A DNA stretch of 46,285 nucleotides from a virus. Made by a program: the position numbers and the translations under genes. Numbering within the stretch: position 1 is the stretch's first letter; each line of letters opens with the position of its first letter. Under the pieces are notes generated by a model that ran no database searches, was not told where the DNA came from, and was given only the letters and a program-made list of their open reading frames with translations. Below, piece after piece: positions 1 through 46,285 of the stretch. The stretch covers positions 1 to 46,285 of the IMG/VR virus record IMGVR_UViG_3300047493_000096, one strand, 5' to 3'.

Positions 1-288
1 TGTGGAAAAAATATTTATAAAAATAAACAATGTAATAATTGTTATCAAACAAATAAAAGAAATAATTTTATTAAATTAAAATTAGAAGTATTTGCTCATT
101 ATGGAAATAAGTGTAGTTGTGGAGTAGAGAAGATAGAATTTTTAACAATTGATCATATAAATAATGATGGTTCCGAACATAGAAAAAGTATTGGTAATAT
201 TTTTCCTTGGTTAAAACGAAATAAATATCCAGAAGGATTTCAAGTTTTATGTTTTAATTGTAATATTGCTAAAAAACCAATAAAATAG
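1..288 (+). CDS. HNH homing endonuclease, C-terminal part (gene enters from the left edge)
   Basis: Frame 1 is open from the first base and ends at TAG 286-288, giving 95 residues. It has the usual layout of small phage HNH enzymes: an N-terminal Cys pair (CNNC), then Cys-x-Cys near residue 40, the core ILxIDHI-type segment (LTIDHINNDG) followed by EHRK, and a closing Cys pair in QVLCFNCNIAK. The family cuts intron-less or intron-containing alleles and spreads by homing. The start lies outside the window, so the N-terminus is unknown. It sits directly before the portal gene, a common site for such insertions. The assignment as HNH is secure; homing activity is inferred. Confidence 0.85.
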   Translation, partial: CGKNIYKNKQCNNCYQTNKRNNFIKLKLEVFAHYGNKCSCGVEKIEFLTIDHINNDGSEHRKSIGNIFPWLKRNKYPEGFQVLCFNCNIAKKPIK

Positions 289-322
289 TATTCTTGTTGA
301 TATATAAAGACATAAGGATATT

Positions 323-2119
323 ATGGTTATTAAGAATGGGCTTGGAGATTACGAATCTTTTTCATCAAAATTTTTAGCTAACAGGTCAGATATACCTGGA
401 GTTAGTAAATATATGGCAGATCAAATCTCTGACCAAAGAAAAGGTATTTTAGCAGCTGAGGTAGAGCAGGGGTTATTTAAAGATGGTTCGGGTCCTACAT
501 ACTCATCATATTTAAAAGAATATGGAGAAACTCCAGCTGGAAGAGTTCTTTCTTCTTCTAAGATGGCTAAATATGGTCAAGCGGTTAGTTCTCAAAATGG
601 TGCATTTAGAGGGGCGCATGGAGATTCGGTAAAACAAACTCCTGAGGTATATTCTCCGTTATGGTTAAATAGCAATCTTAATTTACCACGAGATAGGGCA
701 ACTATTAATGCTTGGTGTCGTAGTTTCTTTGCATTAAATCCATTTGTTCATAATGCTATTAGTTTGCACAGCACTTATCCTATTAGTAAATTATCAATTA
801 AATGTCCCAACAAAGATATTGAAAAGTTCTTTGATGATATGATTGAAGAAATTGATTTGATGAATGTTTGCGTACAGATTGCTCAAGAATATTGGTTATT
901 GGGTGAAGCTTTTGTTTATGCAGAATTAGATGAAAGCAAGGGAAAGTGGAGCCGATTACATATACAGAATCCTGATTTTATGATTGTCAAGAAAACAGTA
1001 ATAGCTTCAGAGCCTATTATTATGTTGCGTCCTGACGAAAATTTAAAAAAGATTATATTTTCTAATAGACCAAATGATGTAGAACAAAGAAAACAATTAA
1101 ATGATCATATTATAGATTCCGTTAGAAGAGGCGAAAATATTCCAATGGATAATTTTAACGTCTCACATTTGGCGAGAAGAATTAGTCCTTATGAAATTAG
1201 AGGGACAGGTTTGCCGGTGTGCATATTTCGCCAGCTTATGCTTATGGACAAGCTCCGCGAGTCCAAATATGCACAAGCTGATAATATGGTTAATCCACTT
1301 ACGATCGTAAAGATTGGCTCTGCGGATTTTAAGCCAACTTTTGCAGATTTAGAGGCTTGGAGAACTGTATTTGAATCGGCACAATATGACAAAGATATGA
1401 AAATCTTTACTCATGAGGGAGTAGATGTGACCAGAGTAGGGTCTGGTCAGGGTATTTATGATATTTCTGGGGACATTACTCAGTTAATTAAAGAAATCTT
1501 TATTGGATTACAAGTCCCACAGGTCATGATGGATGGAGGTAGTGATACTACTTATGCTAACGGAGGAGTTGCTTTAGATTTATTAAGACAGAGGTATATG
1601 GAGTTTAGGAATATGTTATCTCACTGGTTGAAGACAAAAATCTTTGCTCCAATTTCTAAGATTCAAGGTTTTTATGATTATTCTGGGGGAGAGAAACAAT
1701 TAATAGTTCCAGAAATTGACTGGAATCATATGAGTTTGTTTGATGCTACGGATTACATTAATGTGTTAGTTCAACTTACTCAAGGAGAAGGTTCTCAAAA
1801 GAGAGTTTCTTTAAGCACATTATATAGATCATTAGGTTTAGAAGAAGCTGATGAAAATAGAAAGATTAGAAAAGAAAATATTGAAAATGCCATTGCTGAG
1901 AAAGAGGTTGCGGCATTGAAGGCAATGAGTTTAAATGCATTAAGAGCATTGGATGATGAAGATGAAATTCCAGAACCAACAGAAGCTGTTGGAGAAGCGC
2001 CAGCACCAGAGGCTCCATTACCGGGAGAGACCCCAGGAGGAGAACCGCCTCCAGGATTAGATTCTGGATCTCCTCCCAGTTTACCCCCTCCTCCACCACC
2101 TCCTCCAGCGGGAAGTTAA
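323..2119 (+). CDS. Portal protein
   Basis: This 598-residue protein is the likely head portal, the dodecameric ring at one capsid vertex through which DNA is packaged and ejected. Support: length typical for myovirus portals, position upstream of protease and capsid genes, and portal-like segments, including a helix-rich centre and the stretch around residues 395-425 (VPQVMMDGGSDTTYANGG followed by a long helix RQRYMEFRNML). The last 50 residues are low-complexity, acidic then proline-rich, ending with eight consecutive prolines at 588-595. ATG 323 has AAGGAT as ribosome binding site, and TATAAAGA at 303-310 could be a late-type promoter box. Recognised by overall resemblance; no search was run. 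Confidence 0.85.
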   Translation: MVIKNGLGDYESFSSKFLANRSDIPGVSKYMADQISDQRKGILAAEVEQGLFKDGSGPTYSSYLKEYGETPAGRVLSSSKMAKYGQAVSSQNGAFRGAHGDSVKQTPEVYSPLWLNSNLNLPRDRATINAWCRSFFALNPFVHNAISLHSTYPISKLSIKCPNKDIEKFFDDMIEEIDLMNVCVQIAQEYWLLGEAFVYAELDESKGKWSRLHIQNPDFMIVKKTVIASEPIIMLRPDENLKKIIFSNRPNDVEQRKQLNDHIIDSVRRGENIPMDNFNVSHLARRISPYEIRGTGLPVCIFRQLMLMDKLRESKYAQADNMVNPLTIVKIGSADFKPTFADLEAWRTVFESAQYDKDMKIFTHEGVDVTRVGSGQGIYDISGDITQLIKEIFIGLQVPQVMMDGGSDTTYANGGVALDLLRQRYMEFRNMLSHWLKTKIFAPISKIQGFYDYSGGEKQLIVPEIDWNHMSLFDATDYINVLVQLTQGEGSQKRVSLSTLYRSLGLEEADENRKIRKENIENAIAEKEVAALKAMSLNALRALDDEDEIPEPTEAVGEAPAPEAPLPGETPGGEPPPGLDSGSPPSLPPPPPPPPAGS

Positions 2120-2134
2120 GCTAATAATATAATA

Positions 2135-2142
2135 TATAAATA
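2135..2142 (+). promoter_or_regulatory. Candidate late promoter (TATAAATA)
   Basis: The octamer is identical to the T4 late-promoter consensus and lies 23 bases before ATG 2165, with AAGGAT as ribosome binding site between them. In DNA this AT-rich the octamer also occurs by chance, so the assignment is tentative. Confidence 0.4.
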
Positions 2143-2164
2143 ACAATTTAATTAAGGATAATTC

Positions 2165-3403
2165 ATGGACAAGTTTGCTCAACGTAGGAGTATTTTAAAT
2201 AAATTACGAGAGAAAGTAAATATTCCTGGTGCTACTTTAGAGAATTTTTTTAAGCCAGAGTTAGATCGTATTATGAAAGATTTGCGATTAACAGATGATA
2301 ATATTAGAACTATTTTAATGGGGCAAAAAGTTGGAGATGCAGACGTGCAATTTTCACCTGGTCGTTCGGCTAAAGAGTTATTAAAATCAGCTCATAGTAA
2401 TTTTAATAGAAGAGAATATATTAAGGGAGTGGCAGATTTAGGTGAATTTCATAAAAGACTACATGACTGCGCTTTATTTACTGACAAATTAAAAATGAGT
2501 GTAGATAAGATTCATCATAACTTTTTATTTCAAAACTTAGAAGATAAAGATAAGAGTCAAATTAAAAATCTTAGAGATTATATGTCTAAGAAATCTCAAT
2601 TAGAGGCTACATTAATTAAGAGAGCTGGAAGTTTTTCAGATGTTTTTGATTTTTTTCATAATATTAAAACTCAAAGAGGTAGGGCATTAGCGGCTTGGGA
2701 GAAGAAATATCCTAAGGTTGTGGCTGATCTTAGAGATGGTGGTAATAGAGTTTTACAGTTAGCTGATAATGCTTTGGCTGGAACTTTACAATTACTTAAA
2801 GGAATGGCAACGGCTAGAGCAATCAGAAGTGTTGATGAGTATATGGGATTAGCTTCTCAATTAAAGAATGAATATGTCAAGTTTGATGCTGGAGATAAGG
2901 GATTTAGTGGTTATTACAATAAAGTAATTCTTCCTTATTTACAGAAACAAGAAGAAATTGAGCAAGATTCACAAACCTCAACTCCAGTGTCTGCGCCAGA
3001 GGTAAATATTTCTACTCCTACAAAAGATCCAACTTCAAATGAAATTAAATCACCATTAACACTTGAAATGCCAGATCTTAAATCTGAAGAAATAAAACCT
3101 ATCACATCAAATCCATCTTCAAATAAAGTTAAATCACCATTAACACTTGAAATGCCAACCACATCGGAAGCTTGGTTTAATACTCCTGAAGAAATAAAAC
3201 CATCCAAACCTGTTGAAACGGTTGGTCCTGAAACGGGAGAGGTAATTAGACACGCTAAGTTTTATGCTTCTTTAAAAAAATTAGGTGGAGAATCTCCTTA
3301 TATTTTGAAAAGTTATATTACTAAATATGCTAAATCTATTGAACACTTTGATTTAGCTACTGCTATTAAGTTATTAAATATTGTCAAAAATATTAGGGGT
3401 TAA
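2165..3403 (+). CDS. Head-module protein of unknown function with repeated linker
   Basis: 412 residues, not recognised. Residues 1-275 are charged and helix-rich (for example the region around YIKGVADLGEFHKRLHD). Residues 280-350 form a low-complexity Pro/Ser/Thr/Glu linker containing two near-identical copies of SPLTLEMP. A short helical C-terminal domain begins near residue 355 (HAKFYASLKKLGGESPY). It lies between portal and transglycosylase, with the next ATG only 2 bases after its stop, so it is probably a late virion or assembly protein. The two globular ends joined by a flexible linker suggest a bridging or internal head protein, but that is inference. Confidence 0.7.
   Translation: MDKFAQRRSILNKLREKVNIPGATLENFFKPELDRIMKDLRLTDDNIRTILMGQKVGDADVQFSPGRSAKELLKSAHSNFNRREYIKGVADLGEFHKRLHDCALFTDKLKMSVDKIHHNFLFQNLEDKDKSQIKNLRDYMSKKSQLEATLIKRAGSFSDVFDFFHNIKTQRGRALAAWEKKYPKVVADLRDGGNRVLQLADNALAGTLQLLKGMATARAIRSVDEYMGLASQLKNEYVKFDAGDKGFSGYYNKVILPYLQKQEEIEQDSQTSTPVSAPEVNISTPTKDPTSNEIKSPLTLEMPDLKSEEIKPITSNPSSNKVKSPLTLEMPTTSEAWFNTPEEIKPSKPVETVGPETGEVIRHAKFYASLKKLGGESPYILKSYITKYAKSIEHFDLATAIKLLNIVKNIRG
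3034..3157 (+). repeat. Two 40-base direct repeats inside the linker
   Basis: Positions 3034-3073 and 3118-3157 are nearly identical (an AAATCACCATTAACACTTGA core), spaced 84 bases, that is 28 codons. A second shorter pair (GAAGAAATAAAACC) follows each copy. This looks like a recent in-frame duplication lengthening the linker. Confidence 0.85.
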
Positions 3404-3405
3404 TT

Positions 3406-4560
3406 ATGGCTAATTTAGGAGCCGGATTTTATCCAAAGTTATTACAAATGACTTCTGAACTTGGAATGAGTCCAGAGGATTTGTTAGCGACAATGGTATC
3501 AGAATCTGGAATAGATCCATCTGCTCATAATCCAAAAGGAGCTTCTGGTTTGATTCAATTTATGCCACCTTCTTTAAAGGGAGTTGGGTATAAAGGAACT
3601 CCAGAAGAGTTTAGACAAACTTCTGGAGAAGAGCAGTTGCAATATATTAAAAGATATATTCAAGATAAAATGAAATATAATGGGGGACCATTTAAATCAG
3701 CAGCTCAATATTATGTAGCTAACTTTTGGCCTGTTGCTTTAAAATTACCAGGAATTCAGAATCAAGATCCTAATACAGTAATTGTTTCAGGACATCCTGA
3801 AAGAGATGCTTCTGGTAAATGGAGTAAGAAATATTTAGATATTGGCACTAAGATTTCGGCTGATTTTGAAGCTTTAGCATATCGTGGTAATACATTGTTT
3901 GATAAAAATAAAAAAGGATATATTACTTATGGAGATATGATCACTCAAACAGATCAAAATAAGAGAAATCCTATTTATCAAAAAGCATTAGCAGAATTAA
4001 AAAAATCTACCAATTATGTTGCTCAAGATAAACCAAGTTCTACAAGGTTGCCACCATCAGAAAAACAAATAAGTAATTATACTAAATCTAAGCCTAAAAA
4101 TAAATCTTGGTTAGAATCATTGGAAGCATTATTAGATAAATATGTCTCAATGTTTTCTAATGCTGAAAATATTTCATTAAAGAGATTATACAAGCAAGCA
4201 TTACCAGAACATAATATTTTAATACAAGTTAAGTCTCCTGATTATAACAGTAAAATAGAATTTGCTAGGATTTTAACATCAGCTTTAGATGAAGAAGTAT
4301 TATCTACTTCATATACATATGTGGATGGTTTTGAAGATGTAGAAGTAGAATGTAAAATTAATGGACCATATTCAGAATGTTTTGGAGCAGTAAGAGAATT
4401 TTCTTTGGTATTAGCAGAAGAGTTTTTCAATGCTACCAAAAAAATTGGAGGTATTCCAATTAAATTAAACTTTATTATGAATAAAAAATCATCTTTACAG
4501 GCAATTAGCTTAAAGACAGCAGAAACAAATTACAGACACTTCTTACTAAGATTAAGGTAA
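3406..4560 (+). CDS. Virion lytic transglycosylase (SLT-like) with C-terminal virion domain
   Basis: 384 residues. The N-terminal 165 residues form an SLT/goose-lysozyme-type fold: catalytic Glu33 in MVSESGIDPSA, then NPKGASGLIQFMP, the standard ES and GLxQFMP motifs of lytic transglycosylases that cleave peptidoglycan glycan strands. A linker (about 205-250) leads to a C-terminal domain (about 255-384) beginning with LKRLYKQA and containing VEFAR-like and CxxGPxxxC-like segments, which I do not recognise by name. No signal peptide is visible, consistent with a virion-borne enzyme acting during entry rather than a secreted endolysin. It starts 2 bases after the preceding stop. Confidence 0.85.
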   Translation: MANLGAGFYPKLLQMTSELGMSPEDLLATMVSESGIDPSAHNPKGASGLIQFMPPSLKGVGYKGTPEEFRQTSGEEQLQYIKRYIQDKMKYNGGPFKSAAQYYVANFWPVALKLPGIQNQDPNTVIVSGHPERDASGKWSKKYLDIGTKISADFEALAYRGNTLFDKNKKGYITYGDMITQTDQNKRNPIYQKALAELKKSTNYVAQDKPSSTRLPPSEKQISNYTKSKPKNKSWLESLEALLDKYVSMFSNAENISLKRLYKQALPEHNILIQVKSPDYNSKIEFARILTSALDEEVLSTSYTYVDGFEDVEVECKINGPYSECFGAVREFSLVLAEEFFNATKKIGGIPIKLNFIMNKKSSLQAISLKTAETNYRHFLLRLR

Positions 4561-4563
4561 AAA

Positions 4564-4947
4564 ATGGTATCAGAACATGAATTACATACTGTAATAGCTA
4601 AACTACAAGGTTCTGGTAAAACTTTTGCAGAGTTTTTAGTAGAAATCTTTAAAGATAAGTTTATTGAAGTTTATGTAGGAGATGCTTATGAAGATGTTTC
4701 TACTGAACAAATCTCTACTACTTATCCTGCGGTATTTTGTGGTAAATTAATAGCAGCATATAGAGAATGTTTAGTTATTAATTGTGCATTTGTGGCTCAG
4801 AACACCAAGCATTTACAATTAGGTAATATGGTATTTGTCAATGAAAGGGCTATTAGAGCTTTAAATGAAATTGATGGTAATGGCACTATGGAAGATATGA
4901 TGCTCCGCTCTAAAGAGTCCTTAGATTTAAAACAACTCTTCAAATGA
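4564..4947 (+). CDS. Small conserved-looking head-module protein, unknown
   Basis: 127 residues, not recognised. It begins MVSEHELHTVIAKLQ and has a mixed alpha/beta pattern with three isolated Cys. AAGG just before the preceding stop serves as ribosome binding site, so translation is coupled on both sides: the next gene's ATG overlaps its TGA. Size and position are like head-completion or neck proteins, but nothing in the sequence proves that. Confidence 0.7.
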   Translation: MVSEHELHTVIAKLQGSGKTFAEFLVEIFKDKFIEVYVGDAYEDVSTEQISTTYPAVFCGKLIAAYRECLVINCAFVAQNTKHLQLGNMVFVNERAIRALNEIDGNGTMEDMMLRSKESLDLKQLFK

Positions 4948-5666
4948 ACTCAGATCAAATATTAAAATTAGCAGAAGTTTATGAGTTTAAATGCTTAGAA
5001 AAATTAGCTAAGATTAAAAAACTTCCAAATGGGAAATATAGAGTTTTATCTGAAAAGAATAAAAACTTAGGAACATATCCATCCAGAGCTCAAGCAGTTA
5101 AAAGATTACAAATGGTAGAAATGTTTAAGCATATGGATCATCACGGCGCAGATGATACTTCAATTGATCTAACTGATATTGATGAGTTTGCATATTCTGC
5201 TATTTTGAGAAAATTAAGAGAGAAAGCTCCGGAGCATGTAGAACAGTTCTTAAAATTATTCAAACAACAATTTGATCAAGCGGTTAAAAATAAACTTCAC
5301 AAACCAGAGAAGATAGCATTGCAAAATGCTATGATTAAGTTTAACAAATTACATAAAGTTAAATTAGATGGTAAAATGTTAAAGACAGCGGCAGTGGCAG
5401 AATTAGGAAATGCACAACAGGTTGGAAAATATTTGTCTGACATTGTAAAATTTACACTACAAAGAATTCCGGCTGACAAAAGACAAAAAGCAATTCTTAA
5501 TTTAAAAAATAAGTTTTCAAAATTACCTGCTGAAGAAATATCTAACAAGCATTTACCATCTTCTTCTGCTTTAGGGCAATCAATTACTTTCGTTAAAATG
5601 GTGCTTTTTGGAAATGATTCTGAATATATTAGACAGGCTCTTAATGCTTTGGTAAATGCTTTATGA
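4944..5666 (+). CDS. Head-module protein with short basic GKYRVLS-type domain
   Basis: 240 residues. Start ATG overlaps the previous TGA. Residues 25-60 (KLPNGKYRVLSEKNKNLGTY, then PSRAQAVKRLQMVEMFKH) match a short basic module common in phage virion proteins, in which K-GKYxVxSxKGKxLGxYxSxxxAxxRLxxVExFK is conserved; I know it by pattern rather than by a named family. The rest is helical and Lys-rich. The N-terminus contains CLEKLAKIKK, one of the Lys-hydrophobic-Ala stretches recurring in this window's virion genes. Probably a DNA-associated or internal virion protein. Confidence 0.7.
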   Translation: MNSDQILKLAEVYEFKCLEKLAKIKKLPNGKYRVLSEKNKNLGTYPSRAQAVKRLQMVEMFKHMDHHGADDTSIDLTDIDEFAYSAILRKLREKAPEHVEQFLKLFKQQFDQAVKNKLHKPEKIALQNAMIKFNKLHKVKLDGKMLKTAAVAELGNAQQVGKYLSDIVKFTLQRIPADKRQKAILNLKNKFSKLPAEEISNKHLPSSSALGQSITFVKMVLFGNDSEYIRQALNALVNAL

Positions 5667-6424
5667 AACGATTTCAAGCTGTAATTCCTGGAGTTTTATA
5701 TAGGGGATCAGCTCCAGATATTAATGAAGTTAAGCATTTAAAGAAAAAGTTTAATATTAATAAAATAGTAAGTTTAGATCAAACTACTGGAGATAGAATA
5801 GATACAATTTGTAAGTTATTACAAATTAAACATATTAAAATGTATATAGATATGAATAAAAAATCTTTAATACATTTTTTATCTCAGGATTTAAAAGAGT
5901 TATTTTTAGAAGACGGTCCAACTTTTGTTCATTGTTTAGAGGGAAAAGATAGAACTGGTTTAGCTTGCGCTTTAGTAGAGTGTAAGTTTTTAGGAATTAG
6001 TCCAGAGCAAGCTATTAAAAAAGCCAAATCTTTAGGTTTTGGTATTGGAATGAATCCTGAATTAGTTGCATTATATGAAAAAATCATAAGGTCTTGTAAA
6101 CAAAAAGATAATAATTCATCCAATGATCAAACTGCGGTTTCAATGGAAAGAGAATATATTGGAGATAATAGAGATAGTTTCTTAGATGAGGCACATCAGG
6201 GATCATTTGCGCCATATTTAGATTCAAGTAGAATATTTCCTTATGATATAACTTACAATCCAGTTAATGATCAAGTTGGCACCAGAGAAAATTATGATGA
6301 TAATGGTGAATTATATAAATCAGATCAAAAAGACGTAACGCCTGTAGTTGGATTATATAATAATGATGCAGGAATTATGGGAGCTGGCCCTTCAATCAAT
6401 GCTGGTGGATTTATCTATGATTAA
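5663..6424 (+). CDS. Tyrosine/dual-specificity phosphatase-like protein with extra C-terminal domain
   Basis: 253 residues. Residues 1-145 form a protein-tyrosine-phosphatase fold: N-terminal PGVLYRGSAP, as in many DSP/Siw14-like enzymes, candidate acid Asp63 (YIDMN), and the signature loop H90-C91-LEGKD-R97-TG, matching HCx5R. Catalytic Cys and Arg are both present, so it may be active. Residues 150-253 are an unrelated, Asn/Asp/Tyr-rich tail with Gly-rich end (GPSINAGGFIYD) resembling a virion-attachment or structural segment. Its ATGA overlap with the upstream gene places it in the head operon. Possible substrates are phosphoproteins, phosphoinositides or inositol phosphates; none can be chosen from sequence. 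Confidence 0.8.
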   Translation: MKRFQAVIPGVLYRGSAPDINEVKHLKKKFNINKIVSLDQTTGDRIDTICKLLQIKHIKMYIDMNKKSLIHFLSQDLKELFLEDGPTFVHCLEGKDRTGLACALVECKFLGISPEQAIKKAKSLGFGIGMNPELVALYEKIIRSCKQKDNNSSNDQTAVSMEREYIGDNRDSFLDEAHQGSFAPYLDSSRIFPYDITYNPVNDQVGTRENYDDNGELYKSDQKDVTPVVGLYNNDAGIMGAGPSINAGGFIYD

Positions 6425-6439
6425 AGTGAGATTTATTTA

Positions 6440-7090
6440 ATGATTAAGCGAGCATATCCTATTCAAATGGCATATAAAGTGCCTGAGACAGAGAAACATC
6501 AAGCACAAAAAGCTTTGCTATATTTTAATAATTCTTCTAAATTATTAACACAGGCTTCAGATCATCTTAATATTATGAAGACACCATTTAAAGATAATCC
6601 AGATATGACACCTGAAGATATTATGAAAGCCAGACCTGTCATTAGAAGATTTAGAGATACGGCGATTGAAAACTTTAATAAGTTTAAGAAATCAGCATTT
6701 CAATGTGTAAGTTTGATGCAAACTTTTGCTACAGATACACAGACTTTAAAATTAATGAAAGCATTTATTAATTCGGTAGATGAATTGGAAATAGAAGTTA
6801 ATGCATTTTCTGAATTATTTAATGATTTAGAATCAAAAGATTTTTCCAAGAATGTAGTTGATAATATAGAAAAGATTCAAAAATCTTGTGATGATGTAGA
6901 AGAAAATATTGATGAAAGAATTAAATCTCACATACAAACAAATATTTTAGCAACAAATTGGGTAGATGCTATTTCTAATGATTTACAAATGAAAGTAGAA
7001 CAAAAAACACCACTTATTTTAGATTTATTCAATCAAAGACAACAACAATTAAACGATATTATACAAGATAAAAAAGATATTGTAAAATAA
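6440..7090 (+). CDS. Helical virion-module protein, unknown
   Basis: 216 residues, almost entirely charged helix with probable coiled coil over residues 90-165 (LKLMKAFINSVDELEIEVNA onward) and a Gln-rich end. It starts 15 bases after the phosphatase-like gene. No motif is recognised. Position before the protease/scaffold suggests a head assembly or internal protein. Confidence 0.7.
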   Translation: MIKRAYPIQMAYKVPETEKHQAQKALLYFNNSSKLLTQASDHLNIMKTPFKDNPDMTPEDIMKARPVIRRFRDTAIENFNKFKKSAFQCVSLMQTFATDTQTLKLMKAFINSVDELEIEVNAFSELFNDLESKDFSKNVVDNIEKIQKSCDDVEENIDERIKSHIQTNILATNWVDAISNDLQMKVEQKTPLILDLFNQRQQQLNDIIQDKKDIVK

Positions 7091-7147
7091 TAATAATGGC
7101 ATATGGTAATAGTGAAATATAATTAATATAGGATTTTGGAGACTCAT

Positions 7148-7285
7148 ATGTTTATTAAAAGAGGAATTGGTCAAATCATCGAAGTAATCGATGAAAAAAA
7201 TTTGACAGAAGAACAAAAAAAAGCTATTAAAGATTCTAAAGAAGTTTCTAAAGAATCTAAGATCTCTGACAAGTCAGGAAATTAA
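7148..7285 (+). CDS. Small 45-residue protein ahead of protease gene
   Basis: A short ORF starting ATG 7148 with GGAG 9 bases upstream. The product begins MFIKRGIGQIIEVIDEKNLT and ends in a Lys/Ser/Glu-rich helix. Its stop TAA overlaps the ATG of the protease gene by one base (7283-7287), implying translational coupling. The first four residues, MFIK, are the same as those of the following protein. Short MFIKRGxGxI proteins recur beside prohead protease genes in large phages as I recall, but no function is known to me. Confidence 0.65.
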   Translation: MFIKRGIGQIIEVIDEKNLTEEQKKAIKDSKEVSKESKISDKSGN

Positions 7286-10200
7286 TGTTCATTAAAATTG
7301 GAGAGATTCAAGATATTCAATTAGAGAGCACGGCGTCATGTGTTCCGGAAGTTAGTTTTGAAGTTTTAGAAAGTTTTAGAAAAACCGCTAATGAATTAAA
7401 GAAAATTGCGCCCAAAGCTGATGATTTTCTGTATTTCTCGGCAGTAATGATGCATGCCGCCGAGGCATCAGCCATTAATGACGATGGGACTCCAAAGTTA
7501 AACTTAAGGGGTGAGGTTGTCAAAGTTGGTTGGGATACATCTAATAATACTTGGAAGTGGCAATCTAATGATCCTAATATTAAAGCATATAAAAATGTAA
7601 ATGGTGATATTTTCCCTGAACTTGAACTTATTAAAGCGCATAAAAAGTGGAAACATAAACCACTTTGTATTGATCATAAATCATCTTCGGTTGATCATAC
7701 TCGTGGATTTATAGTAGATACTTATTATGATCGTAATCTTAAAAGAGTAATTGCTTTATGTGCTTTAGATAAAGCTAATTATCCTGACTTAGCAAGAAAA
7801 GTATCTTCTCATATGCAATCAGCAGTATCTATGGGCACTGCAGTGGGCAGAGCTATTTGTTATGATTGCGGTAGAGTTGCCAGAGCGGAAGCAGACTTTT
7901 GTGCTCATATGAAGAATAAAAGTTGTTATGGTGAAATCAACGTTGATTTAAATCCAATTGAATTATCTATTGTAGTTAATGGAGCTGATCCTAAGGCTAA
8001 TATTAAAAACATTATTGCAGCTGCTAATACTATGAATACTTATCTTGGTAATAGAGCTGAAGAATTAAAGAAATTAGCAGAAGTTAAATATACTGCTAAT
8101 TTTTCAGTTGAAGATTCTAATTCAAATAATGTAAAAACTCAAAATCTTAGTGTATCATCCAGTGATTTAGAAGATTTTAAGAAAGAAGTGGAAGAAGCAT
8201 TTGTTAAATTAAAAGAGTTTAAAGATGCAGAAAATGATAAAGAGGAAGAATTATCTGCCCAAGATCATGATCTTTCTTCAAAAGATAGCAATTTTTCAAC
8301 ATTTAATCAGTCATCAGGTAGTATTGCGATGGATGAAGGTTCTCCAACAGATTCGGGATTATCTCTTCAAACACCACAAAATGAAAGATATGCAAGTATA
8401 GCTGAGCTTCACAATATAACGGCGGCTATTGAAGAAACATTAAGTCATATGAAGAGCAGCTTGAATAAATTAACAAAAACGTCTACAAACACACAAGAGG
8501 AAAATATGTCCGGATCAGAAAAACTCAGCAAACAAGGTTATTTTCAGGGTGGTGGTGGTGTTAATGAGCCCACTCCTGGTCAAGTTAAATATCCCAAAGA
8601 CCCTCTAAATGAACAACTTCGTGAAAAAGAAGACAAACAAATGGTAGGCCAATCTCCATTTCCAGAAGTAGGAGATGTAGATGGAATGCATCCTTCACCT
8701 GCTTCAGTTGATCCTTCTAATGAACTTGAACGTAAGAAAATGATGGCTCGTGCAGAAATTGCTGAAAGAGCAATGAAACGCAATGCAGTAGTCCAGCTTG
8801 CTAAAGACACTCTTGCCAACAAACAGGCTTATTGGCAAGGCGGTGGTGGAGTTAATGAACCAGAGCCAGGTAAAGTTAAATATCCTAAAGATAAACTTAA
8901 TGAAGAACTTCGTAATTATGAAGATAAACAGATGGTTGGACAATCTCCATTTCCCGGAGTAGGTTCTGTTGATGGTCTTCACCCTTCACCATCTTCATCT
9001 AATCAAAAAGATGAATTAAAGCGTAAAGAGATGCTTGCTCGTGCTCAATTAAAAGCTCGTTTCGTTAAAGCTTCTAATAATGATGGCTCACAGAATAAAG
9101 CTAAATCAGCTTGGGAAGTTTTTCAAGGTGATAGACTTCTTCTTTCGGCTTCAGTGCAGGATTTATGTGGTGGAAAAGTTTCAGATGTTCTTTATGATAG
9201 CATTGCAACTAAACCATTCGGTATTCAATTAATTGAACGAGTTAAAGTGAATGGAGCGGAAGCCGTTTCAAAACTAATTAAAAAAGCCGCTCCTGGCGAT
9301 CAGCCTCCAATGCCAGCAGCTCCTGCTCCTGGCCCCGATACTTCTGGTCCTGATGCTCCTTCCGGAGATATGGAAGCTCCAGCATTAGATCGTGGTGGCA
9401 AAGGTGATCCAAAAGAAACTGCTTTAGAATTAGCGGAAAAAAATGTTACGCTTTCTTCTGATTTACTGGAAGCTGTTAGAGCATTAGCTGGTGAAAAAGC
9501 AGAAATTGCTTCTGACGGAGATGCTAGTGGAATGGCAGCAGATGATTCAGTAAGTGATAAATCAGCATCATATACTCTTAATGTATTAAGAAAAGAATTA
9601 AATGGTGCCCTGACTCAGGCTATGAAAGAATCAATTGCAGAACTTAATGATCATCAGCAAGAATTACAGATGATTGTTGAAATGTCTGACAATGGTTCAT
9701 TAAATAGCAATCAAGATTTACTTGGAACGGTAGTTGATGATGCGTTAAATGAAGCAAAAACATCATTGGCGGATGGATTTAAGTTAATGACGGCTTTCGT
9801 TAAATATGCTCGTGGAACGAAAGAGATTGTAAAACGTGCTGAAATTGAAGCAGAGCTTCAAGCATTAGCAGAAGGAGATTCTATGGATGATATGGATAGC
9901 GCTTCTGCAGATGGCGCTGATTTAATGAGTTTGATTAATGATACTAATGCAGATTTAGATTCCGTAACTGAAATGATGGATACGGATGAAGATACCGATA
10001 AAGATACGGATCAAGATAGTGATTTTGATCTAAAAGATTTAGATGGTATGGATGATTTGACTTTAGCTGACGATGTTGATGACAACGATGTTATTAGTGT
10101 TGATACTCCATCACAAGCGGCAGAAGTTGCAAAACAAGCACCAGATGCTTCAGTTATGGTTCACGCTTCATTAAATAGTCGTTCAGGTCGTCAAATGTTA

Positions 10201-10929
10201 AGAGCTAAGTTAGCTGCTGATGCGCTTGGTAAGCAAGAAGACGGAGAAATTTCAGATATGTCGAAACAAAAGTGGAGCAACATGTTAGATCAGGCAGACA
10301 AACTCACTGATGGTCAGACGGAATTAGATATTAAACCCTCAGATAATCTTGGATTAGTAGAGACTCTTCCTGAGATTAACAAGAGAATGATGGAAGTCGC
10401 TAAGATGCCACCCAAGGTTCGTAAAGAAGCTGAATCAATTCAGAGAATGGTTTCAGAAGGCAAGCTTGATCCTAAAGATGTAGATTCACTAAGTTCTTTA
10501 GGTTTAGATAAAGACGCAGTTGCTTACTGGAAAAAATTCTACGGTGAGGTAGATGGTGGAAGTGAGTTTGCCAGCGAATTAGTTAAAGAGCACGTTAAAG
10601 CTTCAGTAGAAGGTGAGCTTAATAACTTTAAAGTTAAATTAGCCAGAGCTTATGAACTTGCTTATGATATGGCGGAGAGAGGTCTTTGTCGCAATGAAAA
10701 GTCAGCAATTTCAACTCAAGTAGAAGAGATTATGACTTTCAGTGATAAAAACTTCGAATCTCTTAAAAGAGTAGTTGCTCGTACAGAACCAGCGATGTCT
10801 AAACAGGCGAGTCGTATTCCTCAAGTGGGTTTATTAAGAGAAGCGAGTGATCGTACGGCGGAATTAGTTGAGACTGATGATTTTGATTTACTTTCTTCAG
10901 CTTTCGGCACTAAAAAGTCTGCGTTTTAA
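7285..10929 (+). CDS. Prohead protease fused to a long scaffold-like region
   Basis: 1214 residues. Residues 60-245 look like a prohead serine protease: His131 in LCIDHKSSS, and Ser179 or Ser182 in HMQSAVSMGTAVG as catalytic candidates, followed by ELSIVVNGADPKA. A Cys cluster (C192, C195, C206, C214 with nearby H208) inside the domain suggests a zinc knuckle. The remaining 950 residues are low-complexity, acidic and helical, as expected for scaffold: two 97-residue repeats (418-611), an Ala/Pro segment near 675-700 and an Asp-rich stretch near 880-950. In the family the protease matures the prohead by cutting scaffold and capsid. A strong internal ribosome site at codon 408 suggests a separate scaffold product. 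GC and codon choice rise after the protease domain. Confidence 0.85.
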   Translation: MFIKIGEIQDIQLESTASCVPEVSFEVLESFRKTANELKKIAPKADDFLYFSAVMMHAAEASAINDDGTPKLNLRGEVVKVGWDTSNNTWKWQSNDPNIKAYKNVNGDIFPELELIKAHKKWKHKPLCIDHKSSSVDHTRGFIVDTYYDRNLKRVIALCALDKANYPDLARKVSSHMQSAVSMGTAVGRAICYDCGRVARAEADFCAHMKNKSCYGEINVDLNPIELSIVVNGADPKANIKNIIAAANTMNTYLGNRAEELKKLAEVKYTANFSVEDSNSNNVKTQNLSVSSSDLEDFKKEVEEAFVKLKEFKDAENDKEEELSAQDHDLSSKDSNFSTFNQSSGSIAMDEGSPTDSGLSLQTPQNERYASIAELHNITAAIEETLSHMKSSLNKLTKTSTNTQEENMSGSEKLSKQGYFQGGGGVNEPTPGQVKYPKDPLNEQLREKEDKQMVGQSPFPEVGDVDGMHPSPASVDPSNELERKKMMARAEIAERAMKRNAVVQLAKDTLANKQAYWQGGGGVNEPEPGKVKYPKDKLNEELRNYEDKQMVGQSPFPGVGSVDGLHPSPSSSNQKDELKRKEMLARAQLKARFVKASNNDGSQNKAKSAWEVFQGDRLLLSASVQDLCGGKVSDVLYDSIATKPFGIQLIERVKVNGAEAVSKLIKKAAPGDQPPMPAAPAPGPDTSGPDAPSGDMEAPALDRGGKGDPKETALELAEKNVTLSSDLLEAVRALAGEKAEIASDGDASGMAADDSVSDKSASYTLNVLRKELNGALTQAMKESIAELNDHQQELQMIVEMSDNGSLNSNQDLLGTVVDDALNEAKTSLADGFKLMTAFVKYARGTKEIVKRAEIEAELQALAEGDSMDDMDSASADGADLMSLINDTNADLDSVTEMMDTDEDTDKDTDQDSDFDLKDLDGMDDLTLADDVDDNDVISVDTPSQAAEVAKQAPDASVMVHASLNSRSGRQMLRAKLAADALGKQEDGEISDMSKQKWSNMLDQADKLTDGQTELDIKPSDNLGLVETLPEINKRMMEVAKMPPKVRKEAESIQRMVSEGKLDPKDVDSLSSLGLDKDAVAYWKKFYGEVDGGSEFASELVKEHVKASVEGELNNFKVKLARAYELAYDMAERGLCRNEKSAISTQVEEIMTFSDKNFESLKRVVARTEPAMSKQASRIPQVGLLREASDRTAELVETDDFDLLSSAFGTKKSAF
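8495..8508 (+). promoter_or_regulatory. Internal ribosome binding site and in-frame ATG
   Basis: AAGAGG at 8495-8500 lies 5 bases before ATG 8506-8508, which is in the protease frame (Met408). This is a better site than those of most genes here, where AAGG or GAAAG is typical. Confidence 0.65.
8506..10929 (+). CDS. Predicted nested scaffold protein from internal start
   Basis: If translation starts at Met408, the product is 807 residues (MSGSEKLSKQGYFQGGGGVN onward) and contains the whole repeat-rich, acidic and helical region without the protease. Lambda C/Nu3 is the known precedent: the scaffold is made in excess from an internal start in the protease gene. The first residues fall exactly at the boundary between a Ser/Thr/Asn-rich linker and the first repeat, which supports a real start. 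No direct proof is available from sequence. Confidence 0.55.
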   Translation: MSGSEKLSKQGYFQGGGGVNEPTPGQVKYPKDPLNEQLREKEDKQMVGQSPFPEVGDVDGMHPSPASVDPSNELERKKMMARAEIAERAMKRNAVVQLAKDTLANKQAYWQGGGGVNEPEPGKVKYPKDKLNEELRNYEDKQMVGQSPFPGVGSVDGLHPSPSSSNQKDELKRKEMLARAQLKARFVKASNNDGSQNKAKSAWEVFQGDRLLLSASVQDLCGGKVSDVLYDSIATKPFGIQLIERVKVNGAEAVSKLIKKAAPGDQPPMPAAPAPGPDTSGPDAPSGDMEAPALDRGGKGDPKETALELAEKNVTLSSDLLEAVRALAGEKAEIASDGDASGMAADDSVSDKSASYTLNVLRKELNGALTQAMKESIAELNDHQQELQMIVEMSDNGSLNSNQDLLGTVVDDALNEAKTSLADGFKLMTAFVKYARGTKEIVKRAEIEAELQALAEGDSMDDMDSASADGADLMSLINDTNADLDSVTEMMDTDEDTDKDTDQDSDFDLKDLDGMDDLTLADDVDDNDVISVDTPSQAAEVAKQAPDASVMVHASLNSRSGRQMLRAKLAADALGKQEDGEISDMSKQKWSNMLDQADKLTDGQTELDIKPSDNLGLVETLPEINKRMMEVAKMPPKVRKEAESIQRMVSEGKLDPKDVDSLSSLGLDKDAVAYWKKFYGEVDGGSEFASELVKEHVKASVEGELNNFKVKLARAYELAYDMAERGLCRNEKSAISTQVEEIMTFSDKNFESLKRVVARTEPAMSKQASRIPQVGLLREASDRTAELVETDDFDLLSSAFGTKKSAF
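8536..9075 (+). repeat. Tandem 97-residue coding repeats
   Basis: Repeat 1 (from 8536) and repeat 2 (from 8827) encode two copies of a block starting YxQGGGGVNEPxPGxVKYPK, continuing with DKQMVGQSPFPxVGxVDGxH and ending in a basic Ala/Arg/Lys helix. Period is 291 bases. About 80 residues align clearly, with many synonymous differences, so the duplication is old and maintained. Confidence 0.9.
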
Positions 10930-10958
10930 TAAATAAGTTTAACCTCTAAGGAATATAA

Positions 10959-11642
10959 ATGAAAAATCAAAGTGTATCAGATTTTGTCGCCTCATCAATG
11001 GATGCGGTTCTAAACAGCAAACAACATCAGGATTTATTTGCTTCTCAATATAAAAAAGCAGAAGCTGGTTGTTCGGGATGTGGTAAAGATAAAGATAATT
11101 GTTCTTGTGATTCATCTATGGCAGATGACAATGACGCTCGTAAAAAAGCTAAATGTCCAGAATGTGAAGAAGTGAAATCAGAATGTAAATGTGATTCTGC
11201 TTCAGCCGATAATAATGATGCTCGCAAGAAAGCTGAAAAATGTCCGGGTTGCAACAAACTAAAGAACTTCTGTGATTGTGATTCGGCTTCAGCTGATGAT
11301 CTTGAAGCTTCTGCAGCATTTGATGTAGCGATTGATAGTTTGCTTACCGCTTCTGCAGCTTTAGATTCAGTTGGTCTTGATCGTGGTTCAGTTCTAACTC
11401 TTAAAATGGCTTCATTAGTTGTCCAGGCTAAGAAAAAAGAACAGAAGAAAAACTCTGACAAAGATAAGAGTGCAAAAGATAAGCAAATGGCTAAAGACAA
11501 AATGGCTAAAGAAAAAGCTATGAAAGAAAAAGCCAAGATGAAAGAAAAAGAAGAAAAAGAGAAAGCCAAAGAAAAGGCTGACAAAGAAAAAGCTAAAGAA
11601 AAAGCGGCTAAAGAAAAGGCTATGCAAAAAAAAAGTAAGTAA
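10959..11642 (+). CDS. Cys-cluster and Lys-rich virion-module protein (5' part of an interrupted gene)
   Basis: 227 residues as read. Residues 35-115 contain three copies of CxxC-x6-9-CxC (CSGCGKDKDNCSCD, CPECEEVKSECKCD, CPGCNKLKNFCDCD) joined by a repeated Ser-Ala-Asp-Asp-Asn-Asp-Ala-Arg-Lys-Lys-Ala linker; each could bind zinc. Residues 118-155 are a small helical hairpin, and 160-227 an extreme Lys/Glu/Ala/Met single-helix tail. The stop at 11640-11642 comes just after a run of nine A (11626-11634). With eight A the frame continues into 11635-11808, and beyond the transposon remnant to 12095, giving a 323-residue protein. So this ORF is probably truncated, or read through by slippage. RBS AAGGAA precedes ATG 10959. 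Confidence 0.75.
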   Translation: MKNQSVSDFVASSMDAVLNSKQHQDLFASQYKKAEAGCSGCGKDKDNCSCDSSMADDNDARKKAKCPECEEVKSECKCDSASADNNDARKKAEKCPGCNKLKNFCDCDSASADDLEASAAFDVAIDSLLTASAALDSVGLDRGSVLTLKMASLVVQAKKKEQKKNSDKDKSAKDKQMAKDKMAKEKAMKEKAKMKEKEEKEKAKEKADKEKAKEKAAKEKAMQKKSK

Positions 11643-12095
11643 AGCTTCTTTTGATGATGATAATCCATATCTTGGCGACGATCCTGCTTATGATGATTTT
11701 GAAAAAGAATTACCTTTTGAAAAAAGAAATCCTTCAGACCATCATGAGCAGTTAAACAGACTTCGTTCTGCTCGTAATAAATTAAGAAAAGAATATCATG
11801 ATTTTTATAGCAGGAAACCCATGACTTTAGTCATGGGAGGAATGCGTCCTAAGAAAATTAACTAATTATTAGTAAATCTACCAATAATCAACAGAGGGCT
11901 TTAGTCAATAAGCCTATTGTAGCCAAGAAGATTTGAGCCGCAAGCCAATGACTTCAGTCATTGGTGATTGACGATATGTCAGCAAATGCTAAAACTTATG
12001 AAGAAAAAGATTTAATAGAAAAAGAATATGATAAACAAGATCAAAAACTTGAAGATTATATAACTTTAATGTTAAATCCTGGTTCAGTTAATTAA
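11635..12095 (+). pseudogene. Downstream part of the Cys/Lys-rich gene, split by a miniature transposon
   Basis: In the frame entered by losing one A from the A9 run, 11635-11808 encodes a segment beginning VSKASFDDDNPYLGDDPAYD and ending KEYHDFY. The reading is then broken by the element at 11809-11972. Joining 11808 directly to 11973 keeps the frame: HDFY-DMSANAKTYEEKDLIEKE and on to TAA 12093-12095. The acidic, helical composition is like neighbouring virion genes. Two independent lesions (A9 and insertion) now separate it from its 5' part; alternatively the A9 difference is a sequencing error or a slippage site. Confidence 0.75.
11809..11972 (+). mobile_element. Miniature IS200/IS605-type element, copy 1 (164 bp)
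   Basis: The left end carries a perfect hairpin at 11818-11837 (CCCATGAC-TTTA-GTCATGGG) and the right end one at 11945-11964 (CCAATGAC-TTCA-GTCATTGG), the subterminal palindromes typical of IS200/IS605-family elements. It lies immediately 3' of TTTAT, a plausible family target site, and there is no target duplication. The inside matches copy 2 at both ends and keeps only the last codons of tnpB (QQRALVNKPIVAKKI). Removing 11809-11972 restores an open frame. Such elements move by TnpA acting in trans on hairpin ends; no tnpA is present here. Confidence 0.85.
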
Positions 12096-12104
12096 TAGGA
12101 AATA

Positions 12105-12320
12105 ATGTTTAAAACATTTAGTTCAGAAAACGAAATATATAAGAATATGGAAAGTAAGCTTGTTCAAAGCCAGGTTGAAAAACAACACGGTTTTGACAAG
12201 CTTGCTAAAGCCACTGAATTATTAAATAAGGCTGCAATTATTTTTGAAAATGCTAAAATGTATGCTGAAGCAGAAGAAATTACTAATGTTATTTCTGCAT
12301 TAATTCAAGGTAGTAAATGA
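12105..12320 (+). CDS. Small helical protein, unknown
   Basis: 71 residues, two helices. The C-terminal 40 residues (ATELLNKAAIIFENAKMYAE and on) resemble a helical hairpin in the next protein (AAEYLHSALEIFEDLGLQKN), suggesting a TPR-like or paralogous hairpin. RBS TAGGAAATA precedes ATG. Its stop overlaps the next start (ATGA). Confidence 0.65.
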   Translation: MFKTFSSENEIYKNMESKLVQSQVEKQHGFDKLAKATELLNKAAIIFENAKMYAEAEEITNVISALIQGSK

Positions 12321-12937
12321 AATATGATATTTTTGCAGCAATGGAAAAAGAAATTGTTAAAAATGCTAAAGTTCCTAATTTAGTTGAAGCCGCAGAGTAT
12401 TTGCATAGTGCATTAGAAATCTTTGAAGATTTAGGCTTGCAAAAAAACGCAGATCAAGTATTAGAGATATTATATAAAATAGCTAAAAATAACAAATTTG
12501 CTCAAACTAAAGCAAAACCATTACAAGAACTTCTTCCAATTAAGAAATTAATGGAAGCAGGATTAACACAAAAAGATATGAATGAGTTTGCTAAAGGAAA
12601 TCCAGTAGCTAAAGCAAAAATAAACCTTGTAATGAAAGGTTTAGGTATTTCAGATCACGAAATTGCAAAGTTTATTGGTTTTAATAATGTTATGTCAGAA
12701 GAAGACGCCCATAAACTACTTGATCCAAATAGAGCATTAGGTAAAATAAATCATTGGATTGAAGAAGCCAAACAAGAAATTAAACCAGGAAATGTAGTAG
12801 AATTTAAAAGTGTTTCTAAAAAACCACTTCAATATGATATAGATAATGCAGATGATTTAGATGTTGAGTTTAATGATTCATTAGAAGTTTTTGACAAAGA
12901 AATACCGTTAGAAGATTTTGAAGATGAAAAGTTTTGA
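12317..12937 (+). CDS. Helical virion-module protein, unknown
   Basis: 206 residues. Residues 20-55 are a helical hairpin related to the preceding 71-residue protein; IVKNAK and LYKIAKNNKFAQ are Lys-Ala stretches like those of neighbouring virion proteins. The middle (60-160) is helical and the C-terminus acidic. Coupled to the upstream gene by ATGA. The last 109 bases overlap antisense with the 3' end of a minus-strand endonuclease relic, so the endonuclease inserted very close to this gene's end. Confidence 0.65.
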   Translation: MKYDIFAAMEKEIVKNAKVPNLVEAAEYLHSALEIFEDLGLQKNADQVLEILYKIAKNNKFAQTKAKPLQELLPIKKLMEAGLTQKDMNEFAKGNPVAKAKINLVMKGLGISDHEIAKFIGFNNVMSEEDAHKLLDPNRALGKINHWIEEAKQEIKPGNVVEFKSVSKKPLQYDIDNADDLDVEFNDSLEVFDKEIPLEDFEDEKF

Positions 12938-13018
12938 AATTCTAAATATTTAGAATGTTTTCGAGTTAAATAAATAGTAGCATCGCAATATAACCAGTCT
13001 AAAAGTTTTCTTGTTTGT

Positions 13019-13055
13019 AAATTACCACCCACAGAAATGCTGGTGGTAATTTTAT
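13019..13055 (+). terminator. Probable terminator after the head operon
   Basis: ATTACCACC and GGTGGTAAT form a 9-bp stem followed by TTTTATTTT on the plus strand. It lies within the minus-strand endonuclease relic's coding part, so it may be partly coincidental. Confidence 0.45.
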
Positions 13056-13070
13056 TTTCATGATTTTTAT

Positions 13071-13444
13071 AGCAGGAAACCCATGACTTTAGTCATGGGA
13101 GGAATGCGTCCTAAGAAAATTAACTAATTATTAGTAAAAACTATCAATAAGACAATATATATTTGATTATGTTGCTTACCACTTCTATTAAACTACTTAC
13201 CGAGCCAGATCAGAAGAAAAGCTGTGGTTTTTGTTCTAAAAACAACAGAATAACACAATCAGAGTTTAAGTGTAAAAAGTGTAAGTTTCAAATTAATGCT
13301 GATTACAATGCTGCAATAAACATATCAAGAAAAGCAGTAATTAAACAGAATCAGCAGAATCAACAGAGGGCTTTAGTCAATAAGCCTATTGTAGCCAAGA
13401 AGATTTGAGCCGCAAGCCAATGACTTCAGTCATTGGTGATTGAC
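13071..13444 (+). mobile_element. Miniature IS200/IS605-type element, copy 2 (374 bp)
   Basis: Same ends as copy 1: left hairpin 13080-13099, right hairpin 13417-13436, inserted 3' of TTTAT, ending GATTGAC. The shared left flank extends back to TCATGATTTTTAT, 13 bases before the element, so the two sites are related or one copy came from the other. It retains about 70 codons of the 3' end of tnpB; copy 1 is the same element with a further internal deletion. Excision in silico restores a LAGLIDADG gene on the opposite strand. Confidence 0.85.
13163..13408 (+). pseudogene. tnpB: TnpB C-terminal remnant
   Basis: The 81-residue frame has the TnpB zinc ribbon (CGFC...CKKC) and the end of the RuvC domain (NADYNAAINI, with the third catalytic Asp of the family), then a Gln/Lys tail. 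Full TnpB is about 400 residues; RuvC-I, RuvC-II and the DNA-binding domain are missing, so it cannot cut DNA. The tnpB 3' end and right end, which in full elements encode the omega RNA scaffold, are retained. Confidence 0.85.
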
Positions 13445-14072
13445 ATGTGTAAGTAGAAACATTAATACCAAAGTTATTAATAATATCTTTAACTGATTGA
13501 CAAAATTGGTTGGTAGAAGTGATTTTCCAAATATAATTGTTATTATTTTTGTAAATACTACCATCTCCATCCATATAACCTCTAATAAAATGATTAAGTA
13601 AATGATTAGGAATATTTGGAAACTGTAAAATTAAAGATTTATTAGGAACACATCCTAAATTAATTAATTGTTGGCATATTTCTTGACGACATATTCGCAA
13701 ATAAGAATATTTAGTAGAAATTTTAATAGGAGAGTCTGGAGATAAGTAATTTCTTAATTGTTCAATAATATGTTGATCATTTGATTTTAGTTTTAAAGTC
13801 ATTGAATATTTATTGTTTTTAATTTGAACGCATCCATCAGCAAATAATAATCCTAAAAAATATGCATTGGCTTCATTATTAATGTGTTTAAAAAACTCAA
13901 GATTAATATTAGGATAGATAATATTTTTACCAATTCTGGTAGTAGAGTATTTTCTTAAGATATTAGAAATATTAGTTTGACAACATCCAAAATATAAAGC
14001 AATTTGTTTTTGAGATTGTTTAGATTGATATAGGGAAATAGCCAAATTAATTTGTTTGGGACTTAAAATCAT

Positions 14073-14084
14073 AACACACATATA
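14073..14084 (-). promoter_or_regulatory. Predicted leaderless promoter of the split LAGLIDADG gene
   Basis: Minus strand CG-T-TATATG-TGTGTT-ATG: a -10-like hexamer, exactly 6 bases, then ATG 14072. No Shine-Dalgarno sequence is present. The same spacing occurs at three other genes in the window. Confidence 0.5.
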
Positions 14085-14166
14085 ACGAAATGAGTGGAGT
14101 TTTTGCAGAAAACTTTGCTAATGGCTTGATATATAGTAATAAAGAGTTTGCTGTGAAAGGAATAAT

Positions 14167-14856
14167 ATGCTACGAATCATTCAAGTTGGTAACACGCTTC
14201 CCATGTCATTTATTTGCGATCCATCTGCGGAGTTTCAAGCAGGACAAGTGGCAGAATTAGCGGTTATTGGAAATCAAGTAATGGCGACAGTATCAAATGG
14301 AACTGCACCAATTGGAATTATAGATGATGTTAGAACTAAGGCATTTTCCAATGTTTCTTGGAATGAAACGGTTATTGTTCCAGCTATAGGAGTTCCGGGG
14401 CCAAATAATACTATTGTGACGCCGGTAGATATTAAAGCAGATTTAAGAAGACCTAATATTCTTAAGCATAGTTTTTCTTCTAATGTTAATGTTGTTTTAA
14501 ATCCAGTTAATGGTGTTATTACTTTCGTAGCGGGAACTCCTTTAAATTTTGATTTACAAGGAACCAATCAACCCAATGCTATTAAGGCGATTGTTAATTA
14601 TACTTATATGGTAGCTAATATTCCAGGAGATGATTCTACGGCAGGATCAAGTAGAATGACGGTATGGTTTGAAAGAATGTTTTTTCAAACAGATATGTTT
14701 GAAACCTCTCAACTTTATCCATTGCGAGCAAATTTGTATGTTAGTGAAAGAGGAATGCTAACTACCCGAAAACCAAGTGCAATACATCCGGCGATAGCTA
14801 TGGTGACTAGTCCCCCGAGCTTAGTTAATAGTATGTTAGAAGCTATACTTTTTTAA
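14167..14856 (+). CDS. Probable virion surface or decoration protein, unknown family
   Basis: 229 residues, beta-rich with few Lys. It opens MLRIIQVGNTLPMSFICDPS and its N-terminal 60 residues have an Ala/Gly/Val-rich beta pattern (AGQVAELAVIGNQVMATVSN). The C-terminal part holds Trp/Phe-rich strands (MTVWFERMFFQ). The layout, a short gene near the capsid region with RBS AAAGGA, fits a head decoration or similar structural role. It is flanked on both sides by related LAGLIDADG genes in opposite orientation, which are typically found beside conserved essential genes. Confidence 0.65.
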   Translation: MLRIIQVGNTLPMSFICDPSAEFQAGQVAELAVIGNQVMATVSNGTAPIGIIDDVRTKAFSNVSWNETVIVPAIGVPGPNNTIVTPVDIKADLRRPNILKHSFSSNVNVVLNPVNGVITFVAGTPLNFDLQGTNQPNAIKAIVNYTYMVANIPGDDSTAGSSRMTVWFERMFFQTDMFETSQLYPLRANLYVSERGMLTTRKPSAIHPAIAMVTSPPSLVNSMLEAILF

Positions 14857-14881
14857 TTCTATATAATAAAGAAAGAATGTT

Positions 14882-15748
14882 ATGAGAAAACACGAAAAAT
14901 TATATAGATTTACACTTGCGCAAGAAACAATAATTATAGAATTATATTTAAATCAAAAATTAAGTATTAATAAAATTTCAAAATTATATAATGTTGATCG
15001 GGATACAATTACACGATTATTAAAAAGAAATAATATAGAATTATTTCCATTAGGTAGTCATATTCGTAAGTATCCATTAAATGAAACATACTTTGATAAT
15101 ATAGATTCAGAAGAAAAGGCTTATTTTCTTGGGTTTTTATATGCTGACGGTTGTAATCATACTAATGATTATTCTAGAAAGAAAATTGATATTTCTTTAC
15201 AAGAAGAAGATAAAAATATATTGATTAAGTTTTCAAAAATGTTATATGATAATAATGAATTTTTATCTTACGTTATTGGTAGAAATAAAAATAAACCTCA
15301 ATGGTGTTTAAGGGTTCATAGTAAATATTTATCAGATAAATTAAGTGAATTAGGATGTGTATCAAGAAAAAGTCTTATTTTAACTTTTCCAGAATGGTTG
15401 ATTGATCCGGTTTTACAAAGACATTTTATTAGAGGATATTTTGATGGGGATGGATGTCTTACCAGAAGTAAAAGAAGAAAAATATATGATTATGCTTGGA
15501 GTATAACTTCTACTGAAAGTTTTTGTAATAAAATAAAAGATATAATTAATAATAATTGTAATGTTAATTTTAGAGATAATTTTACTTGTCCCAACAATAA
15601 TATAACACATACTATTTCTGTCAGAGGTTATCATCAAATACTTAGAGTATCTAATTGGTTATATAAGGACGCAACTATTTATTTAGATCGTAAATATCAA
15701 AAATATTTAGAACTAAAACAAGGTAATAATATACCGTTAATTTTATGA
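14882..15748 (+). CDS. LAGLIDADG homing endonuclease
   Basis: 288 residues. N-terminal HTH (NKISKLYNVDRDTITRLLKR), then the two LAGLIDADG motifs AYFLGFLYADG and HFIRGYFDGDG, whose acidic residues bind the catalytic metals, and a C-terminal segment NWLYKDATIYLDRKYQKYLE. It is a close relative of the split gene at 12829-14072, sharing ITSTxxFCxxxKDIINN. It begins 26 bases after the preceding stop with a TATAAT box at 14864-14869 and GAAAG as ribosome site. Appears intact. Confidence 0.9.
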   Translation: MRKHEKLYRFTLAQETIIIELYLNQKLSINKISKLYNVDRDTITRLLKRNNIELFPLGSHIRKYPLNETYFDNIDSEEKAYFLGFLYADGCNHTNDYSRKKIDISLQEEDKNILIKFSKMLYDNNEFLSYVIGRNKNKPQWCLRVHSKYLSDKLSELGCVSRKSLILTFPEWLIDPVLQRHFIRGYFDGDGCLTRSKRRKIYDYAWSITSTESFCNKIKDIINNNCNVNFRDNFTCPNNNITHTISVRGYHQILRVSNWLYKDATIYLDRKYQKYLELKQGNNIPLIL

Positions 15749-15796
15749 ATATCGATATTTTAACATATCATTAAGATAATTAATTCAAGGATATTA

Positions 15797-17614
15797 ATGA
15801 CTTTTAAACATAGCAAACAATTTGATTCAGCTTTAATGCGTTCTTTAGAGAAAGTAGCCTTTCAAAAAGGTATGACTAAATCAGAACCTATTACAAAACA
15901 AGCTTCTACAGAACCTTTAGATTTAATACCAAGCTCTAATTTAATGGATAATATTGTTAAATTAACTGCTGGATTAAGAGCGCAAGGATTAACCAAACAA
16001 GCCACTGAAATTGAGCAAAGTTTCTTTAATTATAAAAAAGCACAAACCTTATATGAAGCGCACAAAGAAACCGGAGATGATGTTATTAATTCGGCGCATC
16101 CTAAAGGTTCTCATAAATTAGTAGATGTAGATAGTGATGAAGCGGTAGTAGAAGATCAATTAGATAAGCATATTAAGTTTTTAAAGATGATAGAAAAAGA
16201 ACCAACTGGTAAATTATCAAATGCTAATTCAATTATGAGTGCAGTAAAAATGGCTTTAGGTATTGACCCTTTAATATTAAGGAAAGATAATATTTCTGAT
16301 CCAAGAAATTATTTTTCCGTTAAAAAATCTTTAGGTCAGGGTTTAGGGGCTGATTTGGGCGCAGAATTACCACCCATTAATAATTCTAATATGTCAGATG
16401 CTGAAAACAAAGGCATTGCTAAAGGAGTTGGTGAAACTGTTGGAGCGATGTCTACTTTATGGGCTGTAAAAAAGATTTTTATGTCAGTTGGTAAGATACT
16501 TGGCAAAGCAAGAGGGGCTTGGAGACTTGCTGGTTTGGCAGAAGATGTAAAGTTGGAAGAATTAAAAGACGAAACATTAAAACAAGCCATAAAAACATTA
16601 GAAAAAAATGCTGGACCTAAAATTATGCAAGCTGTTGAGAAAGATGTTGGAGCAACTGTTATGGATGCATCTGGTGTTGGAATAGGAACCAGAATAATGT
16701 CTGGTGTATCTGGATTAGCTTCTGGTGTAGCTGGATTAACTGGAGCAACGGGTAGTGGTGTTTCTTTGGGCGGTTTAGGTTCTGCTTTGATTAGTTGGCC
16801 TATAGTTGCCGCTGCTTTGGTGGGCGGTACAAGTGGCGGGATTTTATTTGGCGTAATGAATCTTATTGATGATTTTAAAAAAGCCGGAGAGCATGTTATT
16901 GCCGAAGTGGAAGATTTAAAAAAAGATTTAAACTCTCAAGAAGCTATGTATCTTGCAGATTTTAAGTCTGCATTTTACACAGCAGTGCCTTTGTTTTCGC
17001 TTTTTAATAGTATAAAGGAAGACCAATCACCAAATAATATTGCTAACAATCTACCTAATCTTAAAAAATTTAATGATTCTATTTATGAATCACGAACTTC
17101 TGCTCAAGCTCTTTGGTCTACTGCTCAATCAAAATCTGATTTAGGTGGTCAGGGTGTAACTTGGGACGCAATAAAAGGAGTTTTAAGTCATCCTATTGAT
17201 ACTTTTAGTGGTTGGTCGGATGTAATTACAGCATCAGCTAATTATATGCAAGTATCTGAAAAAATAAATAATTATATTGACAGTTGGATTACTCAAGGTA
17301 AAAAATTAGCCGCTCAACATAGCAAGGAAAAATCTACAACTAATGTAAATAAAAATACTTCATTATCTGATTTATTAAAACAAGTTAGTTTATTAAAAGA
17401 TAGAGTTAATTCTTGGAAAGTTGTTGAAAATATTTCAAATAGTTCTTTAGCACTTAAATGGATTGATGATGAAACTAAAGCTTTAGATAAGATTATTTTA
17501 AGATATAAAAATGTTAATCCGGCAACAGCAGATGATGTATTACCTATTTTACAACGAGAAATAAATACAGAAGTAAATGATATTAATATTTTCAAAAATA
17601 AATGGGTCAAATGA
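15797..17614 (+). CDS. Large virion protein with hydrophobic Gly-rich segment
   Basis: 605 residues. N-terminal SLEKVAFQKG and TKQAST stretches precede a domain at about residues 45-150 (NIVKLTAGLRAQGLTKQATE, YKKAQTLYEAHKETGDDVIN, AHPKGSHKLVDVDSDEAVVE) that I have seen repeatedly in large-phage virion proteins without a name. Residues 293-355 are strongly hydrophobic and Gly-rich, with Gly zipper character and one or two possible membrane spans. The C-terminus is helical. An injected or membrane-interacting internal virion protein is the best guess. The next gene's ATGA overlaps its end. Confidence 0.65.
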   Translation: MTFKHSKQFDSALMRSLEKVAFQKGMTKSEPITKQASTEPLDLIPSSNLMDNIVKLTAGLRAQGLTKQATEIEQSFFNYKKAQTLYEAHKETGDDVINSAHPKGSHKLVDVDSDEAVVEDQLDKHIKFLKMIEKEPTGKLSNANSIMSAVKMALGIDPLILRKDNISDPRNYFSVKKSLGQGLGADLGAELPPINNSNMSDAENKGIAKGVGETVGAMSTLWAVKKIFMSVGKILGKARGAWRLAGLAEDVKLEELKDETLKQAIKTLEKNAGPKIMQAVEKDVGATVMDASGVGIGTRIMSGVSGLASGVAGLTGATGSGVSLGGLGSALISWPIVAAALVGGTSGGILFGVMNLIDDFKKAGEHVIAEVEDLKKDLNSQEAMYLADFKSAFYTAVPLFSLFNSIKEDQSPNNIANNLPNLKKFNDSIYESRTSAQALWSTAQSKSDLGGQGVTWDAIKGVLSHPIDTFSGWSDVITASANYMQVSEKINNYIDSWITQGKKLAAQHSKEKSTTNVNKNTSLSDLLKQVSLLKDRVNSWKVVENISNSSLALKWIDDETKALDKIILRYKNVNPATADDVLPILQREINTEVNDINIFKNKWVK

Positions 17615-18714
17615 ATAAGCAATACTTAAAAAATATCGTTGAACTAATTAAAAAACAAGCAGTGGCGCCTCCAGATCCTGATGGATCTAACAATACCTCT
17701 TCTTTAAAAGAAAAAGTTCCTGAAAATAAAGAATTACCTCATAATAATTTGATTCAAACAGACCATTCTGATGAAGTAAAAAATAGACAACCAAAATCAA
17801 ATACACATTTACGTTCTAACACTATTAAGCAGATGCAACAAGAATTAATTAATTTATCCAGAGATGTTATATCTCAAATTAATATTACTGATATGGCTAA
17901 TTCTGGTAGAGCCGCACAGAATGCTTCAGGCAGAAGTTCTTTTCACGATTTTATTGCCACCAATTATTTAAATAAATCAGACATTAAACCTACCGAGTTT
18001 GATCCTGATCCTAAAAAAACTAAGTTGTCAGATAAATCACAAACCTCTCCAGCTTCTTCTATGAGTATAGTTATGGATACTATGTCAAGAATTGGTAAAT
18101 CTGATTCTGAATTTCAAGCAGATGGTATTTGGGGTCCTAAAACTAACGCGGCTCTAATTAATGCTTATGCATTTGCTTATGGTATGTTAAAATTATCCAC
18201 TGACTTTCATTTAAAACCAGTATATTCTCAAAAAGATTTAGCACAATTAAAAGCTGATATTCCGGAAGATTATAATGATTTTTCTAATCAAGAAAAAGAA
18301 GAAAAAGCAGACAATATTATAGATAATCTCAAAGGAGTTAGAGAATTATATAATGAAGTAAAAGTTGGAATATTAAATAAACCTTCTAATCGAGCATATA
18401 TTGAAAACGATCAACCTTTTCATACTTATACCAGTCCTGGAAATGGATTTTCAGAAAATGCTCTTAAACATATGAATGATCAATTCACTCATTTAGTTAT
18501 TAGTATAAAAAATGAAGCTGGACAACCTCAGGATTTGCCAATTACCGTTAATGATTTACTTTCTCCTCAAGCGTTTAAAACATGGCAAGCTAAAAATGCT
18601 CCAACAGAATCTTTAAATAGTCTTTTAACTTCCTTAAAACAAAACGTTGGAATTAATGATGGTAGTCTTGGTATTAAAGTCGGACCAAATGGCACAACAA
18701 TTGGAGCTAAATAA
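17611..18714 (+). CDS. Virion protein with peptidoglycan-binding-like segment
   Basis: 367 residues from ATG 17611, which overlaps the upstream TGA as ATGA; an ATG 9 bases earlier is also open. N-terminus MNKQYLKNIVELIKKQAVAP has the recurrent Lys-Gln-Ala signature. Residues 167-185 (FQADGIWGPKTNAALINAYA) match the DGIWGPKTxxAL core of PG_binding_1 domains, which bind murein, though the surrounding helices are degenerate. The rest is a polar linker and helices. Together with its neighbours it may form an internal or tail-associated set delivered with the DNA. Confidence 0.65.
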   Translation: MNKQYLKNIVELIKKQAVAPPDPDGSNNTSSLKEKVPENKELPHNNLIQTDHSDEVKNRQPKSNTHLRSNTIKQMQQELINLSRDVISQINITDMANSGRAAQNASGRSSFHDFIATNYLNKSDIKPTEFDPDPKKTKLSDKSQTSPASSMSIVMDTMSRIGKSDSEFQADGIWGPKTNAALINAYAFAYGMLKLSTDFHLKPVYSQKDLAQLKADIPEDYNDFSNQEKEEKADNIIDNLKGVRELYNEVKVGILNKPSNRAYIENDQPFHTYTSPGNGFSENALKHMNDQFTHLVISIKNEAGQPQDLPITVNDLLSPQAFKTWQAKNAPTESLNSLLTSLKQNVGINDGSLGIKVGPNGTTIGAK

Positions 18715-19844
18715 TGTCTTTATTTGATAATATATATTTGCTTAAAGAATTATTAAAAATTGGACAAGTTAATTCTCCTAATACTTCTGAGCAATATACT
18801 CAACAAACACCTAATTTTGACAACATTAAAAAATTAATTGCTAATCTTGAAAAAAATCTAAATCATTCCTCTCATCAAGTTTCTCACGAAGGTCCTCAAA
18901 ATACTAAAATTAGTTTAAGAATGGATGATTTAAACAGTTTAGGTAATTTAGCTAATTGGTTAGAAACTAATAAAGTAATTATTGATGGACAAAGAATCGT
19001 ATATTCAGAAGCAGAAAATCCTAATAATGAAAGTTATGTTTTATATCATTTAAACTCTACTCCAGGATCTATACAAGGAGAAGTTGATAGGTCTAAACCA
19101 TATCTTGGTGCTAAAGATACCTTTGTTATTAATAAAGATTTATTAAGTAAATATTTAATATCTCTACAAAATGGTTTGCATAAGAATAATAATCAAATTG
19201 AAAAAATTTTAGTATCTTCTTTGATTCAACAATCTAATAATTTATTAGATACTAATATTAATCCTAACAAAACTAATCACAATTCCCATCAAGATCATCA
19301 AGTAGGAGATCAAATTGGAGATGTTAAAAACCAAGGAAAATCTCAAAATAAAGACCGGGTTAATCAAGGAAATCAAGAAGCAGATACTTCTCAATTATTG
19401 TCAGAATTATCACAAATGCAACCATTTAACACTCAATATGTTAATACTGAAGGTTTGAAAGATTTTGCTGACAAATATGGGCAACTCGCATCAAATGATT
19501 CTGCTGTGCAGACAATGGTTAATCAAATCAATCAAAGTATCAATATTGCAGATAAATTAATGCAATCTCCTGGCGCTCCTATCGCTATGAACTTAGATTT
19601 AGCGCAATTTGAAATGCAAACCTCACAACCACAACAATTAGCCTCAGCTTTGTGGAGTGTTGTTTCTATGACCCAAAGATTATATCAAAAATGCATTATT
19701 CAATTTCAAGGTAAAGTAAATGATTCAAATATTAGAGCTATGAAACAACAAATACCAGTAGCTCAAACCAATCTTAATGATTTAGCTCAGTTATTAAATC
19801 AAGCAAAACAAGAATGGGATAAAAATCACAAAGGTTTTAGATGA
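18714..19844 (+). CDS. Virion-module protein, unknown
   Basis: 376 residues, start overlapping the preceding stop by one base. N-terminus MSLFDNIYLLKELLKIG is an amphipathic helix like those of its neighbours. Residues 60-165 look globular alpha/beta (MDDLNSLGNLANWLETNKVI, GAKDTFVINKDLLSKYLISL), residues 180-225 are a Gln/Asn/Lys linker and the remainder is helical. Not recognised; its end is coupled by ATGA to the next gene. Confidence 0.65.
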   Translation: MSLFDNIYLLKELLKIGQVNSPNTSEQYTQQTPNFDNIKKLIANLEKNLNHSSHQVSHEGPQNTKISLRMDDLNSLGNLANWLETNKVIIDGQRIVYSEAENPNNESYVLYHLNSTPGSIQGEVDRSKPYLGAKDTFVINKDLLSKYLISLQNGLHKNNNQIEKILVSSLIQQSNNLLDTNINPNKTNHNSHQDHQVGDQIGDVKNQGKSQNKDRVNQGNQEADTSQLLSELSQMQPFNTQYVNTEGLKDFADKYGQLASNDSAVQTMVNQINQSINIADKLMQSPGAPIAMNLDLAQFEMQTSQPQQLASALWSVVSMTQRLYQKCIIQFQGKVNDSNIRAMKQQIPVAQTNLNDLAQLLNQAKQEWDKNHKGFR

Positions 19845-20818
19845 ATGATTTTCAGTTATTAACTATATTATCTACCAATAATTTTAATAAGCAAGCTTCT
19901 GTTAAAGATTTAGCTCCAGGTATTGCTGCTTATTTTAGTTCTAAAATTAATCCTAATGATCAAGCTGGTAGTATTCTTAATGAATTAGCTCCTGGTGCTA
20001 TTTGGGTCGCCATGTCAGCTATGGGTTTGGGAAAATGGGGAGCTTTAGCTGGATTATTGTTAAATGTATTCCATGTGGATGTTAAAGGTTTTCTTACTAA
20101 TATTTATAATGAAGTTAAACCTCTAGTAGCAGATGGAAAAAAAACCACCTCTGCTGAAGTAGATAATATTGTTAATGAAGTTTCTAAAAAATATTCTCAT
20201 GGTAAGTTTTCAAGTTTAGAATTAGCTCAAGAAGCTGAATTATTAAAAATAGCAATTATTGATTTTGAAAGACATAACTTAAAGTTAGGACATACTAAGT
20301 TTGCATTTTTCGGTAGTGAAGAAAAAAAGATTACTATTTTAGGAAAGCTTTTTGGTTTAATTATGAAAGTAGGACTGGCTTCAGCTGGATTAATGGTAGC
20401 AGGAGATGTTATTAATTCTCTATTTCATCGTCCTAATTCATTAGATCATACTTTTCAAGCTGGAACCACTCCTCAAACTACTTTAATAGATAGTCCAGCA
20501 ATTATACCAACCTCTACACAAACTAAATATAAACCTAAACCAGAACAACCATTACCCTCTAATGTGAAAATAAATAATACTCAATCTAATATCGAAAATA
20601 TGATTATTCAATTTGCCAAAGATTCATATTCAGGTTTATATGATAAAGATAATTTAATTAAAAATTCAAGTAAGTTTAAATATTTAGTAGAATCTATTGT
20701 TTTCTATAATTCATCCAACAAAGGTTATTCTGTGGTTTTAATTCCCCCTTATTGGAAAACTAAAAAAGAAATGGTAGATAACTTTATTGATGGAGTTGCT
20801 GCTAATGATCAGGTATAA
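19841..20818 (+). CDS. Virion-module protein with two hydrophobic segments
   Basis: 325 residues. N-terminal FNKQAS signature, hydrophobic segments at about 50-77 (GAIWVAMSAMGLGKWGALAG) and 170-191 (LFGLIMKVGLASAGLMVAGD), then a Pro/Thr/Lys linker and a C-terminal domain of about 90 residues (NIENMIIQFAKDSYSGLYDK onward). Hydrophobic virion proteins in this position could help DNA cross the inner membrane; that is inference. Confidence 0.65.
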   Translation: MNDFQLLTILSTNNFNKQASVKDLAPGIAAYFSSKINPNDQAGSILNELAPGAIWVAMSAMGLGKWGALAGLLLNVFHVDVKGFLTNIYNEVKPLVADGKKTTSAEVDNIVNEVSKKYSHGKFSSLELAQEAELLKIAIIDFERHNLKLGHTKFAFFGSEEKKITILGKLFGLIMKVGLASAGLMVAGDVINSLFHRPNSLDHTFQAGTTPQTTLIDSPAIIPTSTQTKYKPKPEQPLPSNVKINNTQSNIENMIIQFAKDSYSGLYDKDNLIKNSSKFKYLVESIVFYNSSNKGYSVVLIPPYWKTKKEMVDNFIDGVAANDQV

Positions 20819-20831
20819 TGTAAAGGATAAT

Positions 20832-22136
20832 ATGCGTTCAGATATTTTTGATAATTTTGTAAAAATAGCCATTAAAGATAAGCTAATCGAATCTCCTAAA
20901 GATCAGGATAATAAATATACTGAAAAATCTTTTCACGATACCAATCCAAGAATGGATTCTTTATCTATTGAACAAATTGCTAAATTATATAATAATAAAC
21001 CTGAAACTTACAAAGATATGCAATATAAAAGAAATATTATGGAAATTGCACATCCTGAATCTCAAGTCATCTCTCCCTCTTATGATAAATTAAATGGTTT
21101 AGTAGAAAATGAAAATGAAGGTCAAGATATTAGAATTAATATCTCTTTAAAAAAACCTGATGGATTACTAATTAATAAAAAATATGCAGAAGGCCAATTT
21201 ATTCGCTCCTTAGTAGCTTTAGCTAATGATTTAGATAATAATAATCAAGTGGCTTTAACTAAATTAGCTGATACTTGTCTTAATCAAATTACAAAAAAAT
21301 CTAAAATTGTAAAGATTGCTTTATATCCTCAATTATTTGGCGCCTTAGCTACTGCTATCGGAGTTCTGTGGGCTAAACAACATTTAAGATTTCATAGCGA
21401 TGGTTTTGAACAAGATTATCAAAAAGTTACTAAAGAAATTAATGATTTGCTATCCTCTAATTCTAATTGGGGAGTTGGTTATTCTTATACTCCTCAATTT
21501 ATTAAAATAGTTAATACTTTACAAGCTAAATTAGAAACCTTATATAGCGCAGTTTCTCAAGTTTTCCCTTTAATTGCCCAAATACAAGATCCCAAAGATA
21601 GAAATGATTTAATGGCCATTGCTAAACAACAAGCTACGCAAGATGCCGCAAAAGCTATTGAAAATCTTAAAACTGTATTAACTAATATCAATCCTTATAT
21701 TAATACCGTAATTAGTAATTTTCAAAATCCTTTATTTAAACAACGAGCTATTCAAAATAAGGGAGTAATTACTTCTGTCATTGATTCTGCAGATATTTTA
21801 CACGGTGATAATGCTTTATTTGCAGATGATTTAGATGATGTTTCTCATGCCCTACAAACTTTAAAAGTTGATATTAATAATATTATTAAAGAATTACAAA
21901 AAGCAGAGCATATGCAAGACACTGCTAAAGCACAAATGAATCAATCTGATGCAGAAGTAAATACTGAATTCACTACGGAAACTCCTAAAGAAGAGCATAC
22001 AGAAACCCCCTCTCCTTCAACTCCTGATGCAACAACAAAACCAATAACTCCTGATGCAGCAACAAAACCAACAGATTGGACAGATGAACTTGCAGATAAT
22101 TGGCCAGATGAACTTGCAAGTATAATGGCAGAATAA
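20832..22136 (+). CDS. Virion-module protein with repeated acidic C-terminus
   Basis: 434 residues from ATG 20832, chosen because AAAGGA lies 6 bases upstream; the longer frame from 20787 overlaps the previous gene without a ribosome site. N-terminus MRSDIFDNFVKIAIKDKLIE carries the same short signature as its neighbours. Residues 115-165 contain FIRSLVALANDLDNNNQVAL, resembling the GLRxxGxxxxA helices in the 605-residue protein. A hydrophobic stretch (about 163-185) follows. The last 45 residues repeat TPDATTKP and DELAxxWPDELA. Confidence 0.65.
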   Translation: MRSDIFDNFVKIAIKDKLIESPKDQDNKYTEKSFHDTNPRMDSLSIEQIAKLYNNKPETYKDMQYKRNIMEIAHPESQVISPSYDKLNGLVENENEGQDIRINISLKKPDGLLINKKYAEGQFIRSLVALANDLDNNNQVALTKLADTCLNQITKKSKIVKIALYPQLFGALATAIGVLWAKQHLRFHSDGFEQDYQKVTKEINDLLSSNSNWGVGYSYTPQFIKIVNTLQAKLETLYSAVSQVFPLIAQIQDPKDRNDLMAIAKQQATQDAAKAIENLKTVLTNINPYINTVISNFQNPLFKQRAIQNKGVITSVIDSADILHGDNALFADDLDDVSHALQTLKVDINNIIKELQKAEHMQDTAKAQMNQSDAEVNTEFTTETPKEEHTETPSPSTPDATTKPITPDAATKPTDWTDELADNWPDELASIMAE

Positions 22137-22179
22137 ATTATTTATGATAAATTGATAAATAATTATAAAAAGTAGGAAT

Positions 22180-22251
22180 ATTAAAATATATAATAAGTAA
22201 GTTAAGGTGTAAGACCGTGCAAAAACGCACAGATTCATAAGGAAAATCAAT
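22180..22251 (+). promoter_or_regulatory. Leader of the decoration-like gene: AT box, small hairpin, RBS
   Basis: A TATATAATAAG box (about 22187) is followed by GTGC-AAAAAC-GCAC at 22217-22230, a short 5' UTR hairpin, and AAGGA 22239-22243 before ATG 22252. The leader is longer than for most genes here and the gene downstream shows expression-biased codons. Confidence 0.5.
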
Positions 22252-23004
22252 ATGTTAAAGACTCTTCAGTCGGGAATGTTCCCCCTTGGCCAATTCGACG
22301 GTTTAGATACAGATGTTCTCACTTTAAAAGGTGGTGAAGTAGTTTCGTTTGCTTCGGTTACGACTTCAGGTCAGCCCGGTGTTTCAACTTCAGGTCTTGA
22401 TCAGGCTGCATTCGATGTTTTTGATGGTTATGTTAATGTCGCCGGCACTTTCAAACGTCCTGCGGTAACGCGTAGATTTGATACTACAACTTCTCTAACG
22501 GCAGCTACTCGTCCTCTAATGCTTTCTGACGAAGGTATTCTTGGATATGGTACGTTATTCGGAGCGGTTGTCGGTGGAACTGTTGGTCAGCAAGTTAATG
22601 GCCCAAATACTTTCACGGGAGCTATTCTTGGACCTCACACTGCCACTGGTTCGGGTAAAGTGACGTGCTGGGATAAACCAGGTCTTTATGCTGTTTCACT
22701 TGATGCCGTTGATACGACTGCATCAACTGGTCTCGTTCCAACCAACACTTCAAGCCTAAATGTTGGAACTGCTCTTAGCTTTACAAACTTAGGTCTTTTA
22801 ACTCCATCAGGTTCTGCTCAACAACTTGCTTCGGCTCCAGTTCTTGGCCACTTCGTAGAGTTCAATACCAATCAGTCGCTTGTGACCACGCCTAATTACT
22901 TAGTCGCAGCGCTCAACAGCCCTTCAGGTTCTGTCAGCTCTGTCGGTCCTCGCTCCTTCCAGTTTGCGACCATATATTTCGCTCCTCCAACTAACGTAGT
23001 ATAA
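22252..23004 (+). CDS. Probable abundant capsid decoration protein
   Basis: 250 residues, beta-rich, rich in Gly/Ser/Thr/Val and almost free of Lys. N-terminus MLKTLQSGMFPLGQFDGLDT. Base use differs sharply from neighbours: higher GC and C-ending codons (ttc, gtc, acg), as at the major capsid gene, which suggests very high expression. It has its own leader and terminator. A tail tube protein or head decoration protein would both fit; closeness to the capsid gene and beta composition favour decoration. No motif identifies the family. Confidence 0.7.
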   Translation: MLKTLQSGMFPLGQFDGLDTDVLTLKGGEVVSFASVTTSGQPGVSTSGLDQAAFDVFDGYVNVAGTFKRPAVTRRFDTTTSLTAATRPLMLSDEGILGYGTLFGAVVGGTVGQQVNGPNTFTGAILGPHTATGSGKVTCWDKPGLYAVSLDAVDTTASTGLVPTNTSSLNVGTALSFTNLGLLTPSGSAQQLASAPVLGHFVEFNTNQSLVTTPNYLVAALNSPSGSVSSVGPRSFQFATIYFAPPTNVV

Positions 23005-23031
23005 TTTAAGTTAGATGAGGTAATTTAAAGA

Positions 23032-23060
23032 AAGCCAGAAGAAATTCTGGCTTTTTTATT
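23032..23060 (+). terminator. Rho-independent terminator
   Basis: AAGCCAGAA-GAAA-TTCTGGCTT, a 9-bp perfect stem with GAAA tetraloop followed by TTTTATT. Ends the decoration-like gene transcript. Confidence 0.9.
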
Positions 23061-23104
23061 TGTGTAAGTTTAATTAAGTTTTTAACAAAATACTACTATG
23101 ACAC

Positions 23105-24205
23105 TTATATCTTGTTAATTTTATTTCTCTGAAAATCTTGAACTCTCTTTATCCAGATATAAAAATCTAATAAAGAAAGTTTGCTTTTGCCAAAATTACA
23201 CCACTGACAGCATGGGATGCAATTATCTATAGTATGTCCTTGTAAATTATCTATTCTATCAATTCCATTATAATAAAAATATGCTTCATCTTTTGCTTTT
23301 TGTGATGCTCTTTTATCTTTTAAATAAACATTGCACATATTAGATTTCTCAATTCCACAATAATAACAGGGTAATTGAGAATATGTATAAAATGTTGGTA
23401 AATCAATTTCCATTTTACCATAATTTTTTGTATAATATTTATAAGCTATTTTTATAGAAACTAATAAATAATTTTTAGGTAATTCCAATAAGTTAAAATT
23501 AAAATTATATTTTCCTAATGATTCAATATATTTATTAAAATCTATTTCACTTCTTTGTTTTTTCGCTCTATTACAGATAAAACAACAGGTATTAATATTA
23601 TTAATTAAATATCCTAATTTGCTGTCAATTCTATCTAATCCATTATATAAAAATCCTTTATAATTATTATATTTTTCAATTCCACAATAATGACATGGCA
23701 ATTGTGTTAAACTAAACCAATCATCAAAAGATAATTTACAATCTCGTTTATTATATGAACGCCATACTTTTCTTGCAGCGGCAATTGTTTTACTGTATTT
23801 AGTATTAGTTATTAAAGATATTTTTTGATTAATTAATATTTTTTCTTTTTTCAAACACCCACAAGATTTAGTATTATTTGAAATTAAATGATGAGTTAAA
23901 ACAGTAGTTTTTTCTCCACATTCACATAAACAATCCCAATATCCTTTATTGTAAGAAATAGTAATTAATCTATTAAATTGTTGTCCAGCTTTAATAGCCA
24001 TACCATTATTTTCTATAATACATCCACAAGATTTTTGCTGATTAGAGGTTAAAGTTCCAGTTCTTACTATTATTATTTTGCCACATTCACATCTACAATT
24101 CCAAGCCGTAAACGATCTACCTTTGTTTTTTGCTTCTAAATTAAAAGCCGATGAAATTACTGTTAGTTTGCCAAAAACTAAACCAACTAAGTTTTTTTTA
24201 TTCAT
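23105..24205 (-). CDS. HNH homing endonuclease with duplicated zinc-ribbon and HNH domains
   Basis: 366 residues from ATG 24205. The N-terminal half has two copies of a Cys-rich DNA-binding module: NLVGLVFGKLTVI...WNCRCECGK...QKSCGC and AGQQFNRLITISY...WDCLCECGE...TKSCGC. The C-terminal half has two HNH-like blocks, each CxYCGIEK ... YNGxDRID ... CCxxCNxxK. So both halves are duplicated, unusual for enzymes of this size. It lies between the decoration and capsid genes on the opposite strand. ATG 24205 is preferred to GTG 24223 because a TATATA box lies exactly 6 bases before it and homology starts at NLVG. Confidence 0.85.
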   Translation of the reverse strand: MNKKNLVGLVFGKLTVISSAFNLEAKNKGRSFTAWNCRCECGKIIIVRTGTLTSNQQKSCGCIIENNGMAIKAGQQFNRLITISYNKGYWDCLCECGEKTTVLTHHLISNNTKSCGCLKKEKILINQKISLITNTKYSKTIAAARKVWRSYNKRDCKLSFDDWFSLTQLPCHYCGIEKYNNYKGFLYNGLDRIDSKLGYLINNINTCCFICNRAKKQRSEIDFNKYIESLGKYNFNFNLLELPKNYLLVSIKIAYKYYTKNYGKMEIDLPTFYTYSQLPCYYCGIEKSNMCNVYLKDKRASQKAKDEAYFYYNGIDRIDNLQGHTIDNCIPCCQWCNFGKSKLSLLDFYIWIKRVQDFQRNKINKI

Positions 24206-24217
24206 ATCATATATATA
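24206..24217 (-). promoter_or_regulatory. Predicted leaderless promoter of the HNH gene
   Basis: Minus strand GCGT-TATATA-TATGAT-ATG, again with 6 bases between hexamer and start codon and no Shine-Dalgarno sequence. The CGTTATAT stretch is shared with 14073-14084 and 43113-43124. Confidence 0.5.
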
Positions 24218-24293
24218 ACGCACTATTTTGCTATTTTTATTGTTTTAGTAAAAATAATTAATCTAATATGGTTAATAATAACATATACATTCA

Positions 24294-24348
24294 GATACTT
24301 TTTGTATCAGCTAACATTTCGTTGGCAATTAATACACTCATACGGAGA
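24294..24348 (+). promoter_or_regulatory. Structured leader of the major capsid gene
   Basis: Two adjacent hairpins, GATAC-TTTTT-GTATC (24294-24308) and GCTAAC-ATTTC-GTTGGC (24310-24326, one G-U pair), lie just before CGGAGA (24343-24348), the ribosome site for ATG 24353. They may stabilise the mRNA or tune initiation. Confidence 0.5.
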
Positions 24349-24352
24349 TATA

Positions 24353-25366
24353 ATGAATATGTTCGATAACAAAGGTCAGATGAATGCTGGCTCCTTTAAA
24401 GAAGTTTTACAGAATCTTGCCAAATATGCAAGCATTCTTGATGACAATACCCCCTCAAATCAAGGTCTCGCTGGACAACCCTCACTTTCTGACGACAAGC
24501 GTGATGAATTAATTTCCCGCGCTATAAATACGCAGGATGGAAAAATTGCTCTTGCTCAGGCCATGGCCAATCCAATTCGTAGAAACTTAGATTACCACGG
24601 AATTGCTCGTCGTGCTCTCGTCGTTGATCCCCTTCCACAAGGTGCGATTCCAACGTATGACAGAGATATCGATGTCACGGCCATTGTTATTTCTTCAAAC
24701 GGAACTGGACCAGAATCACGTATTTTCGGTGATCGCGTTGTTGTCCCTGAGTTCGAAATCTATTCAAATCCCACGGTGAGAATTGCGGAAGTTAAACGTC
24801 GCAGATTCAACGTAATTGACCGTGCTGTTCAGAAGGCTCGTCAAGAAATCATGGCTCAAGAAGATGCGAACATCTTTGCAGCTTTAGATTCAGCGGCTTC
24901 AAGTGAAAACACTCTTACGGATATTGCTGATTCTGGCTTACTCAAGAGAGATTTAGTTGAGATTAAACAACAGATTGATCGTTGGGACCTCGTGACTACG
25001 AAATATTTTATGAATATCAATGAGTTTACGGATATGCTCAAATGGGGTTCAGGCGGTGGTCAGGGAGTTGGTGGTGGTGATTTCGATCCCGTAACTATGA
25101 GAGAAGTTCTACAGACTGGTCTTTATGCTCATATTTGGGGAACTGATATTATGGTTAGTAAAATCGTCCCGCCTGGCACGATATATGGCGTAGCAGATCC
25201 CGAGTTCGTAGGAGTAATGCCCATTCGTCAGGACATTGAGGTATTACCTGCTGACGAGCCAAAACTTTTGAAGTTAGGCTGGGTAATTAGTGAAATCATT
25301 GGTCTTGCTATTATCAATCCAAGAGGTTGTGCAGCTGGTAGAAAATCAGTTGTAATCGGTTCATAA
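24353..25366 (+). CDS. Major capsid protein (HK97 fold)
   Basis: 337 residues from ATG 24353, chosen for GGAG 5-6 bases upstream rather than the TTG at 24302. Capsid-like features: helical N-terminus, likely cut by the protease (SFKEVLQNLAKYASILDD), the segment DPLPQGAIPTYDRDID opening the core, a long spine helix (DRAVQKARQEIMAQEDANIF), and the closing beta region with GTDIMVSKIVPPGTIYGVAD. Codons are GC-richer and C-ending relative to the genome, as expected for the most expressed gene. It has its own structured leader and strong terminator and is flanked on both sides by minus-strand HNH genes. Confidence 0.9.
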   Translation: MNMFDNKGQMNAGSFKEVLQNLAKYASILDDNTPSNQGLAGQPSLSDDKRDELISRAINTQDGKIALAQAMANPIRRNLDYHGIARRALVVDPLPQGAIPTYDRDIDVTAIVISSNGTGPESRIFGDRVVVPEFEIYSNPTVRIAEVKRRRFNVIDRAVQKARQEIMAQEDANIFAALDSAASSENTLTDIADSGLLKRDLVEIKQQIDRWDLVTTKYFMNINEFTDMLKWGSGGGQGVGGGDFDPVTMREVLQTGLYAHIWGTDIMVSKIVPPGTIYGVADPEFVGVMPIRQDIEVLPADEPKLLKLGWVISEIIGLAIINPRGCAAGRKSVVIGS

Positions 25367-25394
25367 TAAAATAATTCTTAATTGAATTAAAATA

Positions 25395-25430
25395 AAAAAA
25401 ACCACCTGTAAAAACAGGTGGTTTTTTATT
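25395..25430 (+). terminator. Rho-independent terminator of the capsid gene
   Basis: AAACCACCTGT-AAAA-ACAGGTGGTTT, an 11-bp perfect stem with flanking A and T runs, so it may work in both directions (for the capsid gene and for the minus-strand HNH relic). Confidence 0.93.
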
Positions 25431-25458
25431 TTACATGGCATTACTACAAATTCATCTG

Positions 25459-26171
25459 CTACGCCATATCTCTAACATTAGGATCTTTTGCTACTAAAAT
25501 TGCTTTTAAATCTTCATCACCAAAAATAATTTTTTCTTCAATAGAGGATGCTGTTTTTATATAATCAGTTGGTGGAATAGTTTTTCTATGTTGTGTAAAA
25601 TTATATAATTTTTCTAACCAGTCTATAAATTCTTTGGTAGTTCTTTCTCTTTTGGCAAAATTACACCATTTACAACAAGGAATACAATTACTTAAGGTAT
25701 GATTGATAGAACTGTCTATACGATCTAAACCATTATAAATAAAATCACCATAATCTTTAGCAAATTGCGAAGCACTAGGATCAATGGTTGAAGAATTTTG
25801 TTTATTACTGGGTGACTCGCCACAATAATGACAATTTAATTGAGATAATTTATAAAGTTTTCAAATGTCAAATCTCCGTCTTTATATCTTCTTCTCCAAA
25901 TAGTACGGGCAGTTCCTTCTTTTGGAGTATATAGAGTTCCAGATTTTCCCATATTTCTACCATTAATAATACTTTGTTCCCTATTTAAACATCCGCAAGA
26001 TTTAGTATCTCCATTTTTTAAATATTCTGCTGCAAAAATCTTTTGCGTTCCACAAGAACATTGACATAACCAAGCAGATCTTTTCTTTTTAATGCCAATA
26101 TGTGGAGCTTCTGCAATAACAGTTAGTCTTGTAAAAGTTTGACCCATTAAATTTTCTTTTTTATTTGACAT
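25459..26171 (-). pseudogene. HNH homing endonuclease with frameshift
   Basis: The first 111 codons (26171 to 25836) have one Cys-rich DNA-binding module (NLMGQTFTRLTVI ... WLCQCSCGT ... KSCGC) and end FENFINYLN. One missing T on the minus strand near 25854-25856 shifts the frame; adding it gives FENFYKLSQLNCHYCG and continues through YNGLDRID and CIPCCKWCNFAKRE to TAG at 25459-25461, about 237 residues. The HNH half matches the second HNH block of the gene at 23105-24205. AAAGGAAA precedes the start. A sequencing error is possible. Confidence 0.85.
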
Positions 26172-26236
26172 AATAATATTTCCTTTGTATTTTATATTTA
26201 TGAAATTATAAATATTCGTAATTTGCTTACCTTAAG

Positions 26237-26400
26237 AACTTAACCACGATTTTTAGCTTGTCAAGGGGTGGGTTCGTCTGCAGGAAGCGCTTTTGTCAGA
26301 TAGACCCAGGTAATTATTTATTTAATCAGAGGGCTGGACAGGGGCTCTCGGAGTGGTTAAGTTATATGAGTCGGGAGATTTCCCTCTCGCAAATTGTAAA
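26237..26400 (+). ncRNA. Candidate structured RNA (GC-rich island)
   Basis: AACTTAACCAC (26237-26247) pairs perfectly with GTGGTTAAGTT (26353-26363). Inside is a second helix formed by GGGTTCGTCTG and CAGATAGACCC with wobble pairs, and immediately downstream a GGGA-GATT-TCCC hairpin (about 26372-26384). GC content is far above the surroundings and no convincing protein is encoded. A TATAAATA box (26207-26214) lies just upstream. It could be an mRNA leader element, a self-splicing-intron fragment or an independent RNA; it matches no family I can name. Confidence 0.4.
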
Positions 26401-26417
26401 ATTAGAAAGGTCGAATT

Positions 26418-26715
26418 ATGGATTTATTAAAAATAAAACAAATGATAGAAAATGGATTTACTCTTGCAAAAATAAGATTAATTTATCTTTTGAATAAAAA
26501 AAGATTTAAAACAAGTAGTTCAAGCAAATAATTGGATAATAAAAAAAGAAAAGTTTAACAATACGCCAAAGATGATTAAAAAAATATGTAAATTATATAA
26601 AGAAGGTGTATCTATCAAAGTTTTAGTTACTAAATATAATATTACTCAGGGTATAATAAAAAGGTGGGTTAAAGAATATAAGATAATTAAAAATAGGGTG
26701 GGAAAAGACAGTTAA
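26418..26715 (+). pseudogene. HTH protein gene with frameshift at an A run
   Basis: ATG 26418 (AGAAAGG upstream) opens MDLLKIKQMIENGFTLAKIR and stops at 26529-26531. With one A fewer in the seven-A run at 26496-26502 the frame continues DLKQVVQANNWIIKKEKFNN and then a clear helix-turn-helix (LYKEGVSIKVLVTKYNITQG, IIKRWVKEYK) to TAA 26713-26715, about 98 residues. The HTH is like the DNA-binding ends of phage endonucleases or transposase-type proteins. It may be a decayed endonuclease or a small regulator. Confidence 0.6.
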
Positions 26716-26956
26716 TAATATTGATCAATTATTAGTCAAAGATGGATTATTTATTATTAATATTAATGAAAAAGTTGGAGAGTATAATATTGGTGAAGAT
26801 ATGTGTAAAACAATAACAAATAAAGGATATGAGTTGTATGACAAGTATTATATTAAATTAACAAGGAATCTAAAATTTATGCAAAAAGCAGAAGATAAAT
26901 TAGAACCAATTTACGTATTTAAAAAGAAAGATAATAATGCAATCATTCATCAATGA
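26687..26956 (+). pseudogene. C-terminal relic of a DNA methylase
   Basis: An open frame without start encodes LKIGWEKTVNNIDQLLVKDG-LFIININ and ends with LEPIYVFKKKDNN. These align with the end of the intact methylase at 27702-28757 (WKNTLNNVKYMLKPGKWFGL; KLEYVYMFKNN). Motif I and the SSPAYY-like catalytic motif are absent. It overlaps the HTH relic at its 5' end and the acyltransferase start at its 3' end, so a deletion has removed most of the gene. Confidence 0.65.
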
Positions 26957-27692
26957 AATATCATACAAATGTTTGTTGGGCCCTCAAGCTAAAAATGTTC
27001 AAGTAATCAACAATCTGGTATCTTGGCAAGTAGGTAAATCCAAAGTAAAACAACATTTCACTAACCTAAACGCCTTCTCTCAACTCGATATAGATTATCT
27101 TAAAACATTTCCGTCCAATTTTCATTATCTAACTCCTGAAAATATGGAACTATTAAAGCTTAATTTTAAAGTTGATAAAGTAAAGCTTAACTCTTGCTGC
27201 TTAGATTTAACTAAACTTAATTATACAGGTAGAAAATATCATAATATTAGAGGCGCTATTAACTCTTGTGTTAAAGCAAATCTTACTATTCAAGATAATT
27301 ATAACGATATCAACGATGTTAAGAAAATGTTAGATCGATGGAGTGAGGAGATTGGTGCTAAATACTTCAGGTCATTTAGCGGCAAGAATCTCTATTTTTA
27401 TAAAAACAATTTTCATTTAACTTGCAATAATATCTTTGTTTATGATCAAGAAAACTTAGTTGGATTTGCTACTTTAACCAAGGGTGAATATTCGACTTAC
27501 GTCATAGGTAAGGCGTTATTCACAAAACATAAGGGTCTTTCAGAATATGTTGATGATTTAGCCTACCGAAAAGCCTTGACAGATGGCACAACTGTGGTTA
27601 ATTTAGGACAGTCCAAAGGCAAGTTGGCGGATTATAAAGACAAGTGGCCTGGTAGTTTTAACATTTTACATTATGATGGAAGTATAGAATAA
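26937..27692 (+). CDS. GNAT/DUF2156-like acyltransferase
   Basis: 251 residues. The order is that of DUF2156-type GNAT proteins: an N-terminal half ending CCLDLTKLNYTGRKYHNIRG, then a helical segment with MLDRWSEEIGAKYFRSF, and strands NNIFVYDQENLVGFATLTKG followed by a C-terminal region LADYKDKWPGSFNILHYDG. The classical acetyl-CoA loop is not obvious, as is common in this group, so substrate and donor are uncertain. It is 9 bases ahead of a DNA methylase and probably co-translated. A role in DNA base modification is inferred from the partnership. Confidence 0.7.
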   Translation: MQSFINEISYKCLLGPQAKNVQVINNLVSWQVGKSKVKQHFTNLNAFSQLDIDYLKTFPSNFHYLTPENMELLKLNFKVDKVKLNSCCLDLTKLNYTGRKYHNIRGAINSCVKANLTIQDNYNDINDVKKMLDRWSEEIGAKYFRSFSGKNLYFYKNNFHLTCNNIFVYDQENLVGFATLTKGEYSTYVIGKALFTKHKGLSEYVDDLAYRKALTDGTTVVNLGQSKGKLADYKDKWPGSFNILHYDGSIE

Positions 27693-27701
27693 GGAAGATA
27701 A

Positions 27702-28757
27702 ATGACATTAAAATATGATGAATTAATTAAACTAAATGGAATTAAACTTGACAAACATTACATTCAATCTTTAAGCAAGGAACAAAGATTAGAATTAATT
27801 GATCCTATTTTTCAAATTTTGAGAACAAATGGTTGGATTTATCCTGACGATCTTCCTAAAATAAAAAAAGAATGGCAAAAACTTCTTGATTATCAACCCG
27901 ATCTTAATAATATTAATCAATTTAATAATTCTTCTTTAGCTACGGCAATTTGTAAGCATTTTTGTCATAATTTTTATTTGGCTACTGAAAAAGACAAACC
28001 TACTTTGATTGACAACTTTAATAATGATGAAATATTGAAAAAGATTATTTTCAATAGATTGGGGTTGGGTTGGTTGGATGCGGATGAGCGAGGAGGTGGA
28101 GTTAATGAAGCATTTAACCTTTCATTTAAAATGGTTGCTATACAGGGGCAGCGTTCCATGAGGTTAGTTAATGCCACCTCAATGTTTAAACCTTCTATTG
28201 CCAAATATTTAGCAATGAAATATTCAGAGGAGAATGATACTATCTTTGATTATAGTTGTGGATTTGGCGGTAGGTTATTAGGAGCGATGTCTTGTAATAG
28301 AAAATACATTGGAACCGATCCATTAACTACTGAAGAATTAGAGGTAATGGCAGAGTTTTTTAATTTTGACAAATCAAGATATACTTTAATTAAGTCAGGA
28401 TCGGAGAATTACAGAGGAGAGGAAAATAGCATAGATTTTTCATACAGTTCGCCTGCATACTATAACCAAGAGGTGTATAGTGCAGACTCAACTCAGGCGT
28501 ATTTCCATGGGGAAGATTATTTTTATAATACATATTGGAAAAACACATTAAATAATGTTAAATATATGTTAAAACCTGGAAAATGGTTTGGTCTTAATGT
28601 AAAAAACTATCCTAAGATGGTGGAGATGGCGCAAGAGGTATTTGGGGAAATTGTAGAGTTAGTTAATTTGAGGACTGTAAAATCACATCTTACTAAGGTA
28701 GCAGATCAATCATCAGAAAAATTAGAATACGTATATATGTTTAAAAATAATAAATAA
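27702..28757 (+). CDS. DNA methyltransferase-like protein
   Basis: 351 residues. An N-terminal region of about 150 residues of unknown role precedes a class I methyltransferase core: motif I at 182-195 (FDYSCGFGGRLLGA), the acidic GTDP end of strand 2, and a catalytic motif at 245-260 (IDFSYSSPAYYNQEVY), a variant of (D/N/S)PP(Y/F) in which the second Pro is Ala. That change may alter activity. The fold and motif order are those of N4-cytosine/N6-adenine methylases. RBS AAGGAAG precedes ATG. It follows the acyltransferase gene. Confidence 0.8.
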   Translation: MTLKYDELIKLNGIKLDKHYIQSLSKEQRLELIDPIFQILRTNGWIYPDDLPKIKKEWQKLLDYQPDLNNINQFNNSSLATAICKHFCHNFYLATEKDKPTLIDNFNNDEILKKIIFNRLGLGWLDADERGGGVNEAFNLSFKMVAIQGQRSMRLVNATSMFKPSIAKYLAMKYSEENDTIFDYSCGFGGRLLGAMSCNRKYIGTDPLTTEELEVMAEFFNFDKSRYTLIKSGSENYRGEENSIDFSYSSPAYYNQEVYSADSTQAYFHGEDYFYNTYWKNTLNNVKYMLKPGKWFGLNVKNYPKMVEMAQEVFGEIVELVNLRTVKSHLTKVADQSSEKLEYVYMFKNNK

Positions 28758-28792
28758 CAATATTTGTAAAGCTAATTATTTGATATTAAGCT

Positions 28793-29347
28793 ATGGATAC
28801 TAAAAAATTAAGAAAAAGTTATATGCCTTTGGTTCCAAAACTTAAGTCAGCATTAGAGTATGTAAATGAGCAATTGTCAGATTTGCCTAAATCTGAGTTT
28901 TCCTTTGATTCTAATCTTAAGAAGTATCCATCTATTAAAAGAAAGATGGAAGCGGATCAATTAGATGAAGTCGAAAATATGTCAGATTTAGTAAGAGGAA
29001 GATTGTTTTTCTCTAAAAGATATCAATTTCCAGAAGTAGTAGATATTATTAAAAAATTATTTGGCAAACAAGTTGATAAAGTTGAAAAGAAGAAAGAAAA
29101 GAAACACGGTTTAGAGTATTCTGGTATAATTCACATTAATCTTAAGATAGACGGTGTTAATTATGAAATGCAATTAATGCCAGAAGAATATAAACCTCAT
29201 CAAGAGGTTTTACATAAGATTTATGAAAAATTAAGAGATCCAAAAGAAACAGAAAAGATGTCAGAGACTGAAAAAGACTTCTTATGCCATAATCATAATA
29301 ATATTTATAAGAAACTACATAATAAAGCAAAATTAGCGCGGGAATAA
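28793..29347 (+). CDS. RelA/SpoT-domain-like nucleotidyltransferase
   Basis: 184 residues matching a stand-alone RelA/SpoT synthetase domain: YPSIKRKM (44-52, like the ATP-side YSIxRKM), DLVRGRLFF (65-73, the DxxRxR-type motif), a Gly-Ile-Ile-His strand (111-114) and EMQLMPEEYK (125-134, the ExQ motif). The loop between them is Lys-rich instead of the usual YIxxPKxxGYxS, so the acceptor-binding Tyr is missing or moved. It may make a (p)ppGpp-like alarmone, pyrophosphorylate another substrate, or be a degenerate virion-module relative. No antitoxin gene is adjacent. Confidence 0.7.
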   Translation: MDTKKLRKSYMPLVPKLKSALEYVNEQLSDLPKSEFSFDSNLKKYPSIKRKMEADQLDEVENMSDLVRGRLFFSKRYQFPEVVDIIKKLFGKQVDKVEKKKEKKHGLEYSGIIHINLKIDGVNYEMQLMPEEYKPHQEVLHKIYEKLRDPKETEKMSETEKDFLCHNHNNIYKKLHNKAKLARE

Positions 29348-29361
29348 AGAGGTATCTAATT

Positions 29362-30195
29362 GTGAACGAATTAACCCTTTTAGATATGTCTGATTTATTT
29401 AATTTAATTTCTGTTGGTATTAAAAATGTTCCCAATAGAAAATTATTAATTAATTTAAGAAAACAAGCTTTTAATATTAATCAAGGTTTTAATAAAATAG
29501 CATTTGATACTCGTAAAATTAATCAAGAAACTGATTATATTCCAAGAAGAGGATTGCAAAATTATCATAGATCAGAAAAGTTTGTTTCAGATGCTATTAA
29601 TTTAAAAGTTGAATCTTTTAAAAAAATAGCTAAAACTTTAGAAGAACTAAAACTAACTTATGGTAAAGAGCCGGCTTGGCAAAATAGCTATGTCAGGGTA
29701 TTAATGGCAGCGGTTAATAAAGCATTAAGAACAGATCAAGCAGATGCTGAGTTTAGCGATACACAACCTTCTATTGGTAATTTAAATTACTTAGAAGAGT
29801 TAATGTATGTTCGCTATAGATTAACTCCAGAATCTGTAAGTAATATGACGGAACAAGCTTTAAAAACAGCACTATTAAATAAAGATGAAGGATTAGTAAG
29901 TCAAGGATTTACAGATTATCCCAAAGAAATTACCACCAGTGATATTTCTAAATTCAGTTATGATGGTTTGATGGAAAAAATGTTAGCTACTATGGCTCAA
30001 GTAATGAGTTCATATAAACCACCTCAAGATGATGATAATTTAACCAGTAAATTATTTGATGTTAAAGCAACTAAAGACTCTCCAGAAATAGAGAGAACCG
30101 TGACCATCACAATAAAAGATAAGGTAATTGATAAAATAACAGAATTAAATAAATTAGCCGATGTTCCAAAAGCAGATGTTATAAAAGAGGAGTAA
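29362..30195 (+). CDS. Virion-module protein, unknown
   Basis: 277 residues from GTG 29362, with AAGAGG 8 bases upstream. N-terminal region contains LRKQAFNINQGFNKIAFDTR, the recurrent Lys-Ala signature. Residues 90-200 are helical and 240-277 a short beta/charged end. Not recognised; it opens the appendage module and is followed after 3 bases by the next gene. Confidence 0.6.
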   Translation: MNELTLLDMSDLFNLISVGIKNVPNRKLLINLRKQAFNINQGFNKIAFDTRKINQETDYIPRRGLQNYHRSEKFVSDAINLKVESFKKIAKTLEELKLTYGKEPAWQNSYVRVLMAAVNKALRTDQADAEFSDTQPSIGNLNYLEELMYVRYRLTPESVSNMTEQALKTALLNKDEGLVSQGFTDYPKEITTSDISKFSYDGLMEKMLATMAQVMSSYKPPQDDDNLTSKLFDVKATKDSPEIERTVTITIKDKVIDKITELNKLADVPKADVIKEE

Positions 30196-30198
30196 ATT

Positions 30199-30888
30199 AT
30201 GGGAATGAATGATTTTGCTCCTGGTAAAAATGAATATGGACAATTTATAATAAAAAACATTTCTCCTCAAAATAAAACAATATTTTTATTTGCAGGTTGG
30301 CCTATTAATTTAGGTGGCACTAGAGATTTATTAACAATTCCGGGTGTGGCAGAAAGTGATATTAAATCTTCTTTAATGAAAGGAGAGTTAAGAACTAAAT
30401 TTAAAAATGGGGATATAGAATTAGTAATGAGTAATATTGATCTTCTACAATTTAATAATTTAGGAATACAATATTTACAAGGTTATGGATTTACTACAGG
30501 AGTTTTAGTGGATTATAATCAATTAGATGGTTATGTTCAAGGTTTGTTATCAGCAGGCCCTGGTAGTGGAATTACTCCAACTGAACACGAAACTTTACGT
30601 CAATTGATACATTTTATAGATTCTGGACCGGGAGATGGTTTTGTTTCTGGTGCAGTTCAAATAACTTCACCCGCAGGTCCTTTTCCTAATTCAATTACTT
30701 GGTATTTAGATAATACACAAACTACTAAATTAGTAGAAAAATTAATTAACTATAATTCTAATAGATTTCCTTCAATTATTACTTGGAATATGTATGATAT
30801 AGATGGTATAAGTATAATACATTCAGTTATTGATACTATTACTTATAATGCGGCATTTGAATCCTCCAGAGTTAGGCAAATAATGTAA
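30199..30888 (+). CDS. Conserved phage appendage protein
   Basis: 229 residues, beta-rich. The C-terminal half (ETLRQLIHFIDSGPGDGFVS, then FPNSITWYLDNTQTTKLVEK and ITWNMYDIDG) matches a pattern I have met often in large-phage tail or baseplate regions, where a segment with TLRQLIHFID and (I)TWxMYDxDG is conserved. No name or biochemical role is known to me. It starts AGGAG-TAAATT-ATG. Confidence 0.65.
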   Translation: MGMNDFAPGKNEYGQFIIKNISPQNKTIFLFAGWPINLGGTRDLLTIPGVAESDIKSSLMKGELRTKFKNGDIELVMSNIDLLQFNNLGIQYLQGYGFTTGVLVDYNQLDGYVQGLLSAGPGSGITPTEHETLRQLIHFIDSGPGDGFVSGAVQITSPAGPFPNSITWYLDNTQTTKLVEKLINYNSNRFPSIITWNMYDIDGISIIHSVIDTITYNAAFESSRVRQIM

Positions 30889-30950
30889 ATATATGAATTA
30901 TAAGATATTAATTCAGATATATATATATATATATTTATAAAGGTTAAGTA

Positions 30951-31448
30951 ATGAGTCAAGATTCACCAGCAAGTATATTATTTTCAGAAAATGGCAATCC
31001 GATAGGTGTTGTTTTTGATGGTTTAGTTTATCGTTTAACAACTGACACTACAATTACCGATGGTTATGCTAATGGCCCAGCCACTGTAAAACCCGGTAAT
31101 ACTGCAGCAATCTCTTCCGATCCGGCTTTGGTAGTTGCGATTAGTCCTAACAACTCTTTTACTGTAAGTGCCGCTAAATCAAGTACTAATAACACCAAAT
31201 CAGTAGCGGCATCAATCACCAATACTCAATTATTGGCTGGAAACTCTATTAGATTAGGAGCTACTATTTATAATGATTCTTCTAATTCATTATTATATAT
31301 TAAATTAGGAACTAATGCTTCTTTAAGTGATTTTACTATTAAATTATTTCCTTTGGGATATTATCAAATTCCATATTCTTACACGGGGGAAATTGATGGA
31401 ATATGGTCAGCAGCTACGGGAAATGCCCGAATTGGAGAATTAACTTAA
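30951..31448 (+). CDS. Appendage protein with shared N-terminal tag (short member)
   Basis: 165 residues, beta-rich. N-terminus MSQDSPASILFSENGNPIGV resembles those of the two following genes. The C-terminal 75 residues (GNSIRLGATIYNDSSNSLLY, IKLFPLGYYQIPYSYTGEID, GIWSAATGNARIGELT) are homologous to the end of the 301-residue protein at 31524. Ribosome site AAAGG follows a TA-repeat tract at 30918-30934. Confidence 0.7.
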   Translation: MSQDSPASILFSENGNPIGVVFDGLVYRLTTDTTITDGYANGPATVKPGNTAAISSDPALVVAISPNNSFTVSAAKSSTNNTKSVAASITNTQLLAGNSIRLGATIYNDSSNSLLYIKLGTNASLSDFTIKLFPLGYYQIPYSYTGEIDGIWSAATGNARIGELT

Positions 31449-31523
31449 ACTATAATTAATAATTATAGCATTATAATCTTATTATTATTAGGTAAGAATA
31501 ACCTTTTAAAAATAGGATAACAT

Positions 31524-32429
31524 ATGTCCGGTGAATCTCCAGCAGTTGTTTTGTACGACCTAAATGGCGTACCATTAGTAGGTGCAGCAGGAACGGGTTC
31601 TGCAGCAATTATAACCATCCAAGGAAATGGATTCGGCACTCCAGTACCTGTAAGCGGTACCGTAACGGCTGCAAATGCTTCGGTTTCAACCACTGCTTCT
31701 GTTGCTCCTGGTTCTGCAACTTTAGCTGGAGCTTTAGTTACGACTTCTGTGCAGTCAGGCTTGACTGCAACAGATATGTATTCTTTAAATATGACCACCA
31801 CTGGTCTATTAAGAGTTGATGGTTCTAACGTCACTCAACCTGTCTCAGGAACTATTACAGCTAATGCCGGAACTGGTTCATTTACCGTAGCACAACCTAC
31901 AGCTGCTAATTTGAATGCCACAGTCGTAGGTTCTGGAAACTTTACCGTAGTTCAACCAACTGCTGCTTCATTGAATGCAACTATAGTTGGAACTGGAACT
32001 GGTGGAGCTGTTAACGTAGCACAAACAACTGCTGCAAATTTAAATGCAACCATAGTTGGAACGACAGCAGCGGGTTCTGGAGCTTCTTCTGGTTTAGTAA
32101 CTATTCAAGGAAATGCTTCAGGGACACCGATTCCAATTTCAGGAACCTTTACTACTGACAAATCAAGCACTGGCACTCTAACCAGCGTTGCTGGGTCTGC
32201 TACAAGCGTAAGCTTATTAGCTTCCAATTCTAGTAGAATTAGTGCTACATTTTGGAATGAATCAACATCAAAAGCATATATTGCATTATCTGCGACATCA
32301 AGCACTACAGCTTACACAATTCAATTACTGCCAAATTCTTACTACGAGCTGAGTTTAGCCTACACGGGTGCTGTTTCTGCGATTTGGTCCAGCGCCACAG
32401 GTTCAATGAGAATCTCAGAAATGACTTAA
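31524..32429 (+). CDS. Appendage protein with beta repeats and shared tag
   Basis: 301 residues. N-terminal tag MSGESPAVVLYDLNGVPLVG. Residues 115-195 hold repeats of the type VxQPTAANLNATVVG (three or four), suggesting a fibre-like beta shaft. The C-terminal 75 residues match the preceding gene's end. Short repeat unit with Ala/Thr/Asn/Val-rich strands is typical of tail-fibre or spike proteins. Confidence 0.7.
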   Translation: MSGESPAVVLYDLNGVPLVGAAGTGSAAIITIQGNGFGTPVPVSGTVTAANASVSTTASVAPGSATLAGALVTTSVQSGLTATDMYSLNMTTTGLLRVDGSNVTQPVSGTITANAGTGSFTVAQPTAANLNATVVGSGNFTVVQPTAASLNATIVGTGTGGAVNVAQTTAANLNATIVGTTAAGSGASSGLVTIQGNASGTPIPISGTFTTDKSSTGTLTSVAGSATSVSLLASNSSRISATFWNESTSKAYIALSATSSTTAYTIQLLPNSYYELSLAYTGAVSAIWSSATGSMRISEMT

Positions 32430-32450
32430 TTTTATAATTCACTTAATTAT

Positions 32451-32484
32451 ACTAAACCGCTGATTTATCGGCGGTTTAGTTTTA
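32451..32484 (+). terminator. Rho-independent terminator
   Basis: ACTAAACCGC-TGATTTATCG-GCGGTTTAGT, a 10-bp perfect stem followed by TTT. Confidence 0.88.
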
Positions 32485-32536
32485 TAAAGACCAATAACTA
32501 TGTATTATATTAGTTAATTTATAATTAAGGTTTGAA

Positions 32537-33508
32537 ATGTCAAGTGAGTCACCCGATGTAGTAATATATGATGTTAACGCAAATCCAGTAACGATACAAA
32601 ACAATACTGTATTACCTGCAGCTCAACCTGGAATTGTAGCTGCTGGTTCTGACGGAACAGATGCTAGATTCATAGCTGTTAATTCAGTTGGACAGCCTGT
32701 TATTGTTGGAACTGCATCAGACAATACTACTAATTCTACTGCTAAAGTTCCTGTAATTGCAGCTGTGGCAAATACTAGTAACCCTACTTATACCAGTGGA
32801 GATATGGTTCCTTTATCAACAGATACTTCTGGCAATTTAAGAATCACAGGTTCTATTTCAGCAGTAGGGGCTGCGGCTTCTGGTTCTACTGTTGCAGGAA
32901 ATCCATTATTATTAGCCGGCTCAGACGGTACTAATGCTCAAACATTAAGAACTAATCCTGTTGCAGCAATATCTAATTTAATAATTCAAGATGGTGAAAA
33001 TTTAAGAGCGACATATTCTGCACAACTAACTAATTTAGCTGTCAGTACTGCTGTTTCTTGTTTTGCAATTAGCGGTTCTGCAAGTAAAATTATCAGAGTC
33101 ACTAAAATAGAATTATCGGCAACAATTACCACAACTGCAGCAACTTTAAATTTTTCTTTAGGAAAAGTTACGGGCACAACTGGAATTGTAGGTACAGCGA
33201 CAGCGGCAACTATAATTCTTCATGACAGCAATGATTCTGCAGTATCAGCTGCAGTAAATGGATATGCTGCGGGAGCTACATTTACAGCTGGAACCACTAT
33301 ATTATTTAGATCAAATAAGCTTTTCGTTCCGGTAACAACTACGACCACAACTCCACAACCAGTATGGGTGGAAACTTTTGGAGCAGAGAATTGTAAACCA
33401 ATTGTTCTTCGTGGAACATCTCAACAACTTGTTATAAATATTCCTTCTGCGCCTGCCAGTGCTCTATCGTTAGATATTAGTATAGAATGGACAGAAGATA
33501 GCGTTTAA
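32537..33508 (+). CDS. Appendage protein with shared tag (long member)
   Basis: 323 residues, beta-rich. N-terminal tag MSSESPDVVIYDVNANPVTI. Segment AGSDGTDARFIAVNSVGQPV and a second, similar block at about 120-135 (LLAGSDGTNAQTLRTNP) indicate an internal repeat. The C-terminal domain (residues 155-323) is a beta sandwich-like region ending SLDISIEWTED. An attachment or host-binding role is inferred from the neighbours. Confidence 0.7.
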   Translation: MSSESPDVVIYDVNANPVTIQNNTVLPAAQPGIVAAGSDGTDARFIAVNSVGQPVIVGTASDNTTNSTAKVPVIAAVANTSNPTYTSGDMVPLSTDTSGNLRITGSISAVGAAASGSTVAGNPLLLAGSDGTNAQTLRTNPVAAISNLIIQDGENLRATYSAQLTNLAVSTAVSCFAISGSASKIIRVTKIELSATITTTAATLNFSLGKVTGTTGIVGTATAATIILHDSNDSAVSAAVNGYAAGATFTAGTTILFRSNKLFVPVTTTTTTPQPVWVETFGAENCKPIVLRGTSQQLVINIPSAPASALSLDISIEWTEDSV

Positions 33509-33519
33509 TATTTAAACAT

Positions 33520-33527
33520 TATAAATA
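33520..33527 (+). promoter_or_regulatory. Candidate late promoter (TATAAATA)
   Basis: Exact T4-type late octamer, 70 bases before ATG 33596, which has a strong GAGGAG ribosome site. Confidence 0.35.
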
Positions 33528-33595
33528 GCTAATATTTAAATATATATTAATCAAGTCGTAAGAATAAAGCTCAAAATTAAACGAGGAGATTCTGT

Positions 33596-34127
33596 ATGAC
33601 TATTAATCAAACTGGGGATGTTAATTATTTACAATTAAGAGGAGTTAATTTTCAATCGGCAAATATTGCATATCAATCTTTACCCGCAATATCTAGAAGT
33701 AATTATTTATTTCCAAATTCAGTAGATATAAATTATATTGTTAGTAAAGGTGCTAATTTTTGTCGTATTGTATTTGGTTGGGAAGCATTACAACCTACAT
33801 TAGGTGGTAGCATTTCAAATCCCTGTTCCAAGTGGTAAATCAGTATGTGCTCAAGTTCAATATATTGAAAGAAATACTTCTACTACTGGGACTTATGCTG
33901 CTACTTTCTTTACTGGAGCTGAAAGTGCTTCTGGTACGGCTGCTTTATTTACGGGCGCAGCTAGCAGAACGGTATCAACTATTTACGACACGGCTTTAAG
34001 TGCTGCTGAAATTTCTGGAACTGGTTGCACATCAAGTGTATCCGGATCAAACTTATTAATACAGATTGCTGGAGTTTCTGGTATGACTATTGATTGGTCA
34101 TTTTGTGCTGAAGTAATAGTTTCTTAA
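33596..34127 (+). pseudogene. Broken chimera: GH5-like start joined out of frame to a fibre-type end
   Basis: ATG 33596 (AGGAG upstream) encodes YLQLRGVNFQSANIAYQSLP, later INYIVSKGANFCRIVFGWEA-LQPTLGG, the N-terminal strand and helix of GH5-type glycoside hydrolases (RGVNxSG; KGxNxFRIPFxWExLQP). It stops at 33836-33838. From about 33805 the next frame encodes IPVPSGKSVCAQVQYIERNT to TAA 34127, a beta domain unlike GH5. The two frames meet at GGTGGTAGC (33799-33810), so a deletion has fused two genes, losing the GH5 catalytic Glu residues. Confidence 0.7.
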
Positions 34128-34143
34128 TAAAATAATTACATTT

Positions 34144-34178
34144 AATCCCAACAACTTAATTGTTGTTGGGATTTTTTT
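34144..34178 (+). terminator. Rho-independent terminator
   Basis: AATCCCAACAAC-TTAATT-GTTGTTGGGATT, 12-bp stem followed by TTTTT. The ATG of the patatin gene is only 12 bases downstream, so that gene would need readthrough or its own start. Confidence 0.93.
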
Positions 34179-34189
34179 GTTATTTAAAT

Positions 34190-35050
34190 ATGAAGGCACT
34201 TGTTTGCAGCGGTGGTGGATGTAAAGGAGCATTCGCATCTGGAGTAATACAATATTTATTGCATGATTTACAAATAGACTATGATATTTATGCTGGAACC
34301 AGCGCTGGAGCATTGAATGTTGCCTTTTTATCTATGTTTAAATCTGGAGAAGAAAAATTAGCCTCTCAAGAATTAACTGATTGGTGGTTGGAACTTAATA
34401 ATTCTAAAATATATAAACCTTGGCAATATTGGGGAAGGATTGCTGCGGCATGGAGAAAGTCTTTTTATGACAGCTCACCATTACATCAATTAATTAAAAA
34501 AAATGTTAATTTAAGTAAAATAAGAAAATCTGGCAAACAAGTGGCGGTGGGAGCTTTAAACTTACATACCGGAAAATATACAGTATTTAATCAAGATGAT
34601 GATAATTTTATTGATGCTATTTTAGCATCATCTGCTTTTCCCGGTATGTTTTGTCCTATTAAAATAAATCACGATCTTTATATTGATGGTGGAATAAAAA
34701 CATTATCTCCTATTAAAATTGCTATTGAAATGGGAGCGACAGAAATTGATGTCATTACTACTTCACCAGATATTAGAGATAAAAAGTTTATAGATAATCC
34801 AAATATTATTGATATTATTAGGAGGGCATTTGATGTGGCTACTGATAAAATATTAAGTAATGATATAGAAATCGCTTTAATGTATAATCAATTAGCAGAA
34901 GCTGGATTAAGTAATAAAAAACCAATTAAAATTAGAATATTTAAACCATATTATAATTTAGTAGATGATGTTTTAGATTTTAATCCTCAAAAAATACAAG
35001 AGATGATGAATAAGGGTTATTTTGATGCTAAGAATAAATACATATTATAA
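34190..35050 (+). CDS. Patatin-like phospholipase
   Basis: 286 residues from ATG 34190 (the longer frame from TTG 34160 runs through the terminator). All patatin elements are present: oxyanion motif GGGCKG (8-13), nucleophile Ser38 in GTSAG (36-40) and the second dyad residue Asp166 in DGG. This family hydrolyses acyl chains from membrane lipids. There is no signal peptide or obvious membrane segment. It sits in the late appendage module, so it may be a virion enzyme or a cytoplasmic late protein helping membrane disruption. No clear ribosome site is visible. Confidence 0.88.
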   Translation: MKALVCSGGGCKGAFASGVIQYLLHDLQIDYDIYAGTSAGALNVAFLSMFKSGEEKLASQELTDWWLELNNSKIYKPWQYWGRIAAAWRKSFYDSSPLHQLIKKNVNLSKIRKSGKQVAVGALNLHTGKYTVFNQDDDNFIDAILASSAFPGMFCPIKINHDLYIDGGIKTLSPIKIAIEMGATEIDVITTSPDIRDKKFIDNPNIIDIIRRAFDVATDKILSNDIEIALMYNQLAEAGLSNKKPIKIRIFKPYYNLVDDVLDFNPQKIQEMMNKGYFDAKNKYIL

Positions 35051-35068
35051 CATATTATTAGGAGCACA

Positions 35069-35413
35069 ATGACTTTTCCATATGATCGTTCTAACAATCC
35101 TTTAGCACCTATTACTTGGGGAAGAGATTTTAATTTTTTCCAAAAGTTAGTTGTCACGGCATCATCTTTTAATACTAATTGTGATATGGTTATTACTTTC
35201 CCTACAGATACCGTAACCTTTCAATTGGAGGCTGGTACTGGAGTGGGTGCTATACAGTATAGTTTTAATGGAAATACAGTACACGGCGACTTAAGCGTAG
35301 GCACCACCGGTTTAATTACTAGTAATAATTTAGTTTTTAGAGATCGTATTATTTCTAAAATTTGGTTTAAAGGTGCCGGCACAGTTAGAGTAGAAGCCTG
35401 GGCGAATCAGTAA
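35069..35413 (+). CDS. Small conserved virion-type beta protein
   Basis: 114 residues, beta sandwich-like. Features such as FFQKLVVTASSFNTNCDMVI, YSFNGNTVHGDL and SKIWFKGAGTVRVEAWA recur in small structural proteins of large phages, in my recollection. Ribosome site TAGGAG precedes ATG 35069. Likely a virion component; function unknown. Confidence 0.65.
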   Translation: MTFPYDRSNNPLAPITWGRDFNFFQKLVVTASSFNTNCDMVITFPTDTVTFQLEAGTGVGAIQYSFNGNTVHGDLSVGTTGLITSNNLVFRDRIISKIWFKGAGTVRVEAWANQ

Positions 35414-35439
35414 TTTTACAATAAAGTGAAAGATAATTT

Positions 35440-36066
35440 TTGTTAGATAAAAAATGTAATACTTGTAATTTAATTAAAACATTAGATAATTTTATTAAAT
35501 GTAAAACTACTAAAGATCAATTAACTGGCGCTTGTAAAAGTTGTATTAATATTTCTAATAGAAAAAGTTATAATAAATATAAAAAAACATATAACTGTAA
35601 ATTATGTAATAATATTTTGTTAAAATTTGGTAAATATTGTGAGCCCTGTTATTTATTATATAGAAAACAATATAGAAAAGATTATGAATATAATAGGCGG
35701 CATAAAGATTTAGAATATAAAATTAAATCAAATATTTCTCGTAGTGTTAGGTCTGCCTTAAAAGCTAAAGGCAAATATTCTGTATTAAAATATTTACCAT
35801 ATACTATAGAAAAGCTAATAACACATATTGAAAGTTTATTTGAATCTTGGATGAGCTGGGATAATTTAGGAGTATATAATAAAAAATATTGGAATGATAA
35901 CGATCAAACAACCTGGAAATGGCAAATAGATCATATTATGCCTCATTCAACTTTTAATTATATAAGTATGGACGATCAGTTATTTATAGATTGTTGGTCA
36001 TTAAAAAATCTTAGACCATTGTCAGCAAAATTAAATATATTAAAAAGTAATAAACTCTTAGGATAA
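35440..36066 (+). CDS. HNH homing endonuclease
   Basis: 208 residues. N-terminal paired Cys zinc ribbon (CNTCNLIK...CKSCI and CKLC...CEPC) and an HNH core WQIDHIMPHSTFNYISMDDQ followed by CWSLKNLRPLSAKLNILKSN, the usual WxIDHIxPxS...NLRPLxxxxNxxK pattern. Start at TTG 35440 is uncertain. The gene ends 6 bases before the promoter-like box of the next HNH gene. Confidence 0.85.
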   Translation: MLDKKCNTCNLIKTLDNFIKCKTTKDQLTGACKSCINISNRKSYNKYKKTYNCKLCNNILLKFGKYCEPCYLLYRKQYRKDYEYNRRHKDLEYKIKSNISRSVRSALKAKGKYSVLKYLPYTIEKLITHIESLFESWMSWDNLGVYNKKYWNDNDQTTWKWQIDHIMPHSTFNYISMDDQLFIDCWSLKNLRPLSAKLNILKSNKLLG

Positions 36067-36068
36067 TC

Positions 36069-36083
36069 TGATATAATACTAGT
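36069..36083 (+). promoter_or_regulatory. Predicted leaderless extended -10 promoter
   Basis: TGATATAAT (36069-36077) is an extended -10 element (TGn-TATAAT). After the TATAAT hexamer come exactly 6 bases (ACTAGT) and then ATG 36084, so transcription should start at the A of the start codon. Confidence 0.55.
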
Positions 36084-36398
36084 ATGATTAAGTTAATTAA
36101 AGCATATTGTGAAGTGGAATCTTGTGATGTTGTTGATCCTAATTTATTAGAGCTTCACCATCATATTCCGCGAAAAGATATTAACACTACTAATCATCCT
36201 ATGAATATTTGTATTTTATGTTGCACACATCATAAAATGATTGATTCAGGAAGATTAAAAATTATAGGAATATTCCCTTCTACTAAATTACCTAATAAAA
36301 GAACTTTAGTCTATGAATTAGATGGGATTAAGAATATAGATTTAAGTGAACCATATTTTGTATTTACTAACAAATCATATAAGTTAAAGAAGGAATAA
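36084..36398 (+). CDS. Small HNH endonuclease
   Basis: 104 residues. Pattern CxVxxC ... LELHHHIPRK ... NICILCCTHHKMID with paired Cys and the HNH catalytic His. The C-terminus (IIGIFPSTKLPNKRTLVYEL) recurs in similar short phage HNH proteins. Its start codon is placed for a leaderless mRNA. The stop overlaps the next ATG. Confidence 0.85.
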   Translation: MIKLIKAYCEVESCDVVDPNLLELHHHIPRKDINTTNHPMNICILCCTHHKMIDSGRLKIIGIFPSTKLPNKRTLVYELDGIKNIDLSEPYFVFTNKSYKLKKE

Positions 36399-36718
36399 TG
36401 GCAATTTTACTTGATGGTCTTAATAATGCAATTGATGCAACTAATCCCGACAACCTCAGTGATAGGGTTTTAAGCGAAAGAGAAACAAGAAAAAAACTAT
36501 TAACTCATGCTCGTTTAGCAGAAGTAGATAGAGGATTAAAAGGAATTGAAAGAGAAATGTTAATGTGTTTTGCTAAGTATGACAGATTAATGAAAAATTG
36601 TAAAAATGCTCAAGAAAAAGCAGATATTGCAGCATTAGGCGCAGTGGAAATATATACCATCTTAGGTCGAGGTGGCGAACTTTTTGTCAATGGACAACTT
36701 GTTTGTAAAGACCGTTAA
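36398..36718 (+). CDS. Conserved small phage protein, unknown
   Basis: 106 residues. Helical N-terminus, then LKGIEREMLMCFAKYDRLMK and the distinctive end ALGAVEIYTILGRGGELFVNGQLVCKDR, a pattern I associate with widespread but uncharacterised phage proteins. The start follows the HNH stop by TAATG overlap and has AAGGA upstream. Confidence 0.65.
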   Translation: MAILLDGLNNAIDATNPDNLSDRVLSERETRKKLLTHARLAEVDRGLKGIEREMLMCFAKYDRLMKNCKNAQEKADIAALGAVEIYTILGRGGELFVNGQLVCKDR

Positions 36719-36726
36719 AGGAAATT

Positions 36727-36960
36727 ATGGAAGATCAAGCAACGTATTTTGGTGAAGTTTGTTGGTTTAATGCTAAAAAAGGATATGGCTTTATTATTTG
36801 GAGTATTGAGGGAACTCAACAAAATGATATTTTTTGTCATTTTTCAGATATAACTATGGAAGGATTTAAAACCTTATTCAAAGATCAACAAGTATCTTTT
36901 CAATTAGGTAGAAATCATCATGGAGATTTAAAAGCTGTAAATATTAAAATTATTTCTTAA
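36727..36960 (+). CDS. Cold-shock-domain protein
   Basis: 77 residues with both RNA-binding motifs: KKGYGFI (17-23, RNP1 with KGYGFI) and DIFCHFS (34-40, RNP2). In RNP2 the usual Val-Phe-Val-His is replaced by Ile-Phe-Cys-His. CSP proteins bind single-stranded nucleic acid; phage copies may aid translation or counter host control. AAAGGAAA precedes ATG. Its end overlaps a convergent gene by 11 bases. Confidence 0.88.
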   Translation: MEDQATYFGEVCWFNAKKGYGFIIWSIEGTQQNDIFCHFSDITMEGFKTLFKDQQVSFQLGRNHHGDLKAVNIKIIS

Positions 36961-37237
36961 AGAATAATTGTATAATTTGAGCTACTAAAGCTAAGATTCC
37001 TGTAATGTAAAATACAGTCATCTTAAACATATCTTTAGATATATCTTCACCTTGTTTAATAACTTTATCTATTTTATTTTCAATAGAGTCTTGTTTATAT
37101 TTTGAATTAGTTAATAATTCAATAATTACTTCATTTTGACCGGCAACTTCAGTTTCTATTTCAATGGCTTTTTTATTAACCTCTAAAATAGTATCTAACT
37201 CTTGTTTAGAAAAGCTAAGAGGTTTTTCAATTGGCAT
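36950..37237 (-). CDS. Small membrane protein with C-terminal anchor
   Basis: 95 residues: helical, charged first 65 residues with coiled-coil character, then a transmembrane segment (MTVFYITGILALVAQIIQLF) and FKK. The ATG overlaps the stop of the upstream 51-residue gene (TAATG). The topology fits a tail-anchored or holin/superinfection-type membrane protein, but no family is recognised. Confidence 0.65.
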   Translation of the reverse strand: MPIEKPLSFSKQELDTILEVNKKAIEIETEVAGQNEVIIELLTNSKYKQDSIENKIDKVIKQGEDISKDMFKMTVFYITGILALVAQIIQLFFKK

Positions 37238-37392
37238 TATTCCCCGTGTTGTTTACGTTTTTTAATTTTATTTAATACTTTTTTACAATCTTCTTCTAAC
37301 TTTTTATATTCTTCTATAATATTGGGTTCAATTTTAGGCTCATGTTCTAAAATTAAATCTATCACTTGAGCTAAGGCTTGACGAGAAGACAT
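37237..37392 (-). CDS. Small basic helical protein (51 residues)
   Basis: ATG 37392 with AAGGA 9 bases upstream on the minus strand encodes MSSRQALAQVIDLILEHEPK and ends in a Lys-rich helix (KKVLNKIKKRKQHGE). Its stop overlaps the next ATG, so it forms an operon with the membrane protein. Unknown. Confidence 0.6.
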   Translation of the reverse strand: MSSRQALAQVIDLILEHEPKIEPNIIEEYKKLEEDCKKVLNKIKKRKQHGE

Positions 37393-37404
37393 TGTTTTTC
37401 CTTT

Positions 37405-37788
37405 TTATTCTGAATCTAAACTTTCAGCAGCAAATTGTTCGTCTGAAATCTTTTGCAACTCTTTCTCATTTGCAATCTTTAGTTCATCATATTCTTTATG
37501 CTCAATCTCTAATACCGAAGTCCCTCGACTGGGAATAACTGTCTGCATCAACATTGGAATCTTGTCAGGAATTACTGGCGGAGGAGCTGATTGTCTAATT
37601 ATTAATTTATTTCTTTTCTTAAATAAACTACCAGAAGTCATTGAAGCCGTTAGTTGCTCAATAGTTAAATGATAATGTCTCTTATCTAACAGATTAACTG
37701 TAGAAAAAGTCTTAATGTTAATCGCTAAATCTGCTAGCGTAACATTTCTTAAGGAAAAATTGGTGACCCAAAACTCTTGACGTGCCAT
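37405..37788 (-). CDS. Phage protein with FWVTNFSLRNVTL N-terminus
   Basis: 127 residues from ATG 37788; an upstream ATG at 37821 is also open, without a clear ribosome site in either case. MARQEFWVTNFSLRNVTLAD, VNLLDKRHYHLTIEQLTASM and SGSLFKKRNK are well-defined and recur in structural regions of large phages as I recall. The start faces, and almost abuts, the divergent gene at 37828, so a shared regulatory region is likely. Confidence 0.65.
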   Translation of the reverse strand: MARQEFWVTNFSLRNVTLADLAINIKTFSTVNLLDKRHYHLTIEQLTASMTSGSLFKKRNKLIIRQSAPPPVIPDKIPMLMQTVIPSRGTSVLEIEHKEYDELKIANEKELQKISDEQFAAESLDSE

Positions 37789-37827
37789 AACATAGATACA
37801 GGTATATTCATATTTTAACATATAATT

Positions 37828-38166
37828 ATGACAACTGTGCTACAATATATGCCCGGACAAACTGCTACCATTTTTTTTCAACTTAAAGATATTAATGGTG
37901 TCAGAACTGATGATGGTTATGTTCCCGTAATTACTCAAGTCATTACTCCCGCATTTATTACCTGTGGCACTTATCCTCAAAATATGATTGAATTAGATAC
38001 TGGTTTATATTATTTTCAATTCGTAATTCCTAATGGCGTTAGTAGTATCGGTAGTTATTTAATTGATGTAGCTTATCTAAGTCCAATAGATGGTTATATT
38101 AATAATGAAATATTTCAATTGGTTATTAATTCTCCTTATGGTAATTTTTCTACTACAACATTCTAA
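37828..38166 (+). CDS. Ig-like virion protein, paired with next gene
   Basis: 112 residues, beta-rich (TATIFFQLKDINGVRTDDGY, LDTGLYYFQFVIPNG). It resembles the N-terminal 100 residues of the following 299-residue protein, so the two are related. TATAAT occurs 1 base before the ATG, on the divergent promoter region. Confidence 0.65.
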   Translation: MTTVLQYMPGQTATIFFQLKDINGVRTDDGYVPVITQVITPAFITCGTYPQNMIELDTGLYYFQFVIPNGVSSIGSYLIDVAYLSPIDGYINNEIFQLVINSPYGNFSTTTF

Positions 38167-38212
38167 TATTATCGTATTATTTATGGATTAAGTTATAATC
38201 TATTAGGAAATA

Positions 38213-39112
38213 ATGTCTATAAAACTTAGAGGGCAAGAAGCAGATGTCACCGATCAAATTGCCTTAACTGTGCAATTTAAAGATGTTTCTGGTAATCCTG
38301 TCAATACGGATAGCTTTCCTACGGTTTCTATTGTTCAACCCAGTGGATTAATTTTACTTTCTCCCACTTCTGCAGGAGTAGAGCAAATTGGAGTTGGTAA
38401 TTATTCTTATGTTTTTACTGTTCCTTACAACGGTCCCTATGGTGTTTTCAACGATGTTTGGTTGGGATATATTAATGGTTTTAGAATTGAAACTACTTTT
38501 AGTTTCGTAGTTAATCATAGTCAAATACCAGCAATTAATACCGATGGATTTGTGCATTTAGGAGATGATCCTGGTTTTGAATATTCGCAATGTGCTATTG
38601 TTAATATTAATAAATTACTTAAGTCTCTAAAAGCAAGACTTAATAGCTCAGGTAAAGCGAAAAGTTCTGATGCCTATGGAAATACTATTTATGTAGATTG
38701 TGATATCTTCTCTACCTCAATGCTGGTAACCTTTATCGCTACCGCTGTTTGGGATTTTAATCAAGTTCCGTATTTTACTTGGTTTAAATTGGATGAAGAT
38801 TATTTTATTGATCAATTTGGAGAGGTGTTGGTGGAAGGAGCGACACTATATGCTTTGGCAAGTCAGGCTCTCATAGAACGTGGTAGAGAGTTAACTATAA
38901 CCGATAACGGTATTAGTTTTAACCCCCCTACCGTGTCCGAGCTTCTTCAAACTCAATATTCCACACTCCTCAGTAATTACTGGGAGAAGCTGAAGTATAT
39001 CAAAAACTCACTTCGTCCAGGTCCATTGGGCTTGGGAGTTTTTGGTATGACTTCAGCTATGAATCCCGCTATTAGGAATCAACGTCACCTACGTGCACGT
39101 AGGCTGTACTAA
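38213..39112 (+). CDS. Connector-like virion protein
   Basis: 299 residues. The N-terminal 100 residues (IALTVQFKDVSGNPVNTDSF, GVGNYSYVFTVPYNGPYG) are an Ig-like beta domain related to the preceding gene. The rest is helical (LLKSLKARLNSSGKAKSSDA, YWEKLKYIKNSLRPG) with Trp/Tyr strands. Its layout is that of head-tail joining proteins in which a beta domain precedes a helical segment, but the evidence is only resemblance. RBS TAGGAA. Confidence 0.65.
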   Translation: MSIKLRGQEADVTDQIALTVQFKDVSGNPVNTDSFPTVSIVQPSGLILLSPTSAGVEQIGVGNYSYVFTVPYNGPYGVFNDVWLGYINGFRIETTFSFVVNHSQIPAINTDGFVHLGDDPGFEYSQCAIVNINKLLKSLKARLNSSGKAKSSDAYGNTIYVDCDIFSTSMLVTFIATAVWDFNQVPYFTWFKLDEDYFIDQFGEVLVEGATLYALASQALIERGRELTITDNGISFNPPTVSELLQTQYSTLLSNYWEKLKYIKNSLRPGPLGLGVFGMTSAMNPAIRNQRHLRARRLY

Positions 39113-39119
39113 TATGTGA

Positions 39120-40094
39120 TTATTGAGGATTATATAATCCGAATTCCCGCAATCTTCTTTTAATAGTAGGAGCACTTACATTTAGTTTTTCAGCTATCTT
39201 AGAATAAGTCTCTACTGCAGTTCCTTTATATAAAGGAGTTTCTTCTAACATTTTTACTAATAAATCTTTTCTAATAATAATTTTAACTGGTTTAACTTTC
39301 AAAACATCTAATTGAACTTCGTGTTTTCGATCAAGCCAAGTTGTAGCATTCCAGTGTAGCCAGTTAATAATTTTAGTATTATCTTCTAAATTATTACATC
39401 TAATAATGGTTATATCATCTCTCATAATATAATGAGGACTTGTAAAATAATTACTATAATGATCATAAATAGTTTTCATAGCTAAATGAGAGCCGCAAAG
39501 ACCAAAATTAGAATGTCCTTTTTCAAGATATGTCCAACCATCTCCATCAATTAAACCTCTGAAGAAGTGATTAGACAAATGATGTTCAAATATCCAACTT
39601 GGAACATCATAAGTTTTACTTTTTCCTGAAGTAATGCCAAATCTCAATAAATCTTTAACCATTTGAGCGGAGTTAAATCTAATTTTACAATAATCATAGC
39701 TTGATTTTTTAAATTGAGGGCGAGTTTCAGTTCGGGTATAAGTTTTTATTTCGGCAGTGCTTTGGATATCTCTTTGAAACTTGTATAGATGATCTACATC
39801 TTTAATAGCCAATTCTAATTTAATTCTATTACTTTCTTTTTCCACATTACCATCAGCGGCTAAAAATCCCGCCCAATAAAAACTTTGCTCAGTATCTTCT
39901 CCAAAGAAGTTATGATTGCAATCATATTTACCACGTTTTTGATATTCTATATTATTTTCAATACAATATTGTCTTAAAGTTTCTAAGCTTATATTTAATA
40001 TTTCTGATGTTTTATCTAATGTTTTATGTTCTGCATATAAACTTATAATTTTTTGTTTTTGCTCTTCTGTTTGAGGCATTGGTATTCGTTTCAT
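39120..40094 (-). CDS. LAGLIDADG homing endonuclease
   Basis: 324 residues from ATG 40094 (AAAGAAG upstream). N-terminal HTH (LDKTSEILNISLETLRQYCI), LAGLIDADG-type motifs SFYWAGFLAADG and HFFRGLIDGDG, and a C-terminal segment NATTWLDRKHEVQLDVLK, then a second HTH at the end (VETYSKIAEKLNVSAPTIKR). A TGATATAAT box (40150-40158) precedes. Appears intact. Confidence 0.88.
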   Translation of the reverse strand: MKRIPMPQTEEQKQKIISLYAEHKTLDKTSEILNISLETLRQYCIENNIEYQKRGKYDCNHNFFGEDTEQSFYWAGFLAADGNVEKESNRIKLELAIKDVDHLYKFQRDIQSTAEIKTYTRTETRPQFKKSSYDYCKIRFNSAQMVKDLLRFGITSGKSKTYDVPSWIFEHHLSNHFFRGLIDGDGWTYLEKGHSNFGLCGSHLAMKTIYDHYSNYFTSPHYIMRDDITIIRCNNLEDNTKIINWLHWNATTWLDRKHEVQLDVLKVKPVKIIIRKDLLVKMLEETPLYKGTAVETYSKIAEKLNVSAPTIKRRLREFGLYNPQ

Positions 40095-40149
40095 AACTTC
40101 TTTAATTTTAAAAATTAAACTTGTATGCAAAAGTATTTCGCACGTTTGT

Positions 40150-40158
40150 ATTATATCA
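40150..40158 (-). promoter_or_regulatory. Extended -10 box of the LAGLIDADG gene
   Basis: TGATATAAT followed by AC on the minus strand, the same extended -10 as at 36069. Here it drives a leader of about 50 bases with a ribosome site, not a leaderless start. Confidence 0.5.
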
Positions 40159-40174
40159 CGAGTGCGGTATAGTT

Positions 40175-40804
40175 TTACTTTTTTATGAATCCGTTAATTT
40201 TTTTTAATTTAGCAGGTTTTAAAGTAGAAAGATATACAATACTTTTTTGCAAGTCAGCATTAATATTAATAATATGATCAATTTGAACTTTTAGCTCTTT
40301 AAACTCTTTTTTAATAATAGCGCTTGACATGAAATCGCTAAGTTTTTTACTATTAATAATTATTTCTTCGGTAATAGAGAATTTAGTAATAATATTTTTA
40401 ATTAATTCACTTAATAAGTCGCCATTATTTGATGTTTCTTTAATTCTTTGTGTAATATTACAACCACAGGATTCTATTAGTTTTTCACGTAATTTGTAAG
40501 TACTAACATTGATATTTTTACCACATTGACATTGACATAACCAAAATCTTCTACTTTTGTCGGCGGTAATAATTAAATTAAGAACTAATAATTTACCGAA
40601 TATTTTGTTGGTAAGATCGGGAGTATGATTACAACCACAGGAAGTAGAATTGCCACCTCTTAAAGAGTTGGAGGTGACTAATTTTTGGATACCACATTCG
40701 CAAATGCAGTTCCATTGTGTTTGTCCATTGGTTTGTTTATTTCCAATATTTTGCACTAACCAAAAGCCAAATCTTTGTCCGGTTAAATCTATTAATTTAC
40801 CCAT
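40175..40804 (-). CDS. Zinc-ribbon endonuclease-type protein without a nuclease domain
   Basis: 209 residues. Two Cys-rich modules: LIDLTGQRFGFWLV...WNCICECG...TSCGC and LTNKIFGKLLVLN...WLCQCQCGK...ESCGC, as in the HNH genes at 23105 and 25459. The C-terminal 70 residues (helical, Lys-rich, ending KKINGFIKK) show no HNH, GIY-YIG or LAGLIDADG motif. It could be a truncated endonuclease or a DNA-binding regulator derived from one. Confidence 0.75.
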   Translation of the reverse strand: MGKLIDLTGQRFGFWLVQNIGNKQTNGQTQWNCICECGIQKLVTSNSLRGGNSTSCGCNHTPDLTNKIFGKLLVLNLIITADKSRRFWLCQCQCGKNINVSTYKLREKLIESCGCNITQRIKETSNNGDLLSELIKNIITKFSITEEIIINSKKLSDFMSSAIIKKEFKELKVQIDHIININADLQKSIVYLSTLKPAKLKKINGFIKK

Positions 40805-40948
40805 TTTAAACTTTCAATATTTCTATTTTATGTATGGAGCTAACTTAATCATTTCTACACAGAGAAATAAAATAGACTCAACAATAATTTTTTAGAAATA
40901 TTGTTTATAAATATAGAAGGTTATAGTTAAAATAAATTAAGTATTAAC

Positions 40949-41173
40949 TTATTTAGTTAAACATTTATTACAAAATGATTTATGCAATCCATCATTTATA
41001 GTAATAGTTATGACATCAGCTTTAAGATTACATATTCCACATATAGCATTTTTATTTATCATTTTTTGTTCTAAAATCAAATAAAGTGTATCTGACATAT
41101 CATTTAAGATATCTTTAATTTGATGATCGAATTCATTGTGAGATTTTCCAAGAACAGTAGTGATTTTTTTCAT
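40949..41173 (-). CDS. Small CxxC-CxxC protein
   Basis: 74 residues: helical N-terminus and a zinc-finger-like end (CGIC...CNKC, 26 residues between pairs). AGGA 9 bases before ATG on the minus strand. Its start overlaps the stop of the upstream 51-residue gene (ATGA). Unknown role. Confidence 0.65.
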   Translation of the reverse strand: MKKITTVLGKSHNEFDHQIKDILNDMSDTLYLILEQKMINKNAICGICNLKADVITITINDGLHKSFCNKCLTK

Positions 41174-41325
41174 TTCAACAGTCCTAATTTAAGCATCATT
41201 AATTGTAAAGATATAAATGGAGAGTATGAAAATATTTTTGGTTTATTATCATAGCTTTTCGGATATAGATCTTTACAAGGATCTTGGCACGGGTCTTTTT
41301 TACAGGGGTCATTACAATTACACAT
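41170..41325 (-). CDS. Cys-rich small protein (51 residues)
   Basis: ATG 41325 opens MCNCNDPCKKDPCQDPCKDL, five Cys within 17 residues, and ends QLMMLKLGLLK. The stop overlaps the next ATG. A 37-bp tandem duplication covers its first codons, so two candidate start codons exist; the upstream one gives only a 14-codon peptide because 37 is not a multiple of 3. Confidence 0.55.
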   Translation of the reverse strand: MCNCNDPCKKDPCQDPCKDLYPKSYDNKPKIFSYSPFISLQLMMLKLGLLK

Positions 41326-41364
41326 TGGGGTCTTTTTTACAGGGGTCATTACAATTACACATTG
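41291..41364 (-). repeat. Perfect 37-bp tandem duplication
   Basis: 41291-41327 and 41328-41364 are identical. The duplication contains ATG plus the first 11 codons of the Cys-rich protein and out-frames the second copy. Confidence 0.9.
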
Positions 41365-41434
41365 GCTGTAAAATATAGAATCAACTATATCTTGCAGTGT
41401 TTTAACTTATTTTAAGCTGCTTTAATTTGTGAAA

Positions 41435-41479
41435 ATATATGGTATAAATAATGTGATGTATCTTTTTCATACCATATAT
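41435..41479. repeat. Inverted repeat in intergenic region
   Basis: ATATATGGTAT (41435-41445) and ATACCATATAT (41469-41479) are perfect 11-bp arms separated by 23 bases. It lies between convergent or adjacent minus-strand genes in 41365-41551, which otherwise shows no ORF; it may be an operator, a terminator or an mRNA-end hairpin. Confidence 0.55.
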
Positions 41480-41551
41480 ATCACTTCACTCACTCTGTTT
41501 CAGATTTTTTTAGCTTTGCAGCTTAAATCCTCCACTTATCCCCATTAAGCC

Positions 41552-42307
41552 TCAGCAGCTTGAGGGCGTGCTAGGTGCCGACTTGGACGAAAAATAGGCC
41601 GCTAAGGCAAGTTCTGATCTGGTCGCACGATCACGTAGATTCTGTTCGGTGATTGAGTTCAACAGGTCTCTGGTTTTTTGACCATCAGCACTGATGGCAG
41701 TTTTTAGTTCACAGCAACATTCCGCAGCTTTCGCAGCAGCAGCCGCAGCGATAATCTGAGCCTGTAATTGACCTTCATAGGCAAATTTCTGTCTTGAAAT
41801 GTCAGCTTGGTGAGCAAATGTCATAGCTTGAACAGAACCTAAATTAGAAAAGTTCTGAGCTTGAATTGAAATTAGATTAAAGTTGTTGGTAGCTTGATTA
41901 CTTAACTGATTAGTTTCCTGTTGGCTCTGAACTTGTAATGCCGCAGCATTTTTAGCAGAGTCAATAAGTGAATCAGAATAGAAATCAGAAACTTGTTTCT
42001 GAGATTTTTCATAATGAGTGTCGGCTCTTAACATAGTTTCACGGAAACCATAGTCAACGCCTTTTTGACTGTTTAATTCAGAACCTTGAATTTTGCTCTG
42101 TGAAAGCGCATCTCTAACGACATCAGCCGCTTGATTACGTTCTGCTTGGTTGGTAAGTTCAATGAACTCTTTTTCAGCTTGGACGCGTGTGTGAGCAAGG
42201 TCTCTTTGCATTTCAGTGCTTAGGTCCCAGGAATCTGGGTGTTTGCTTTCGTGATGTCTTTCCGTTACGACAGCAGTGCTTCCGGGTGGTACAATTTCAA
42301 TAGTCAT
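41552..42307 (-). CDS. Probable abundant coiled-coil virion protein
   Basis: 251 residues from ATG 42307 (AGGAGAAAAT upstream). Long Gln/Ala-rich helices (residues 25-215) with AAAAAAAKAAECCCELKTA containing three consecutive Cys and a conserved-looking end KTRDLLNSITEQNLRDRATR. Codon use is GC-rich and C-ending, like the capsid gene, suggesting high expression. Proteins with an ECCCELK-type segment and long coiled coils recur in large phages, in my recollection, but have no known role. Confidence 0.65.
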   Translation of the reverse strand: MTIEIVPPGSTAVVTERHHESKHPDSWDLSTEMQRDLAHTRVQAEKEFIELTNQAERNQAADVVRDALSQSKIQGSELNSQKGVDYGFRETMLRADTHYEKSQKQVSDFYSDSLIDSAKNAAALQVQSQQETNQLSNQATNNFNLISIQAQNFSNLGSVQAMTFAHQADISRQKFAYEGQLQAQIIAAAAAAKAAECCCELKTAISADGQKTRDLLNSITEQNLRDRATRSELALAAYFSSKSAPSTPSSC

Positions 42308-42417
42308 ATTTTCTCCTGATTTTTCTTTGTGATTATCACATCGATAAACATATAATGTAAAGTTCATATAATTTAAACTTTATCTGCATCTATATACATT
42401 GACCACATTTTGACGGA

Positions 42418-42783
42418 TTATTTTATTTCAGTAATATTTTCTGCCATTAATTTACCGTATTCAATTATGACAAAATCATTCATAGTTTGCATATGAGTAA
42501 ATGATTCAATCCAGCAATTATTAATTTTTCTTTTATATATTCCATTTTCTTCGATTAATAATTGAAAAGGAAGTTGTTGAGTATAATGATGAACAGAACC
42601 ATTAAATAACCATTCATTATATTGAGAATAAATTTTAAAGCCAGTAAATTCAATTTCTATTAATTCATAATAACCTTGTAAATATTTGTTAAGTTCATTG
42701 ATAGAGCCAATTTCTACGTTATTAATAGAGATCGGTAATTCTCCTAATTTTACAGATTGAATATGACTTAACACTTTAATCAC
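42418..42783 (-). CDS. Small protein, unknown
   Basis: 121 residues, alpha/beta, with MIKVLSHIQSVKLGELPISI at the start. Its ATG overlaps the stop of the upstream gene (ATGA style, 42780-42783), so it is translationally coupled. Not recognised. Confidence 0.6.
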   Translation of the reverse strand: MIKVLSHIQSVKLGELPISINNVEIGSINELNKYLQGYYELIEIEFTGFKIYSQYNEWLFNGSVHHYTQQLPFQLLIEENGIYKRKINNCWIESFTHMQTMNDFVIIEYGKLMAENITEIK

Positions 42784-43112
42784 CAGAATGCCTTAATTTT
42801 ATTAAACTTTAAGACTTTGGAGATGAAATTAGTATCTCTAATAATGATATTTTGCCATATTTCAGAATTATATAATCGGTAATGTTGAGAAATTATATCT
42901 TTAATTAAAGGAGCGATTGGATCTTTGGGGTCTTGACCGAAAGACCTAACAAAAGTTAAATTAATACTCCAAGAGGTATTGGTTTTATTACATTCCCAAA
43001 CAAATCTTAATTTTTTAGGATTATTATTAACTTTAATAAAATCTCCATTAATTTGAATGTGTTTAATGAGATCGATAATTAAAGTAGTTAAGTTGTCGTA
43101 AATTAATTCCAT
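42780..43112 (-). CDS. Small protein, unknown, leaderless start
   Basis: 110 residues from ATG 43112. Content: MELIYDNLTTLIIDLIKHIQ, then WECNKTNTSWSINLTFVRSF. The upstream ATG 43139 is possible but a TATATA box lies exactly 6 bases before 43112 and overlaps the extra codons. Not recognised. Confidence 0.6.
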   Translation of the reverse strand: MELIYDNLTTLIIDLIKHIQINGDFIKVNNNPKKLRFVWECNKTNTSWSINLTFVRSFGQDPKDPIAPLIKDIISQHYRLYNSEIWQNIIIRDTNFISKVLKFNKIKAFW

Positions 43113-43124
43113 ACTTGATATATA
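43113..43124 (-). promoter_or_regulatory. Predicted leaderless promoter
   Basis: Minus strand ACGT-TATATA-TCAAGT-ATG: the same architecture as at 14073 and 24206 but in front of a gene that is not an endonuclease. Confidence 0.5.
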
Positions 43125-43156
43125 ACGTGGGTTTATCATTATTTTCGAATATTGAG

Positions 43157-46132
43157 ATGAGCGTTAAAGTTGCAAAAATTAATCTTGAATCATTAAAAAC
43201 TTTAGAAAAGTTTATTACGCCTATTGATAACCCTAAGTTTTTCTTTACTATGACGGAGATTAATAAAGTCGGTATTAATCCTACTTCAAAATATAACACT
43301 CCACTTGGAATATATTGTTATCAATTAACTAAAGAATATTATAATGCTTTGATAACTAATACTTTACCTTATGTAGGAAGGCAGCCTTATATAGTAGTAT
43401 TTAGTATTAATGCTCCAACAATGAATATGGGAAGTTATTCTGAAAATGATCTTAAAAGAGATACCAACACTTTAAGATTTATGTTTGATTTGAAAAAAAC
43501 CAAAAGAAATTTAACTGATGCAGAATTTGCTTCAATATTAGAAGATAAAACAAAAGAAGAACATGACGCTATAGTAGCAAGTTTTTCAGGAAAAAATTAT
43601 CCAGAAACAGAACATGCAACTATTACTAAAGCATTTACTGAAGCTCGTCATCAAACACCAATTGGAAAGTTTTGGAACTTAAGCCGAGTATTATCTAAAA
43701 ATCCTAAAGATTGGAATTATTTATTAAGGAAAATAGGATACACCAATTTCTCTGATCCTGGTTTGTCAGTTATTCATCCAAACGAACCAACTCAAGCAGT
43801 AATTCTTGATCCAAGAATTTTGGTTCCTATTGAAAGTTTTCTTAATCCTCATTTTACTTCAGAAGATTATACAACTAATGCTACTAAAATGACTCCAGCA
43901 GATCAAAGAGTATTAAATCAAAAACTTAATCAAAAACAAAAATTAATTAACAGAATTGAAAATATTACCAATCCAGAAGTCTTGGATAAAATTGTCAAAG
44001 AACAAATTAGAAATCATAATTTAGAAATTGTTAAAAAAATAGCAAAAAATTCAAAAATTTCTTCTGAAACATTAGCTTTTATAGTTAATAATATTGATCC
44101 TAAAAATTATACATCAAATCAAATCTTTGAAACATTAATTGTAAATACTAAATTACCAATTCAATTAGCCAAAGATATAATCTTTAAATATAATTTCAAA
44201 ACTATTCAAAATCTATCAGACTTAATTACACGACCTGATATTACGTCAGAAATATTATTATCATTATTAGATTTATATAAACCAGATAGTTATATTTATA
44301 ATCAAATGATAGAATCAATTGTTAATAGTCCTGAGGCTACACCAGAGATATTCAAAGAGATATTAAAAAAACCATTAAGTAATGATGTCATACGAGCAAT
44401 AATTACTAGTGACAAATGTCCTCTTGAAATATTGGAACAATTATTAGAATTTCAAGAAGATGACAAAGACTCAGAGGAAAGTATTCGAGGACAAATTAAT
44501 CAAGATAAGTTAGTTGAATTAATTGCTAGTAGTCCTAATTCTTCTGCTGATTTATTAATGAAAATTGTTAAAAAATATAATGTGGGTTTATCATTTAGAA
44601 TATTTAAAGATATTATGCAAAATAATAATGTTAATTCTGAAATAATTAATAAAATGTATCTGGACACTGTTAATCCTGAAATTTTACATTATTTAGCTAA
44701 TAATGACAAAACTCCTCCAGAAATATTAAGTGAGTTAGCTAAGAAAACACAATTTCAATCTATTATTGCCGGAAATCCAAATACTCCCGCAAATACTTTA
44801 AGTTATTTAGCTAAAAATGGAGCTGGATATATTAAAAATATTATTGCTTCAAATCCTAATACTTCAATAGAAATTTTAGAAGAATTATCTAATACTAAAG
44901 ATATCTCAATTAAAAAATCTTTATTTAACAATCCTAATATTTCAGAATCGCTGATTGAAAAATTATATAATAATGATCAATATCCTGGTGATTTTTGGGA
45001 ACATCTTGCTGAAATTACTCAATCTTCAAAAGTATTACAATTTTTATATGATGTTCAATTAGCAGATGATGTTTCTGGTAAAATTAAACAAAAAATGGCA
45101 AATAATAGAAATACTCCAATAAATATATTAAAAGATTTTGCAAATAGTTCTAACGAAATGATAAGAGATAATGCTCTCAGGAGTTTAGCGGTAAAATATA
45201 AAAATCATATTAATGAAATTACTGATTCTAGAATTATTACCGAATTATGTAGTAATTTTACTTTAGATGACCAACAATATATTGATATATTAAATAACAA
45301 ATATACTAATAAAAAAGATATTCAAAAAATAGTTGAATGGAATTATAGTTTACTTTTGCAAAATGAAAAAATATATGATGCTTTATTAACAAATCCTAAA
45401 ATAGACGATAGCATTGCTTTTTATTTATTAAATATATTATTTAATTTACAAAATACAAATCCAATAAAAACTAAATATTTAATAAAATTATTAGATTGTC
45501 CCACAATTTCGGAAAAAATCATTAATAGTATAATTGCTCACGCCAAATATAACAATATTAATGGTTTAAACACTCATATTAATAATATGAAAAAAGCAAG
45601 CTTTATTCCAGTTATTAAAACAGCCAAAGAATTATCATTAGCTAAAATTAAAAAATTACCATATCAGATGTTAAATAGAATGATTTCTAAGATGAGAAAT
45701 TATCTTAAAAAAAATGAAATTGTTCAAAAAATGTTCAAAGATTATGAAGTTGATATTAAAGAGCTGGATTATATTCCAATGTGTTTCGGGGATATTGATG
45801 TAAGTGCTAAAACAGATCACGCAGTTATCATTTTTAATTATCAATTATTAACTGATAATGATTTTATTAAAGATTACTCATATGGAGTTCATGAGGTAAC
45901 CCACTGGCTACAGCAAACTACTGGAAAAAAGGCGACTAAAAGTTCAGACGACGGGGATTACCTCAGTAATCCATATGAGCAAGAAGGCTTTCAGAATCAA
46001 ATAGAATATATTGCAGAACAATATGGAGAAGAAGAAGCAGAGGAATATACAAGTGATTTATTAGAACATCATGAGGTAGATGATAAAAAAGAAAAAAAGA
46101 AATTAGAAACTATACTTCTTAAAGAGGTTTAA
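43157..46132 (+). CDS. LRV-like repeat protein with C-terminal HExxH metallopeptidase
   Basis: 991 residues from ATG 43157 (a TTG at 43115 is in frame upstream). N-terminal domain (about 20-240) has MTEINKVGINPTSKYNTPLG, LPYVGRQPYIVVFSINA, GKFWNLSRVLSKNPKDW, and HPNEPTQAVILDPR, a set I have met in other phage and bacterial proteins but cannot name. Residues 280-760 are helical repeats of about 24 residues with NPNTPANTLSYLAK and NPNTSIEILEELSN, like leucine-rich variant repeats. The C-terminal domain has H912-E-V-T-H916 and Glu941 or Glu943 (YEQEGFQNQIEY) as zinc ligands. A zinc protease, possibly acting on the host or its surface, is the best reading. Confidence 0.75.
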   Translation: MSVKVAKINLESLKTLEKFITPIDNPKFFFTMTEINKVGINPTSKYNTPLGIYCYQLTKEYYNALITNTLPYVGRQPYIVVFSINAPTMNMGSYSENDLKRDTNTLRFMFDLKKTKRNLTDAEFASILEDKTKEEHDAIVASFSGKNYPETEHATITKAFTEARHQTPIGKFWNLSRVLSKNPKDWNYLLRKIGYTNFSDPGLSVIHPNEPTQAVILDPRILVPIESFLNPHFTSEDYTTNATKMTPADQRVLNQKLNQKQKLINRIENITNPEVLDKIVKEQIRNHNLEIVKKIAKNSKISSETLAFIVNNIDPKNYTSNQIFETLIVNTKLPIQLAKDIIFKYNFKTIQNLSDLITRPDITSEILLSLLDLYKPDSYIYNQMIESIVNSPEATPEIFKEILKKPLSNDVIRAIITSDKCPLEILEQLLEFQEDDKDSEESIRGQINQDKLVELIASSPNSSADLLMKIVKKYNVGLSFRIFKDIMQNNNVNSEIINKMYLDTVNPEILHYLANNDKTPPEILSELAKKTQFQSIIAGNPNTPANTLSYLAKNGAGYIKNIIASNPNTSIEILEELSNTKDISIKKSLFNNPNISESLIEKLYNNDQYPGDFWEHLAEITQSSKVLQFLYDVQLADDVSGKIKQKMANNRNTPINILKDFANSSNEMIRDNALRSLAVKYKNHINEITDSRIITELCSNFTLDDQQYIDILNNKYTNKKDIQKIVEWNYSLLLQNEKIYDALLTNPKIDDSIAFYLLNILFNLQNTNPIKTKYLIKLLDCPTISEKIINSIIAHAKYNNINGLNTHINNMKKASFIPVIKTAKELSLAKIKKLPYQMLNRMISKMRNYLKKNEIVQKMFKDYEVDIKELDYIPMCFGDIDVSAKTDHAVIIFNYQLLTDNDFIKDYSYGVHEVTHWLQQTTGKKATKSSDDGDYLSNPYEQEGFQNQIEYIAEQYGEEEAEEYTSDLLEHHEVDDKKEKKKLETILLKEV

Positions 46133-46284
46133 TCTAAATGTTCTTTAATTAAATCATATTTTCGTGTTAAAAATAAGTTTGCATTTTGATACATCCACTT
46201 TGCTACTATAATAGCTTCTTTTCCATTATATTCTAAATTATATATTGTTCTATTTTTAAATGGTATATGTAATTTAATTTTACA
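46129..46284 (-). CDS. LAGLIDADG endonuclease, C-terminal part (continues past right edge)
   Basis: 51 residues of the C-terminal end: CKIKLHIPFKNRTIYNLEYN, then AKWMYQNANLFLTRKYDLIK, matching the NWLYKDATIYLDRKYQKYLE-type ending of the other LAGLIDADG genes. It stops at TAA 46129-46131, overlapping by 3 bases the stop of the metallopeptidase gene. Confidence 0.8.
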   Translation of the reverse strand, partial: CKIKLHIPFKNRTIYNLEYNGKEAIIVAKWMYQNANLFLTRKYDLIKEHLD

Positions 46285-46285
46285 A

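Follow-up and report, generated by a model that had tools for sequence, protein, structure and literature searches.

Elements of the IS200/IS605 family are moved by TnpA, which cuts out one DNA strand and integrates it 3′ of a short target, leaving no duplication, and elements without tnpA rely on TnpA supplied in trans (PMC8612924). Short derivatives of such elements have been described in Haloquadratum walsbyi as palindrome-associated transposable elements (PATEs), which are transposase-free and have near-terminal palindromes, no ITR and no target duplication; some of them arose from IS605-type elements by deletion of the core, and one, HqIRS71, keeps part of the tnpB C-terminal region (PMC3119063). 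Moreover, mobile elements in Haloquadratum tend to target other mobile elements (PMC3119063). A PATE-like element of ~271 nt in Halanaerobium hydrogeniformans combines the left hairpin and the complete right end with the last 58 nt of tnpB (PMC7290912). The kind of element reported here, a PATE-type IS605 derivative, and each component of its nesting are already known.

The window analysed here is the whole of virus record IMGVR_UViG_3300047493_000096, a genome fragment of 46,285 bases, in which two copies of a repeat were found within ~10.9–15.8 kb, at unrelated sites and in identical orientation (plus strand); a scan of the window yielded no copy beyond these two. Their left blocks (11796–11876 and 13058–13138, 81 nt) and right blocks (11886–11972 and 13358–13444, 87 nt) are 100% identical, while the interiors between the blocks are unequal, with 9 nt in element 1 versus 219 nt in element 2. 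A near-perfect subterminal hairpin stands at each end of both copies, namely CCCATGACTTTAGTCATGGG on the left (11818–11837 in element 1, with the same letters at 13080–13099 in element 2) and CCAATGACTTCAGTCATTGG on the right (11945–11964, with the same letters at 13417–13436), the hairpin motif being expected by chance ~0.01 times per window according to shuffles. Both copies end in the same right cleavage sequence, GATTGAC (11966–11972 and 13438–13444), and a target duplication is absent at both insertions. The copies, their shared hairpins, the GATTGAC end and the lack of duplication had been proposed by a sequence-only reading of this DNA, and all were confirmed, as was the identity of both repeats as real IS200/IS605-derived elements at these places. 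Among the relatives, the right hairpin was followed by GATTGAC or AATTGAC, the former being common to three deltaproteobacterial MAG contigs and the latter ending the elements at L034 and L075.

The left boundary had been drawn at TTTAT, which is probably 6 nt off. As had been claimed, excision of the resulting 164 and 374 nt joins the reading frames at the two sites. However, lengths of 164/374, 170/380 and 173/383 nt all preserve the frame, as does a start of element 1 at 11800, so that the frame alone cannot fix this boundary; likewise, 374, 380 or 383 nt all fit at the second site, as the insertion loop is variable. The shared left block starts 13 nt to the left of the boundary first drawn (TCATGATTTTTAT), and the eight matching bases beyond TTTAT have a chance probability of ~4e−5. 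TTTTAT is therefore most likely repeat sequence and not an independently shared target. TTTAT was rejected as the target, given that a shared flank of 13 nt is improbable by chance and relatives carry other bases there, and excision of the full repeat extended by 13 nt was rejected as well, since stops arise at both sites.

Left ends of relatives were collected with patterns that excluded the target region (L032, L033/L037 and L034), to which two TnpB loci in related phages were added (L074 and L084). TYAYGAY appeared exactly 13 nt before AGCARR in all five of these independent relatives, with a spacer of 6 variable nt and a background of ~7e−4 per position. At L075 the motif TTATGAT lies one base closer to AGCARR than in those five, and variant target motifs were found in three relatives (L035 on a Haladaptatus plasmid, L036 and L080). 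Judging from the TYAYGAY-N6-AGCARR motif, TCATGAT rather than TTTAT is likely to be the target, with putative left cleavage sites at 11796–11802 and 13058–13064. Element 1 would then span 11803–11972 (170 nt) and element 2 13065–13444 (380 nt), and it is in this way that we infer the exact left boundary of both. ISDra2 and IS608 share with these elements the subterminal hairpins, duplication-free insertion 3′ of a short target, TnpB and a right-end RNA, but they are autonomous, with tnpA, and their target is TTGAT or TTAC in place of TCATGAT (PMC8612924).

Several further loci with similar ends were observed. The viral contigs L036 and L037 (both 2340–3710) hold distinct related TnpB elements at an identical site with near-identical flanks, and diverge from the first base after CTATCAT, through either replacement or allelic divergence. 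A Haladaptatus halobius plasmid (L035, 2487–2990) carries a ~500-bp element whose left end is the same and whose right end is TTGAC; this element has no annotated TnpA or TnpB and overlaps a gene annotated as an ABC transporter, at the 3′ end of that gene. On an Aneurinibacillus plasmid (L044), the same left-hairpin motif adjoins an IscB gene, with TTCAC 14 nt upstream of the motif.

Element 2 contains an open reading frame of 79 aa (13169–13408, plus strand), which begins with MLLTTSIKLLTEPDQ and keeps ~15 N-terminal residues, fused in frame to a zinc finger, RuvC-III (NADYN) and the C-terminus (KKSCGFC...NADYNAAINI...ALVNKPIVA). Its C-terminal part matched PF07282 (Cas12f1-like TNB domain, 4e−9) and phage TnpB-type transposase families (phrog_506, 2e−10). 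As its two parts align to opposite ends of the 394-aa TnpB encoded on a 406-kb contig of a related phage, the N-terminal match being weak (0.003), this frame is most likely what an in-frame internal deletion has left of a TnpB gene, and it would lack a functional RuvC core. TnpB coding sequence is absent from element 1. Furthermore, TnpA (Y1 HUH transposase, PF01797) is absent from both copies and from the whole 46-kb record, so both elements are non-autonomous derivatives and not full IS200/IS605 members, and no full TnpB was found within the fragment. Searches for close DNA relatives of the elements returned none from IMG/VR (right-hairpin and scaffold patterns) or INPHARED (blastn), and the exact IS605 parent was not found. 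Desulfobacterota were considered as the host of the parent because right ends are alike in three MAG contigs, but they were rejected as the left end occurred in 0 of 297 genomes.

Both elements resemble the Haloquadratum PATEs in their near-terminal palindromes, the lack of ITR and target duplication and a length too short for a transposase, and element 2, in which the TnpB N-terminus is joined to the C-terminus, also reflects deletion of an IS605 core. They differ in their bacteriophage setting, in having a homing-endonuclease gene as target and in being known from only two copies. The Halanaerobium element is a single chromosomal copy, and element 2 additionally keeps the start of tnpB (PMC7290912). 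As regards the IS200/IS605 family, a hairpin at each end, a conserved target (with a putative boundary) and the lack of duplication were found, together with the TnpB remnant in element 2. The repeats are also hairpin-rich and near gene ends, as might be expected of regulatory hairpins or terminators duplicated by recombination and never mobile; this origin is very improbable in view of the TnpB coding remnant, the canonical IS605 ends common to TnpB-bearing elements elsewhere, and the unbroken homologue of the interrupted gene.

That gene encodes a LAGLIDADG homing endonuclease, to which element 2 is antisense. The frame at 13386–14081 (minus strand) matched PF14528 (9e−14) and phrog_4645 (1.5e−46), its tail being element sequence, so that the N-terminal part of the interrupted gene covers 13445–14081 and the C-terminal part, 71–74% identical to L015 and L025, covers 12829–13064 (both minus strand). 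An intact paralogue, 36% identical, lies nearby at 14882–15748 (plus strand). Related phages were reached through a 1214-aa capsid-region protein, which gave 24 contigs (44–65% identical), several of them of 145–480 kb; relatives of the 206-aa neighbour were also tried as a route to the empty site and yielded nothing. In two of these contigs (L015 and L025) the endonuclease homologue is unbroken and in the same syntenic place, with both neighbour genes present in L025, and after removal of 374 nt from the window the alignment runs without gaps across the insertion point. No such endonuclease was found between the same neighbours in the other relatives for which the region was available. The unbroken homologues are diverged (~52–74% protein identity), and no nucleotide-level allele was found among the relatives. 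Moreover, 94% of the joined endonuclease (a 258-aa query, from the 380-nt version) was covered by matches to staphylococcal phage intron-encoded endonucleases, and its match to the neighbouring 288-aa paralogue runs through the junction (36%, 5e−42). The interrupted gene thus belongs to the phrog_4645/staphylococcal phage LAGLIDADG family, whose members there are intact and intron-encoded, whereas the one described here is free-standing and interrupted. The proposals that element 2 lies inside a LAGLIDADG gene beside a 288-residue relative, that its removal restores the frame and that a transposon is nested in a homing endonuclease gene were accordingly upheld, and the check in related phages suggested for this site turned up uninterrupted, diverged homologues.

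A different fate of the split genes would follow if the elements were IStron-like, with a group I intron removing them from the RNA and leaving the genes functional. C. difficile IStrons have been linked to IS605, and the ends described here resemble an IS605-type element of the C. difficile phage phiCD27. However, there was no Rfam intron match, 170 nt is below group I intron size, and no self-splicing group I intron, which an IStron would carry in the sense orientation of its gene, was found; for element 2, the antisense orientation refutes this reading, which overall is scarcely credible.

The situation at the first site is different. To the left of element 1 lies an open frame without a start codon (11602–11802, plus strand), in the +1 frame relative to the gene at 10959–11642, and the same frame continues on the right (11973–12095, plus strand; DMSANAK...GSVN), stopping just before the next gene. 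Removal of element 1 joins the two into 95 residues, and 95 open codons occurred in none of 2,000 composition shuffles. The joined frame has no ATG, GTG or TTG start codon, and no homologue of it was found in the 24 related contigs, PHROGs or INPHARED; where relatives were checked, no more than ~26 nt separate the end of the upstream gene from the next gene. A conserved gene at this site was consequently rejected. A run of nine A residues lies near the 3′ end of the upstream gene (11626–11634). The simplest reading of the sequence is that the joined frame, shifted by one base at this run, may extend the gene at 10959–11642 C-terminally, which suggests slippage or a sequencing (homopolymer) error. 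The proposal that two genes are restored exactly by excision was supported for the second site, with its frame and syntenic homologue, but for the first only the joining of the frame was, the gene being unproven; the check in related phages gave no homologue here, and the joined frame lacks a start codon and is out of frame with the upstream gene.

A Y1 transposase adjoining TnpB was found in 3 of the 24 related contigs; the three amount to two insertion sites. In the first (L074 in G310, with a near-identical pair in L076 of G315), the element splits an HNH endonuclease gene, whose remainder matches phage HNH endonucleases and the window's own frame at 35440 (45%). In the second (L075 in G325), it splits another HNH gene (phrog_2255), and removal of the element at its predicted ends, after TTATGAT and after TTGAC, leaves one continuous HNH frame. 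Counting element 2, IS605-type elements have thus entered endonuclease genes three times independently in this phage group. The G310/G315 and G325 elements share with those of the window the phage group, the left site (TTACGAT/TTATGAT) and the insertion in an endonuclease gene, but they have TnpA, a full TnpB and other hairpin sequences, and are not the direct parent. A rule that IS605 elements always enter endonuclease genes was rejected, as most TnpB-only elements in the 406-kb contig (G316) look intergenic, and tolerance is a simpler cause than strict target preference: insertions in endonuclease genes survive because these genes are dispensable. The same 406-kb contig (L017) shows six TnpB-family matches, one of them on a 616-aa open frame. 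As for the window itself, free-standing endonuclease-like genes are abundant in it besides those at 13386 and 14882, with a LAGLIDADG gene at 39120–40130 and HNH-like genes at 35440–36066 and 36084–36398, and there are CxCG-type frames without family match at 23105–24223, 25836–26171 and 40175–40804.

Building on the observed anatomy, the identity of the copies, the TnpB remnant, the unbroken syntenic endonuclease homologue and the TnpA and TnpB relatives in the phage group, we consider it very probable that both repeats are PATE-type IS200/IS605 derivatives of a TnpB-bearing parent, mobilized by TnpA in trans, element 2 truncating a LAGLIDADG gene. Internal deletion of the parent would have given rise to non-autonomous miniature elements. 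A Y1 HUH TnpA, from another phage-borne element or from the host, would recognize both subterminal hairpins and cut the element out as a single strand between the end of TCATGAT and the end of GATTGAC, to be inserted 3′ of another TCATGAT without target duplication. In this way, element 1 would have entered the uncharacterised frame that follows the gene at 10959, and element 2 the homing-endonuclease gene, which precise excision would restore. Mobilization in trans and any present-day mobility are presumed here rather than shown. The identity of 168 nt between two unrelated sites leads us to infer that transposition was recent.

Alternatively, the copies could be the dead remains of older, full IS605 insertions, each of which decayed in situ through its own internal deletions and was never mobile as a miniature. 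Full TnpA and TnpB or TnpB-only elements do exist in related phages, and the interiors differ, so that the deletions may be independent. However, the 168 identical nt at unrelated sites imply a very recent common origin, and two large deletions would have been needed before any point change, which makes such decay rather unlikely, though it deserves some weight.

The identity of the right ends also bears on a possible function. By analogy with the position of the reRNA in ISDra2 (PMC8612924), the conserved right end (11886–11972, also 13358–13444; plus strand) might represent the 3′ portion of the reRNA/omegaRNA scaffold of a TnpB. If the elements were under selection as guide RNAs, this RNA would direct a TnpB encoded elsewhere to cut the empty site, after which recombination would restore the element, and it may in addition interfere with the intact homing endonucleases of co-infecting phages. 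In line with this, the 87-nt right end is identical in both copies while the interiors differ, abuts the right flank that would act as guide, and folds better than shuffles (z = −2.96); related phages have full TnpBs, and ISDra2 provides the TnpB/reRNA logic (PMC8612924). On the other hand, recent transposition would equally produce identical ends, the reRNA of ISDra2 measures ~150 nt whereas element 1 keeps only the last 87 nt and the left end, the 46-kb fragment holds no full TnpB, and viral contigs yielded no close relative of the scaffold. Selection as guide RNAs is thus improbable, and it is slightly less probable still that the right-end RNA of element 2, with TnpB in trans, carries a guide matching the intact homing-endonuclease gene. 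If that were true, a phage with the disrupted allele would cut the intact endonuclease gene of its rivals in mixed infections and turn it into the disrupted form, so that homing would be countered under RNA guidance.

Under the preferred reading, that of PATE-type derivatives moved by TnpA in trans, these elements add to the known systems a phage setting, a homing-endonuclease target for which an unbroken syntenic homologue exists, and the TYAYGAY site. This motif offers a testable target in viral contigs for elements of IS605 type, and a haloarchaeal plasmid carries a variant of it, TCATAAT. IS605-derived miniatures are hereby documented in a large-phage lineage, where one of them disables a homing endonuclease, a selfish element breaking another. 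In phages, homing-endonuclease genes appear to be places where IS605 elements can insert safely, and a selfish element can put an end to the homing of another.
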